Positions 1 through 64,000 of a DNA stretch of 64,000 nt are shown piece by piece. Each line of letters starts with the position of its first letter. Position 1 is the first letter of the stretch. Both the position numbers and the translations under genes were made by a program. The notes beneath the pieces are model-generated. The model ran no database searches, was not told the origin of the DNA, and saw only the letters and a program-made list of their open reading frames with translations. This stretch comes from an uncultured Pelagibacteraceae bacterium (GTDB lineage Bacteria > Pseudomonadota > Alphaproteobacteria > Pelagibacterales > Pelagibacteraceae): NCBI GenBank assembly GCA_902592325.1, contig CACJEC010000001.1, positions 217,819 to 281,818 on the forward strand, given 5' to 3'.

Positions 1-533
1 CCCATTTGAATTAATTCCATAGAATTTCCAATACAGTGACCACTTGTTGCACAAGCAGAACTCATTGTATAATTAGTCCCTTTAATTTTAAATGGAACAG
101 CTAGTGTAGCTGAAGCAGTGCTAGCCATAGTTCTAGGAACAATAAATGGCCCCATTAATTTTGGAGTTTTAGCTCTAGTTTTATCTGCTGCTAAAATTAC
201 ATTTTCAATTGATGGTCCGCCAGAGCCCATTACAATTCCTGTTTTAAAGTTGCTAACATCTTTATCCTCTAATCCTGAATCTTGAATAGCTTCTTTCATG
301 GCTATGTAATTGTAAGCAGATCCTGAGCCCATAAATCTAATAGTTTTTCTGTCTATATAGTCAGCTAGATTTATATTTGGTCTACCATGAACATGACTTT
401 TTAAATTATGTTCTTTATATTCTTCTGCAAAAGATATTCCTGATTTTGAATTTAATAACGACTGATGAACCTCTTCTTGATTTTTTCCTAAGCAAGATAC
501 AATTCCTAAACCTGTAATTACAACCCTTCTCAT
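1..533 (-). CDS. fabB: 3-oxoacyl-[ACP] synthase I (FabB), C-terminal part beyond window start
   Basis: Reverse-strand translation [27 protein letters not shown]...SSACATSGHCIGNSMELIQMG; KAS active-site Cys context; start ATG overlaps fabA stop. Confidence 0.92.
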   Translation of the reverse strand, partial: MRRVVITGLGIVSCLGKNQEEVHQSLLNSKSGISFAEEYKEHNLKSHVHGRPNINLADYIDRKTIRFMGSGSAYNYIAMKEAIQDSGLEDKDVSNFKTGIVMGSGGPSIENVILAADKTRAKTPKLMGPFIVPRTMASTASATLAVPFKIKGTNYTMSSACATSGHCIGNSMELIQM

Positions 534-1033
534 TATTTAAATAATCCTACTTTTAAATTATCTGCTGAATATATCTTTTTATTATCAGCAAGCACTACCC
601 CATTTGCTAAACCAACAGTCGTACCGCCTGGGGACATAATTTTTTTCATATCAATTTCATATCTAACATTTTTTACACTTTTCAAGACTTCTCCTGTAAA
701 TTTTACTGTACCTACTCCAAGAGCCCTTCCTTTACCAGGATTTCCAAGCCAACCAAGATAAAATCCAACTAACTGCCACATAGCATCAAGCCCCAAACAG
801 CCAGGCATTACAGGATCTTCTTTAAAGTGACAATCAAAAAACCAAAGGTCTTGTTTAATATCTAATTCAGCTTTTAATGATCCTTTTTTGAAAGCCCCAT
901 TATTATCATTGATCTCTGTAATTCTATCAAACATAAGCATTGGCGGAAGGGGTAATTTTGCGTTACCCGGGCCAAATAAAGAGCCATTACCACAATTAAT
1001 AAGCTCGTCATATGAGTATGAATTTTTTTTCAT
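533..1033 (-). CDS. fabA: 3-hydroxydecanoyl-[ACP] dehydratase (FabA)
   Basis: ORF; FabA motifs ([31 protein letters not shown]). Confidence 0.96.
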
Positions 1034-1091
1034 AAATTGAGTACTCTTATTTACTTGATTTTGTATATTTATAATATACTTTTAATAACAG

Positions 1092-1108
1092 TTTAGAACA
1101 ATTATAAC
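1092..1108. promoter_or_regulatory. ICE/Irr-box-like palindrome TTTAGAACAATTATAAC upstream of irr
   Basis: Left arm identical to, right arm 5/7 match to the alphaproteobacterial Irr motif TTTAGAA-N3-TTCTAAA; 15/17 identical to the site before katG. Confidence 0.6.
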
Positions 1109-1126
1109 TAACAATAAGCATGAACT

Positions 1127-1525
1127 GTGAAATATATTGAAAAATTAAGAAATTCTGGACTACGACCTACCAAGCAGAGACTTCAAATATGTGAGGTTTT
1201 ATTTGACACTGAAAAAACTTTCCATTTCACGATTAATGATTTAGCAAAAAAAATTGAAAATCAACTTAATAACAAAATATCTTTAGCAACAATTTACAAT
1301 ACTGTTCATGCATTTGAGAAAAAAGGATATGTAAAACAAATACCTATAAACTCCAGTCAAACCTACTTTGATACTAATATTTCAGACCATCATCACTTTT
1401 ATGATTTAAACGAGAGAAGATTGATTGATTTAGAAAATTCAGATGTTGGACCAATAAAGATATTAAAAAAAATTAATGGTAAAAAAGTTAAATCAATAGA
1501 AGTACTCGTCAAAATTGAAGATTAA
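1127..1525 (+). CDS. irr: Fur-family transcriptional regulator, Irr-like (GTG start)
   Basis: Winged-helix Fur fold (LRPTKQRLQICEVLF...SLATIYNTVHAFEKKGYVKQI) and HHH motif; adjacent to fabA-fabB as in other alphaproteobacteria. Confidence 0.85.
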   Translation: MKYIEKLRNSGLRPTKQRLQICEVLFDTEKTFHFTINDLAKKIENQLNNKISLATIYNTVHAFEKKGYVKQIPINSSQTYFDTNISDHHHFYDLNERRLIDLENSDVGPIKILKKINGKKVKSIEVLVKIED

Positions 1526-1569
1526 TTTTTAGTGATATCTAAGCGTCATTTTTATCCAATTGACACTTT

Positions 1570-1586
1570 TTTAGAACCATTATAAA
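1570..1586. promoter_or_regulatory. ICE/Irr-box-like palindrome TTTAGAACCATTATAAA in katG promoter
   Basis: Left arm perfect, right arm 6/7 match to TTTAGAA-N3-TTCTAAA; lies just downstream of TTGACA (1560-1565), overlapping the likely -10. Confidence 0.65.
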
Positions 1587-1620
1587 GTACATTTCATTAT
1601 AGTCACTGAAGGAGACAACA

Positions 1621-3843
1621 ATGAGTACTGAAGAATTTAAAAAAAAAGAACTAAGCAAATGTCCATTTACGGGAGCAGGAACTCCAGCAAAATTTTCTGC
1701 AGGAAGAGGCCAAACTAACAGAGACTTTTGGCCAAATAGCCTAAATCTTAAAATTCTTAGTCAGCACTCTAGTTTATCTAATCCAATGGATAAAAAATTT
1801 AAATATTCAAAAGAGTTTAAAAAACTAAATTATAAAGCTCTTAAAAAAGATTTGAAAAAATTGATGACTAACTCCCAAGAATGGTGGCCAGCAGATTATG
1901 GTCATTATGGTCCATTATTTATTAGACTTGCATGGCATGCTGCAGGTACTTACAGAACAGGTGATGGTAGAGGTGGGGCTGGAACTGGAAATCAACGTTT
2001 TGCACCATTAAATTCGTGGCCTGATAATGTTAATTTAGACAAAGCTAGACTTCTTTTGTGGCCAATAAAACAAAAATACGGAAGAAAAATATCTTGGGCA
2101 GATCTTTTTATCTTAGTTGGTAATGTTGCATTAGATTCAATGGGTTTCAAAACATTTGGTTTTGGAGCTGGAAGAGTAGATATCTGGGAACCAGAAGATG
2201 ATATTTATTGGGGTTCAGAAAAAGAGATGCTAGATGTTAAAAGATATAGTGGAAAAAGAGATTTAGAACAGCCTTTGGGAGCTTCACACATGGGATTGAT
2301 TTATGTTAATCCTCAAGGACCAGATGCTAACCCTGATCCGTTATTAGCTGCGCATGATATTAGAGAGACTTTTGGAAGAATGGCAATGAACGATTATGAA
2401 ACTGCTGCATTAGTTGCAGGAGGGCATACTTTTGGTAAATCTCATGGAGCAGCACCGGAATCTCATAAAGGTCCAGACCCTGAAGCATCAAAAATTCAAG
2501 ATCAAGCCACTGGATGGAATAGTGGTTATAAATCTGGAAAAGGAGTTGATACTATAAGTAGCGGTATTGAAGGCGCATGGACTCAAAATCCAATTAAATG
2601 GGATATGGGATATCTAGATTGTCTTTATGGACACGAGTGGGAACTAACAAAGAGTCCTGCGGGTGCGCATCAATGGACTCCAAAGAAAAACGGTCAAGAA
2701 ATAAAAATGGTTCCAGATGCACATGATAAAAATGTAATGCATCCTCCAATGATGCAAACAACTGATATTTCGTTAAAAGTTGATCCTAGTTATGGTCCTA
2801 TAACAAGACATTTTCATAAAAATCCAAAAGAATTTCATGATGCTTTTGCAAGGGCTTGGTTTAAATTAACTCATAGAGATATGGGTCCTAGGGCTTGTTA
2901 TTTAGGAAGTGATGTTCCCAAAGAGGAGCTAATTTGGCAAGACCCAATAGATAAACCAAAATATAAATTAAAATTAAAAGATATTAACGTTCTAAAATTG
3001 AAATTATCAAAATCAAAATTATCAATTTCTGATTTAGTTTCTACTGCATGGGCATCAGCTTCAACGTTTAGAGGTTCAGACAAAAGAGGTGGTGCTAATG
3101 GAGCAAGAATAATGCTAGAACCACAAAAGAATTGGAAAGTTAATAACCCTACCAAACTTTCAAAAGTTATTACAGTTTTAAAGAAAATCAAAAAACAATT
3201 TGATACTAAAAAGAAAACTGTTTCAATGGCTGACTTGATTGTTTTAGCTGGTGGAGTAGGAATTGAAATGGCAGCAAAAAAAGCTGGCCGTAAAATTAAT
3301 GTTCCATTCTCACCTGGAAGAGGAGACGCAAGACAAGAACAAACAGATATAAATTCATTTGGATTATTAGAACCTCAAGCAGATGGTTTTAGAAATTATT
3401 TAAATGGAGGTAAATCAATAGTTTCTGCTGAAGAAAAATTAATTGATAAAGCTCAGTTAATGGGTCTTACAGCTCCAGAAATGACAGCATTAGTAGGTGG
3501 GATGCGGGTTCTCAATACTAATTTTGATGGTTCAAATCATGGTGTTTTTACTAAAAAGCCTGGTGTACTTACAAATGATTATTTTACAAGTTTGTTAGAT
3601 ATGAATACAACTTGGAAAGAAACAGACAAATCTGAACAGACATTTGTTGGTACTGACCGAAAAACAAATAAAGTTAAATGGAAAGGTACTAGGGTTGATC
3701 TTATTTTTGGATCTAATTCACAACTAAGAGCTTTAGCAGAAGTTTATGCATGTGACGACTCATTAGATAAATTTATAAGTGATTTTGTTGCTGCTTGGGT
3801 TAAAGTAATGAATGCAGATAGATTTGATTTAAAGTTAAATTAA
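1621..3843 (+). CDS. katG: Catalase-peroxidase KatG
   Basis: Full-length 740-aa [49 protein letters not shown] motifs; duplicated peroxidase-like C-terminal half; SD ggaga. Confidence 0.97.
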
Positions 3844-3868
3844 TAAAATTAAAAGCGGAAAAAATAAT

Positions 3869-4465
3869 ATGACAACAACAAGTTTTGAGGACTTTTATGA
3901 AGTCCCTAACCTTAACTTTGATATTTCAAAATTAAGAAAAGATTTAGAAAAAATATTAAAAAATAAAAAATTTAATTCTCCAGGAGTTACACATTTTGGT
4001 GCAATTTCAATAAACCAAATTCCAAATGACGAAAATTCTATCAAAGGAAACAATATCAGAGGCAGATACTGGACTATTGCCGATGAAACAGGTAAAGAAG
4101 TAACAAGAGATAAAGATATAGATGAAACTAAATATACAGAGCTAGTTCCAGAGTTTGAAAATACATATTTTAAAGAAGTCTATGAGACTTTAAGAAAAAG
4201 ATACAAATTAGGTAGAGTGAGATTGCTACTCAAAGAACCAAGGTCAACTCTAAGCTGGCATAAAGATCCTGAATGTAGACTTCATATTCCAATTATAACT
4301 AATAAAGGTTGTTCTATGGTTATAGAAAATGTTGCTAAACACCTTCCTGCAGATGGAAAAGTTTGGATAACAAATAATACTAAATACCACAACTTTTTTA
4401 ATGGAGGAGAACAAGCTAGAATTCACTTAGTAGCTTGTGTTTTAGAAAGTCCTTTTAAAAATTAA
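3869..4465 (+). CDS. Aspartyl/asparaginyl beta-hydroxylase-like 2OG-Fe(II) protein
   Basis: WHKDPECRLHIPI...YHNFFNGGEQARIHLV resembles the HxD...H facial triad arrangement. Confidence 0.65.
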   Translation: MTTTSFEDFYEVPNLNFDISKLRKDLEKILKNKKFNSPGVTHFGAISINQIPNDENSIKGNNIRGRYWTIADETGKEVTRDKDIDETKYTELVPEFENTYFKEVYETLRKRYKLGRVRLLLKEPRSTLSWHKDPECRLHIPIITNKGCSMVIENVAKHLPADGKVWITNNTKYHNFFNGGEQARIHLVACVLESPFKN

Positions 4466-4705
4466 ATGGAACTTACTAGTGGTATATTTAAGGCTGCTGA
4501 AAACGTATATAAAAACAACAAAGGTTCAATTTTAAGGACAGTTGTCTATACAATTGGACACTTTATAATTGCAATATCAGTACTAATGTTAGTTGCAAAT
4601 GTTTCATTTACTATAGCCCTAACAGATGCAATAGTTGAACCAATCGCAAATTCTATTTGGTACTTTATTTTAGATAAATGGTGGGCAAGTAAATCAAAAA
4701 AATAA
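4466..4705 (+). CDS. DUF2061-family small membrane protein
   Basis: SILRTVVYTIGHFIIA...ALTDAIVEPIANSIWYFILDKWW pattern typical of DUF2061; start directly follows the upstream stop. Confidence 0.7.
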   Translation: MELTSGIFKAAENVYKNNKGSILRTVVYTIGHFIIAISVLMLVANVSFTIALTDAIVEPIANSIWYFILDKWWASKSKK

Positions 4706-4753
4706 AAATTCTTAAAGCGTATAAAATTTTAATTTATTTTACTAAAAAAAAGC

Positions 4754-4772
4754 AATAATAATAATCATTCGC
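4754..4772. promoter_or_regulatory. Fur-box-like 19-mer AATAATAATAATCATTCGC
   Basis: 15/19 match by eye to GATAATGATAATCATTATC. Confidence 0.4.
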
Positions 4773-4784
4773 AAAAAAAAATGT

Positions 4785-4803
4785 GATAATGATAATTGTT
4801 CTC
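4785..4803. promoter_or_regulatory. Fur-box-like 19-mer GATAATGATAATTGTTCTC
   Basis: 16/19 match by eye to GATAATGATAATCATTATC; upstream of the 59-aa ORF. Confidence 0.5.
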
Positions 4804-4848
4804 ACTGATTTTTCTTGAATGTCTTTTTTTCATACTTAATCTCTAATT

Positions 4849-5028
4849 ATGCAAATAGAAAATTATAATTGCAAAAAATGTGGATTAACAATCTCTTCAA
4901 CTTGTTCAAAGTGTGATAAAGTTGTTGATGTTGAGGTCCTTGATGATGGTTGTATTGTACAAAAAACAAAATGTGGAGAATGTGCTAATACCCCTGTTGT
5001 TAAAGATATTTGTGCTCAACAAAAATAA
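4849..5028 (+). CDS. 59-aa Cys-rich (zinc-ribbon-like) small protein, not in ORF track
   Basis: MQIENYNCKKCGLTISSTCSKCDKVVDVEVLDDGCIVQKTKCGECANTPVVKDICAQQK*; eight Cys including three CxxC pairs. Confidence 0.65.
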   Translation: MQIENYNCKKCGLTISSTCSKCDKVVDVEVLDDGCIVQKTKCGECANTPVVKDICAQQK

Positions 5029-5061
5029 TTAAATCCATTTTTTTTAAAAATTATTAAAGGG

Positions 5062-5505
5062 TTAATTAACTTGGCCCCACACATCTTTATTTTTTATCCA
5101 TCCCTTAAATTTTTTAGTTTTTATTTTGCACCATTCTTCTATGCATTTTTGAACAATTAAAACTCTTCCCTTTTTTATTTTTGCCAATGGTTTAGAAAAA
5201 TTAGAAGGTTTATCAAATAAAATTTTATCTTTAAGAGGGATTACTGAATTTATTTTTTTTAATTGGGATATATGTATCCATCCACTATTTTTTTTATGAT
5301 CAATTATTCTTCTAAAATTTTCTTTTTTATCTATTTGCTTAATAGGTAAGTTTATTTTTTTATAAATGTATTTAATTGGAGACTCAAGACTTGGACCATA
5401 CCTAACGTTAACTTTATTCTTCTTTAAAGATAGAAAAATCTCTTCTGCGGCAGCTATTGATAAAAAAGATAAATAAAAAAAAATTATAAGAATTTTTTTA
5501 ATCAT
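5062..5505 (-). CDS. Exported bacterial SH3-domain protein
   Basis: N-terminal signal peptide (MIKKILIIFFYLSFLSIAAAEE) and repeated SH3-like NVRYGPSLESP...GWIHISQL...GWIKNKDVWG. Confidence 0.7.
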   Translation of the reverse strand: MIKKILIIFFYLSFLSIAAAEEIFLSLKKNKVNVRYGPSLESPIKYIYKKINLPIKQIDKKENFRRIIDHKKNSGWIHISQLKKINSVIPLKDKILFDKPSNFSKPLAKIKKGRVLIVQKCIEEWCKIKTKKFKGWIKNKDVWGQVN

Positions 5506-6244
5506 TTAAAATTTTATGTAATTTAACTTTTCTAAAATTTAAGTTTAGCAAGTCTAAAATTAAAATATAGCCATTGAGATTTTTACCAATATTTAAAATT
5601 TTTTTTAAAATTTCATTAGCTTGAATTGTACCAACAACACCAGCTACTGTTCCTAAAATTCCTTCATACTCACAGTTCAATATATCGTCTGAAATTTTTT
5701 CTTCTTGAAAAAAACTTCTTATACATGGAGTATTTTTATTTTTGAAATCAAAAGTAAAAATATGTCCATCAAATTTACTTATAGCCCCAGATACTAAAAA
5801 TTTTTTTGACGCTTTACAAAAATCATTAATTAAAAATTTAGTCTTAAAATTATCTGACCCATCAACAATATAATCATATTTCTTTATAATCTTTTTATAA
5901 TTATTTTTAGTAAGTCTTATTTTATAAGAATTAATTTTTATTTTAGAATTAATTTTTTCCAACTTTTTTTTAGCAGCAATTACTTTAGATTTTTTTAAGT
6001 CGTTTATATCGTATAGGCTTTGACGATGAATATTTGATAAATCAACATTGTCAGAGTCAATAATCCCTATTGAACCAACACCTGCTCTTGTTAAAAATTC
6101 AGCAACGGGACATCCTAAACCTCCCATACCAATAATTAACACTTTGGAGTCAATAATCTTTTTTTGACCTATTACACCAATATTCTTTAAGATAATTTGT
6201 CTTGAAAATCTCTCAATTTGTTTTTTATTTAACTTTAAATTCAT
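5498..6244 (-). CDS. ThiF/MoeB/HesA-family adenylyltransferase
   Basis: RFSRQIILKNIGVIGQKKI...VLIIGMGGLGCPVAEFLTRAGVGSIGIIDSDNVDLSNIHRQSLY. Confidence 0.9.
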   Translation of the reverse strand: MNLKLNKKQIERFSRQIILKNIGVIGQKKIIDSKVLIIGMGGLGCPVAEFLTRAGVGSIGIIDSDNVDLSNIHRQSLYDINDLKKSKVIAAKKKLEKINSKIKINSYKIRLTKNNYKKIIKKYDYIVDGSDNFKTKFLINDFCKASKKFLVSGAISKFDGHIFTFDFKNKNTPCIRSFFQEEKISDDILNCEYEGILGTVAGVVGTIQANEILKKILNIGKNLNGYILILDLLNLNFRKVKLHKILND

Positions 6245-6678
6245 TTACCTGTTGAACCAAATCCTCCCTTGCCTCTAATTGTTTCAGGTAAATCATTGGT
6301 TTCTTTTAATTCTATTTTAACAACCGGTGTTAATATCATTTGTGCTATTCTATCTCCATTATTTATAAGGAAATCATTATTTCCATGATTATAAATTATT
6401 ACTTTAATTTCACCTCTATAATCACTGTCAATTGTTCCTGGCGTATTTAATATGCTAATATTATTTTTAGCGGCCAATCCTGATCTTGGTCTTATTTGTA
6501 TCTCATAATCCTCAGAAAAAGCGATTGATAAACCTGTTGGTATTAAACAAGAGGTTTTAGGCTTAATTGTTAAAGATGACTTGATGAAAGCCATTAAATC
6601 CATCCCTGATGCACCAGATGTTTTATATGATGGTAATTGAACTTCTGGAGATAATTTTTTAATTAATACTTTAACCAT
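6241..6678 (-). CDS. dut: dUTP diphosphatase
   Basis: Trimeric dUTPase motifs SGMDLMA, RPRSGLAAK, GTIDSDYRGEI, GKGGFGSTGK. Confidence 0.97.
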   Translation of the reverse strand: MVKVLIKKLSPEVQLPSYKTSGASGMDLMAFIKSSLTIKPKTSCLIPTGLSIAFSEDYEIQIRPRSGLAAKNNISILNTPGTIDSDYRGEIKVIIYNHGNNDFLINNGDRIAQMILTPVVKIELKETNDLPETIRGKGGFGSTGK

Positions 6679-7877
6679 TAATTTAATTGGTTATTAATTC
6701 TTTCAACTATCTCTTCTGATATTAAAGATTTATTTTTTGTAGATAATTTTTCTTTTTTCTTATTTTTATAAAAAATTGTTACTTCGTTAAAATCTGAGTC
6801 AAAACCTATATCTTTATTTGAAACATCATTAGCAATTATCATATCGCAATTTTTATTCTTCAGTTTTTCAATTGCATTACTTTCTAAATTATTTGTCTCT
6901 GCTGCAAAACCTATGACTAATTTTGGTCTCATTGAATTATGATTAGAAACATAGTTTAAAATATCAACATTTTTTTCCAATTTTATGGTTAATTCATCTT
7001 TCTTTTTTATCTTAATATCATTTTTTTCAACAATTTTAAAATCAGCAACCGCTGCAGAAAAAATAGCAACATCAACTGGCAAATATTTTTGAGTTTCTTT
7101 AAACATTTGTTCTGCAGTTTCTACTTTAATAAGTTTAATTTCCTCATTAATTTTCAGATTCGTTGGTCCTGATATTAAAGTTGTTTGATAACCAATTCTT
7201 GATAATGATTTAGCTATTTCATATCCTTGCTTACCACTAGATTTATTTGAAATAAATCTAACAGGATCTAAATATTCTTTAGTTGGTCCAGCTGTTACTA
7301 AAGCTTTAAGTTTTTTATTTTTGTTAATATAAAAAAGATATTCATTGATTCTATTAACAATATTGATCGGTTCAGTCATTTTTCCTTCACCATATTCTCC
7401 ACAAGCCATTTCTCCAATTTCAGGTCCTATTATTTTATATGAAAAATTTTTTAAAATATTTAAGTTTTCCTTGGTGGATGTATGTTCCCACATTCTAACA
7501 TTCATTGCTGGAACTAAAAAAATAGGTTTGTTTGAAGCTAAAATAACTGTTGAAGCTAAATCTTCAGAGGATCCTTTTGCAAGTTTTGAAATTGTGTTTG
7601 CTGTAGCAGGCATTACTAAAATTAAATCTGCCCACCTAGATAAAGCAATATGATCCATTTCACTTTCATTTTCTATACTAAATAAATCATCATATACTTT
7701 ACCTTGTGATAAAGATGAAATTGATAATGGGGTTATAAATTCTTTAGAACTCTTTGTTAAAATTGTCTTTATCTCATAATTATTTTTTTTTAAAATTCTG
7801 ATTGTTTCAAGACTTTTGTAAGCTGCAATTCCACCACAAATAACTAATAATATTTTTTTGTCTTTTAAGTTTTTCAT
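6678..7877 (-). CDS. coaBC: Bifunctional phosphopantothenoylcysteine decarboxylase/phosphopantothenate-cysteine ligase
   Basis: CoaC flavoprotein N-term (GGIAAYKSLE, PAMNVRMW) and CoaB C-term (TAGPTKEYLDPVRFISNKSSGKQG). Confidence 0.95.
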   Translation of the reverse strand: MKNLKDKKILLVICGGIAAYKSLETIRILKKNNYEIKTILTKSSKEFITPLSISSLSQGKVYDDLFSIENESEMDHIALSRWADLILVMPATANTISKLAKGSSEDLASTVILASNKPIFLVPAMNVRMWEHTSTKENLNILKNFSYKIIGPEIGEMACGEYGEGKMTEPINIVNRINEYLFYINKNKKLKALVTAGPTKEYLDPVRFISNKSSGKQGYEIAKSLSRIGYQTTLISGPTNLKINEEIKLIKVETAEQMFKETQKYLPVDVAIFSAAVADFKIVEKNDIKIKKKDELTIKLEKNVDILNYVSNHNSMRPKLVIGFAAETNNLESNAIEKLKNKNCDMIIANDVSNKDIGFDSDFNEVTIFYKNKKKEKLSTKNKSLISEEIVERINNQLN

Positions 7878-7885
7878 TGGGAGAA

Positions 7886-9457
7886 TTAAAATACTAATAG
7901 ACTAATAATTACAACAACTAATATTCCAATTATTGATTGATTTCTAAAAGCGATCATTTCAGATCTCTTATTATTCAAAGCTGTATAAGAGTTTGAATTA
8001 TTAGGTATTTGCCCACTTGCTAAATAGGTCAAAGCTTGATTTGCCTTATCCATGATTTCTGGAAATTCCGGTAAACGCTTAATTACTTCTGATGTGTTTT
8101 GAAGTGTCTCATTAATTGTATTTAAAGGGTCCTTTGTTTCTTTTAACCAATTCTCTAAAACTGGTTTTGATGTTATCCAAATATTTGTATCTGGATTAAG
8201 TTTTCTTGCTACTCCTTCTACCACAACCATAGTTTTCTGAAGCATTAATAACTGAGGCTGTGTTTGCATATTAAATTTTTCAGTAACATTAAATAGTTGT
8301 TTAAGGAGTTTACCTCCAGATATGTCTTTAACTGCTTGACCAAAAATTGGCTCACCAATTGACCTCAATGCTTGTGCCAAGTCATCAATAGGAACTTCTT
8401 TTGGTACCAAACCTGCAACTAAATGTACTTCGGCAACTTTTTTATAATCTCTTTGAATAAATCCAAATAGGATTTCTGCTAAAAATCTTTTACTCATTTT
8501 ATCTAATCTACCCATAATTCCAAAATCAATTGGAACAATTTGACCACTAGTATTTATAAAAATATTTCCTTGATGCATATCTGCATGAAAAAAACCATCT
8601 CTTACAGCATGTCTTAGGAAATGTTGAATAATATCCTCTGCTATTTTATTTGTATCAATATTTTGTTTTTTAAGTTTTTCAGTTTCTCTAATCGAAACAC
8701 CTTCAACCCAGTCTAAGGTCATTACATGTTCACTTGTAAAATTCCAAAAAATTTCTGGAACCTTAAATCCCACATCATTTTTAGTATTTTCTGCAAATTC
8801 ATTAGCAGCTGCAGCTTCAAATCTTAGATCCATTTCCAAATTAGTTATCTCTTTTAGTAAAAAAACAACCTCTACAAGTTTTAATCTTTTTGTTTTTTTA
8901 ACTAATGATTCAACAAAAAAAGCAAATAGCATAATAGCATCGATCTCTTCATTAAAAATTTTTCTAATATTGGGTCTTAAAATCTTTATTGCTACATCTT
9001 TGATTGTTCCATTATCGTTTATCTGTGCTTTGTGAACTTGAGCTATAGATGCTGCTGCTACAGGCTCACTTAAATTAATAATTGTGTTAAAAGTTTCTTC
9101 ACCCAAATCTTTTCTAATTATCTCTTTAGCTTGATAAATTGAAAAGGGAGGTAATTTATCTTGTAAATTTTCTAATTTTTTTGATAATTCATTTCCAATT
9201 ATATCTGGTCTTGTTGCAAGAAACTGTCCAAGTTTAATAAAAGTTGTACCCATGGATTCTAAGGAACTTGATAATCTTTCACCTTCATCTTGTTGATCTT
9301 TATTTAATTGTTTTTTTTGGGAAAAAGAAAAAGCTAAAATTTTAAATATAATTTTTATTAAAAGGGGAGTTTCTTGAAATTTGGATGTAATTTTTAAAAT
9401 GTCTGATTTTGCTACTTTTCTTCCTAGTTTGAACAAAGTAATTAGTTTTTTTACCAT
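7886..9457 (-). CDS. ubiB: Ubiquinone biosynthesis kinase-like protein UbiB
   Basis: ABC1/UbiB motifs (LGQFLATRPDIIG, AAASIAQVHKA, HADMHQGNIF); C-terminal TM. Confidence 0.93.
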   Translation of the reverse strand: MVKKLITLFKLGRKVAKSDILKITSKFQETPLLIKIIFKILAFSFSQKKQLNKDQQDEGERLSSSLESMGTTFIKLGQFLATRPDIIGNELSKKLENLQDKLPPFSIYQAKEIIRKDLGEETFNTIINLSEPVAAASIAQVHKAQINDNGTIKDVAIKILRPNIRKIFNEEIDAIMLFAFFVESLVKKTKRLKLVEVVFLLKEITNLEMDLRFEAAAANEFAENTKNDVGFKVPEIFWNFTSEHVMTLDWVEGVSIRETEKLKKQNIDTNKIAEDIIQHFLRHAVRDGFFHADMHQGNIFINTSGQIVPIDFGIMGRLDKMSKRFLAEILFGFIQRDYKKVAEVHLVAGLVPKEVPIDDLAQALRSIGEPIFGQAVKDISGGKLLKQLFNVTEKFNMQTQPQLLMLQKTMVVVEGVARKLNPDTNIWITSKPVLENWLKETKDPLNTINETLQNTSEVIKRLPEFPEIMDKANQALTYLASGQIPNNSNSYTALNNKRSEMIAFRNQSIIGILVVVIISLLVF

Positions 9458-10161
9458 TAAATTTTCCAGCCACTATGAATTGATACTAAACCACCAGACA
9501 AATTACGAAATGAACATTTTTTAAAGTTATTTTTTTCCATTAAAAAAATCAATTCATCTTGATTTACAAAATTTTCAATACTTTTAACCAAATATTCGTA
9601 AGGTTCCTTTTCTCCAACTATAATATTTCCAATTAAAGGAATTAATTTTGAATAATTCTCATAAAGAAAATTTAATTTCGAATTTTGTATTTTTGAAAAT
9701 TCAAGACATAAAAATCGACCACCTGGTTTTAAAACTCTATATGCCTCCGATAAAGCTTTGCTAATATTCTTAGTATTTCTTAGTCCAAAACTAATAGTAT
9801 AAAAATCAAAGGAGTTTTCCAAAATAGGTAATCTTTCAGCTGAAGCTATAATCCACTTAATATTATCATATTTATTCAATTTTTCTTTACCTTTGGCAAT
9901 CATACTTTTGTTTGGGTCAACACATGTAATTGCTAAATTTTTTTTTGTATTATCTAAAAATAATTTTCCGATATCACCTGTGCCACAAGCAACATCAATC
10001 AAATTACTTTGTAAAGATGGGTTCATCATATTAATTAAATTTTTTTTCCAGATTCGATGAGTTCCTAAGGACATAAAATCGTTCATGAGATCATATTTGT
10101 TATAAACTTTATCAAATACACCTTGAACTAAACCTTTTTTATTTTGAAGATTTTGTTGCAT
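9457..10161 (-). CDS. ubiE: Ubiquinone/menaquinone biosynthesis methyltransferase
   Basis: UbiE motifs YDLMNDFMSLGTHRIWK, DVACGTGDIGKL, ISFGLRN, GGRFLCLEFSK. Confidence 0.95.
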   Translation of the reverse strand: MQQNLQNKKGLVQGVFDKVYNKYDLMNDFMSLGTHRIWKKNLINMMNPSLQSNLIDVACGTGDIGKLFLDNTKKNLAITCVDPNKSMIAKGKEKLNKYDNIKWIIASAERLPILENSFDFYTISFGLRNTKNISKALSEAYRVLKPGGRFLCLEFSKIQNSKLNFLYENYSKLIPLIGNIIVGEKEPYEYLVKSIENFVNQDELIFLMEKNNFKKCSFRNLSGGLVSIHSGWKI

Positions 10162-10192
10162 AATTAATTTTATATTATCAATATAGTATTAA

Positions 10193-11056
10193 ATGCCAGA
10201 ATTACCAGAAGTAGAAATTGTAAAAAAATCTTTAAATAAAAAAATTCGACAAAAAAAGGTTAAAAAAGTAATTATAAAAAATAGGAATTTGAGAATTAAA
10301 ATACCTAGAAATTTTGAAAAATTTCTTGAAAACAAAATAATAGATAAAGTCTCAAGATTTTCTAAGTATCTAATTTTTTATTTGCCTAATAATGAGTTTT
10401 TTTTAGTTCATTTAGGTATGTCTGGAACAATTCACTTGGTTGATAATAAAATTAAAAAAGATTTTACAAATTTAAGTTTTTATAATTCACCTTTTTTACC
10501 AAAAGAACATAATCATGTAGAAATTATTTTTGATAAGTTTAGAATAATTTATAATGATCCAAGACGCTTTGGTTTTTTTCAGATAATTAAAACTACTCAT
10601 AATTTAAAAAAAAGGTTTTCAAATTTAGGACCCGAACCATTTGATAAAAAATTTAATCTTAATTATTTTAATAAGTTTAAAAAGAATAAAAATAGAAATA
10701 TTAAAAACATTTTAATTGATCAAAAATTTGTATCTGGAATAGGAAATATATATGCAAGTGAAATATTATTTTTGAGTAGAATAAATCCTAATAAAAAAAT
10801 TAAATTTTTAAACAAAAAGGACTGTATACAAATCATATTAAATTCAAAAAAAGTACTTTTAAAAGCAATACAAAAAGGGGGTTCCAGCATAAGAGATTTT
10901 AAAAATATAGATGGTTATAAAGGTGGTTTTCAAGATAATTTTAATGTTTATCAAAGAGAGGGTTTAATTTGCAAAAGAACTAATTGCAAAGGCATGGTTA
11001 AGAAAAAAATAATTAATAATAGATCAACTTTTTTTTGTAATTTTTGTCAAAAATAA
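10193..11056 (+). CDS. mutM: Formamidopyrimidine-DNA glycosylase
   Basis: MPELPEVEIV N-terminus; C-terminal zinc finger CKRTNCKG...FFCNFCQK. Confidence 0.96.
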   Translation: MPELPEVEIVKKSLNKKIRQKKVKKVIIKNRNLRIKIPRNFEKFLENKIIDKVSRFSKYLIFYLPNNEFFLVHLGMSGTIHLVDNKIKKDFTNLSFYNSPFLPKEHNHVEIIFDKFRIIYNDPRRFGFFQIIKTTHNLKKRFSNLGPEPFDKKFNLNYFNKFKKNKNRNIKNILIDQKFVSGIGNIYASEILFLSRINPNKKIKFLNKKDCIQIILNSKKVLLKAIQKGGSSIRDFKNIDGYKGGFQDNFNVYQREGLICKRTNCKGMVKKKIINNRSTFFCNFCQK

Positions 11057-11106
11057 ATAATTATTTGATTGACCGATATAAATTCTCAAGTTATACCCCT
11101 GCGCAT

Positions 11107-11367
11107 ATGGCAAACACAAAATCAGCAATTAAGAGAATTAGAAGAATTTCTAAACAAACAGTTGTGAATAGAGCTAGAAAAAGTAGGTATAGAAACGCTT
11201 TGAAGAAGATTAAACTTTTAATTGAAGATAAGAAAAAAGAAGAGGCATTAAAATTCTTGCCCAAATTGAATTCTGAACTAATGAAAATTGCCAAGACTGG
11301 AATTATAAAGAAACAAAACGCGTCAAGAAATGTTTCTAGAATTACAAAAAAAATAGCCTCACTATAA
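11107..11367 (+). CDS. rpsT: 30S ribosomal protein S20
   Basis: MANTKSAIKRIRRISKQTVVNRARKSRYRNA; start reassigned to internal ATG of the 11044 ORF. Confidence 0.95.
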   Translation: MANTKSAIKRIRRISKQTVVNRARKSRYRNALKKIKLLIEDKKKEEALKFLPKLNSELMKIAKTGIIKKQNASRNVSRITKKIASL

Positions 11368-11393
11368 TCTTAACACCTGTAGTTGATTCAACC

Positions 11394-11420
11394 ATAATGA
11401 TACGCATTATATGTCATTAT
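11394..11420. repeat. Inverted repeat cluster ATAATG-ATACG-CATTAT followed by TCATTAT, in rpsT-dnaA gap
   Basis: Perfect 6-bp arms with 5-bp spacer (11394-11410), plus a third ATAATGA-type half-site (11414-11420). Confidence 0.5.
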
Positions 11421-11641
11421 CAAATTAATACTGTCTACATTTAGATTTATTAAATAAAAATTTTAAATTAACTGTATTAAAAATTTTACAATTTTAAAAA
11501 AGAAAAAAAATTCTTGTCAAATAAAAATTATTTTTTTTTTTAAATTCACACAATCCTAGATTACATTTTTTTTTAATTATAAAAAAATATTTCTTGCAAA
11601 TATTTTCATTATGGTACTTAGTAAGATTGACCTCCAAAAAT

Positions 11642-13063
11642 ATGAACACAAGCTTTACAAAAAAAAATTCAGAGAATTTTAAATTAGAAAATTTGAATTG
11701 GGCTGTAATACAGTCACAAATGAAAAGTAAATTAGGAATTGAAATATATGAGAGTTGGTTAAAAAAAATAAATTTTGTAGAAGAGTTTAACAATTATATT
11801 CTTTTAACAGTTCCTACTAGATTCATAAGAGACTGGATTACTTCAAGATATTTAGATCAGATATTACAAATAGTGAGAAGCTTTAAAAAAGATATAATTA
11901 GAATTGAATTTAAAATAGATGATAAGAAAACTAATGAAATTGATGAGAAAGAAAGCGAAGTTCAAAATTTTAAAAATAAAGAAAATATATCATTTATAAA
12001 AGACTCCTATCTACAATATAATCGCATTGATCCAAATAAAAGATTCGATAATTTTTTAACTAGTTCTAGTAATAAACTTGCTTACGAAGCATCAATTAAA
12101 GTATCTGAGGATGTATCACATTATAATCCACTATACATTTATGGGGGCGTTGGTATGGGAAAAACACATTTATTAAATGCAATTGGTTTGGAGCTAAAAA
12201 AACAAAATAAGGTAATGTTTATTTCAGCAGAGCGATTTATGTATCAATTTGTTAAATCGATTAAATCTAATGATATGGTAAAATTCAAAGAATATTTTAG
12301 AAATACTGATGTTTTATTAATTGATGATATTCAGTTTATGAATGGAAAAGAAGCAATGCAGGAAGAATTTTTCCATACATTTAATGCTTTATTAGACAAG
12401 GGATCACAAATTATACTCTCTGCTGATAGAGCACCCAATAAATTATCAAGAATACAAGAAAGGATTAAATCTAGATTTTCTGGTGGTTTAGTGGTTGATA
12501 TTCAAAAACCTGATTATGAGCTAAGAAAAAAAATTGTTGAAAAAAAAACTAGAGAATTAAATGATCTTTATTCAGAACAAATTAATATTTCTAGAGAAAT
12601 TCAAGATTATATAAGTACTGAAATTACTGCTAGTATTAGAGAGATTGTTGGTGCAATTAATAGAATAGTTTCATTTTCTCGGGTTTATAACAAGACACCG
12701 AATTTAGCAGAGACAAAAGTTGTATTAAAAGATTTGTTAAATGTTTCAGAAAATAAAGTGACGATTGATTTGATACAAACTCTTGTATGTAAATTTTTTA
12801 AAATTAGTAAAAATGAAATGTTATCATCTAGAAGATCAAGATATTTAGTTAGACCAAGGCAAACAGCTATATACCTAACAAAAATTTTAACATCAAAATC
12901 GCTTCCTGAAATTGGTCGTGAATTTTCAAATAGAGATCATACTACGATTATACATTCTGTTAAAACTATAGAAAAGTTGAAAGAAAATGACCCTGAAATG
13001 GTGGAGAACATTAATAAACTTAAAAATCAGATATTGTATAATAATAAAAATAATGAAATTTAA
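11642..13063 (+). CDS. dnaA: Chromosomal replication initiator DnaA
   Basis: YGGVGMGKTHLLNAIG, LLIDDIQFM, FSNRDHTTIIHSVKTI; start chosen at internal ATG (MNTSFTKKN). Confidence 0.96.
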   Translation: MNTSFTKKNSENFKLENLNWAVIQSQMKSKLGIEIYESWLKKINFVEEFNNYILLTVPTRFIRDWITSRYLDQILQIVRSFKKDIIRIEFKIDDKKTNEIDEKESEVQNFKNKENISFIKDSYLQYNRIDPNKRFDNFLTSSSNKLAYEASIKVSEDVSHYNPLYIYGGVGMGKTHLLNAIGLELKKQNKVMFISAERFMYQFVKSIKSNDMVKFKEYFRNTDVLLIDDIQFMNGKEAMQEEFFHTFNALLDKGSQIILSADRAPNKLSRIQERIKSRFSGGLVVDIQKPDYELRKKIVEKKTRELNDLYSEQINISREIQDYISTEITASIREIVGAINRIVSFSRVYNKTPNLAETKVVLKDLLNVSENKVTIDLIQTLVCKFFKISKNEMLSSRRSRYLVRPRQTAIYLTKILTSKSLPEIGREFSNRDHTTIIHSVKTIEKLKENDPEMVENINKLKNQILYNNKNNEI

Positions 13064-14165
13064 TATTAACCAGCAAGATTTACAACAAGCTTTAAGTTAT
13101 TGTCAGGGTGTTATAGAAAAAAGAAGTACTCTTGAAATATTATCTAATGTTTTGTTGGATGTGAGTGATTCAAAATTAACAATAACAGCAACTGACTTAG
13201 ACTTAATATTTGTGCATCAAATTAAAAATATTGAGGTTATCGAGGAAGGAAAAACTACAACAAGATCATCACTTATGTATGATATTGTGAGAAAATTTTC
13301 TTCGGGAAAAAAAATAAATCTATTATTATCTGATAAAAGTAAACTCCAATTAGAATCTGAAAAATCAGTTTTTAATCTAAATTGTATTAATCCTTCAGAA
13401 TTTCCATTAACAGACGAAAATTTTAATGAAAATGAATTTTCTATAAATTCTAAAAGTTTATTAAAACTTTTGAATAAATGTAAATTTTCAGTCTCGAATG
13501 ATGAGACAAGACATTATTTAAGTGGCATATATATTCATCGAACAGAGGTTGATGATAAGAATTATCTTACAGCAGTTGCTACTGATAGTCATAGAATGTC
13601 TATTTCTAAAGTAAGACTTAATGAAAAAATAAATTTTGATCCAATAATTTTACCTAAAAAAACAATTTTTCAGCTTGTTTCATTATTAGATAATTATGAT
13701 GGGGATGTTAAAATTTCTAATATTAAATCAAAAATAAAATTTGAATTAAATAATAGTATTTTAATTTCAAAATTAATTGATGGTAAATTTCCAAATTATA
13801 TTCAAGTTATCCCAAAAAATAATCAGAAAAAACTTGAAATAGACTTAAAACTTTTCTTGGGTTCTGTAGATCGTGTTGCATCAGTATCATTAGATAAAAA
13901 AGATGGAGTTAAATTTAATTTAACAAAAGATATTTTGAATCTATCTGTAAATAATACTAATAGTGGAGATGGTAATGAAACTTTAAGTGTAAAATTTGAA
14001 CACGATCTAGAAATAAGCTTTAATTCTCGATATTTAATTGATGTAGCATCTCAGTTAGACGGAGAAAAAATAGAAATTTTCTTTAATGACACAGGGTCTC
14101 CTGCTTTAATTAAAGATCCAGGCGATTTTGATAGTATTTATGTTGTTATGCCTATGAAAGGTTAA
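13053..14165 (+). CDS. dnaN: DNA polymerase III beta subunit (sliding clamp)
   Basis: MKFNINQQDLQQALSYCQGVIEKRSTLEILSN; C-term IYVVMPMKG; overlaps dnaA end by 11 nt. Confidence 0.96.
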   Translation: MKFNINQQDLQQALSYCQGVIEKRSTLEILSNVLLDVSDSKLTITATDLDLIFVHQIKNIEVIEEGKTTTRSSLMYDIVRKFSSGKKINLLLSDKSKLQLESEKSVFNLNCINPSEFPLTDENFNENEFSINSKSLLKLLNKCKFSVSNDETRHYLSGIYIHRTEVDDKNYLTAVATDSHRMSISKVRLNEKINFDPIILPKKTIFQLVSLLDNYDGDVKISNIKSKIKFELNNSILISKLIDGKFPNYIQVIPKNNQKKLEIDLKLFLGSVDRVASVSLDKKDGVKFNLTKDILNLSVNNTNSGDGNETLSVKFEHDLEISFNSRYLIDVASQLDGEKIEIFFNDTGSPALIKDPGDFDSIYVVMPMKG

Positions 14166-14863
14166 GAAATTTTATCTAGTTCAGAGTAAATTTTTTTTTC
14201 TAAATTATTGATAAATTCCAATTTTTCCATTCCATAATTTATTGGCTGAAGTATAGAGATTGTTATTTGTTTATTTGCTGTTTTAAAACCTTTTTTAGGC
14301 CACACATAACCAGAATTAATAGCAATAGGCTGACATGAAATCTTTAGTTCTTCATATAATCTTGAAACACCTTTTTTAAAAGGAGGTCTTTCCTCTGGTT
14401 TTGCTCTTGTGCCCTGAGGAAAGATAATTAATGGTCTATTAGTATTATTAATAATTTTTTTTATATCATCAAAAAAACTTAAATTATCTTTTGTAATTTT
14501 ACCTCTTTTTATTGAAACGGATCCAATTTTTTTTAAATACCATCCAAAAATTGGAATAAGTAATAATTCTCTTTTTAAAATGAAAACAGGAGAATTAAAT
14601 ATCGTTTGAAGATAAAAGGTTTCAAACATTGACTGATGAGAAGCTGCAATAAAAAACTTTTTATCATGAATAATATTTTCTTTTCCTAGTATTTTAATCT
14701 TTACAGATAAAATATTATGTAAACAAAAACTTGTCCAATGGCCCATTAATTTACCACCAAATAAAACTAAACTTTGTGGAAAAATTAAAGATGGCAAAAA
14801 TATTAGCGAAATGAAAATTATGCCTGAAAAAAAAATAATAGAAAAAAATAGATTTCTTAACAT
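14162..14863 (-). CDS. 1-acyl-sn-glycerol-3-phosphate acyltransferase (PlsC-like)
   Basis: HQSMFETF, FPQGTRAKPEE acyltransferase motifs. Confidence 0.9.
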   Translation of the reverse strand: MLRNLFFSIIFFSGIIFISLIFLPSLIFPQSLVLFGGKLMGHWTSFCLHNILSVKIKILGKENIIHDKKFFIAASHQSMFETFYLQTIFNSPVFILKRELLLIPIFGWYLKKIGSVSIKRGKITKDNLSFFDDIKKIINNTNRPLIIFPQGTRAKPEERPPFKKGVSRLYEELKISCQPIAINSGYVWPKKGFKTANKQITISILQPINYGMEKLEFINNLEKKIYSELDKIS

Positions 14864-14873
14864 TTTTAAAATG

Positions 14874-16088
14874 TTACATTAATTCAGATATTTTTTGTCT
14901 TTTACTTATAATCTGAATTTTTGATCCCTTTATTAGTATTTCAATTGGTTTAGGTCTTACATTATAATTTGAAGCTAGAGAAGTTCCATATGCACCTACA
15001 TCACATATTACCAAAAAATCTTTTTCATTTAATTTTTGATATTTTCTAACAGTTGAAAATGTGTCTGTACTTTCACATATAGGTCCTACAAATTCATAAT
15101 TTTTGTTTTTATTATTTCTTACTTTTTTAGTAGGTATAATTTTATGATTAGCACCATATAATGCCGGTCTCATTAAATCATTCATTGCAGCATCTAAAAT
15201 CACAAAATCTTTCTTATATCCTTGTTTAATATATATAATTTTTGTTATTAAAATCGCTGAATTACCCACAATAGATCTACCAGGTTCAAAAATAATTTTG
15301 TAATTATTTTTTTTTAAAAACTTTTCAATATCTTTATAATATTTTTTTAAATCTATTTTTGAATTATTATGATTATAATCGATACCCATTCCTCCACCTA
15401 GGTCTATGTATTCAAATTTATGATTTGTTTTTTTTAGAATTTTGTCAATTACTTTAAGCATACTTTGGTATGGTTTGTGGCTTAGAATTTGACTACCAAT
15501 ATGAACACTTAAGCATTTTAAATTTAGATATTTTGATTTTTTTAAATAGTCTATTAGTTGTAGAAATATTTTTTGATTAACTCCAAATTTATTTTCTTTT
15601 TTACCAGTTGAAATTTGATTAAGAGTTTTTGCATCAGTATTTGGATTTAATCTTATACCAATATCAACATTTTTTTTTTTAATCTTTGCTATTTTTTCAA
15701 TTTCTAAAATCTCACTTTTAGATTCAGCATTTATTAGTAATATATTTTTACTTATAGCATATTCAATTTCAGCCTCAGTTTTACCAACACCTGAAAAAAC
15801 TATTTTTTTGGGTTTAATACCTGCCTTAAGGGCCTTCATCAGCTCACCTAAAGACACAACATCAGCACCTAGGTTTTGTTTTTTGATTTCTTTTAAAATA
15901 TTAAGGTTAGAATTTGCTTTAACTGCATAACAAATTAGTGGATCAATTTTTTTAAAATTTCTTTTCAGATTTTCAATATTATCTTTAATCTTTTTAAGTG
16001 AATAGCAATAAATCGGAGTTTTATATTTTTTTCCTAAAAAACTAACATCAAAACCCTCTATGGTTAGTTTATCTTTTTTATAAATCAT
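14874..16088 (-). CDS. lysA: Diaminopimelate decarboxylase
   Basis: PLP-binding YAVKANSN, HIGSQI, GGGMGIDY, EPGRSIVGN, CESTDTF. Confidence 0.95.
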   Translation of the reverse strand: MIYKKDKLTIEGFDVSFLGKKYKTPIYCYSLKKIKDNIENLKRNFKKIDPLICYAVKANSNLNILKEIKKQNLGADVVSLGELMKALKAGIKPKKIVFSGVGKTEAEIEYAISKNILLINAESKSEILEIEKIAKIKKKNVDIGIRLNPNTDAKTLNQISTGKKENKFGVNQKIFLQLIDYLKKSKYLNLKCLSVHIGSQILSHKPYQSMLKVIDKILKKTNHKFEYIDLGGGMGIDYNHNNSKIDLKKYYKDIEKFLKKNNYKIIFEPGRSIVGNSAILITKIIYIKQGYKKDFVILDAAMNDLMRPALYGANHKIIPTKKVRNNKNKNYEFVGPICESTDTFSTVRKYQKLNEKDFLVICDVGAYGTSLASNYNVRPKPIEILIKGSKIQIISKRQKISELM

Positions 16089-16219
16089 GAAGTGGTACTC
16101 ATTTGAGTACTAAGTATTTTCGAATTTTGTTTTTCCTCTTTATAAACAGGGTCGCCTTTTTTACCACAAGAATAGAGTAAAATAGTAATAAATAGAAATA
16201 TAAAAATTTTTTTTATCAT
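16085..16219 (-). CDS. lptM: LptM/YifL-like small lipoprotein (44 aa), not in ORF track
   Basis: MIKKIFIFLFITILLYSCGKKGDPVYKEEKQNSKILSTQMSTTS*; lipobox LYSC followed by GKKGDPVY; overlaps lysA start and argH stop. Confidence 0.85.
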   Translation of the reverse strand: MIKKIFIFLFITILLYSCGKKGDPVYKEEKQNSKILSTQMSTTS

Positions 16220-17607
16220 TTGTTTCTTTTATATTTCATTATCATTTTTTTTATGTTTTCAAAAGATGTTCCTCCATAAGATTTTTTTGAGTTTATTGAA
16301 TTTTTTATATCAAAAACTTTTAAAACATCATTGGTAAGTTTAGGTTCTATCTTTTTTAGCTCTTCAATTTTAAGCTCTGTTAACTTCTTTTTTTTGTTTT
16401 CAGCAAAATTTACTATTTCAGCTGTTTTTTTGTATGCTTTTCTAAAAGACATCGAATGATTTTTAACTAAATAATCTGCCAAATCAGTTGCTGTGATAAA
16501 TCCTGAGTCTGCTAATTCGTACATTTTTTTTTTATTAGGTGTAATATTTTTTAAAATTTCATTAAAAATTTTTAAACAATTAATCAATGTGTCATAAGAT
16601 TTAAAAACTATCTCTTTATCATCTTGCATATCTTTAAAATATGATAAAGGAAGACCTTTTAATATAGTCAACATAGAAAATAAATTACCAAACGTTGTAC
16701 CAGTTTTACCTCTTAAAAATTCTATTAAATCTGGATTTTTTTTTTGAGGCATTATTGATGAACCCGTGACTACTTTGTCTGAAAGATGAATTAGATTAAA
16801 ACCGTCTGAATTCCAAATTATAAGCTCTTCTGCTATTCTAGAAATATGCATAGAACAGACTGAAATACTAAAAAGAAAATCTAAGACAAAATCTCTATCT
16901 GAAACAGTATCAATTGAATTATTAGTTGGATTACTGAAACCTAATTTTTTTGCAGTATAATTTCTATCAATATTAAATGATGTACCTGTTAATGCTGCAA
17001 CTCCAAGTGGGCTTTCATTTAGGCTTTCAAAGTTATTGATGAATCTTCTTTTATCTCTTTTAAACATTTCAACATATGCCATAAAGTAATGACCTAGTGA
17101 AATTGGTTGTGCATTCTTTAAATGTGTAAAGCCTGGCATAACAGTTTCAATATTTTTCTCAGCAATTTTGATAGTAGATTTAATAATTTTATCTAAATAA
17201 ATATTTATTTCTTGAGTAGCTGATTTAATCCAAATTTTTAAATCAGTAATAACTTGATCATTTCTTGATCTAGCAGTATGAATATATCCCGCTTCTTCTC
17301 CAATTATCTGAAAAAGTTTTTTTTCAATATTCATATGGATATCTTCATATTTCTTATTATATTCAAATTTATTTCTAGATATTTCTTTTTCTATTTTTTG
17401 TAATCCATAAATGATTTTATTTTTAATTTTAAAAGTAATAATTTTTTGTTTAAATAACATTTCTACGTGGACAATTGAGCCTGCAATATCTTCTTTGTAT
17501 AGTCTTTTATCAATATCTATAGAGCTTCCTATTTTTTCAAAAAGTTTAGATGTTTTTTTCTTAATTCTTGTATTCCATATTGCTTGGTTGTTTTTATTTT
17601 TAGTCAT
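16216..17607 (-). CDS. argH: Argininosuccinate lyase
   Basis: TARSRNDQV, GSSIMPQKKNPD signature. Confidence 0.96.
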   Translation of the reverse strand: MTKNKNNQAIWNTRIKKKTSKLFEKIGSSIDIDKRLYKEDIAGSIVHVEMLFKQKIITFKIKNKIIYGLQKIEKEISRNKFEYNKKYEDIHMNIEKKLFQIIGEEAGYIHTARSRNDQVITDLKIWIKSATQEINIYLDKIIKSTIKIAEKNIETVMPGFTHLKNAQPISLGHYFMAYVEMFKRDKRRFINNFESLNESPLGVAALTGTSFNIDRNYTAKKLGFSNPTNNSIDTVSDRDFVLDFLFSISVCSMHISRIAEELIIWNSDGFNLIHLSDKVVTGSSIMPQKKNPDLIEFLRGKTGTTFGNLFSMLTILKGLPLSYFKDMQDDKEIVFKSYDTLINCLKIFNEILKNITPNKKKMYELADSGFITATDLADYLVKNHSMSFRKAYKKTAEIVNFAENKKKKLTELKIEELKKIEPKLTNDVLKVFDIKNSINSKKSYGGTSFENIKKMIMKYKRNK

Positions 17608-17630
17608 GATAATTAATTATACCTTTTAAT

Positions 17631-18140
17631 ATGAGATTTTTAATAATTTTTATATTCCTTATTTCAAATGTGTTAGCAAATGAACGTCCAAATATTGAAA
17701 ATATAGTAATCAATAAAGAATTAAAAACATATGATAATATTACTTTTCTAGACACAAATGATGAAATAATTAAGTTATCCGACTATAAAGGTAAATTAGT
17801 ATTACTTAATTTTTGGGCTACTTGGTGTGCGCCTTGCAAAGAAGAAATGCCTTCTTTAGATACTTTAAAGTCTAATCCAAACTTAGATAATATAGAAGTA
17901 TTTCCTATCAATATTGGTAAAGACAACTTAAAAAAATCAAAAAAATTTTTTAAAGATTTAAATATAAAAAATTTAAATATTTATTTTGATAACACCATGA
18001 CATTAGCTAAAGATTTAGCTTTAAGAGGAGTTCCAACGACAATTTTATTTGATAAACAAGGCAAAGAATTTGCAAGGGTGATAGGTTCAATTGACTTTAG
18101 TGAGGAAGAATTTCTTAAGTGGATTAAAAACTATAATTAG
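17631..18140 (+). CDS. TlpA-like thiol-disulfide oxidoreductase
   Basis: Signal peptide; LLNFWATWCAPCKEEMPSL; cis-Pro region RGVPTTILFD. Confidence 0.9.
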   Translation: MRFLIIFIFLISNVLANERPNIENIVINKELKTYDNITFLDTNDEIIKLSDYKGKLVLLNFWATWCAPCKEEMPSLDTLKSNPNLDNIEVFPINIGKDNLKKSKKFFKDLNIKNLNIYFDNTMTLAKDLALRGVPTTILFDKQGKEFARVIGSIDFSEEEFLKWIKNYN

Positions 18141-18340
18141 TTTTTAAAAAAATAAGCAAAAGCTATAAGGGCTATTATTGCAACAAATTGCAAAAGAACT
18201 CTCAGTTGCATTAATTTGTTTGAATATTTTTTACTTGTTTCTCCACCTTTAAATAAAGTTCCTATACCTAGGACTAATACTATACCTACAGCAATTAAAA
18301 GAATTATAGATAAAATTTTAACAAATATTCCAGTAAACAT
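18137..18340 (-). CDS. Small two-TM protein (HIG1/twin-transmembrane type)
   Basis: MFTGIFVKILSIILLIAVGIVLVLGIGTLFKGG...SNKLMQLRVLLQFVAIIALIAFAYFFKN; start set at internal ATG. Confidence 0.75.
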   Translation of the reverse strand: MFTGIFVKILSIILLIAVGIVLVLGIGTLFKGGETSKKYSNKLMQLRVLLQFVAIIALIAFAYFFKN

Positions 18341-18389
18341 TTTTATATTGTAAAGTGTTTTTAAAAATAAAAAACAAATTAAACTTACT

Positions 18390-19040
18390 ATGACATTTTG
18401 TCTTGAAAGCACAATAATTAAAACTGAAAAAAATGAGGATATTAAAAATATAGTTGTTTTACTTCATGGTTATGGGGGAGATGGAAAAGATATAAGCATG
18501 TTAACATTAAATTGGAAGAGGTACATGCCAAACACAATATTCATTTGCCCGAATGGTCATGAACCGTGTGAAGTTAATCCTTCAGGTTATCAATGGTTTG
18601 ATCTTACAAATGATGATCCTAATTATATATTAGATGAGTCTCTAAAAGCAGAAAAAAAACTTAATAAATTTTTAGATGAAATCAAAAAAAAATACAAAAT
18701 TGATAATGATAGAATAATTTTATCTGGATTTAGTCAAGGTTGCATGATGTCAATTAATGTTGGGCTTACTTCAGAAAAACCATATAATTGTATTTTAGGT
18801 TTTTCTGGAAAGATCATTAATTTAAATGATTTAAAAACAAGAAGAAGAAATTCTACGAATACTTTGCTCATTCATGGTGATCTGGACGATATTGTCTCAC
18901 CAACACATTTATTAGAAGCAAAAGATTTTTTTTTAAGAGAAAATATTAGTGTGGAAACACATTTAATTAAAAATTGTGGACATCATATTCCTATTGAAGC
19001 ATCAAGTATAGCTTTAAATTATATTTTAAAAAAAATTTAG
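18390..19040 (+). CDS. Phospholipase/carboxylesterase, alpha/beta hydrolase
   Basis: VVLLHGYGGDG, GFSQGCMMS, HGDLDDIVS, CGHHIP. Confidence 0.9.
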   Translation: MTFCLESTIIKTEKNEDIKNIVVLLHGYGGDGKDISMLTLNWKRYMPNTIFICPNGHEPCEVNPSGYQWFDLTNDDPNYILDESLKAEKKLNKFLDEIKKKYKIDNDRIILSGFSQGCMMSINVGLTSEKPYNCILGFSGKIINLNDLKTRRRNSTNTLLIHGDLDDIVSPTHLLEAKDFFLRENISVETHLIKNCGHHIPIEASSIALNYILKKI

Positions 19041-19089
19041 TGCTCTCGTAATATTGATATCATTATTCAATTGATATAAGATTTATTTA

Positions 19090-19659
19090 ATGAATGAATT
19101 TGTTGAGCAAAATGTTTCTTTAGAAAAGTGTCCAGCACTTGTTCTTAACGCTGATTATAGACCTTTAAGTTATTATCCACTTTCCCTATGGTCTTGGCAG
19201 GATGCTATAAAATCAGTTTTTTTAGATAGGGTAATTATAGTAAGTAATTATGATAGACAAATTAGAAGTCCATCATTAGAGATGAAGCTTCCAAGTGTTA
19301 TTGCTCTAAAAAGTTACATTGTGCCTCAATCTAAACCTAGTTTTACAAGATTTAATGTTTTCTTACGAGATCGATTTTCATGTCAATATTGTGGAAGTGG
19401 AGAAGAATTAACATTTGATCATTTATTGCCTAGATCTAAAGGTGGAGAAACAAACTGGAGCAATGTTGTGACTGCTTGTTCAGATTGCAATGTCAAAAAA
19501 GGAGGAAAATTACTAAAGTCTTCAGGTATGCAATTAAATCAATATCCATATCAACCATCTACAGAAGACCTTCATAAAAATGGTAAACATTTTCCACCAA
19601 ACTATTTACATAAAAGTTGGATGGATTATTTGTATTGGGATGTTGAGTTAGAGTCTTAA
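19090..19659 (+). CDS. HNH endonuclease family protein
   Basis: FSCQYCGS...LTFDHLLPRSKGGETNWSNVVTACSDCNVKKGG. Confidence 0.9.
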   Translation: MNEFVEQNVSLEKCPALVLNADYRPLSYYPLSLWSWQDAIKSVFLDRVIIVSNYDRQIRSPSLEMKLPSVIALKSYIVPQSKPSFTRFNVFLRDRFSCQYCGSGEELTFDHLLPRSKGGETNWSNVVTACSDCNVKKGGKLLKSSGMQLNQYPYQPSTEDLHKNGKHFPPNYLHKSWMDYLYWDVELES

Positions 19660-19665
19660 TTTTTT

Positions 19666-20193
19666 CTAAATTTTTTCTGAAATATTAATTGCTATTTTTG
19701 ATCCAGTTTTAATAATTTTATCCATTATTGAGTAAAAACCTTTTTTTGTTGCCCCTTCTTCATATGCAATATCTTTGTGATCTAATTCATCATTTCTGAA
19801 TTTGGTAATTTTTTTTTTTAATTCTTTTTCTTCGTTACCTAATTGATTAATTTGATTCAAATAATGTTTATCTATCACTTCTTCAACTGATGCAGTACAT
19901 AGCATTGCAGCTTTTTTTCCTAGAAGAGCTGAACCAAACCCAAGCCCAACACCCAGTAAATCCCATAAAGGTAAAAATTTTGTTGGTTTAATATCTCTTT
20001 TCTTAATTTCATTCTCAAAAAATTTACAGTGTTCCACTTCATGAACTTTCATTTCCTCAATTTTTTTCTTTAAACCCTCATCTTTAATTAAAGTATTCAA
20101 TGCAAGAAGCTGGCCTTCGTAAATTTTAACAGCACCTCTTTCACCTGCATGATCTACTCTTATGAATTCTTCTATTTTATTTTTTGATATCAT
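19666..20193 (-). CDS. coq7: Demethoxyubiquinone hydroxylase (COQ7 family)
   Basis: RVDHAGERGAVKIYEGQ, HEVEHCKFFE, DELDHKDIAYEEGA di-iron motifs. Confidence 0.93.
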   Translation of the reverse strand: MISKNKIEEFIRVDHAGERGAVKIYEGQLLALNTLIKDEGLKKKIEEMKVHEVEHCKFFENEIKKRDIKPTKFLPLWDLLGVGLGFGSALLGKKAAMLCTASVEEVIDKHYLNQINQLGNEEKELKKKITKFRNDELDHKDIAYEEGATKKGFYSIMDKIIKTGSKIAINISEKI

Positions 20194-20662
20194 AATTAAT
20201 ATAATAAATCTTAGCTGATATTAAAAACATCAGTATACTTATAAATATGTTATAAGTTGTAAGGGATAATCCAAAAATTTTAAATGCTACATCTTTGCAA
20301 CTTATATTAAAATTTTGTAAAGACTTCAAAATATCCTCTTTTGTGATTAAATCTGTATTATTGGTGCTGCATAATACTGATTCACTTATAAAACCTTGTT
20401 CTATGCTTAAATGGTAAACTGAAATTATAAAAGAAAAGAAAAAAATCATTAGTAACAAGACAGAAAAAAAAATTTGATCTTTCTTAAATTTATAGTTAAG
20501 GATTAAAACAATTATTGCAAGAGCGTAAGGAACTCTTTCTATCAGACATAGATTGCATGGCTGATAACCCAAAATATATTGAATAACATAAGCAGCTAAT
20601 AAAATTAAAATACTTAAAATAAATAAGATTTGTAAATATTTTTCTTTTTTAAAATTATTCAT
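20177..20662 (-). CDS. dsbB: Disulfide bond formation protein DsbB family
   Basis: Four TM helices; YQPCNLCLIERVPYA CxxC. Confidence 0.88.
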   Translation of the reverse strand: MNNFKKEKYLQILFILSILILLAAYVIQYILGYQPCNLCLIERVPYALAIIVLILNYKFKKDQIFFSVLLLMIFFFSFIISVYHLSIEQGFISESVLCSTNNTDLITKEDILKSLQNFNISCKDVAFKIFGLSLTTYNIFISILMFLISAKIYYINYDIKK

Positions 20663-21260
20663 AAAATTTTATTAATAGATAAAAAATAGTTGCTAAGATT
20701 ACAATTAAAATACCAATTATTGTAAACCATCTTTGTCCATATTGATTCATAAATTCTGTAAAAGTAGAACCAAATTTTGATGATAAATAAGAAACTATAA
20801 AAAATCTAAGACCTCTAGAAATTAAACTTATTAAAATAAAAATAGCTAAATTAAAACCGATTAGCCCGCTTACTATTGTAAAAACTTTATAAGGTAAAGG
20901 TGTGAATCCAGCTAAGAATAAAATTCCAAGCCAAGTATAAAAACCATCACCTCTGGTAAGAGTATTTTTTAAATCAATAACTTTCTGTTCATAATTATAA
21001 AATTCCACAATATTCATAGCAAAATCAAAAAAATATGCTCCGAGCATGTATCCAAACATGCCTCCTAAAACTGAAAAAATTGTAGCAATTAAAAAAATTT
21101 TAAAATAATCATTTTTTTTGGCTATTGCCATTGGTGCGATCATAACGTCAGGCGGAATTGGAAAAAATGAGCTTTCTAAAAAAGAAATAATAGCTAAAAA
21201 ATAGTTTGAATATTTATGAGCAGCTAACTTTAAGCATTTATTATAAAGTTGAGTAAACAT
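20655..21260 (-). CDS. DedA/YqaA-family membrane protein
   Basis: FLESSFFPIPPDVMIAPMAI; LGGMFGYMLGAYF; AGFTPLPYKVFTIVSG. Confidence 0.88.
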   Translation of the reverse strand: MFTQLYNKCLKLAAHKYSNYFLAIISFLESSFFPIPPDVMIAPMAIAKKNDYFKIFLIATIFSVLGGMFGYMLGAYFFDFAMNIVEFYNYEQKVIDLKNTLTRGDGFYTWLGILFLAGFTPLPYKVFTIVSGLIGFNLAIFILISLISRGLRFFIVSYLSSKFGSTFTEFMNQYGQRWFTIIGILIVILATIFYLLIKFYE

Positions 21261-21321
21261 TTTTTTGTTTTTAATATAATTTTTGTTCTTATACTATTTA
21301 AATAATATTTTTTTAAATTAA

Positions 21322-21406
21322 GGGCGAATGGCGGAATTGGTAGACGCGCACGACTCAAAATCGTGTTTCGCAAGAAGTGAGAGTTCGATTCTCTCTTCGC
21401 CCACCA
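21322..21406 (+). tRNA. tRNA-Leu(CAA), CCA encoded
   Basis: Acceptor GGGCGAA/TTCGCCC; anticodon loop CTCAAAA; long variable arm; GTTCGATTC T-loop. Confidence 0.93.
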
Positions 21407-21413
21407 AAATTTT

Positions 21414-23117
21414 ATGAAACTAAACAATTATAATAATCTTTTAGAATTATTTTTTTCAAAATATGAAACTGAAGATAAAAATAGTATTTTTTTACAATCT
21501 TTAAAAGATAAAAATTTAAATTTTACATGGAATCAAACTTATAATTGTATTCAAAAATTATCAAATCATATCCAAAAATATATTTCTTCAAAAGACAGAT
21601 GTTTATTAATTTCAGAAAACAGACCTGAATGGTTGATTTGTGATTTAGCAATAATGCTTGCCGATGGAATTACAGTGCCAGCATACACAACATATACCGA
21701 AAGAGATTATGAGTATCTTATAAATGATTGCAAACCTTCAGTAATAATAGTTTCTGATAATTCTCAATTTGAAAAAGTTAAAAATATAATTTCAAAAGTA
21801 GATTTTATTAAAAATGTCATAAGTTTTGAAAATATTGAAATAAGTGAGATTGAAATAACAAATATAAATAAAATTTTTGAAGAAACTAATTATTTTGAAA
21901 AAAATTTTCATAAAATAAACTTAACAAGAAAAGATATTTCATGCATAATTTATACCTCGGGCACTCAAGGAAACCCAAAGGGAGTAATGTTGAGTCATGG
22001 AGGTATATTAAATAATTGTGAAGGTTCTGCAGAGTTACTTAGTGAAATAATTAATTATAAACCTAAATTCCTTACTTGGCTGCCATTATCTCATTCATAT
22101 GAACACACAGTTCAATTTGTACAGATAGCTGTAGGAGCTAAAGTATTTTATGCTGAAAGTATAGATAAGTTAGTTAAGAATATGAATGATTGTAGTCCAG
22201 ATATCATGACTGCCGTTCCTAGATTTTATCAAAATCTGTACCAAAAAATATCGTCTACTTTTAATAAAGCTACAGGTATAAAAAAGTTTCTAGTTCAATC
22301 AACTTTAAATTTAGGTGAAAAAAAACTTTTAAAAAATTCTCTTTCTTTATACGAAAGACTTATTAATTTAATTTGCGAAAAATTAGTAAGAAAAAAAATT
22401 AAGTCACAATTTGGTGGTTCACTCAAAGCATTTATATCTGGAGGAGGTGCACTAGATTATAAAGTTGGTGTTTTTTTAAATGCCATTGGTCTACCTACTT
22501 TACAAGGATATGGTTTAACTGAAACATCACCGGTTGTAAGTTGTAACTCAATTAAAAATATTAGAATAGACACAGTTGGTCCTCCATTCAAAGGCAATGA
22601 GGTAAAGATTGCAGACGATGGTGAAATTTTAATAAAAGGTGAAAATGTAATGTTGGGTTATTGGAATAATTCAGTTGAGACAAACAAAGTAATTAAAAAT
22701 GGATGGCTAAATACAGGTGATATTGGTCATTTTGATAACGGTTTTTTAAAAATTACTGATAGAAAAAAGGATATTCTTATTACCCCTGGAGGAGAAAATA
22801 TTTCACCCATTAAAATAGAAAATGATTTAATAAAAATAGAATTTATAGAGCAAGCATTAGTTTATGGAGATAATAAACCGTTTTTAGTAGCATTATTTGT
22901 TTTAAGTAGTGATAAAAAAGATATTAGTAATGAAGTTATTAACAATGAAGTTGAAAAAATAAATAAACATTTAAGTAAAATAGAAAAAATAAAAAAATTT
23001 ATTGTTGTGGATAAACAATTTTCAATTGAAAATGGTTTAATGACACCAACTTTAAAACTAAAAAGATATAAAATAATTCAAGAGTATAAGAATCAATTAG
23101 AAAAACTTTACAAATAA
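21414..23117 (+). CDS. Long-chain acyl-CoA synthetase (AMP-forming)
   Basis: IIYTSGTQGNPKGVMLSH, QGYGLTETSPVVS, GWLNTGDIGHFDNGFLKITDRKKDILITPGGENI. Confidence 0.93.
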   Translation: MKLNNYNNLLELFFSKYETEDKNSIFLQSLKDKNLNFTWNQTYNCIQKLSNHIQKYISSKDRCLLISENRPEWLICDLAIMLADGITVPAYTTYTERDYEYLINDCKPSVIIVSDNSQFEKVKNIISKVDFIKNVISFENIEISEIEITNINKIFEETNYFEKNFHKINLTRKDISCIIYTSGTQGNPKGVMLSHGGILNNCEGSAELLSEIINYKPKFLTWLPLSHSYEHTVQFVQIAVGAKVFYAESIDKLVKNMNDCSPDIMTAVPRFYQNLYQKISSTFNKATGIKKFLVQSTLNLGEKKLLKNSLSLYERLINLICEKLVRKKIKSQFGGSLKAFISGGGALDYKVGVFLNAIGLPTLQGYGLTETSPVVSCNSIKNIRIDTVGPPFKGNEVKIADDGEILIKGENVMLGYWNNSVETNKVIKNGWLNTGDIGHFDNGFLKITDRKKDILITPGGENISPIKIENDLIKIEFIEQALVYGDNKPFLVALFVLSSDKKDISNEVINNEVEKINKHLSKIEKIKKFIVVDKQFSIENGLMTPTLKLKRYKIIQEYKNQLEKLYK

Positions 23118-23164
23118 TAATAAAAAAACTTGTTATTTAACGCATAAACACTAACTTTTTTAAT

Positions 23165-23194
23165 AAAAGAAATTAAATTTTTTTAATTTCTTTT
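23165..23194 (+). terminator. AT-only hairpin downstream of acyl-CoA synthetase
   Basis: AAAAGAAATTAA...TTAATTTCTTTT perfect arms followed by T-rich tract. Confidence 0.45.
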
Positions 23195-23239
23195 TAATCT
23201 AAATTTTTTTTTAGTTTTTTTTTTAATTAAATTAAAGAA

Positions 23240-23302
23240 TTGACATAACTTGTTTAAAAAAATAAAAATAGGTTAACAACGAATCACTTTGATTCGTTTA
23301 AC
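23240..23302 (+). promoter_or_regulatory. Promoter (TTGACA - 17 nt - TAAAAA) and 5' stem-loop AACGAATCA-CTT-TGATTCGTT
   Basis: -35 at 23240-23245, -10-like at 23263-23268; perfect 9-bp hairpin 23278-23298 flanked by GTTA/TAAC; SD gggag further downstream. Confidence 0.6.
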
Positions 23303-23320
23303 TAAAACAGGGAGCTAAAG

Positions 23321-23401
23321 ATGGCTAAAAGAAGAAAAAAAGCTGCTAAGAAAAGCAAAAAGAAAGCTAAGAAAAAAGCTAAGAAAAGAAGAAGAAGATA
23401 A
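23321..23401 (+). CDS. 26-aa Lys/Arg/Ala mini-protein, not in ORF track
   Basis: MAKRRKKAAKKSKKKAKKKAKKRRRR*; SD gggag before ATG; own promoter and strong terminator. Confidence 0.7.
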   Translation: MAKRRKKAAKKSKKKAKKKAKKRRRR

Positions 23402-23420
23402 TAACTTAGTATTCTTTATT

Positions 23421-23466
23421 AAAAACGCTTCTCATAACGATTTACGTGTGAGAGGCGTTTTTTTTT
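23421..23466. terminator. Rho-independent, apparently bidirectional terminator
   Basis: AAAAACGCTTCTCA / TGAGAGGCGTTTTT stem (one G-U) followed by T-run; lies between convergent genes. Confidence 0.88.
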
Positions 23467-24358
23467 ATTCATCAATAGGATCTGCTTCGTCAGTTTCTCC
23501 AATTGGTTCTTCAGTTGGTAATTCAGTTGTAGTTTTTGAAGTCATGGCTGGAGCTTGAGGTTGTTGAGTAATTCCTTGATTTCTTTTTAAGGCCTTATCA
23601 AGTTTTTTTTGAGTGTCTTCCATGGATACACCGAGTACAATTTGAAATTCTGAAAGAATTCTTTCATAAGCTTTTTCAAATAACTGACGTTCACTATAAG
23701 ATTGATCAACCATAAGATCATCACCCTTATTTAAGTCCCTAACAACTTCAGCTAATTCATAAATTTTTCCAGAAGATATTTTAGTTTCATATTCTTGAGC
23801 TCTTCTACTCCACATTGATCTTTTAATTTTTGGTTTACTTTTTAAAATTGAAACACATTTGTTGACTTGGTTTATCGTTGCCAAAGGACGTAAATTTGAT
23901 TGTTTATTTACAGGAACCATTCCATTAGCTTTGTCTTTTTCAAATTTAATAACGTATGTTTCAACATCAATTCCACCAATATTAATTTTTTTAAATTCAG
24001 TGATTTGACCCACTCCATGCTTTGGATAAACAACATAATCTTTAACTTTATATTCTTTTTTTGCAGTTTCTTGTTTTTTAACTTTTTTAATTTCTGGTTT
24101 TATTTCATTACTTTTTGTTATTCGTAAATTTTCATTATTTTTTTTAATTTCATTAGTTTGTTGTTTTTTATCAATTTTCGTTAATTTTCTTTTTGTTACT
24201 TTTTTTATAATTTTTTTTGATGAAACCTTTTTTGCTTTTTGGACTTTAGATACTTTTTTCTTTGTAACTTTTTTTTTTGTAACTTTTTTCTTTGTTTTTT
24301 TGGGAGTATTTTTTTTAAAGGTTTTCTTTAAAATATTTTTCAAACTTATTTTGCTCAT
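23465..24358 (-). CDS. carD: CarD-family transcriptional regulator with Lys-rich N-terminal tail and acidic C-terminus
   Basis: [22 protein letters not shown]...[13 protein letters not shown]...[29 protein letters not shown]-term [15 protein letters not shown]; start at MSKISLKN. Confidence 0.88.
24251..24295. repeat. Three tandem 15-bp repeats encoding TKKKV in carD
   Basis: tacttttttctttgt / aacttttttttttgt / aacttttttctttgt. Confidence 0.85.
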
Positions 24359-24641
24359 TTTTATATTTTTCGTGATCCGGTGGAGGATCTTTTTTCTCAC
24401 TTATGTTTGGCCAGATTTCAGAATACTCTTTATTAATTTCTAGCCATTTTTCGCTACCTGGTTCTGTATCAGCTTTGATTGCATCAACTGGACATTCAGG
24501 CTCACAAACGCCACAATCTATACACTCATCCGGTTTAATTACAAGCATATTTTTGCCTTCATAAAAGCAATCTACTGGACAAACATCTACACAGTCCATC
24601 AGTTTACATTTAATACATTTGTCATTTACAATGTAAGTCAT
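24315..24641 (-). CDS. fdxA: FdxA-type 7Fe ferredoxin
   Basis: [29 protein letters not shown]...[16 protein letters not shown]. Confidence 0.94.
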
Positions 24642-25057
24642 TACAAATTTTCTTTTTTGATTTGTTCTTTAATATCTCCCATAGTTTTACTGTCAATATA
24701 TAACAGTCCAGCTAGTCGTCGCATTAAATTAGTTTCGTAGATATCAGCATCTTTGTTAGAGTAAATAATTCTCCATAGTGCTTTTATAATTTTAATTTTA
24801 TTTATTTCTTCAAGATTTTTAATTTCTTTTGTAAAATCTAGTATTTGGTTGGCATTTTCTTCTTTTTGTTTGGCTTTAGATATTAAAGTTTCTAATTCAT
24901 TATGATTTGCATCAAGATCTAACAAAGTTTTCTTTATAATTTCTTCCTCTTTATTTGTGTATTTTTCATCAATTTTTGCAGCATGTATTAATAGTGCCGC
25001 TATTTTAATTAGATAAGAATTAGTAGATTCATTTTTTTTTTCTTTATTAAAAAACAT
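24641..25057 (-). CDS. TerB-like protein
   Basis: [27 protein letters not shown]...[29 protein letters not shown]. Confidence 0.7.
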
Positions 25058-25060
25058 TTT

Positions 25061-27541
25061 TTATCTAAAGTTAAAATTTTTTAACACCTTAAAAGGATTT
25101 TCTTTATCAGTTTTTTTATTAAAAATTTTTTTGAATTTTTTCTGGGGCACATATTTAAAAAAAATATCTTCATTTCTCTTAATTACTTTATAATTCATCT
25201 TTTTTATAAGTTTTTCAAAGTTATCTTTGTTGCAGCCTAAAAGATTTAACATTTCTGGAATTAATTTAATTTCTTTATTTTCCTCAGATCCAGAATTTAT
25301 AATTTTCATAAATAATCTCTCTAAAATATCAATCCTTACAAAAAAATTGTCAAATTTCTCAAAACCACAAAGTAACATGAAATTTTTATTTCTATTTTCT
25401 TTATCTTCAATAAAATTCAAACCAAAAGTTGGAGGATTAAGTTTAAAATATTTTTGATGATAATTTTTCCAAAGCAAAGTTCTTATTGTAACAGGTTCTG
25501 GTTTCATTAGTTTATATAAAAATACATGATACCTACCAAACTTAACTCCTAATTCTCTTAATATTTTTCTTTCATGCTGTCCTAAGTTTTTCAAATATTC
25601 AGTAACATTTTCTCTTATTAACACGCCGTTATTTTCATAAAGTTGATAAGCTAATGCTTTTATAGATGAATGTTTATCTTTTAGATTTTTTAAATCTATT
25701 AAACTTTGTAGAACTGTATCAATTTTATTTTGTAACCATTTTTTTATAAATGAGCTTAATTTTTGTCTTTGATCTCGCTCAAGAATATCATCTACAATTA
25801 ACTCAAAATTAGGATTTAAATAATCATTTCCTTGAGTTAATTTTGCAATAGCAAAAGATTTCCAATAAATTTTAAAGTCATTATTTAGTTCAACTAAACC
25901 TGTATCAATTATATTTTGAATTCTCTTTTCTAACTCTGGTCCAATTGTTTGTCTTGCCGCTTTTTTAAGAGATTTAATATCAGTTTCTAAAGCACCTTTT
26001 TTAAGATCTAATTCTAGTTTTAAACCATTAATTTTTCCTATAAATTGATTGTCAATTATTACATCATTGTTTTCAAGTATTTCTGTTTTAAATTCCATAT
26101 CTTGTTTTAAACCTCTTGCTAATATACTTGCTCTTTTGTCAATAAAAGTTTTTGTAAGTTCCTCATGAAGTCTATCTGAAAGTCTATCTTCTAATAATTT
26201 TGTTTTTTCTATCCAATAATCTTGATTTTCTATCCAATTATTTTTATTTGAAACATATGACCAAGTTCTAACATTTGCAATTCTATTTGATAAAGAATCA
26301 ACATTTCCGTCTAATTTGTCTAATTTCATAAGCTGTAATCGCATATATTCATTGGTAATCTTCTCTTTTTTACTGCTTAGAAATTTAAATACATTTTCTA
26401 TTACCTCATAGTGGTTTCCATAAGTCTTTTTAACAAAGTCTGGTATTTGACAGCATTCCCAGAGTAAATTGAGCTTTTTTTTGTCAAAACACACATTCTC
26501 AAAATTTTTATCTCTAAGAAAATATTTTAAAGCTTTTTCATCCTCGCATTCGTGTATCTTTCTTAGCCATTCTTTTTGTGGTTTTTCTTCTAAAGATTTA
26601 ATTAAGCTTTGTGGGTTATCAAAATTAAGATTAGAATTTCTCCAAAATAAAGTTTTGTTTTCTTCAAATTTATGATTTTCTAATAAATCAACCTCTTCTG
26701 CATTGATTTCTTTACAATCTCCCGTTATCCCAAAACTACCATCGTTAAGGTATCTTCCAGCTCTTCCAGCAATTTGTCCTATTTCAGACAAGTTAAGTTT
26801 TCTCAATTTTTTTCCATCAAATTTTTTTAAATTAGAAAAATAGACATTGTCTAAATCCATATTTATACCCATACCAATGGCATCTGTTGCTACTAAAAAA
26901 TCAACATCTCCAGATTGATATAACTCTACTTGTGCATTTCTTGTTTTAGGACTTAAAGATCCCATTACAATTGCAGCCCCACCCTTTTGTCTTCTAATTA
27001 ACTCTGCAATTGCGTAAACTTCTTCAGCAGAAAAAGCTATAATTGCGGTTTTTCTATTGATTCTAGAAATTTTTTTATGCCCCATATATGTAAGTTTTGA
27101 TAACCTATTTCTATTAATAAACTCAATATCTTCATCTAATTTCGAAACAATATTCTTAATAGTACTAGATCCCATTAACATTGTAAGTTTACTTCCTCTC
27201 ATGTTTAGCAATCTATCAGTAAAAATATGACCTCTTTCATGATCCGCACACATTTGAATTTCATCAACAGCAATAAAATCTAATGATTTATCAATTGGCA
27301 TAGACTCAACAGTGCATAGAAAATATTTTGCATCAGTAGGAATAATTTTTTCTTCACCAGTGATTAGAGCAGCTTTATTTTGACCAACTTTACTGATTAT
27401 TTTATCATAAACCTCTCTTGCTAATAATCTAAGTGGAAAACCAATCATTCCAGTGTCAAAAGACAACATGGTTTCTATAGCCAGATGAGTTTTTCCAGTG
27501 TTTGTCGGACCAAGAACAGCAGTAATTTTATTTTTAGTCAT
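25061..27541 (-). CDS. SUV3/MgpS-type DEAD-like helicase
   Basis: AVLGPTNTGKTHLAIE, AVDEIQMCADHERGHIF, ATDAIGMGINM, IGQIAGRAGRY. Confidence 0.9.
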   Translation of the reverse strand: MTKNKITAVLGPTNTGKTHLAIETMLSFDTGMIGFPLRLLAREVYDKIISKVGQNKAALITGEEKIIPTDAKYFLCTVESMPIDKSLDFIAVDEIQMCADHERGHIFTDRLLNMRGSKLTMLMGSSTIKNIVSKLDEDIEFINRNRLSKLTYMGHKKISRINRKTAIIAFSAEEVYAIAELIRRQKGGAAIVMGSLSPKTRNAQVELYQSGDVDFLVATDAIGMGINMDLDNVYFSNLKKFDGKKLRKLNLSEIGQIAGRAGRYLNDGSFGITGDCKEINAEEVDLLENHKFEENKTLFWRNSNLNFDNPQSLIKSLEEKPQKEWLRKIHECEDEKALKYFLRDKNFENVCFDKKKLNLLWECCQIPDFVKKTYGNHYEVIENVFKFLSSKKEKITNEYMRLQLMKLDKLDGNVDSLSNRIANVRTWSYVSNKNNWIENQDYWIEKTKLLEDRLSDRLHEELTKTFIDKRASILARGLKQDMEFKTEILENNDVIIDNQFIGKINGLKLELDLKKGALETDIKSLKKAARQTIGPELEKRIQNIIDTGLVELNNDFKIYWKSFAIAKLTQGNDYLNPNFELIVDDILERDQRQKLSSFIKKWLQNKIDTVLQSLIDLKNLKDKHSSIKALAYQLYENNGVLIRENVTEYLKNLGQHERKILRELGVKFGRYHVFLYKLMKPEPVTIRTLLWKNYHQKYFKLNPPTFGLNFIEDKENRNKNFMLLCGFEKFDNFFVRIDILERLFMKIINSGSEENKEIKLIPEMLNLLGCNKDNFEKLIKKMNYKVIKRNEDIFFKYVPQKKFKKIFNKKTDKENPFKVLKNFNFR

Positions 27542-27658
27542 TTCTATCTTTGGTATGCTTTTTATTTTGACTACCAGATATTGTTGGTGTCAAAGAACAA
27601 AAAAGGTCTAAAACATGTCCGAATCGTTGGATAAAATGTTCTCATTTTTTAAAAGGTT

Positions 27659-28084
27659 CTATCCCCCAGGGCCAAAATTTGAAGGTTTTATTTTAATTAT
27701 TTTCCAAACTCCAGAAGCAGATGTAATAATTTTATCATTACATTTTAATTCACAAAATAAAAAAATTAATGTTTTAGTTTTTTTTAATATTTTAACTCTA
27801 CCTATAATTTCATCACCTACTTTAGAGGCTCCTATAAATTTTAAATCTAGAGAGATTGTCACACAAGATGCATTATCTGCTGAACGATGTGCTGCTGTCC
27901 CCGCTCCTGCATCTACTAAAGCTGATAAATATCCTCCATGTGTAATACCAGCTGCATTCAAATGATTTTCATTAATTGTAGATTTAAATTCGTATTCAGT
28001 ATCTGAAATATTTCTAAACATTACTCCACCGTTATGTTTCATAAATCCTGGCTTTAAACTAATTTGTTCAAATTTTTCAGACAT
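27659..28084 (-). CDS. PaaI-type hotdog thioesterase
   Basis: HLNAAGITHGGYLSALVDAGAGTAAHRS; hotdog length. Confidence 0.85.
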   Translation of the reverse strand: MSEKFEQISLKPGFMKHNGGVMFRNISDTEYEFKSTINENHLNAAGITHGGYLSALVDAGAGTAAHRSADNASCVTISLDLKFIGASKVGDEIIGRVKILKKTKTLIFLFCELKCNDKIITSASGVWKIIKIKPSNFGPGG

Positions 28085-28094
28085 AATCTATTTT

Positions 28095-28193
28095 TTATAA
28101 TATAAAAGTTAAAATTAATAAAATCATAAAAATGATTAAAAAAAAATAAATCACAGACTTTTGAAGAGAAGATTTCATTAACCATTTAAACAT
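28095..28193 (-). CDS. Possible 32-aa single-TM small protein
   Basis: MFKWLMKSSLQKSVIYFFLIIFMILLILTFIL*; upstream AGGTAAT could act as SD. Confidence 0.35.
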   Translation of the reverse strand: MFKWLMKSSLQKSVIYFFLIIFMILLILTFIL

Positions 28194-28211
28194 ATTATTA
28201 CCTTTTTTTAA

Positions 28212-28288
28212 TGGTGCGCCTGCTAGGAGTCGAACCCAGAACCTCCTGGTCCGTAGCCAAGCGCTCTATCCAATTGAGCTACAGGCGC
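28212..28288 (-). tRNA. tRNA-Arg(ACG), CCA encoded
   Basis: GCGCCTGTAGCTCAATTGGATAGAGCGCTTGGCTACGGACCAGG...GGTTCGACTCC...CAGGCGCACCA. Confidence 0.95.
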
Positions 28289-28361
28289 ATTTTTTAATTT
28301 TATTTAATTATAGTATATTAATTTTTAGTGTATTTTAATGATAAGACAAATTTAAAATTTT

Positions 28362-29537
28362 ATGATTAATAAAGAAAAAGAAGTAGTTATTGTAAGTGCG
28401 ATTAGAACCCCAATAGGTACTTATAAAGGTTCATTAAAAAATATTAGATCAGATCAACTTGGATCAATAGTTATAAAGGAAGTATTAAAAAGATCTAAAT
28501 TAAATAAAGATGAAATAGATGAGGTAATTATGGGTCAAGTATTGACTGCTGGAGCTGGACAAAACCCAGCAAGACAAGCCGCGATTAATGCTGGTATACC
28601 TATTTCAAAACCAGCTCACATAGTCAATCAAGTATGTGGTTCTGGACTTAGAGCTGTAATATCAGGATATCAATCAATCAAATTAGGAGAGTCAAAAAAT
28701 ATAATTTCTGGGGGTCAAGAAAATATGTCAATAACTCCATACTCTATCTTTTATCAAGATGGAAAAAAAATTTCTAAAGATAAATTTATAGATACAATGA
28801 TTAACGATGGATTAACAGATGCATTTAATAATTATCATATGGGTGTTACGGCAGAAAATATTGCGAAAAAATTTAATATATCAAGAGAAGAACAAGATGA
28901 ATTTGCTTTAAATTCTCAAAAAAAAACATTAGCAGCTATTAAAAATAATAAATTTGATGATGAGTTAGTTCAAATAAATCAAGATGGTTATATCTTAAAT
29001 AAAGATGAACATCCAAGAGTAGATTTAAAATTATCTGATTTAAAAAAATTAAAAACTGTTTTTCATGAAAATGGATCGGTTACTCCAGGAAACTCCTCAG
29101 GAATAAATGATGGAGCTGCTGCATTACTATTAACTACATTAGATGAAGCAAAAAAAAAATCTATCAAGCCATTAGCAAAAATAGTGTCTTGGGCCTCAGT
29201 TGGCGTAGATCCCGCTCTGATGGGGTTAGGGCCTATAGAAGCTGTTCGTGAAGCTCTTAAAAAAGCAAAATGGAAATTAGATGAAATTGATTTATTTGAA
29301 ATAAATGAGGCTTTTGCTGCACAAAGTATTGCCGTGATTCGTGAATTAAATATTGATCAAAATAAAGTAAATGTTAATGGAGGTGCTATAGCTCTTGGTC
29401 ATCCTATCGGAGCTTCAGGAGCTAGAATATTGGTGACATTAATACATGAGATGACTAGACAAAATAAAGGTAAAGGTTGTGCAACACTTTGTATAGGTGG
29501 TGGAATGGGTATAGCTTTATGTATTGAGAAAATTTAG
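28362..29537 (+). CDS. Acetyl-CoA acetyltransferase (thiolase)
   Basis: NQVCGSGLRAV; NVNGGAIALGHPIGASGARI; CIGGGMGIA. Confidence 0.95.
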   Translation: MINKEKEVVIVSAIRTPIGTYKGSLKNIRSDQLGSIVIKEVLKRSKLNKDEIDEVIMGQVLTAGAGQNPARQAAINAGIPISKPAHIVNQVCGSGLRAVISGYQSIKLGESKNIISGGQENMSITPYSIFYQDGKKISKDKFIDTMINDGLTDAFNNYHMGVTAENIAKKFNISREEQDEFALNSQKKTLAAIKNNKFDDELVQINQDGYILNKDEHPRVDLKLSDLKKLKTVFHENGSVTPGNSSGINDGAAALLLTTLDEAKKKSIKPLAKIVSWASVGVDPALMGLGPIEAVREALKKAKWKLDEIDLFEINEAFAAQSIAVIRELNIDQNKVNVNGGAIALGHPIGASGARILVTLIHEMTRQNKGKGCATLCIGGGMGIALCIEKI

Positions 29538-29650
29538 GAATTAATCTTTCCGTATTTCTCCTCTAATAAAATTTTTTGTATCCAAGTTTTAGCATCAATA
29601 TATTTACTAACTTTTGGTTGAATTAGTGCATTTAATAACTTTTTAATCAT
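29534..29650 (-). CDS. Possible 38-aa small protein antisense in the gap between thiolase and aceE
   Basis: MIKKLLNALIQPKVSKYIDAKTWIQKILLEEKYGKINS*; no clear SD. Confidence 0.25.
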   Translation of the reverse strand: MIKKLLNALIQPKVSKYIDAKTWIQKILLEEKYGKINS

Positions 29651-29748
29651 TTTTGAAGCATCAACTTAAAGAGTGTCAAAAAATTGGAGAGAATGTGTTA
29701 GAATTTACAATTGTGTAGGTTTTTATGGTGTATAAAAATAAATAGTAA

Positions 29749-32700
29749 ATGATAGAAAAATTATTAGTTCCAGATATAGGTGATTTTGAAAATGTAGAGG
29801 TAATTGAACTACTAGTTAATGAAGGACAGGAAATTACAAAAGATGAGCCAGTTATTACAATTGAAAGTGATAAATCCAGTGTTGAAATACCATCAACTTT
29901 TGCAGGTAAAATAGAGTCTATAAAAGTAAAAGTAGGCGATAAAGTCTCAAAGGGAGACTTAATTCTTAATATATCAAAGTCAAATCAAGACTTTAATGAG
30001 TCTAAAATCATTCCAAAAGATACTGAGAACTTAATACAAGAGGCAGAAAATGTACTAAAAAAATCTCAAGAACAAAAAACACTTATTAAAAAAAAAGAAA
30101 AACCTGAAATAATTCAAGTAGTTAAAGATGGTGATTTAGACCCATTAGAGACTAAAGAATGGCTTGAATCTTTATCTGCTGTGATTGAAAAAGATGGAAA
30201 TCTGAGAGCTCATTATTTAATCAAAGAATTAATAAATAAAGCTTACATGGAAGGTGCTAATATACCTTATACTCAAAACACTCCTTATATAAATACAATT
30301 CCAGCTAATGAAGAAAAGAAATCAAATGGCGATCAGAATATTGAAAGAAGAATTAGATCATTAATTAGATGGAATGCTGCTGCAATGGTTGTGAGAGCTA
30401 ACAAAAAGTTTCCTGAACTAGGAGGCCATATAGGAACATTTGCATCAGCAGCAACTTTATATGATGTTGGTATGAATCATTTTTGGAGAGCTAAGAACAA
30501 TAAGTTTGGGGGAGATTTAGTTTATTTTCAAGGACATAGTGCACCAGGTATGTATGCAAGAGCATTTCTTGAGGGAAGACTTAATGAAAAACAACTAGAT
30601 AGTTTTAGACAAGAAGTTAATCCTGGAGGATTATCTTCTTATCCTCACCCGTGGTTAATGCCTAATTTTTGGCAGTTCCCAACAGTATCCATGGGATTAG
30701 GACCAATGTTAGCAATTTATCAAGCAAGATATATGAAATATTTGATTAACAGGGGTCTTATCAAAGATGAAGGACGGAAAGTATGGGCTTTCTTAGGAGA
30801 CGGGGAAATGGATGAACCAGAGTCTTTAGGAGCAATTGGTTTAGCAGCTAGAGAAAAATTAGATAATCTAATATTTGTGATCAATTGTAACCTTCAAAGA
30901 TTAGACGGACCTGTAAGGGGTAATGGAAAAATCATACAAGAATTAGAGGGTATTTTTAGAGGAGCTGGTTGGAATGTTATCAAAGTTATTTGGGGTTCTT
31001 ATTGGGATCCGTTATTGGCTAACGATAAAACTGGCCATTTAATTAAAGTTATGAATGAAACTGTCGATGGAGAATATCAAGCGATGAAAGCAAGAGATGG
31101 AGCTTATGTGCGAGAAAAGTTTTTTGGCAAATATCCTGAAACTAAAGAGTTAATCTCAAGCCTTTCAGACAAAGATATATGGAGATTGAATAGAGGTGGA
31201 CATGATCCTCACAAAGTTTTTGCAGCTTATGATAAAGCCTCAAAAAATATTGGAAGTCCAACAGTTGTGATTGCTAAGACTATAAAGGGTTATGGAATGG
31301 GCAAAAGTGGAGAGAGTGTAAATACAACACATCAAACTAAAAAATTAGATATAGACGATTTGATGTATTACAGAGATAGGTTTGATGTTCCTTTAACTGA
31401 TAAACAAGTAGAAAATATTGAATATTATAAGCCAGACCAAAACTCACCTGAAATAAAATATATCAAAGAAAGAAGACTTCAATTGGGAGGATTTATCCCA
31501 GAAAGAACTACTTATGCAAAACCTATTAAAGCTCCACCAAAAAACATTTTTGACAATATGAAGGAATCAACAGGTAAAAAAGAAATGTCTACTACGATGG
31601 CATTGGTAAGAATGCTAACTAATCTTCTGAGAGATAAAAATGTTGCACCAAGATTAGTACCAATTATTCCTGATGAGGCAAGGACTTTTGGTATGGAGGG
31701 TTTTTTTCAGAAAGTAGGAATATATGCTCATGAAGGCCAAAAATATGAACCTGAGGACTCAGCACAATTAAGTTCTTATAGAGAAGAAAAAAGTGGACAA
31801 GTCTTAGAGGAGGGAATTACTGAAGCAGGAGCTATGTCATCTTGGATAGCAGCAGGAACTTCTTACACAAATCATGATATTGAGATGATCCCTATTTATC
31901 TTTTTTATTCAATGTTTGGTTTTCAAAGAATAGGTGATTTAGCTTGGGCAGGAGCAGACAGTCAATCTAGAGGATTTTTGATTGGTGCTACAGCTGGAAG
32001 AACCACTTTAGCAGGTGAGGGACTTCAACATCAAGATGGCCATAGTCATTTAATAGCATCAACAATACCTAATTGTATTTCATATGATCCAACATTTCAT
32101 TATGAACTTGCTGTAATTTTTAGGGATGGCTTGAGAAGGATGCACGAAAAGAAAGAAAATATTTTTTATTATATCACAACAATGAATGAAAATTATCCTC
32201 ATCCTGCAATACCAGCTGAAAAATCGTGTGAAGAGGGAATTTTAAAAGGAATGTATAAAATTAAAGAATTTAACAAGTATAAAAAAACCAAAATTCAATT
32301 TTTGGGATCAGGCACAATTTTAAGAGAAATGATAACTGGTGCTGAGATTCTGCAAAAGGAATATCAAATTGATAGTGAGGTTTGGAGTGTAACTAGTTTT
32401 AACGAATTAAGGAGAGATGGACTGGAGGTTGAAAGGTATAATTTGTTAAATCCTGAAAAAGAACCAAAAAAATCATATGTTGAGAGCTGTCTAGGCAAAA
32501 CCGAAGGTCCAATTTTGGCTGCATCAGATTATATGAGGATGAATTCTGACCAAATCAGACCTTATATTAACAAGAGCTTTTACTCGTTAGGAACAGATGG
32601 ATTTGGTCGAAGTGATACCAGAAAAAATTTGAGAAAGTTTTTTGAAGTTGATAAAGAGCATGTTGTTGCTTATGGGCTAAGTGTTTTAGCCAAAGAACAA

Positions 32701-32781
32701 TTAATTGCTTCTAAATACGCTCAAGAAGCAATATACAAATATAAAATTGATAAAGATAAACCAATGCCAACAAAATTATAA
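29749..32781 (+). CDS. aceE: Pyruvate dehydrogenase E1 (homodimeric AceE) with N-terminal lipoyl domain
   Basis: N-term VPDIGDFENVEVIELLV...TIESDKSSVEIPS lipoyl domain; then AceE motifs (GGHIGTFASAATLYDVGMNHFW, FLGDGEMDEPES). Confidence 0.95.
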   Translation: MIEKLLVPDIGDFENVEVIELLVNEGQEITKDEPVITIESDKSSVEIPSTFAGKIESIKVKVGDKVSKGDLILNISKSNQDFNESKIIPKDTENLIQEAENVLKKSQEQKTLIKKKEKPEIIQVVKDGDLDPLETKEWLESLSAVIEKDGNLRAHYLIKELINKAYMEGANIPYTQNTPYINTIPANEEKKSNGDQNIERRIRSLIRWNAAAMVVRANKKFPELGGHIGTFASAATLYDVGMNHFWRAKNNKFGGDLVYFQGHSAPGMYARAFLEGRLNEKQLDSFRQEVNPGGLSSYPHPWLMPNFWQFPTVSMGLGPMLAIYQARYMKYLINRGLIKDEGRKVWAFLGDGEMDEPESLGAIGLAAREKLDNLIFVINCNLQRLDGPVRGNGKIIQELEGIFRGAGWNVIKVIWGSYWDPLLANDKTGHLIKVMNETVDGEYQAMKARDGAYVREKFFGKYPETKELISSLSDKDIWRLNRGGHDPHKVFAAYDKASKNIGSPTVVIAKTIKGYGMGKSGESVNTTHQTKKLDIDDLMYYRDRFDVPLTDKQVENIEYYKPDQNSPEIKYIKERRLQLGGFIPERTTYAKPIKAPPKNIFDNMKESTGKKEMSTTMALVRMLTNLLRDKNVAPRLVPIIPDEARTFGMEGFFQKVGIYAHEGQKYEPEDSAQLSSYREEKSGQVLEEGITEAGAMSSWIAAGTSYTNHDIEMIPIYLFYSMFGFQRIGDLAWAGADSQSRGFLIGATAGRTTLAGEGLQHQDGHSHLIASTIPNCISYDPTFHYELAVIFRDGLRRMHEKKENIFYYITTMNENYPHPAIPAEKSCEEGILKGMYKIKEFNKYKKTKIQFLGSGTILREMITGAEILQKEYQIDSEVWSVTSFNELRRDGLEVERYNLLNPEKEPKKSYVESCLGKTEGPILAASDYMRMNSDQIRPYINKSFYSLGTDGFGRSDTRKNLRKFFEVDKEHVVAYGLSVLAKEQLIASKYAQEAIYKYKIDKDKPMPTKL

Positions 32782-34046
32782 TGTCAAAGAAAGATATAAA
32801 AGTTCCAAATATTGGTGAATTTAAAGACGTGGAAGTCATCGAAGTTTTAATTAAAAAAGGTCAAAAAATAAAAAAGAATGATCCACTAATAACTATAGAA
32901 AGTGATAAATCAAGTGTGGAAATACCCTCTTCTGATGATGGAACTATAATCTCTTTGAATGTTAAAATTGGAGACAAGGTATCGGAAGGCGATAAGATTA
33001 TTGAAATTGAAAGTGAAAAAGAAATAAAAGAAACAAGTGCTCAAGAATTACCAAAAAGTCAATTTCCAAAAGAGACAAAAAAAGATGAAATAAAAACAAG
33101 CAATGAGTCTGAAAATATAATAATAAAGAATTTTTCAGAAAAAGCTTCTGCTTCACCAAAAGTTAGAAAATTTGCGAGAGAACTTGGAGTTAATATCAAC
33201 AAAGTCCCTGGTAGTGAAAGACAAGGTAGGGTTACCGAGAGTGATGTGAAGTTATTCGTTTCAACTAAATCTGATAAAAGTTTCAAAGATCAGAATACAA
33301 CTGAACAAAAAATTGAAATAGAGTATTCCCATTCAGATTTTGGAGAAGTAGACATTAAAGATATTCCCAGAGTGAAAAAATTGTCGTCTAAATATTTAAT
33401 GAACTCTTGGACAAAAATTCCTCATGTAACCAATCATGACGAAGCTGATATAACCGAATTAGAGGAATTTAGAACTTCTCTAACAGACGTATATACTGGT
33501 GAAAAAAAAAAAATTACACCACTAGCTTTTATTGTAAAAGCATTAACAACATCATTAAAAAAATTTCCAAATTTTAATACCTCAATCGACCAAATTGAAA
33601 ATGGTAAAATGACTGTTAAAAAGTATTATCATGTTGGCATAGCAGTTGATACTTCACATGGTTTGATGGTTCCTAAATTAAGAAATGCAGATAATAAAAA
33701 TATTTCTTTAATAAGCACAGAATTAAAAAAAATCAGTCAGCAATGTAGAGATCTTAAAATTGATAAAAAAGAGTTATTCGGAGGTTCTATGACGATAACT
33801 AGCCTAGGGGGAATTGGGGGATCTTTTTTTACCCCAATTATAAATTATCCTGAAGTTGCTATTTTAGGAGTAGGAAGAGCAGAAAAAAAACAAGTATTCA
33901 TGGATGGAAAATTTGTAACGCGTACTATGTTGCCACTTTCACTATCTTATGATCATAGAATTATTGATGGTGCAGAGGCAGCTCGATTTAATAATGATTT
34001 AAAAGAAAATCTTGGTAAAAATTTTGCTTACAAGTTAGCCGTTTAA
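32781..34046 (+). CDS. aceF: Dihydrolipoamide acetyltransferase (PDH E2)
   Basis: Single lipoyl domain (ESDKSSVEIPS), peripheral subunit-binding domain (ASPKVRKFARELGVNI), catalytic LSLSYDHRIIDGAEAARF. Confidence 0.95.
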   Translation: MSKKDIKVPNIGEFKDVEVIEVLIKKGQKIKKNDPLITIESDKSSVEIPSSDDGTIISLNVKIGDKVSEGDKIIEIESEKEIKETSAQELPKSQFPKETKKDEIKTSNESENIIIKNFSEKASASPKVRKFARELGVNINKVPGSERQGRVTESDVKLFVSTKSDKSFKDQNTTEQKIEIEYSHSDFGEVDIKDIPRVKKLSSKYLMNSWTKIPHVTNHDEADITELEEFRTSLTDVYTGEKKKITPLAFIVKALTTSLKKFPNFNTSIDQIENGKMTVKKYYHVGIAVDTSHGLMVPKLRNADNKNISLISTELKKISQQCRDLKIDKKELFGGSMTITSLGGIGGSFFTPIINYPEVAILGVGRAEKKQVFMDGKFVTRTMLPLSLSYDHRIIDGAEAARFNNDLKENLGKNFAYKLAV

Positions 34047-34054
34047 TAAAAATT

Positions 34055-34951
34055 ATGTCTAAAAGTGTTTCATTGTTAAGTGCTTTGCTGTGTACATTTA
34101 TTTGGGGAACTACATTTATTGCTCAAGACACTGGCATGGATGATATTGGTCCATTTACATTTAACGCTGTAAGATTTTTTGTGGGTTTTTTGGCAATTCT
34201 TCCTTTAGCATTGTTATTTGAGACTAAAAAATTTAAATCTGAATTTAAAACTGGTTTTAGATATTTTGCTATTCTATCTTTTTTAATTGGATTGTCGTTA
34301 TTTTTAGGATCGGCATTGCAGCAAGTAGCTTTGCTTTATACAGATGTAGCTAACGCTGCTTTCTTTACGATTTTTTATGTTCCGATGGTACCAATTATTA
34401 TTTTTATATTTAAGAGAGATTCATTGCATTGGAGCGTATGGCCTTCAGTTATTTTATGTTTAATTGGTGGATATCTTTTAACCAATTTTTATGATGCTAC
34501 AGTAAGACTTGGAGACACATTGGTCATTCTTGGAGCATTATTCTGGAGTACTCACATCATATTTACTGGAATGATTGTTAAAACATATAACTTACCTCTA
34601 ACATTAGGTGCAATCCAAACTTTATTGGTGGCTTTATTTTCTTTTATTATTGGTTTGATTTATGAAGAATTTGTAATTGAAAATATTCTCAAAGAGATAG
34701 ACTCTATACTCTATGCTGGAATTTTATCAGGAGGTTTTGCATTCGTTCTACAAATTTATGCTCAAAAAAATATAACACCTGCACCAGCAGCTATAATTTT
34801 TTCATTAGAAGGTGTATTTGCTACTATTGCAGCATGGTTTTTATTAAGTCAAATTTTAGATTTTAATAATATATTAGGGTGTTTGTTTATATTATGTGGT
34901 GTTTTAATTTCCCAATTATTACCCTTGATGAGGAAAATAAATTATCAATAA
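34055..34951 (+). CDS. EamA/DMT-family transporter
   Basis: About 10 TM segments; N-term FIWGTTFIAQD. Confidence 0.88.
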   Translation: MSKSVSLLSALLCTFIWGTTFIAQDTGMDDIGPFTFNAVRFFVGFLAILPLALLFETKKFKSEFKTGFRYFAILSFLIGLSLFLGSALQQVALLYTDVANAAFFTIFYVPMVPIIIFIFKRDSLHWSVWPSVILCLIGGYLLTNFYDATVRLGDTLVILGALFWSTHIIFTGMIVKTYNLPLTLGAIQTLLVALFSFIIGLIYEEFVIENILKEIDSILYAGILSGGFAFVLQIYAQKNITPAPAAIIFSLEGVFATIAAWFLLSQILDFNNILGCLFILCGVLISQLLPLMRKINYQ

Positions 34952-35698
34952 TAAAATTAAAGCAATCAAAATTCTATAAATTACGAATACAGTTAGAGAA
35001 AAATTTTTAACGAATCTTATAAAATATTTTACAGTGATAAATGAGAAGATAAAAGAAAGGGTAATCGCAATTAATAATAAATAATTGAATTCAACAGATT
35101 GTTGTACAGCATCTTTAAGACCTAAAAAACTTGCTCCAGCTAACGCAGGTATAGATAATAAAAAAGCGATTTTACTTGAGTCAACTCTATTAAATTTTAG
35201 AAATCGAGCTGCTGTTAAAGTTATTCCTGCTCTACTCACACCAGGTACGAGTGCTAAAATTTGAAATAGACCTATGAATAATATTGTTTTTATATTCAAG
35301 TTGGTTGATATATTTTGATCAGTATCTCTTTTATCTGATAAAAATAGGACTAAACCAAATAATAGAGTTGTCCATGCAATAATTTCTATATTTCTTAAAA
35401 GATTAATTATTTCAGTAGAATATATTATATACCCAAAAATTATAAGAGGTATCGAGCCAAATAAAATCAAAACCAATAACTTTTGATTGTTTCTTAAATT
35501 TAGTAAATCTTTTTTAAAGTAATAAATTATTGCAAATAAAGAACCTAAATGCAGACCTATATCAATAAATAAAGAGCTTGAGTTAAAATCATAAAAATTT
35601 GATATTAAGATTAGATGGGCTGAAGAGCTAATAGGTAAAAATTCAGAAATTCCTTGGACCGCAGAAAGAATTAGGATTTCTATAAAATCTTGAAGCAT
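34919..35698 (-). CDS. uppP: Undecaprenyl-diphosphatase
   Basis: AVQGISEFLPISSSAHLIL; PGVSRAGITLTAARFL. Confidence 0.95.
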   Translation of the reverse strand: MLQDFIEILILSAVQGISEFLPISSSAHLILISNFYDFNSSSLFIDIGLHLGSLFAIIYYFKKDLLNLRNNQKLLVLILFGSIPLIIFGYIIYSTEIINLLRNIEIIAWTTLLFGLVLFLSDKRDTDQNISTNLNIKTILFIGLFQILALVPGVSRAGITLTAARFLKFNRVDSSKIAFLLSIPALAGASFLGLKDAVQQSVEFNYLLLIAITLSFIFSFITVKYFIRFVKNFSLTVFVIYRILIALILLLIIYFPHQG

Positions 35699-35804
35699 TA
35701 AGATGTCGTAACTTAAAAAATATTCATTTTAAACAATTCGATTTAATCATAATAGTTATGCAAAAAATAAATTTCTTATAGTTTATGCTAAATAAAAGCA
35801 ATTA

Positions 35805-35825
35805 TAGGTCATATTTATTGACCTA
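35805..35825. repeat. Inverted repeat TAGGTCA-TATTTAT-TGACCTA upstream of gltD
   Basis: Perfect 7-bp arms, 7-nt spacer, 56 bp before the gltD ATG. Confidence 0.6.
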
Positions 35826-35881
35826 AATAATACTTTTAATAAAAAAAACAGTGTATAATTTGCCTTAAATTTAAAGATTCT

Positions 35882-37321
35882 ATGACTGATAAAATGTTAA
35901 AATTTGTGAAAATAGGTCAACAAACTCCACCTAAAAGAAAGATTGGCACTAGAAAAGAAGATTTTAATGAGATCTATGACGAGTTTGTTACCAAAAAAGC
36001 TGAAGAACAGTCAAGTAGATGTTCTCAATGTGGAGTTCCATTTTGTCAAGTACATTGTCCTTTAAGCAACAATATTCCAGATTGGTTAAAACTAACAGCT
36101 GAAGGAAGATTAAAAGAGGCCTACGAATTATCTCAAAGCACTAACAATATGCCAGAAGTATGTGGAAGGATTTGTCCTCAAGACAGATTGTGTGAGGGTA
36201 ACTGCGTTATTGAGCAATCAGGACATGGAACAGTTACTATTGGTTCAGTTGAGAAATATATTAATGACAAAGCGTGGGAACAAGGCTGGATTAAACCCAT
36301 TTCTTTAAAACATGAAAAGGACCAAAGTGTTGGAATAATTGGTGCCGGTCCTGCAGGATTAGCTGCTGCTGAGCAGCTAAGGAAAAATGGATATAAAATT
36401 ACTGTTTATGATCGATATGATCGTGCAGGTGGATTATTAATTTATGGAATTCCAAATTTCAAACTTGAAAAATATGTAGTTGAGAGAAGAACAAATTTGT
36501 TAAAGGAGGGTGGAATAAAATTTATTCAAAATTTTGAAGTTGGTAAAGATGCAACTCTAGAACAGTTACGAAAAAAACATGATGCAATTTTAATAGCGAC
36601 GGGTGTATATAAACCAAGAGAAGTTGAATTACCTGGTAACGATTTAGGTAATATTTTTCCTGCAATGGAGTTTTTGATAGCATCAAATAAAAAAGGCTTA
36701 GGAGATAAAGTAGAGTTATTTGATAAAGGAATTTTAAACGCTGAGGGAAAAGATGTTGTAGTAATAGGTGGCGGTGACACAGCTATGGATTGTGTAAGAA
36801 CTTCAGTAAGACAAAAAGCAAAGTCGGTAAAATGTTTATATAGAAGAGATAAAGAAAATATGCCCGGATCTGCTAGAGAGGTTGCAAATGCTGAGGAGGA
36901 GGGTGTAGAATTTGTTTGGCTTTCTAGTCCAAAAGAATTTAAAGGAAAAAATAAAATTGAAGATTTAGTTGTTAATCAAATTGAATTAGGTGAACCAGAT
37001 GAGTCAGGAAGACGAAAACCAGAAATTAAAGAAGGTTCAGAATTTACTGTAAAAGCCGATATGGTAATCAAAGCTCTTGGATTTGATCCAGAAAATTTAC
37101 CATTATTATTTGATGCACCAGAGTTACAAGTGACAAGATGGGGAACAATTAAAACTGACTTTAATACGATGGAAACAAATCTAAAAGGTGTTTTTGCTGC
37201 TGGAGATATTGTAAGAGGAGCTTCATTAGTAGTATGGGCAATAAAAGATGGGAGAGATGCAGCTTCTTCTATGAAAAACTATTTAGAAAATATGCAACTA
37301 AAAAAAACAAAAGTAGCATAA
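35882..37321 (+). CDS. gltD: Glutamate synthase small subunit
   Basis: CSQCGVPFCQVHCPLSNNIPDW; GAGPAGLAAAEQL; GGGDTAMDCVRTS. Confidence 0.95.
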   Translation: MTDKMLKFVKIGQQTPPKRKIGTRKEDFNEIYDEFVTKKAEEQSSRCSQCGVPFCQVHCPLSNNIPDWLKLTAEGRLKEAYELSQSTNNMPEVCGRICPQDRLCEGNCVIEQSGHGTVTIGSVEKYINDKAWEQGWIKPISLKHEKDQSVGIIGAGPAGLAAAEQLRKNGYKITVYDRYDRAGGLLIYGIPNFKLEKYVVERRTNLLKEGGIKFIQNFEVGKDATLEQLRKKHDAILIATGVYKPREVELPGNDLGNIFPAMEFLIASNKKGLGDKVELFDKGILNAEGKDVVVIGGGDTAMDCVRTSVRQKAKSVKCLYRRDKENMPGSAREVANAEEEGVEFVWLSSPKEFKGKNKIEDLVVNQIELGEPDESGRRKPEIKEGSEFTVKADMVIKALGFDPENLPLLFDAPELQVTRWGTIKTDFNTMETNLKGVFAAGDIVRGASLVVWAIKDGRDAASSMKNYLENMQLKKTKVA

Positions 37322-40300
37322 TGGAAAATTATAAAAAAAATTTAGAGTTGCTTACAAAAAATCATATTTATTCAAAAGAGATGGAACATGATGCTTGTGG
37401 AGTCGGTTTAATCGCATCTACAGAAGGAAAAAAATCTAGGGCTATAGTTGAGTATGGAATTGAAGCATTAAAAGCAGTTTGGCACAGGGGCGCTGTCGAT
37501 GCAGATGGAAAAACGGGCGATGGAGCTGGAATACATGTTGAAATTCCAAAAGACTTTTTTATAGAAAAAATCCAAGTTACTGGACACGATTATGATAATT
37601 CTGAAATCTGTGTAGGAATGATTTTTTTACCTAGAAATGACTATTCAGCGCAAGAGAGTTGCAAAACAATAGTTGAGAGTGAACTAACTAAGAATAATTT
37701 TAGTATATATGGTTGGCGACAAGTGCCAGTTAATTTAAAAGTTTTAGGAGAAAAAGCTCTTCAAACCATGCCAGAAATCATACAAGTTCTTTTTAAACCT
37801 AATGATCCAAATTTATTAGATAAAAACTTAGAGAGAAAAATTTATGAAACAAGAAAGAGAATTGAAAATAAAGCTTTTGATGCCTCATTAAATAATTTCT
37901 ATATTTGTTCAATTAGTTCAAAATCTATAATTTATAAAGGGTTATATTTAGCAGAGGCATTATCTGACTTTTATTTAGATCTTAGAGACTCAAGATTTAT
38001 TTCAAGATATGCAATTTTTCATCAAAGATTTTCAACAAACACCGCACCGAGCTGGAGCTTAGCTCAACCATTTAGGGCCATAGCGCACAATGGTGAGATA
38101 AATACTTATAAAGGAAATAAAAACTGGATGAAAGTTCACGAACAAGAAATGAGTAGCCCACTTTTCGAAGATATAGAAAATTTAAAACCAGTAATCCAAA
38201 AAGGTGTCTCTGACTCTGCAGCTTTAGATAATGTATTTGAATTATTAAATAAATCAGGCCAATCTGCTCCATTAGCTAAATTAATGCTAGTACCGGATGC
38301 ATGGTCGAAAAAAAATAAGACATTATCTAAAAGTCATCAGCGATTATTCAATTTTTTAAATAGCACAATGGAACCATGGGATGGACCTGCTGCTATTGCA
38401 GCTACAGACAATGAATGGGTTATAGCTGCAAATGATAGAAATGGTCTTAGGCCTTTGAGATATGCCATTACAAAAGATAAAATGATCTTCGCAGGCTCAG
38501 AAACAGGAATGATTGATTTAAATGAAAAAAAAATTTTAACCAAGGGAAGACTTGGTCCCGGTGAAATTATCGGGGTCAGAATTGAAAAAGGTAAAGTTTT
38601 TTCTAATAGTCAAATAAAAGATTATTTAGCTAAAGAATTTAAACATTTTAATTCTCAAATAATTGATCTAGATGAAAAATTATCAATCTCCAATGAAAAA
38701 CATAATTTTGATGGCGAAAGTCTAAGGAGAAGACAATATACTTTCGGAATAAGTTTAGAGGATTTAGAACTTATCTTACATCCAATGGCAGAAGATGCAA
38801 AAGAGGCAACAGGTTCAATGGGTGATGATACCCCTTTAGCCGTCCTATCTGATAAGTATAGACCACTTTACCATTTTTTTAGACAAAATTTTAGCCAAGT
38901 AACTAATCCACCAATTGACTCTTTACGAGAAAATAAAGTGATGAGTTTAAAAACTAGATTTGGAAATTTAGGTAATATTCTTGATTTTGATACTTTAACT
39001 AAAGAGAATATTTATGTTTTAAATAGTCCTATTCTATCAAATTCACAATTTAACAAGTTCACTAATTTTTTTGGTAAAAGTTCAGTGACTATTGATTGCT
39101 CATTTTCAAAAAATGATAATTTAGAAAATTCTATTGACAGGATCCAAAAAGAATCTGAAATCGCAGTAAGACAAGGTATTACCCAATTGATTTTAAGTGA
39201 CAAAAATCTCTCATCTGAGAGATTGCCAATGCCAATGTTATTATGTGTTGGAGCCATAAACACATTTTTAATACAAAAAAAATTAAGAGGTTATGTTTCT
39301 ATTAATGTTCAGTCTGGAGAGGCTATAGATACACATTCGTTTGCAACATTAATTGGAGTTGGAGCAACTACAGTAAATCCATATCTGGCTTTCGATAGTT
39401 TATATCAGAGATATGAAAAAAAACTTTTTGGCCAATTTAGTTTTGATGAGTGTGTACAACGCTACATTAATTCAGTTAATGCAGGTTTATTGAAGATAAT
39501 GTCAAAAATGGGGATTTCTGTTTTAAGTTCTTACAGAGGTGGATGTAATTTTGAGACAGTAGGATTGAGCAGAACAGTCGTAAATGAATACTTTCCTGGA
39601 GTTACCTCGAAAATTTCAGGTATTGGTTTAGTTGGAATTGAAAAAAAAATAAGAGAAATTCACAAAGAAGCATTTGAAAGTACAGAAACTATATTGCCAA
39701 TTGGAGGTATTTATAGATACAGGAAAAACGGAGAAACTCATCAATATCAAGGGAAACTAATTCATTTATTACAAAGCGCTGTAGGCTCAAATTCATATGA
39801 GGCATATAAGAAATATGCTGATGGTATATATAGTTTACCACCAATAAATTTAAGGGATCTAGTTGATTTTAGAAAAAAAAAATTGGGTTCATCAATAGAT
39901 TTATCTGAAGTTGAACCAATAGAAAAAATATTAAAAAGATTTGGTAGCGGAAGCATGTCCCATGGTGCTTTATCCAAAGAAGCACATGAAACACTTGCTA
40001 TTGGAATGAATAGAATTAAAGGAGCCTCTTGTAGTGGTGAGGGGGGAGAAGATGCAGAAAGATTTAAGGTAATGGATAGCGGTGATAGTGCAAATTCTAG
40101 AGTTAAACAAATTGCATCCGCTAGATTTGGTGTGACTGTAAATTACTTAAATAATTGTAATGAAATAGAAATTAAAATGGCCCAAGGCGCTAAACCAGGG
40201 GAAGGTGGTCAGTTACCTGGCTTTAAAGTAACAAAGGAAATTGCAAGACTACGACATTCCACACCAGGAGTAACATTAATTTCTCCACCTCCACATCACG

Positions 40301-41826
40301 ATATTTACTCGATAGAAGATTTGGCACAACTGATTTATGATTTAAAGCAAACAAATCCAAAAGCACGAGTTGGTGTTAAGTTAGTTGCATCATCTGGAAT
40401 TGGAACTATTGCTGCAGGTGTAGCTAAAGCAAAAGCTGATATAATTTTAATCTCAGGCCATAATGGAGGAACAGGTGCAACTCCACAAACAAGTGTAAAA
40501 TATGTTGGAATTCCTTGGGAGATGGGTCTTACTGAAGCTAACCAAGTTCTTACATTAAATAGTTTGAGACATAAAGTTACTTTAAGAACTGATGGAGGTA
40601 TTAAAACTGGAAGGGATGTTGTTATTGCTGCAATGATGGGAGCAGAGGAGTATGGAGTTGCAACAACAGCTTTAGTTGCAATGGGATGTATCATGGTTAG
40701 ACAATGTCATTCTAACACATGTCCTGTTGGTGTTTGTACACAAGATGAAAAATTAAGAGAAAAATTTACTGGTACACCAGATAAAGTTGTAAATCTTTTT
40801 ACTTTTATTGCTATGGAGGTACGAGAAATTTTAGCTGAATTGGGATTTAAATCACTCAACGAAATAATTGGAAGAACTGATTTGTTAATGCAAGTAAATA
40901 AAGCATCACCAAATTTAGATGATTTAGATTTAAATCCACTTTTTGTTCAAGCAGATCCAGGAAATAATGAAAGATATTGTAAAAAACAAGAAATAAACAA
41001 GGTTCCTGATACTTTGGACCAAGAGATTTGGCCAGAAATTGAAAAGTCTTTGGATAATTTAGAATCGATTGAAAAAGAATTTATTATTAAAAATACTAAT
41101 AGAGCTGTTGGTTCAAGAATTTCTCATTATCTTTATAAGAAATATGGATATGAAAAATTAGATGAAAATTTTCTCACTTTGAATTTTAATGGTTCAGCTG
41201 GACAATCCTTTGGAGCTTTTTCTACAAAAGGGCTTAAACTAAATCTCAAAGGAGATGCTAATGACTATGTTGGAAAAGGATTATCAGGGGCAACTATTAC
41301 AATAAGTCTTCCAGACGAAAGTAATTTGGTTTCTAACGAAAATACAATTATTGGAAATACGGTTCTCTATGGAGCCACGTCTGGTAAGCTTTTTGCTGCA
41401 GGTCAAGCTGGTGATAGATTTGCAGTAAGAAACTCTGGAGCTCTTACTGTGATTGAAGGTTGTGATTCAAATGGTTGTGAATATATGACCGGAGGAACAG
41501 TAGTGATTCTAGGAGAAGTAGGAGATAATTTTGCGGCAGGTATGACTGGAGGTATGGCATTTATTTATGATAAATCTAAAGAATTTGAAAAAAAAGTAAA
41601 TACGGAGTCCGTTGTTTGGCAGAATGTTGAAACAGAATATTGGATAAACTTTTTAAAAAAATTAGTTTTAGAGCACTCAAAAGAAACTGGTTCTAAATTA
41701 TCAAAAAATATTATTGATAACTTTGATGAAGAAATAAAAAATTTTGTTCAAGTTTGTCCAAAAGAAATGTTAGATAAACTTGAAAATCCAATTACATTCA
41801 AAAAGACAATTAAACAAGTTGTTTAG
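37321..41826 (+). CDS. gltB: Glutamate synthase large subunit
   Basis: CGVGLIA N-terminal Ntn domain; GEGGEDAERF; HNGGTGATP; RQCHSNTCPVGVCTQD; start at MENYKKNLE. Confidence 0.97.
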   Translation: MENYKKNLELLTKNHIYSKEMEHDACGVGLIASTEGKKSRAIVEYGIEALKAVWHRGAVDADGKTGDGAGIHVEIPKDFFIEKIQVTGHDYDNSEICVGMIFLPRNDYSAQESCKTIVESELTKNNFSIYGWRQVPVNLKVLGEKALQTMPEIIQVLFKPNDPNLLDKNLERKIYETRKRIENKAFDASLNNFYICSISSKSIIYKGLYLAEALSDFYLDLRDSRFISRYAIFHQRFSTNTAPSWSLAQPFRAIAHNGEINTYKGNKNWMKVHEQEMSSPLFEDIENLKPVIQKGVSDSAALDNVFELLNKSGQSAPLAKLMLVPDAWSKKNKTLSKSHQRLFNFLNSTMEPWDGPAAIAATDNEWVIAANDRNGLRPLRYAITKDKMIFAGSETGMIDLNEKKILTKGRLGPGEIIGVRIEKGKVFSNSQIKDYLAKEFKHFNSQIIDLDEKLSISNEKHNFDGESLRRRQYTFGISLEDLELILHPMAEDAKEATGSMGDDTPLAVLSDKYRPLYHFFRQNFSQVTNPPIDSLRENKVMSLKTRFGNLGNILDFDTLTKENIYVLNSPILSNSQFNKFTNFFGKSSVTIDCSFSKNDNLENSIDRIQKESEIAVRQGITQLILSDKNLSSERLPMPMLLCVGAINTFLIQKKLRGYVSINVQSGEAIDTHSFATLIGVGATTVNPYLAFDSLYQRYEKKLFGQFSFDECVQRYINSVNAGLLKIMSKMGISVLSSYRGGCNFETVGLSRTVVNEYFPGVTSKISGIGLVGIEKKIREIHKEAFESTETILPIGGIYRYRKNGETHQYQGKLIHLLQSAVGSNSYEAYKKYADGIYSLPPINLRDLVDFRKKKLGSSIDLSEVEPIEKILKRFGSGSMSHGALSKEAHETLAIGMNRIKGASCSGEGGEDAERFKVMDSGDSANSRVKQIASARFGVTVNYLNNCNEIEIKMAQGAKPGEGGQLPGFKVTKEIARLRHSTPGVTLISPPPHHDIYSIEDLAQLIYDLKQTNPKARVGVKLVASSGIGTIAAGVAKAKADIILISGHNGGTGATPQTSVKYVGIPWEMGLTEANQVLTLNSLRHKVTLRTDGGIKTGRDVVIAAMMGAEEYGVATTALVAMGCIMVRQCHSNTCPVGVCTQDEKLREKFTGTPDKVVNLFTFIAMEVREILAELGFKSLNEIIGRTDLLMQVNKASPNLDDLDLNPLFVQADPGNNERYCKKQEINKVPDTLDQEIWPEIEKSLDNLESIEKEFIIKNTNRAVGSRISHYLYKKYGYEKLDENFLTLNFNGSAGQSFGAFSTKGLKLNLKGDANDYVGKGLSGATITISLPDESNLVSNENTIIGNTVLYGATSGKLFAAGQAGDRFAVRNSGALTVIEGCDSNGCEYMTGGTVVILGEVGDNFAAGMTGGMAFIYDKSKEFEKKVNTESVVWQNVETEYWINFLKKLVLEHSKETGSKLSKNIIDNFDEEIKNFVQVCPKEMLDKLENPITFKKTIKQVV

Positions 41827-42566
41827 ATTATAAAACTTAATTCTTTAATTAAAATTTTTAGCCATTTTTTTGATGAAAGACTATGATCGCCTTTTTTTAC
41901 AATAATTAGTTTTTTTTCTCCTCTTTGAAAAATTTTAAGTACTTTTTTAGAGTAACTTACAGGTACAGACTTATCCTTTTCGCCATGTATTAAAGTAACT
42001 TTTAATTTTTGATAAATTTTTTTCTTTAAAACCTTATTTTTTTTACCATCTTTAATTAATTGGTAAGTTATTGGATATTCATAATCTCCATGTTTTAAGT
42101 TTATAATTTTTTTAATAGAAATTTCTTTTTTCATTTGTTTTGAAAACTTCTTCCACATTAAATTTTCTAAAAATTCAGGTGCAGAACCAATTCCTAAAAA
42201 ACCTTTAATCTGCTCTTTAAAAATCTTAAATTGATTAAGAGATATCCATGCACCCATACTTGAACCAATTAATATAAAGTCTTTCTTTTGAACAACTTTT
42301 TTGATCAATAAAGTTGTTTCTTTACTCCATTTACTGATATTACCTTTAATAAATTGACCAGATGATTTTCCATGACCAGAGTATTCTAAAGCTAAAAAAC
42401 CTAACTTTTTTTTAATTGCATATTTTAAAAAGGCCTTTGGCTTTTTACCGTCAAGGTCAGACTTAAAGCCATGAAGAAAAACGATATAGGGTTTGTCCTT
42501 TTGATTATTCATTATATATCGAATTTTTTTTGATTTTGATAATCTATAATATTTGTATTTAATCAT
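41823..42566 (-). CDS. Alpha/beta hydrolase
   Basis: VFLHGFKSDLDGKK, GSSMGAWISL, HGEKDKSVP, GDHSLSS. Confidence 0.85.
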   Translation of the reverse strand: MIKYKYYRLSKSKKIRYIMNNQKDKPYIVFLHGFKSDLDGKKPKAFLKYAIKKKLGFLALEYSGHGKSSGQFIKGNISKWSKETTLLIKKVVQKKDFILIGSSMGAWISLNQFKIFKEQIKGFLGIGSAPEFLENLMWKKFSKQMKKEISIKKIINLKHGDYEYPITYQLIKDGKKNKVLKKKIYQKLKVTLIHGEKDKSVPVSYSKKVLKIFQRGEKKLIIVKKGDHSLSSKKWLKILIKELSFII

Positions 42567-42608
42567 TAGAGTTTAATACTTAATTCTATTCATGTATAAT
42601 CATAGCAG

Positions 42609-43763
42609 ATGTCTTCTAATTTGAAAGTTTTACAAGTAATTCCAAAGTTAGGCTATGGCGGTGCTGAAACAGGATGTTATGATATCGCTCATTATTTGCC
42701 TGAAAATAATTGTGAATCATTTATAGTTACAAGTGGCGGAGAGTTAATTAAATTTATTAATAAAGATAAAGTTAAATTAATTAGACTGCCTGTTCATAGT
42801 AAAAATCCATTACTAATTTTATTTAATTCAATTGCTATAATTTTTATTATTTTATTCTATAATATATCCATAGTGCATGCTCGTAGTCGGGCGCCAGCAT
42901 GGTCTTGTCTTTTAGCTACAAAAGTCACTGGAAGAAAATTTGTTACTACTTTTCATGGTACCTATAATTTTAATAGTAAAATTAAGAGATTTTATAATTC
43001 AGTTATGGTTAAATCTAATCTTATCATAGCAGGATCTAATTTTATTTTTTCACATATAAAAGAAAATTATTCAGATTATATAAATGCTAAAAATAAATTA
43101 TTAGTAATTTTTAGAGGAATTAATGTAGATTATTTTGATCCAACAACAAAAACAGAGCATGAAGTTAATAAATTAATTAAAAAATGGGAAATAGAGGAAA
43201 ACAAAAAGATAATATTGTTACCTGGGCGATTAACCTCATGGAAAGGTCAAGAACTTTTTTTGGAAGCAATAAATTTAGTAAATATACAACTTGGTTATGA
43301 AGCTTTTTATGTAGTTATTCTTGGAAGTGAGCAAGGTAGAGATTTATATAAAAAAAAACTTATTAGGTTGAGTGAACAATATAGGATGACTAAACAGGTA
43401 AAATTCATAGATCATTGTAAAGATATGGCGCTAGCATACAAAATTTCTGATATCATAGTCTCATCGTCTATTGAGCCTGAAGCTTTTGGAAGAGTAGCTG
43501 TTGAAGCCCAATCAATGGAAAAAGTGATAATTGCTAGTAATATTGGTGGTTCTAATGAAACGATTATTGATAAAAAAACTGGCTTTCTTTTTGAGTCTGG
43601 AAACCCTAAATCCCTAAGTGAAACAATTCTTAAAATATTGAATTTAGATGATACGACATTGAAAATAGTTGGTATTGAGGGTAGAAAAAATATAGTTAAT
43701 AAGTTTAATGTTGAAAAAATGTGCTTTTCTACTTATTCAGAATACAAAAAATTAATTAATTAA
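42609..43763 (+). CDS. Family 1/4-type glycosyltransferase
   Basis: IPKLGYGGAETG, LLPGRLTSWKGQELFLEAI, SSIEPEAFGRVAVEAQSM. Confidence 0.9.
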   Translation: MSSNLKVLQVIPKLGYGGAETGCYDIAHYLPENNCESFIVTSGGELIKFINKDKVKLIRLPVHSKNPLLILFNSIAIIFIILFYNISIVHARSRAPAWSCLLATKVTGRKFVTTFHGTYNFNSKIKRFYNSVMVKSNLIIAGSNFIFSHIKENYSDYINAKNKLLVIFRGINVDYFDPTTKTEHEVNKLIKKWEIEENKKIILLPGRLTSWKGQELFLEAINLVNIQLGYEAFYVVILGSEQGRDLYKKKLIRLSEQYRMTKQVKFIDHCKDMALAYKISDIIVSSSIEPEAFGRVAVEAQSMEKVIIASNIGGSNETIIDKKTGFLFESGNPKSLSETILKILNLDDTTLKIVGIEGRKNIVNKFNVEKMCFSTYSEYKKLIN

Positions 43764-45680
43764 ATGCCAATAATAACTTTACCAGACGGAAATAACTTAA
43801 AATTTCAAAATAAAGTAACAGGTCTTGAGGTTGCTGAAAAAATTAGTAAATCACTTGCCAAACAAGCATTAGTGATAGCAATTGATGGTGAATTGAAAGA
43901 TTTAAATTTTATAATAGATAAAGATTGTGCTGTAAAGATATTTACCTCAAAAAATGAAGAAGGACTTGAAACAATAAGACATGACACAGCTCATATTTTA
44001 GCAATGGCCGTACAAGAGCTTTTTCAAGGAACACAAGTAACGATTGGTCCTGTAATTGAAAATGGTTTTTATTATGACTTTGCTAGAAAAGAACCATTTA
44101 CAGAAGATGATTTAAAAAAGATTGAAGAAAAAATGAGAGAAATAGTAGACAGAGACGTGATTACCAAAAGAGAGGTTTGGCAAAGAGATAAAGCTATCAA
44201 GCATTTTAAAAAAAAAGGTGAAATTTATAAAGCACAATTAATTGAAAGTATTCCTGAAGGAGAAGAAGTATCAATTTATTTCCATGGTGAATGGCATGAT
44301 TTATGCAGAGGTCCACATTTATCATCGACTGGTAAAATTGGAAAATTTTTCAAACTTACAAAAGTAGCTGGTGCATATTGGCGAGGGGATTCAGACAATG
44401 AAATGCTTCAAAGAATATATGGAACTAGTTGGGCTTCACAGAAGGATTTAGATAATTATTTAAAAAGGATTGAAGAAGCAGAAAAAAGAGATCATAGAAA
44501 ATTAGGTAAGGAAATGAATTTGTTTCATTTTAGAGAAGAAAGTCCAGGTTCTGTTTTTTGGCATGAGAAAGGATGGGCGCTATTTCAGAAATTAATTGAT
44601 TATATGAGAATGAAACAAGATATCGCCGGGTATAAAGAGATAAATACCCCTGAAGTATTAGACAGAACTTTATGGGAAAAATCAGGACATTGGGAAAAAT
44701 TTGGAGCGAATATGTATACTTCAACAACTCCAGATGAGAAAGTTTTTGCAATTAAACCCATGAACTGTCCGGGCTGCATAGAAGTTTTTAATCAAGGTCT
44801 TAAAAGTTATAAAGATTTACCTTTAAAAATGTCAGAATTTGGAAAAGTACATCGTTATGAACCTTCAGGAGCATTACACGGGTTGCTGAGAGTAAGAGCT
44901 TTTACTCAAGATGATGCACACATATTTTGTACTGAAGATCAAATTACAAAAGAATGTTTGATAGTAACAAATCTTATTTTAGAAATTTATAAAGATTTAG
45001 GTTTTGAAAATGTAATTTTAAAATATTCTGATAGACCAAACTTAAGAGTTGGAGATGATAAAGTATGGGATAAAGCTGAGTCTGCTTTATTAGAGGCAGT
45101 TAAGGCTACCAAATTAGAGTATAGTATAAACAAAGGTGAGGGTGCATTTTATGGACCTAAAATTGAGTTTGTTTTAAGAGATGCAATTGGAAGAGATTGG
45201 CAATGTGGTACTTTACAAGTTGATTTTAATTTACCTAGCAGACTAGGTGCTTCATATGTTGACAAAGATGGTTCAAAAAAAATTCCTGTTATGTTACACA
45301 GAGCTTTGTTTGGTTCACTAGAGAGATTTATTGGAATCTTAATTGAAAATTATGCTGGTAAATTTCCTTTTTGGATTTCTCCTCTTCAAACAGTGGTAAT
45401 TCCGATATCAGAGGAATTTGATCACTATGCAATCCAAGTTTCACAAAAAATAAAAGAAGCTGGAATGAGCTCAAATGTTGATTTAAAAAAGCATAATTTG
45501 AACAATAAAATCAAAGAACATTCGCTTGCAAAAATACCTCTTTTATTAATTTGTGGTAAAAAAGAAGTTGACAGTAACTCAGTAACTATTAGAAGATTGG
45601 ACTCTAGTAAACAAGAAAATATGGATTTAAATTTATTCTTAAAAACATTCTCTGCTCTAAATAAAGCATCCTCAAATTAA
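43764..45680 (+). CDS. thrS: Threonyl-tRNA synthetase
   Basis: TGS domain; HDTAHILAMAVQELF; MNCPGCIEVF; class II motifs. Confidence 0.97.
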   Translation: MPIITLPDGNNLKFQNKVTGLEVAEKISKSLAKQALVIAIDGELKDLNFIIDKDCAVKIFTSKNEEGLETIRHDTAHILAMAVQELFQGTQVTIGPVIENGFYYDFARKEPFTEDDLKKIEEKMREIVDRDVITKREVWQRDKAIKHFKKKGEIYKAQLIESIPEGEEVSIYFHGEWHDLCRGPHLSSTGKIGKFFKLTKVAGAYWRGDSDNEMLQRIYGTSWASQKDLDNYLKRIEEAEKRDHRKLGKEMNLFHFREESPGSVFWHEKGWALFQKLIDYMRMKQDIAGYKEINTPEVLDRTLWEKSGHWEKFGANMYTSTTPDEKVFAIKPMNCPGCIEVFNQGLKSYKDLPLKMSEFGKVHRYEPSGALHGLLRVRAFTQDDAHIFCTEDQITKECLIVTNLILEIYKDLGFENVILKYSDRPNLRVGDDKVWDKAESALLEAVKATKLEYSINKGEGAFYGPKIEFVLRDAIGRDWQCGTLQVDFNLPSRLGASYVDKDGSKKIPVMLHRALFGSLERFIGILIENYAGKFPFWISPLQTVVIPISEEFDHYAIQVSQKIKEAGMSSNVDLKKHNLNNKIKEHSLAKIPLLLICGKKEVDSNSVTIRRLDSSKQENMDLNLFLKTFSALNKASSN

Positions 45681-46226
45681 GTGGCAGATTTTAAACAAAA
45701 TTATTTTCAAAGAAGAACTAAAGATCGCGGACCTAGATCTAATAATAGAATTTCATCTCCTGAAGTGCAAGTTATTGCAAGTGATGGAGAAAACTTAGGA
45801 GTTCTTAATACCAATGAAGCTATATCTAAGGCTAAAAATGAAGGATTAGATTTAATTGAGATAGCACCCAATGCCAATCCACCAGTTTGTAAAATTATGG
45901 ATATGGGTAAATTTAAATATGATGCTCAAAAAAAAGCAAACCTTGCAAAGAAGAAACAAAAAGTTGTTTTATTAAAAGAAATTAAAATGAGGCCAGTAAC
46001 AGAAACTCATGACTACGAATTCAAAGTAAAAAATGCAAAAAAATTTATATCAAAAGGAGATAAAGTAAAATTTACAATTCGATTTAAAGGCAGAGAGTTA
46101 CAGCACTCCCATCTAGGAAATGAATTGATGTCGAAGATAAAAGAAGACATGAGTGAAGTAGGGAAAGTTGAGCTACATCCAAAGTTTGATGGGAAACAAA
46201 TGATTATGGTAATTCAGCCTTTATAA
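45681..46226 (+). CDS. infC: Translation initiation factor IF-3 (GTG start)
   Basis: NNRISSPEVQVIASDGENLGVLNTNEAI; ANPPVCKIMDMGKFKYD; followed by rpmI-rplT. Confidence 0.96.
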   Translation: MADFKQNYFQRRTKDRGPRSNNRISSPEVQVIASDGENLGVLNTNEAISKAKNEGLDLIEIAPNANPPVCKIMDMGKFKYDAQKKANLAKKKQKVVLLKEIKMRPVTETHDYEFKVKNAKKFISKGDKVKFTIRFKGRELQHSHLGNELMSKIKEDMSEVGKVELHPKFDGKQMIMVIQPL

Positions 46227-46280
46227 GCTTTAATTTAGGTTGTAAATTCAAAACTTTCTTTGTATAACCTCGCAGAAATT

Positions 46281-46487
46281 ATGCCTAAACTTAAAACTAA
46301 AAGCTCTGCAAAAAAAAGATTTAAAATTTCAGCTAGAGGAAAAGTTATAACTGCTCAAGCTGGTAAAAGGCATGGCATGATTAAAAGAACAAATTCACAA
46401 ATTAGAAAATTAAGAGGCACGACAACGATGTCAAAACAAGACGGTAAAATTGTTAAGTCGTATATGCCCTATAGTTTAAGAGGATAA
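46281..46487 (+). CDS. rpmI: 50S ribosomal protein L35
   Basis: [22 protein letters not shown]; start at internal ATG. Confidence 0.96.
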
Positions 46488-46488
46488 A

Positions 46489-46845
46489 ATGGCAAGAGTA
46501 AAAAGAGGTGTAACTAGTCGTGCTAAACATAAAAAAGTTTTAAAAGCTGTTACTGGTCAGTGGGGCAGAAGAAAAAATACCATCAGAGTTGCTAAGCAAG
46601 CTATGGAGAAAGCTATGCAATATGCATACCGTGATCGAAGAAATAAAAAAAGAGATTTTAAATCTTTATGGATTCAAAGAATCAATGCTGGTGTAAGAGC
46701 CGAAGGGCTGACTTATTCTAAATTTATAAATGGTCTTAGCAAGTGTGGTATCGTAATAGACAGAAAAATACTTGCTGAAATTGCCTACGATAGCCCAGAA
46801 GCATTCAAAACAATAGTGCAAAAAGCTCAATCTGCTTTAAACTAA
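46489..46845 (+). CDS. rplT: 50S ribosomal protein L20
   Basis: [19 protein letters not shown]...[17 protein letters not shown]. Confidence 0.97.
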
Positions 46846-46889
46846 TCTTCTCTATTGTTTTTATTTCTTAAGGAAATAATCTACTAGTT

Positions 46890-47957
46890 ATGTCAGACAT
46901 AAAAAATATTAAAGATAAATTTATATCAAAACTCAAAAATGATTTAAGTATTGATGAAATAAATGAAATCAAAACGGAGTTGTTCGGCAAAAATGGATTA
47001 ATTTCATTAAAATTTAAAACAATAGGATCAATTCCTGAAGTAGATAGAAAAAAATTTGCATCAAATTTAAATCAAGTGAAAGATGAACTTCAAAATTTGA
47101 TAACATTTAAAATTAATGAGATTGAAGGGAAAAAAATAAACGAAAAATTAGAAAAAGAAAAAATAGACATAACTTTACCTGAAAGACCATTCGTAAGAGG
47201 AAAAATTCATCCTGTATCACAAACTATTGATGAAATTTCATCTATCTTTTCTGAAATAGGCTTCAGTATTGAAGAGGGTCCTGATGTTGAAAATGAATAT
47301 AATAATTTTACTGCTTTAAACACACCTGACAACCATCCGGCAAGAGATATGCATGATACATTTTACTTGGATGAAAACAAAGATGTTCTGTTAAGAACTC
47401 ATACATCACCTGTTCAAATTAGAACTATGTTAAAAGATAAACCACCATTTAAAATAATTGCACCTGGTAGAACTTATAGATCGGATAGTGATCAAACACA
47501 TTCTCCTATGTTTCATCAAGTTGAAGGCTTACATATTGATACAAATATAAATATGGGACATTTAAAAGGTTGTTTAAATTATTTTATTAAAGAATTTTTT
47601 GAAATTGAAAAAATTAAAATGAGATTTAGACCTAGTCATTTTCCATTTACAGAACCATCTGCTGAGGTAGATATTGGGTATGAGATAAAAGATGGTAAAA
47701 TAATCATTGGCGAAGGAAATCAATGGTTGGAGATTTTAGGTTGTGGAATGGTACATCCTAATGTTTTGAAAAATGTAAAAGTAGATCATTTAAAATACCA
47801 AGGGTATGCTTTTGGTATAGGCATAGATCGATTAGCAATGCTTAAGTATGGTATCAATGATTTAAGAGCGTTTTTTGATTGTGATTATAGATGGCTAAAT
47901 CATTTTGGTTTTGATCCACTAGATGTTCCATCAAATTATAGGGGCTTAAGCAGATGA
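46890..47957 (+). CDS. pheS: Phenylalanyl-tRNA synthetase alpha
   Basis: [38 protein letters not shown]. Confidence 0.97.
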
Positions 47958-50362
47958 AGATCACATATGATTGGTTAAAGGATCATTTAAAAACAAATGC
48001 TAAAGAAGATAAACTTCTTGAAAAATTAACAGATATTGGTCTCGAGGTTGAAAGTATAGAAAATTTATCTGAAGGACTAGATTTATTTAAAATAGCAAAA
48101 ATTATAAAAACCGAAAAACACCCTAATGCAGATAGACTCAAAGTTTGTGATGTTGATATTGGTGATAAAGAAATTAAAAAAGTTGTTTGTGGAGCCGCAA
48201 ACGCAAGAGAGGGACTTCTAACTGTCTATGCTCCACCAGATGCTATTATTCCAAAAAATAAAACTAAACTAGTTGTTGCTAAAATTAGAGATGTTACATC
48301 TTATGGAATGCTTTGCTCTGAGTCAGAATTAAATTTATCTGATGAAAGTGATGGGATTATCGAATTGCCATCTACAAAATATGCAAAAAAAAAAGGAAAA
48401 AGTTTTTTTTCTAAAGCTAATTTTAATCAAATAGATTTATCAATTACTCCAAATAGACCGGATTGTCTTGGTATCAGAGGAATAGCAAGAGATTTATCAG
48501 CTGCTGGCTTTGGTAATTTAAAATCAGTAAAAGATAAAAAAATAAATTCAAAAAAGAAACAAACACTAAAAGTAAAAATTACAAAAGAAAATAATCAAGG
48601 CTGTCTATCTTTTGGTAGTTGTTTAATTACTAATCTTAAAAACATAGAGAGTCCTAAGTGGCTAAAAGATAAATTGATCTCAATAGGTCAAAAACCGATA
48701 TCTGCAATCGTTGATATAACGAATTATGTTATGATTGATATTAATCGTCCGTTGCATGCATATGATGCAGATAAAATTGAAAAAGGAATAATTGTAAGAA
48801 ATTCAAAATCAGGAGAAGAATTTACAGCACTAGATAATAAGAATTATAAATTAGATAATGGTATGTGTGTAATAAGTGATGCTAAAGGAGTTTTAGGCTT
48901 AGGAGGAATTATTGGCGGCACAAGATCTGGAACAGAGCTAGATACCAAAAATATTTTATTAGAGTCGGCTTACTTTGAACCAAGATCAATTAGAAAAACT
49001 GCTAAAAAACTTAATATAGATACTGATGCAAAGTTTAGATTTGAAAGAGGTATTGATCAATTATCTATAGAGGAAGGATTAAACAAAGCTGCTAATTTAA
49101 TTAAAGAAATTTGTGGTGGTGAAATTAGCAAAATAGATATTCAAAAAATTGAGTCCTATAAAAATAAAACTATAAAATTTGAACCAAAAACATTTGAAAA
49201 AATTACTGGTTTTAAAATTTCAACTAAAGAAATGATAAATATTTTAGATAATCTTGGCTTTAAATTAAAAAAAGAAAAAAAGTTTTTTAAATTATCGGTT
49301 CCATCTTGGAGACCAGATATTATGCAAGAAATTGATATAGTTGAGGAGTTGGTAAGAATTACTGGTTATGAAAAGATCAAAATAGAAAATCCTATTAAAG
49401 ATAGGACAAAAAATACTCTTAATCAAATTCAAAAGTTATTTCACTTTATTCAAAGATCAATTGCATCTAAAGGGTATTTAGAAGCAATTACTTGGTCCTT
49501 TGCAGATGCCAAATATAATGATCACTTTAAAGAATCCAATAAAGAAATAAAAATTGTGAACCCAATTAGTTCTGAGTTGGGTGTATTAAGAAACTCTATT
49601 TTTTCAAATTTAACCATGTACATGAGTAAAAACTTAGATAGAGGAATTAAAGATCTATCAATATTTGAAATAGGTCCAATATTTTATGGATCACAACCCG
49701 GAGAACAAAATACTGTTGTTTGTGGTTTGTCAGCTGGGAAAAAATCTAGACTCTCATGGCTTGAAAAAGAGAGAAATGTTGATGTTTTTGATGTAAAAAG
49801 AGATGTTATACAAACTTTAGTGGAAGCTGGTAATGACTCAGAAAAATTCTACATAGATCATAAAAGTCCTGATTATTATCATCCAGGAAAATCAGGTAGA
49901 ATATTTTTAAACAAAGGAAAAGATGAAGTAGCCGCTTATTTTGGTGAAATTCATCCTAATATTATAAAAACACTTGATATAAAAACAGAGTCTTTAGTAG
50001 GTTTTGAAATATTTTTGGATAATCTAAAATTAACAAAAAAATCATTAAAAGATCAAAAAACAAAATATTCAGTATCTGACTTCCAAAAATCAGAGAGGGA
50101 TTTTGCATTTATTGTTGATAAAAAAATAAGTGCACAAGATTTAGTAAGTGTAATATCAAATATTGACAAAAATTTAATTTCAAACATTAAAGTATTTGAT
50201 GTTTATGAGGGAAATAATATTCCTGAAAATCAAAAATCAGTTGCTATAAGTGTTACTATTCAATCATCAGAAAAAACTCTAAAAGATAATGATTTAGAAA
50301 AAATTAATAATTTGATTATAGAAACAGTTGAAAAAAAAACTGGTGCTAAAATTCGATCCTAA
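47954..50362 (+). CDS. pheT: Phenylalanyl-tRNA synthetase beta
   Basis: tRNA-binding N-term; [19 protein letters not shown]5 and FDX-ACB domains. Confidence 0.97.
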
Positions 50363-50368
50363 AAATTA

Positions 50369-52174
50369 ATGAGTACAATCAATAATATAAGAAATTTTGC
50401 AATTATTGCACATATTGATCATGGTAAATCTACAATTGCTGATAGGATTATTCATTCTTGTGGTGGATTAACAGAGAGAGAAATGAAAGCACAAGTTTTA
50501 GATTCCATGGATATTGAAAGGGAAAGAGGGATTACAATCAAAGCTCAAACTGTGAAATTAAATTATAAAGCTAAAAATGGAAAAGACTATATCTTAAATA
50601 TCATAGATACCCCAGGCCATGTTGATTTTAGTTATGAAGTTAGTAGATCTCTATATGCATGTGAAGGTTCAATTTTAATTGTAGATAGTACGCAAGGTGT
50701 AGAAGCCCAAACTTTAGCAAATGTTTATCAAGCTCTAGATACAAACCATGAAATAGTTCCTGTTTTAAATAAAGTTGACCTACCTGCATCAGATTTGGAT
50801 AGAACAAAGAAGCAAATTGAAGAAGTAATAGGTATTGATACTGAAAAAGCAATTCCTTGTTCGGGTAAGACTGGCGAAGGTATAGAAGATATTTTAGAAC
50901 AAATAATTACAGTTTTACCTGCACCAAAAGGAGAAAGTTCAGCAGATTTAAAATGTTTATTGGTTGATAGTTGGTATGACACATATTTAGGTGTGGTGAT
51001 TTTAGTAAGGGTAATAGATGGTAAACTTTCAAAGCATATGAAAATCAAAATGATGTCTACAAATCAAGAATATATTGTTGAGAAAGTTGGAGTTTTTACT
51101 CCTAAACCTGTTGACATTAATGAACTAAAGACAGGAGAAATAGGATTTATTACAACAGGTATAAAAGTTTTGTCAGAAACAAAAGTTGGAGACACAATCT
51201 GCGATGTATCAAAACCTTTAAAAGAGGCACTTCCAGGCTTTAAGCCAAGTAAGCCAGTGGTTTTCTGTGGATTATTTCCAGTGGATAGTTCAGAGTTTCA
51301 AAAATTAAAAGATGGATTAGCAAAACTTCAACTGAATGATGCAAGTTTTTCTTTTGAACAAGAAACATCTTCAGCACTAGGCTTAGGTTTTAGATGTGGA
51401 TTTTTGGGATTGCTTCATTTGGAAATAGTAACAGAAAGATTAGAAAGAGAATTTGATGTAAATTTACTTACAACTACCCCAGGTGTAGTTTATAAAGTTC
51501 ACTTAAATAATGGAAAAATTGTTGATTTACAAAATCCATCCAGCTTACCTGATCCAACTTTAATTAAATTTATTGAAGAACCTTGGATTAAAGCAACAAT
51601 TATAACTCCGGACCAATATTTAGGCTCTATAATTAAGATGTGCCAGGATAAAAGGGGTGTGCAAAAAAATCTAAGTTATTCTGGAAACAGAGCAGTTATT
51701 AATTACGAGTTGCCTTTAAATGAAGTTGTTTTTGATTTTAATGATAGATTAAAATCAATGACTAGTGGTTATGCCAGTTTTGATTATGAAATTAGTGAAC
51801 ATAAAGAGGGTGATTTAGTAAAATTGGGAATTTTAGTTAATAGTGAACCAGTTGATGCATTAGCCATGATGATTCACAAAGATTTTGCTCAAAAAACCGG
51901 AAGAGAGGTTTGTGAGAAATTAAAGGATTTAATTCCAAGACATAATTTTATGATACCTGTTCAAGCAGCGATTGGAGGGAAAATTATTGCAAGAGAAACA
52001 ATTAAAGGATTTAAAAAAGATGTTTTAACAAAAATTCATGGAGGCGGGGCAACAGATAGAAAAAGAAAATTATTAGAAAAACAAAAAAAAGGTAAAGTAA
52101 GATCAAAACAATTTGGTAAAGTTGAAATACCCCAAGAGGCTTTTATTGGTGTCTTAAAAATTGCTAAAGATTAA
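50369..52174 (+). CDS. lepA: Elongation factor 4
   Basis: [30 protein letters not shown]; LepA C-term [19 protein letters not shown]. Confidence 0.98.
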
Positions 52175-53261
52175 TGATTTTATCAATTAAATTTAAATCT
52201 TTTTTACAAAGATTTATTTTATATGGATATTTGGTATCAGTATTATCTGGCTTTGTTTTGATCCTAAAATATTTTAATTTCAAAATTTTACTTATCCTCT
52301 CACATTTTCTACTTGGATGATCAGCCGGAATTATTTCAATTATTTTAGTTCCAGGTTTACAAAATATGATATTTGTAAATGCCGCTCCATGCGCACCTAT
52401 AATTATGGAGGAGTTATTGAATATATTGATTTGTTTTCTAAAAGATAAAATTTCTGGTTTATATATTTTAAATTTTTTTTTAATTATCAAATTTTTAATA
52501 TCATCATAATTAGTTATTTGACAATGATTATATTTTGATTGAGAGCGATCTAAAAAGATTTTTTTTTTAGCTTTATTTTTATTTTTTTTCAAAAAAATTT
52601 TTCTGTTTTGAAAAATTATCCATCTTGGAATTTTTTTTACACTTTGTTGTATATAACCATTAGAATACCAAGGATGATCTACACAATAAACTTCTTTCGC
52701 AAAGATATGTTTATTTTTTTTGCTACTTAATAATTTTTTATCATTAATACCTAAGATATTTAAAATTTTGACTTGCCATCTTTTTGGATCTGTAACATAA
52801 AAATAATCAATCTTTTTTAAATCTATTTTTGAACTAAGAAGATAAATTTTAGGAAGAATATCAAATATGAAATGAAAATAATTATTTCCACTATCACCTT
52901 GGCATAAATTAAATACTTTCCCTTTAATTTTTTTAATGAAATCTGGTGTGCCTTGATTTACGACTGAGTTATATTTTGCACTTTTAAATTTTCCATTAAT
53001 TTGTTGATAAGAAACATGAGGCAAAACTAAATTATTTTTAATTATAGCTACATTTTCATTATTATCAGTATAAATTCTTGCATCTTTTATTTTATAGATA
53101 TAATAATTTTTGTTATTATATGATTTAAATAAAGAATCATTAATTTTTTCTTTTTTTACAAATTGAGCGCTTGTTGTTGATATTAAAATTCTACCATACA
53201 AAAATTTAAAAATAATTTGTACAGATGACCTATAATACAATTTTAATTTTTTCTTAATCAT
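52164..53261 (-). CDS. Glycosyltransferase family 61-like (DUF563)
   Basis: [42 protein letters not shown]. Confidence 0.82.
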
Positions 53262-53283
53262 GTATTGTAAATTTAAGTATTAA

Positions 53284-54318
53284 ATGAAACATACAGTTAA
53301 ATGGGGCATTATTGGTTTAGGGAATATAGCATTTGAATTTGCAAAGTCATTTTATAATGTAGATAACGCAGATTTAATAGCTGTTGCAAGCAGGACGAAT
53401 GAGAAATTAATTAAATTTAAGCAAAATTTTAATATTAATGATGAAAATCATTACAATTACTACGAAAAAATATTAGAAAATGATAGCATAGATGTTGTTT
53501 ATATAGCTTTACCAAACGCATTTCATTTTGAATGGATACTAAAAGCAATCGAAAAAAACAAAAATGTTTTTGTAGAAAAGCCAGCATTTACGTCACTCAA
53601 ACAAGCAGAAACAATATTTAATCATAAAAATTTTAAGAATATTTTTTTTGGTGAAGGATATATGTACCGATATCATCCGCAAATCATAGATATTATCAAA
53701 ATTATAAAATCAAAGAAAATAGGAAGACCTATTTCAATGGAATCAAATTATGGGATTAATTTAATCCATAAAAAAAATTTTCTTGGATTTAAAAAAATAA
53801 AAATAAACAAGAATAAAAGAATTTTTAACAAAGATTTAGATGGGGGAGTTATTCTTGATCAAGGGTGTTACACTACTTCTATGAGTTTATTAGTTGCATC
53901 ATTAGTAGAAAATCTTGACTTAACAAATTTTAGTTTATCAGATATTAAAACTGAGTATATGTTGGATAATATTGATGTATACAGTCAAGCAAAAATAAAT
54001 TTTGATAATAAGTTTGTATCAAATGTAAAGACTTCATTTAAAGATGATATTGGAAAAGAAACATTAATATCATGTGAGAATGGAAAAATTATTATTAAAA
54101 ATAATTGGAATTCTGAGTCTTCAAAAATTGAGCTAATTGGAAAAGTTAATAAAATATTGGAGTTTGAAAACTTAGAAAACATTTATTCTTTAGAAATTAA
54201 ATATATTAGTAATGATATTATTAATGGTAAAACTGAAGCAAGTGAACCTGGTATGAGTAAAAAAGATATTTTATTAAATGCAAGTTTAATTAATCATTGG
54301 GTAAATGGAAAAAAATAA
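53284..54318 (+). CDS. Gfo/Idh/MocA-family oxidoreductase
   Basis: WGIIGLGNIAFEFAKS; NVFVEKPAFTSLKQAE; GYMYRYHPQ. Confidence 0.92.
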   Translation: MKHTVKWGIIGLGNIAFEFAKSFYNVDNADLIAVASRTNEKLIKFKQNFNINDENHYNYYEKILENDSIDVVYIALPNAFHFEWILKAIEKNKNVFVEKPAFTSLKQAETIFNHKNFKNIFFGEGYMYRYHPQIIDIIKIIKSKKIGRPISMESNYGINLIHKKNFLGFKKIKINKNKRIFNKDLDGGVILDQGCYTTSMSLLVASLVENLDLTNFSLSDIKTEYMLDNIDVYSQAKINFDNKFVSNVKTSFKDDIGKETLISCENGKIIIKNNWNSESSKIELIGKVNKILEFENLENIYSLEIKYISNDIINGKTEASEPGMSKKDILLNASLINHWVNGKK

Positions 54319-55117
54319 ATTAATAGACTGTGTCACATTTTTTGATAATAAACGAATGTTTGATTTAAGATTTAATGTTTTAAAAGATTACGTAGATTTT
54401 TTCGTAGTTTGTGAGTCAAAATATGATCATAGGAATAATTTAAAAAAATTAAATTTTGATTTAAATTTTTTAAAAGATGATAAGGTAAAATATATTGTTT
54501 TAGATCAGCCATTCCCAAGTAAAACAGATTTATGGGAGAACCAAGCTATTCAAAGAGAATTTTTATTGAGTAATTTAGATTCATTCGTTGATGAAAATGA
54601 TTATATTTTTTTTTCAGATCCAGATGAGATACCTAATCCTAAATTGCTTATTAATTTTGATTTGAAAGAAAGATACGGTATTTTTTTTCAAAAATGTTTT
54701 AATTTTAAATTCAATTTATTTAATCCTTATGAAACCCCGTGGGAAGGAACTAGAGTTTGCAAAAAAAAAAATTTAAAATCAATAGATTTTATGAGGCAAA
54801 AAGTAAAATCTAAAAACTTGAAATATAGTTTTATAAGATTTGATAAAGAAAAAAGTATCGAGATAATTAATAATGGAGGTTGGCACTTTAACAATATTAT
54901 GGAACCAGAGGAAATTTCACTAAAATTAAAAACATTTGCTCATTCTGAATTTAGCGACAAAAGTTATTCAGATGTCGAAATAATTAAGTCTAAAATTGAA
55001 AAAAAAATTGATCTATTTAAAAGAGGTCATAAGTATGAAAAAGTTAAAATAGATAGTTCATATCCAGAATATCTAGTTATTAATTATGAAAAATACAAAT
55101 CATACATATTAGATTAA
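54305..55117 (+). CDS. Glycosyltransferase family 17-like
   Basis: MFDLRFNVLKDYVDFFVVCES; ENQAIQREFL; DEIPNP; NNGGWHFNNI. Confidence 0.8.
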   Translation: MEKNKLIDCVTFFDNKRMFDLRFNVLKDYVDFFVVCESKYDHRNNLKKLNFDLNFLKDDKVKYIVLDQPFPSKTDLWENQAIQREFLLSNLDSFVDENDYIFFSDPDEIPNPKLLINFDLKERYGIFFQKCFNFKFNLFNPYETPWEGTRVCKKKNLKSIDFMRQKVKSKNLKYSFIRFDKEKSIEIINNGGWHFNNIMEPEEISLKLKTFAHSEFSDKSYSDVEIIKSKIEKKIDLFKRGHKYEKVKIDSSYPEYLVINYEKYKSYILD

Positions 55118-55122
55118 ATTAG

Positions 55123-55212
55123 GGAGAGGTGGCCGAGTGGTTGAAGGCGCACGCTTGGAAAGCGTGTAAAGGAGCAATTCTTTCATGGGTTCGAATCCCA
55201 TTCTCTCCGCCA
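55123..55212 (+). tRNA. tRNA-Ser(GGA), CCA encoded
   Basis: GGAGAGGTGGCCGAGTGG; anticodon loop TTGGAAA; long variable arm; GGGTTCGAATCCC. Confidence 0.95.
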
Positions 55213-55224
55213 TTTATAATCATT

Positions 55225-55246
55225 ATTAATAAATCTTTTTATTAAT
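55225..55246. repeat. AT-only inverted repeat after tRNA-Ser (possible weak terminator)
   Basis: ATTAATAAA-tctt-TTTATTAAT perfect 9-bp arms. Confidence 0.4.
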
Positions 55247-55324
55247 AGATCCCAGATATTAACTATATATTTGATAATTGATTTATAACATGAAAGTATA
55301 TTTCTAATTTAATGAACTAAAATA

Positions 55325-56074
55325 ATGGGTCTCAAAACTTTTATTAAAAAAAATTTATATACACTTAAATATATAAAGAAAAAAAATAAAAAAATTGAAA
55401 ACAAAAATATTTTAATAACGGGGGCAAGTTCAGGAATTGGATTAGGAATTTGCAAAACTCTTGTTGAAAAAAATAAAGTATTAGCAATATTCAATAATAA
55501 TGAAGAAAATTTAAAAAAAATAAATAATTCTAATTTAATTTTTTTTAAATGTGATTTAAGTAATTTTGATAATTATAGTAAAATAGAAAAAAAGATAATA
55601 GAAAATGACATTCAAATAATTGTTAACTGCGCAGGTCAATTTGGTTCAAGCAATCAGTCAATACATAATATAGATTTTGAAAATTTTTTACAAATTTTAA
55701 AAATAAATTCTCTTTCAATTTTAAAAATATTACAATTAATGCACAAAAATGATAAAATAAAAAATGTTGAAAAAATAGTTAACATTAGTAGTGATGGTGG
55801 AAGTGTAGAGCTAAATAATAAGGGTAACGCTTATGTATACAGAACCACAAAATCAGCTTTAAATTCTATATCCAAAAATTTATCAATTGATTTAAAAAGA
55901 AGATTTGGAATTTCAGTTTTAACTATTGATCCAGGAAACGTAAAAACTAATATGAATAATAAAGGTTATTTAAGTCCTAACAAATGTGCAGAATACTTGA
56001 TTGATATTCTTTGTGATAATACAGATCATAATGGTACCTTTATAAATTTGTTAAAAAAAAAAATTCCTTGGTGA
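55325..56074 (+). CDS. Short-chain dehydrogenase/reductase
   Basis: ILITGASSGIGLGICKTL; NISSDGGS; YRTTKSALN. Confidence 0.92.
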   Translation: MGLKTFIKKNLYTLKYIKKKNKKIENKNILITGASSGIGLGICKTLVEKNKVLAIFNNNEENLKKINNSNLIFFKCDLSNFDNYSKIEKKIIENDIQIIVNCAGQFGSSNQSIHNIDFENFLQILKINSLSILKILQLMHKNDKIKNVEKIVNISSDGGSVELNNKGNAYVYRTTKSALNSISKNLSIDLKRRFGISVLTIDPGNVKTNMNNKGYLSPNKCAEYLIDILCDNTDHNGTFINLLKKKIPW

Positions 56075-56139
56075 TAAAACTTTAATTTTTTTTTAAGATT
56101 TTTTAAATAAAAAATGCTATAAGTATTACTTCATTATAA

Positions 56140-58200
<2,061 letters not shown>

Positions 58201-58201
58201 A

Positions 58202-59482
58202 ATGAAGTTTTTTGAAACTTCAAAATATCATTTTTTTAAAAAATCTACTTATGTTGGTTTAAGATGGATAGGTATAATAGGGCAACTAATAACAATTTAT
58301 TTTGTTTATTTTTATTTAAATTTTAAATTTAATATAATTATTTCAAATATAATAATATTGTTGGGGATTTTAAGTAATCTGTATTTAATCTTTATTTATA
58401 AAAAAACTCAATTATCAGACAGATCAGCTTTTATTTTTTTAGTGATAGATATTTTTCAATTAGGTGCATTACTTTATCTAACTGGAGGAGTTACTAATCC
58501 ATTTGTAATTTTTCTATTGATCCCAAGTGTTTTTTCATCTTCAAACTTAAGTTTTAAAACTAATCTCTTACTTCAAATTTTAACAATAATGGTGATTATT
58601 ATTTTAACTTTTTACTCTCTAGATCTACCTTCACCAATTAGTGATCATTTTCATGTGAGCCCATACTATTTTTATTCTATACCTATAGCTCTTATAATTG
58701 CTTCAATCTTTTTAAATTATTTAGCAATGACTTTTGGAAAACAATCAAGATTAAGAAGAGAAGCATTAGCAAAAATGGAAGAAGTAATGGCTACTGAACA
58801 TGAGCTTTTGTCTTTAGGTGGTCAAGCAGCAGCTGCAGCTCACTCGCTAGGAACACCTCTATCGACAATAAAAATAATTACGCAAGATTTAATTAAACAA
58901 TTTAAAGGAAATAAAGAAATTGAAAAAGATATTATATTATTATCTAGCCAAGTTGAAAGATGTAATAAAATTTTAAGAAAATTAACTCTTAATCCTGTAG
59001 AAGAGGATGTATTTATAGATAAAGATATTTCGATAAAAGAGTATTTAACTGAAATTATTTCTTCATTTAAAGAGATTAGTAAAAAAAATTTTATTTTAAC
59101 TTTTGATCAATATTCAAATGAAAGAAAAATTACTAAATCAATTGAAATTGTTTATGGGTTACGAAATTTTATTGGAAACGCCAATAAGTTTTCTAATGAA
59201 AAAATCTATATTAATCTTAAGAGTGATAGCAAAACTACAGAAATTATAATTGAGGATGATGGAAATGGTTTTTCAAGAGATATTTTGTCCAAAATTGGAG
59301 AACCGTATTTAAAATCAAATGAAATTATAGATAAATCTAAAATTGGACTCGGACTTGGTTTGTTTATTGGAAAAACATTATTAGAAAAAAATTTTGCAAC
59401 AGTTGATTGTAGAAATTCTCAAACAAGAGGTGGAGCGGAGATTCTTATTAAATGGAATAATGAAGATTTATTTAATATTTAA
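58202..59482 (+). CDS. regB: RegB/PrrB-like redox sensor histidine kinase
   Basis: [19 protein letters not shown]-box; [12 protein letters not shown] conserved Cys; GGVTNPF; G-boxes [12 protein letters not shown]. Confidence 0.87.
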
Positions 59483-61281
59483 TTAAATTTCTTTTTATTA
59501 TCAAATAATGAGCTTAACTCTGATATCATAACATCTCCAAGTTCATTCACATCTGTAATTTTAATAGCTTTATTATAATATCTAGACACATCGTGACCAA
59601 TCCCTATTGCTAAAATTTCAATTTCAGTTTTTAGTTCTATAAATTTCACCATTTTTTTCAGATGTTTTTCTAAAAAGTCTCCTGAATTTACAGAAAGAGT
59701 AGAGTCATCAACTGGTGCTCCATCAGAAATAACCATCAAAATTTTTCGTTCTTCTTTTCTTTTTTTAATTCTACTGTAAGCCCATGAAATGGCTTCTCCA
59801 TCAATATTTTCTTTAAGCAAACCCTCTTTAAGCATTAAACCTAAATTGTTTTTAGATTGGCGCCAGTGTGTGTCTGCTCCTTTATAAACTATATGTCTTA
59901 AATCATTTAATCTTCCAGGAGTTTTGGGTTTTAAATTTTTGTTCCAAAGTTCCCTACTTTTTCCACCTTTCCAATTTTTTGTTGTAAATCCTAAAATTTC
60001 AACTTTTACAGAGCATCTTTCTAATGTTCTGGATAAGATATCTGCACATATTGCTGCAATGGTAATAGGCCTTCCTCTCATTGAACCTGAATTATCAATT
60101 AGTAAAGTTACAATTGTGTCTTTGAAATCTAAATCTTTTTCTTTTTTGAAGGATAAAGAATTGTAAGGATCCATAATTACTCTAGGAAGTTTTGAACTAT
60201 CCAATAATCCTTCCTCTAAATCAAATTGCCAAGCTCTGTTTTGTTTTGCTAATAATTGTCTTTGCAATTTGTTTGCAAGCTTTGTGACAACATCTTGAAA
60301 TCCTATCAATTGTTGATCTAAAGTTTTCCTTAGCTTATTAGCTTCATCTGCTTTTTCTAAATTTTCAGCTTTAGTAATTTCATCAAATTTTGTTGTATAG
60401 ATTTTGTACTCAAGGTTTAAATCATTCAAATTTTTCTTTTGAATTATTTGTTCAGAGTTTTGTTGATCTGATTCTGTGTCAACTAATTCTTCATCTAATT
60501 TATACTCATCAATATCATAATCTGAGTCTAGATTTGCCTCTGTTTCATGTTCATTATTTTCATCCTTTTTTTCCTCACTATCACTTTCATGGTCATCATT
60601 TGATGGATTATTTTGGCCTTCATTTTGATTTTCTTTTTTATCTTCCTCATTTTCTTCTGTTTGAAAAATATCCATTTCTTGTAAAATTTTTGAAAATTTA
60701 GAACTATATATATTTTGGTTTTCAAAATTTTCTTTTAAAAATTTGGCATGTTTATTAATTGATTCATCAAAGTCTTTCTCCCAAAAATTAAGCATTTTTG
60801 AAGAATGCGGATTTAGATTTAAATTATAAAATTTTTTTAACATATAAAGCTCAAATGCTTCCGCTACTGGCACGTCCTCTTTTGTTTTTAACTGATCTTT
60901 TCTTTTTAAATTTATCATTTGATTGTAATTTTCTTTGAGGTTTTTTTCGATACCTTTAAGCATATTACCACCTAAAATTTCGTATCTTATCTTCTCAGCA
61001 ATTGCATACAATGACTTACAGTTCGAATTTGTTGGAAGATTTTTTTTATATATTTTGTCATTAGAAAATTTTTTTCTTACAGCGGAGGAATCTGCTTCAG
61101 CTCTTGCTTTTATAAAATCAGTTTTATTACTTAAATTATTTAATTCAAAAAAATCAAATTTTTCAGATTCTTTTATTTCTTTATTTTTTTTCTTTACTAC
61201 TAAATCATCTGAAATTACCCTTATTGTAGAGGCTAGAGCTTGTCTTAATTTTTCTTTAAGATTTGTGTCTTTATTATTCAT
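59479..61281 (-). CDS. cobT: CobT-like VWA-domain protein
   Basis: Acidic central region; MIDAS-type [14 protein letters not shown]; cotranscribed with CobS-like ATPase. Confidence 0.9.
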
Positions 61282-62255
61282 TAAATTTGAATATTTATCA
61301 GAGATTCTGGTAAATCTTCACCAAAACATCTTTGATAATATTCTGCGATTGTGTTTTTTTCCATATCATCGCATTTATTCAAAAAGGTTACTCTAAAAGC
61401 GTAGCCAGTATCTTTAAATATTTCTGCATTATCAGCCCAATGCAATACAGTTCTAGGACTCATAACTGTTGAAATATCTCCAGCTATAAATCCTTTTCTA
61501 GTAAGTGAAGCCACTTTAATCATATTAGCAATTTTTTCTTTTCCTTTAGGGTTATCTAGTTTTTTATTCTTTGCTAAAATCACATCCATTTCTCTCTCAA
61601 GACTTAAATAATTAAGTGTTGTTACTATATTCCATCTATCCATTTGACCTTGATTTATTTGCTGTGTCCCATGATAAAGGCCAGTTGTATCTCCTAATCC
61701 AACAGTATTTGATGTAGCAAACAATCTAAAAAATTTATTTTGTCTGATTACCTTATTCTTATCTAGTAAAGTAAAGCTACCTTCTGATTCTAACACTCTT
61801 TGAATTACAAACATCACATCTGGTCTACCAGCATCATATTCATCGAATACAAGAGCTACAGGATTTTGAATTGACCAAGGCAAGATACCCTCTTTAAATT
61901 CAGTAACTTGTTTCCCATCTTTTAGAACTATTGCATCTTTTCCAATCAAATCAATACGACTTATATGGCTATCTAAATTTACTCGAATACAAGGCCAGTT
62001 TAATCTAGCTGCTATTTGTTCTATATGTGTAGATTTTCCTGTACCATGATAGCCTTGCACTAAAACTCTTTTGTTAAAAGAAAATCCTGAAATTATAGCA
62101 AGCGTTGTATCTCGATCAAATTTATATGTTTTATCAATTTCTGGGACATACTCATTTTTTTTAGAGAAAGCGTTAACCTCCATATCAGAGTCTATTCCAA
62201 AAGTTTGTTTTACTGATATTTTTATATCTGGTTGTAAGTCAAGATTAGGTATCAA
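61281..62255 (-). CDS. cobS: CobS-like AAA+ ATPase
   Basis: Walker [11 protein letters not shown]; Walker [41 protein letters not shown]. Confidence 0.93.
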
Positions 62256-62772
62256 TTTTTTCTCTATAAGTGTTTTTAAGTTGGGTATAAGCCAAAGTTA
62301 TTTGTTTAAGTTTTTCTTCGTATTTTTTATTTCCAGCATTTATATCTGGGTGAAATTTTTTGACAAGTATTTTGAATTTATCATGAATTTTTTGCCATTT
62401 TAAACCCACAGAAACTCCCAAAATACTAAAGGCTTTGATATCTTTATGATCAAATTTAAATTGACGCAGATGATTATAATCACTTTTAAATTTATCATTA
62501 TTCGACTCATCTTTTAAGGTATTATTCCATAAAACTTTAAAAAAATTATCAGAAGAACTAAAGCTTTGCGTGGGTTTATGCCAAATCATGTCTGATTTTA
62601 AAAAATCCATAACTTGATCGTCATTCATACCTGAAAAATAATTCCAATTTTTATTAAATTCTTTAACGTGAGCTAAGCATAAGAGACGATATTTTTTACT
62701 ATTATCTTTTTCTACAGGAGCTTTATATTCTCCTATTTCTTTACAATTATTCCAGTCACAAATATTTTTCAT
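62245..62772 (-). CDS. J-domain (DnaJ-like) protein with N-terminal Cys-containing segment
   Basis: C-terminal J domain ...LVKKFHPDINAGNKKYEEKLKQITLAYTQLK; N-term CDWNNCKEIG...LLCLAHV. Confidence 0.85.
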   Translation of the reverse strand: MKNICDWNNCKEIGEYKAPVEKDNSKKYRLLCLAHVKEFNKNWNYFSGMNDDQVMDFLKSDMIWHKPTQSFSSSDNFFKVLWNNTLKDESNNDKFKSDYNHLRQFKFDHKDIKAFSILGVSVGLKWQKIHDKFKILVKKFHPDINAGNKKYEEKLKQITLAYTQLKNTYREKIDT

Positions 62773-62791
62773 GATATAGTAAGTAATACTT

Positions 62792-63052
62792 ATGGATAAA
62801 AATAATTTAATTGCAATTATAAAAAAAAAATTAAAGGGTGAAATTGCAATTGAAAAAATTGAAGTTGAGGATAAGTCATTTCTTCATAAAAATCACTCAG
62901 GTCACCAAGAAGGCAAATTTCATTTAAAATTAACTATTGATTCAAGAGAGCTAAAAGAATTAAATAGGATTGATAGAAATAAAAAAGTTTATAAAGTTCT
63001 AAGCAATGAAATGAATACATTTATTCATTCCTTGCAAATTTTAATTCGATAG
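62792..63052 (+). CDS. BolA-family protein
   Basis: IEVEDKSFLHKNHSGHQEGKFHLKLTI...RNKKVYKVLSNEMNTFIHSLQI. Confidence 0.9.
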   Translation: MDKNNLIAIIKKKLKGEIAIEKIEVEDKSFLHKNHSGHQEGKFHLKLTIDSRELKELNRIDRNKKVYKVLSNEMNTFIHSLQILIR

Positions 63053-64000
63053 TTCTTTTTTTAAAAATTTTTTGATTTTTGAGTTGCTATACTCATTAGT
63101 AATTTCAGTTAAACCCACTTTCTTTAACAAGATCAAATTAATCTTTTTTGAAATATTTTTTTTATCTTTCATCATAAAATTTAAAATTATGTTTAGATCT
63201 TTGGGTAAAAAATAATTTTTAATATCTGAAGGTAGTCCTAAACTATGTACATGATTTATTATTTGATTAAATTCTTTGAATTTAATTAGTCTGTTATCAA
63301 GACTAAATTTTAGTGCTGTTCCTATTCCTAATATTACTGCTTCACCATGATTTAATTTTTTAGAGTATCCAAGTGTTGCTTCATAAGCATGTGCAAAAGT
63401 ATGACCAAAGTTTAATATCTTCCTCATATCCTTCTCGCGCTCATCCTTCTCAACAATTAATTTTTTTATTTTACAGCTTTCAAAAATAGCTTTTTCAATG
63501 AATGGTTTTTTTAATTTTAAAATATTTGAAGAATTTCTATTTAAATATTTATAAAAACCTTTATTTAGAATTAGAGAGTGTTTAAATATCTCACCGTATC
63601 CACAGACAACCTCCCTCTTAGGTAAAGTTTTTAAAAACTCAGTATCAGAAATTACTATTTTAGGTTGATAAAAACACCCTATAAGATTTTTACCCTCTCT
63701 TGTATTTATACCTGTTTTACCACCAATTGATGAATCTACTTGAGATAAAAGAGTTGTTGGAATATTGATAAATTTCAGTCCTCTTTTATATAAGCTTGCT
63801 GCAAAACCACCTACATCACCAGTGATACCACCTCCAACAGTTATTAAACTATCAAATCTAGAAAAGTTTTTATTAAGTAAAATTTTTAAAATTTTATTAA
63901 CATTAAAAAAATTTTTATTTTTTTCATTTGCATTAAATAAATATTTAGATATTTCTTTCTTTTTTAAAGACCTAGTAATTTTTGAAACCATTTTTTTTGG
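63041..64000 (-). CDS. aroB: 3-dehydroquinate synthase, N-terminus beyond window end
   Basis: VGGGITGDVGGFAASLYKRGLKFINIPTTLLSQVDSSIGGKTGIN; GHTFAHAYE; frame is open to the window edge. Confidence 0.94.
   Translation of the reverse strand, partial: PKKMVSKITRSLKKKEISKYLFNANEKNKNFFNVNKILKILLNKNFSRFDSLITVGGGITGDVGGFAASLYKRGLKFINIPTTLLSQVDSSIGGKTGINTREGKNLIGCFYQPKIVISDTEFLKTLPKREVVCGYGEIFKHSLILNKGFYKYLNRNSSNILKLKKPFIEKAIFESCKIKKLIVEKDEREKDMRKILNFGHTFAHAYEATLGYSKKLNHGEAVILGIGTALKFSLDNRLIKFKEFNQIINHVHSLGLPSDIKNYFLPKDLNIILNFMMKDKKNISKKINLILLKKVGLTEITNEYSNSKIKKFLKKELSN

Follow-up and report, generated by a model that had tools for sequence, protein, structure and literature searches.

A conserved SAR11 mini-gene for a lysine/arginine-rich peptide and the complementarity of its start region to the RF01814 (rhtB) RNA

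Layout of the mini-gene unit and conservation of its elements

The window, i.e. the whole stretch of 64,000 nucleotides analysed here, derives from an assembly of the SAR11 group (0.93 Mb, 75% complete), and the named genomes carrying the identical start sequence and ORF belong to the Pelagibacteraceae. Synteny comparison placed a mini-gene downstream of the gene for an acyl-CoA synthetase and in convergent orientation to carD. The features are as follows, with the supporting evidence given last.

21414–23117, + strand: long-chain acyl-CoA synthetase-like gene, upstream, used as synteny anchor (synteny; named by sequence reading, not by family search)
23240–23268, + strand: sigma70-type promoter, −35 TTGACA (23240–23245), 17-nt spacer, TAAAAA (23263–23268) (sequence, 167/167 units, column conservation)
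23278–23298, + strand: 5'-terminal RNA hairpin AACGAATCA-CTT-TGATTCGTT, 9 bp with a 3-nt loop, arm CGAATC nearly invariant (folding, comparison)
23310–23314, + strand: Shine-Dalgarno (SD) sequence GGGAG (AGGGAG(N)TAAA(R)ATG once in most genomes of the genus)
23310–23328, + strand: putative target site GGGAGCUAAAGAUGGCUAA, complementary to the RF01814 loop of sister genomes (complementarity, duplex scan)
23321–23401, + strand: ORF for a 26-aa K/R/A polycation (conserved across the genus, pN/pS 0.16)
23424–23466, + strand: intrinsic terminator (folding; stem stronger as mini-gene RNA in 94/95 units)
23465–24400, − strand: carD, convergent neighbour with a Lys-rich N-terminal extension (Pfam CarD_C, CarD_TRCF_RID)

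A tRNA-Leu(caa) gene (21322–21406, + strand) immediately precedes the acyl-CoA synthetase gene, and the short ORFs listed at its position are spurious.

The original prediction had described 23240–23466 as a self-contained unit for a mini-protein, and all of its elements, i.e. the promoter, the perfectly paired 9-bp hairpin, the gggag SD sequence, the 81-bp ORF and the GC-containing terminator (about 23424–23466), were recovered where it had placed them. A promoter scan detected the promoter-like site of the mini-gene, but such sites are no commoner in the window than in shuffles, and the terminator was not flagged when the window was scanned for terminators alone. The case for both signals therefore rests on their conservation. 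TTGACA is found 39–42 nt upstream of the CGAATC hairpin in 167/167 units, so that the hairpin is 5'-terminal in the transcript. The unit finder behind this count and behind the leader counts required CGAATC, and comparisons made free of this requirement show CGAATC as well. At the other end, G-U pairs make the terminator stem stronger as RNA of the mini-gene than as RNA of carD in 94/95 units. The mRNA would carry, within a few nucleotides of its 5' end, a hairpin that stabilises it, and would stop at its own terminator. No tRNA or Rfam element scored over threshold within the unit.

The predicted transcript folds better than 200 of 200 shuffles (z −4.6). Among 116 unique leaders, the six core pairs of the hairpin are all kept in 96 and five of the six in 16. 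In a check of the hairpin for covariation, as originally proposed, pairing proved to be backed by wobble changes and retained folding, but not by double compensation, since CGAATC hardly varies in the 5' arm. Two families share the hairpin: in the folds of 147 of 152 leaders most of the CGAATC arm is paired, and the fold z is about −3. In genera g5 and g12, the 3' arm is replaced while the 5' arm is kept (CGAATCACTTAAA..TTTAAGTGA). CGAATC(A), at 23280–23286 in the window, is invariant throughout both families, including leaders with a different pairing partner; a second constraint, at the level of sequence, therefore acts on this arm. A DNA operator or a CcrM GANTC site was considered as the main reading of the palindrome and was rejected: in genera g2 and g4 the arm GATTTG keeps RNA pairing through G-U but breaks both the DNA palindrome and GANTC, and the loop length varies.

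The ORF product, MAKRRKKAAKKSKKKAKKKAKKRRRR, has 26 residues and a net charge of +19; K and R make up 73% and the remainder is A, S and M. The window contains one ORF with at least 70% K/R, as compared with none in 200 second-order Markov simulations of it. A DNA search with the 241-bp unit gave a match in 196/201 genomes of the genus, the weakest matches not being specific. Of 70 loci that were read, 68 carry the unit with an intact ORF and two are cut by the contig end. The encoded peptides comprise 21–35 aa within the genus and follow the pattern M[A/P]KRRKKA..AKK..RRRR. Indels among these ORFs are whole codons, third-position changes are in excess, and pairwise counts (the pairs not being independent) yielded pS 0.17 and pN 0.028, i.e. 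a ratio of about 0.16. Sequence comparison thus establishes that the unit is a real gene, conserved and constrained at the protein level. The strong conservation of 5' hairpin and terminator would also suit a locus that is mainly a non-coding RNA with an incidental ORF. The 68/68 intact ORFs, the codon-multiple indels, the third-position excess and the pN/pS of 0.16 leave this a very remote prospect, and ORFs interrupted in relatives with the hairpins persisting, named beforehand as the finding that would speak against the gene, were not seen among the 68 complete units.

The start pattern AGGGAG(N)TAAA(R)ATG occurs once in most genomes of the genus and twice in a few. Seventeen genomes of the genus lack it: 13 of these also lack CarD, indicating missing sequence, in two (G004, G443) the sequence ends at a contig edge, and in two (G447, G425) the mini-gene is present with a changed start region. 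The exact SD-to-ORF pattern had no match in viral contigs, which were searched for phage copies. At ~80 bp, this core gene is below usual gene-calling length limits. Moreover, tryptic peptides of the mini-protein have at most three residues, which would render it invisible to standard proteomics.

Relatives outside the genus and likeness to histone H1 tails

Versions of the mini-protein were also found beyond the genus of the window. They comprise 23–24 aa in genera g2 and g4, while genera g5, g9 and g12 have intermediates of 31–50 aa, of which some contain AP or KPA motifs. The sister family f2 shares the promoter geometry and the hairpin, and its equivalent slot opposite carD encodes proteins of 60–99 aa consisting of KKKAAPKKK/KKAAKRK repeats. 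These syntenic, H1-like counterparts strengthen the likeness to histone tails noted originally. Given their H1-tail-like sequence, their position and the promoter geometry and hairpin in common, we conclude that the 26-residue product is most likely a small version of an H1-like polycation that would bind nucleic acid. Neither short nor long forms matched a Pfam or NCBIfam profile, and the mini-gene is not filed as a member of the H1-like polycations because no curated profile matches. Low complexity makes sequence homology to H1-like proteins unprovable; the link consists of synteny, leader and composition. Literature searches made for SAR11 H1-like or small basic proteins returned nothing.

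The short form was likely derived from the long form by shrinkage, although the searches returned no outgroup copy that would prove this direction: 30 loci inspected in other alphaproteobacteria have no such gene beside carD, and a class-wide profile search of alphaproteobacteria, which was insensitive and missed even the window's own genome, detected no outgroup copy.

Tiny basic proteins are also known from the ribosome, i.e. bTHX and eL41, which the mini-protein resembles in size and charge. In favor of a ribosome-associated or ribosomal microprotein, the strong SD sequence and 5' hairpin would also fit high expression. However, members of this class should have a fixed length and site-specific residues, whereas the family described here ranges from about 20 to 99 aa, shows repeat expansions and interchanges K and R, unlike a protein that occupies a fixed ribosomal site. 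There was also no match to PDB chains, although this counts for little with a short, low-complexity query. We therefore regard a ribosomal role as unlikely and favor the nucleoid-type polycation.

Two observations concern neighbouring and related functions. The Lys-rich N-terminal extension of CarD has a median of 106 aa with 38% K in the window's genus and 107 aa in the sister family, as compared with a 17.5-aa median for 30 other alphaproteobacteria; in Pelagibacterales it represents a second H1-tail-like segment, encoded next door to the mini-gene. The window's genome also carries three HU/IHF-family genes (L301, L302 and L303, on contigs C11, C23 and C3), so the mini-protein would not be the sole nucleoid protein.

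Complementarity of the RF01814 loop to the mini-gene start

The 14-mer GGGAGCTAAAGATG also matches a second class of SAR11 loci, whose opposite strand was recognized as the Rfam RF01814 rhtB RNA (79.9 bits). The loop of this RNA, UUAGCCAUCUUUAGCUCCC, is the exact complement of positions 23310–23328 of the window. RF01814 was then searched for in 80 genomes, 61 from the genus and 19 from outside, applying the gathering cut-off of 55 bits. Matches over cut-off were obtained in 50 of the 61 genomes of the genus, among them each of the 12 with a completeness of 95% or more, and in none of the 19 genomes outside; weak matches in the latter lack complementarity and were attributed to chance. In the complete genome G226 (1,308,759 bp), for example, the ATG of the mini-gene is at 410512 and the rhtB RNA at 1297616–1297698. 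The assembly that contains the window is 75% complete, and RF01814 was not detected in it; for this genome we infer the partner from the relatives. In many genomes the next best match of the RF01814 model is the antisense strand of the mini-gene start. In the window this strand scores 28–31 bits, which is below cut-off, and is not a member of RF01814; a weak rhtB match on the minus strand of the unit (E 0.005), for which chance had been considered, turned out to be this antisense match itself.

Contiguous complementarity between the RF01814 loop and the SD-to-start region of the mini-mRNA amounts to 14–20 nt in the 41 genomes in which it was measured; nine more were read by eye. In the predicted fold, the seed of the RNA is 98–100% unpaired. 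When the RF01814 RNA of genome G090 was compared with 6394 segments of the window, the mini-gene start emerged as the best duplex site, with −42.1 kcal/mol as compared with a mean of −14.2 (sd 5.0). Since the start pattern occurs once in most genomes and twice in a few, the mini-gene is probably the main target of the RNA.

Both partners covary in trans at the single variable core position of the match. All 45 genomes with AAAGATG in the mRNA have CATCTTT in the RNA, and all five with AAAAATG (G162, G079, G181, G126, G143) have CATTTTT. On the best tree this corresponds to four changes, two of which are forced by well-supported branches, and both RNAs always change jointly; the independent events are few, 2–4, and a sign test cannot reach 0.05 with this number. 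MPK- versus MAK-type peptides provided a second covariation test, in which no compensation was seen: genomes of the MPK type (ATGCCT) retain a +4 mismatch, and the RNA has not changed with it. Moreover, there is a G-U pair in the match in G084 and an edge mismatch in G425. Natural compensatory alleles exist for the pair of RF01814 and mini-mRNA.

The conserved match might also reflect a shared element, i.e. the rhtB locus carrying a copy of the mini-gene start that is seen by the same protein or ribosome, with no RNA-RNA pairing being involved. Indeed, the opposite strand of rhtB reads GGGAGCTAAAGATGGCTAA, the same as the mini-gene start. However, the ORF in that direction is not conserved (MAKKDY.., MAR*), the RF01814 model scores about 67–90 bits on the antisense strand versus about 22–33 bits on the other, stem changes such as AGGGCTATC pair (through G-U) only in the antisense RNA, and the orientation of the promoter-like element is that of the antisense strand. 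A shared element is quite unlikely in view of these data, and pairing of the antisense RNA with the mini-mRNA is preferred.

The surroundings of the RNA were inspected in 49 listed genomes, and the corresponding feature is given below.

L370 1417–1499 (− strand) and L312–L361: rhtB RNA near a LysE-family exporter gene (spacing to the start codon)

By eye, most of these genomes show a promoter-like TG.TAT..T immediately before the RNA, and a U-tract directly follows the hairpin in only 7/49 by a strict pattern. In 34/49 genomes, a LysE-family (PF01810) gene starts 4–14 nt after the end of the hairpin (32 nt in one case); as it directly precedes this gene, the RNA may also act as its leader or regulator. 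In the other 15, no RhtB match follows in the available sequence and the loop complementarity is intact. This arrangement bears on reverse regulation, in which the K/R-rich mini-mRNA would act on the LysE/RhtB exporter leader and couple basic-amino-acid supply to export. The position of the hairpin before the exporter gene and an ORF that is about three quarters Lys and Arg would fit, but complementarity is retained in the 15 genomes in which no exporter match follows, and the mini-gene occurs outside the genus, where RF01814 was not found. We consider this direction of control improbable, more so than a shared element, and retain the mini-mRNA as the regulated partner.

The rhtB element was described by Meyer et al. 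(2009) as a potential motif of unclear function, located mainly beside rhtB, with a U-tract in about half of the elements (PMC2704228). The parts of that description considered here name no target and do not mention an antisense match to the mini-gene start (PMC2704228), and relative to them the complementarity reported here appears to be new.

Proposed function and comparison with known systems

SAR11 ranks with the most abundant groups of bacteria on Earth, and few regulators are known in it. Taken together, the data suggest, with a probability of roughly 0.6, that the SAR11 mini-gene encodes an H1-tail-like polycation whose translation is blocked by the RF01814 antisense RNA. The product would be a disordered polycation of 21–35 aa in the window's genus with a charge of about +19, the short counterpart of the 60–99-aa H1-like protein that occupies this position in the sister family, and most likely binds and condenses nucleic acid, DNA or RNA, as H1 tails do. 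In the genus, its translation is most likely controlled by RF01814, a separately encoded hairpin RNA, whose unpaired loop would pair with SD sequence and start codon of the mini-mRNA. Ribosome binding would be blocked because the loop covers both, with repression as the predicted outcome. The earlier suggestion of a dual-function sRNA as such found no support; instead, a separate RNA encoded in trans appears to target the mRNA. This proposes a first mRNA target for RF01814, a family left unexplained by its 2009 description, and the mini-protein becomes a candidate for a place among the smallest proteins that resemble histone tails. More tentatively, and possible rather than expected, the antisense RNA dedicated to a minimal histone-like polycation could double as leader of a lysine-type exporter, tying compaction of nucleoid or RNA to the balance of basic amino acids. 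If this dual role were true, the orphan rhtB RNA would gain a function.

The putative protein side compares with the H1-like Lys/Ala/Pro-rich proteins, i.e. the C-terminal tails of Pseudomonas AlgP and PhaF and chlamydial Hc2, with which it shares a low-complexity K/A(/P) polycation that is expected to be disordered. Length variation driven by repeats has been reported for Hc2 (PMC2848022), and Hc2 and the family of the mini-protein both vary in length through repeats. The KPAA tail of AlgP binds DNA (PMC9239181). However, this tail is a repeat region of 154 aa, whereas the mini-protein is far shorter, with 21–35 aa in total and no other domain, and in the window's genus it consists of K, R and A almost without P, unlike the Lys/Ala/Pro-rich proteins. 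The RNA side resembles trans-encoded bacterial sRNAs that block ribosome binding sites: shared traits are the separate locus, the hairpin with a single-stranded seed, and predicted pairing over SD sequence and start codon. RF01814 differs from such sRNAs by probably having one main target, by 14–20 contiguous pairs and covariation in trans, and by a location that often would make it the leader of a LysE exporter gene as well.
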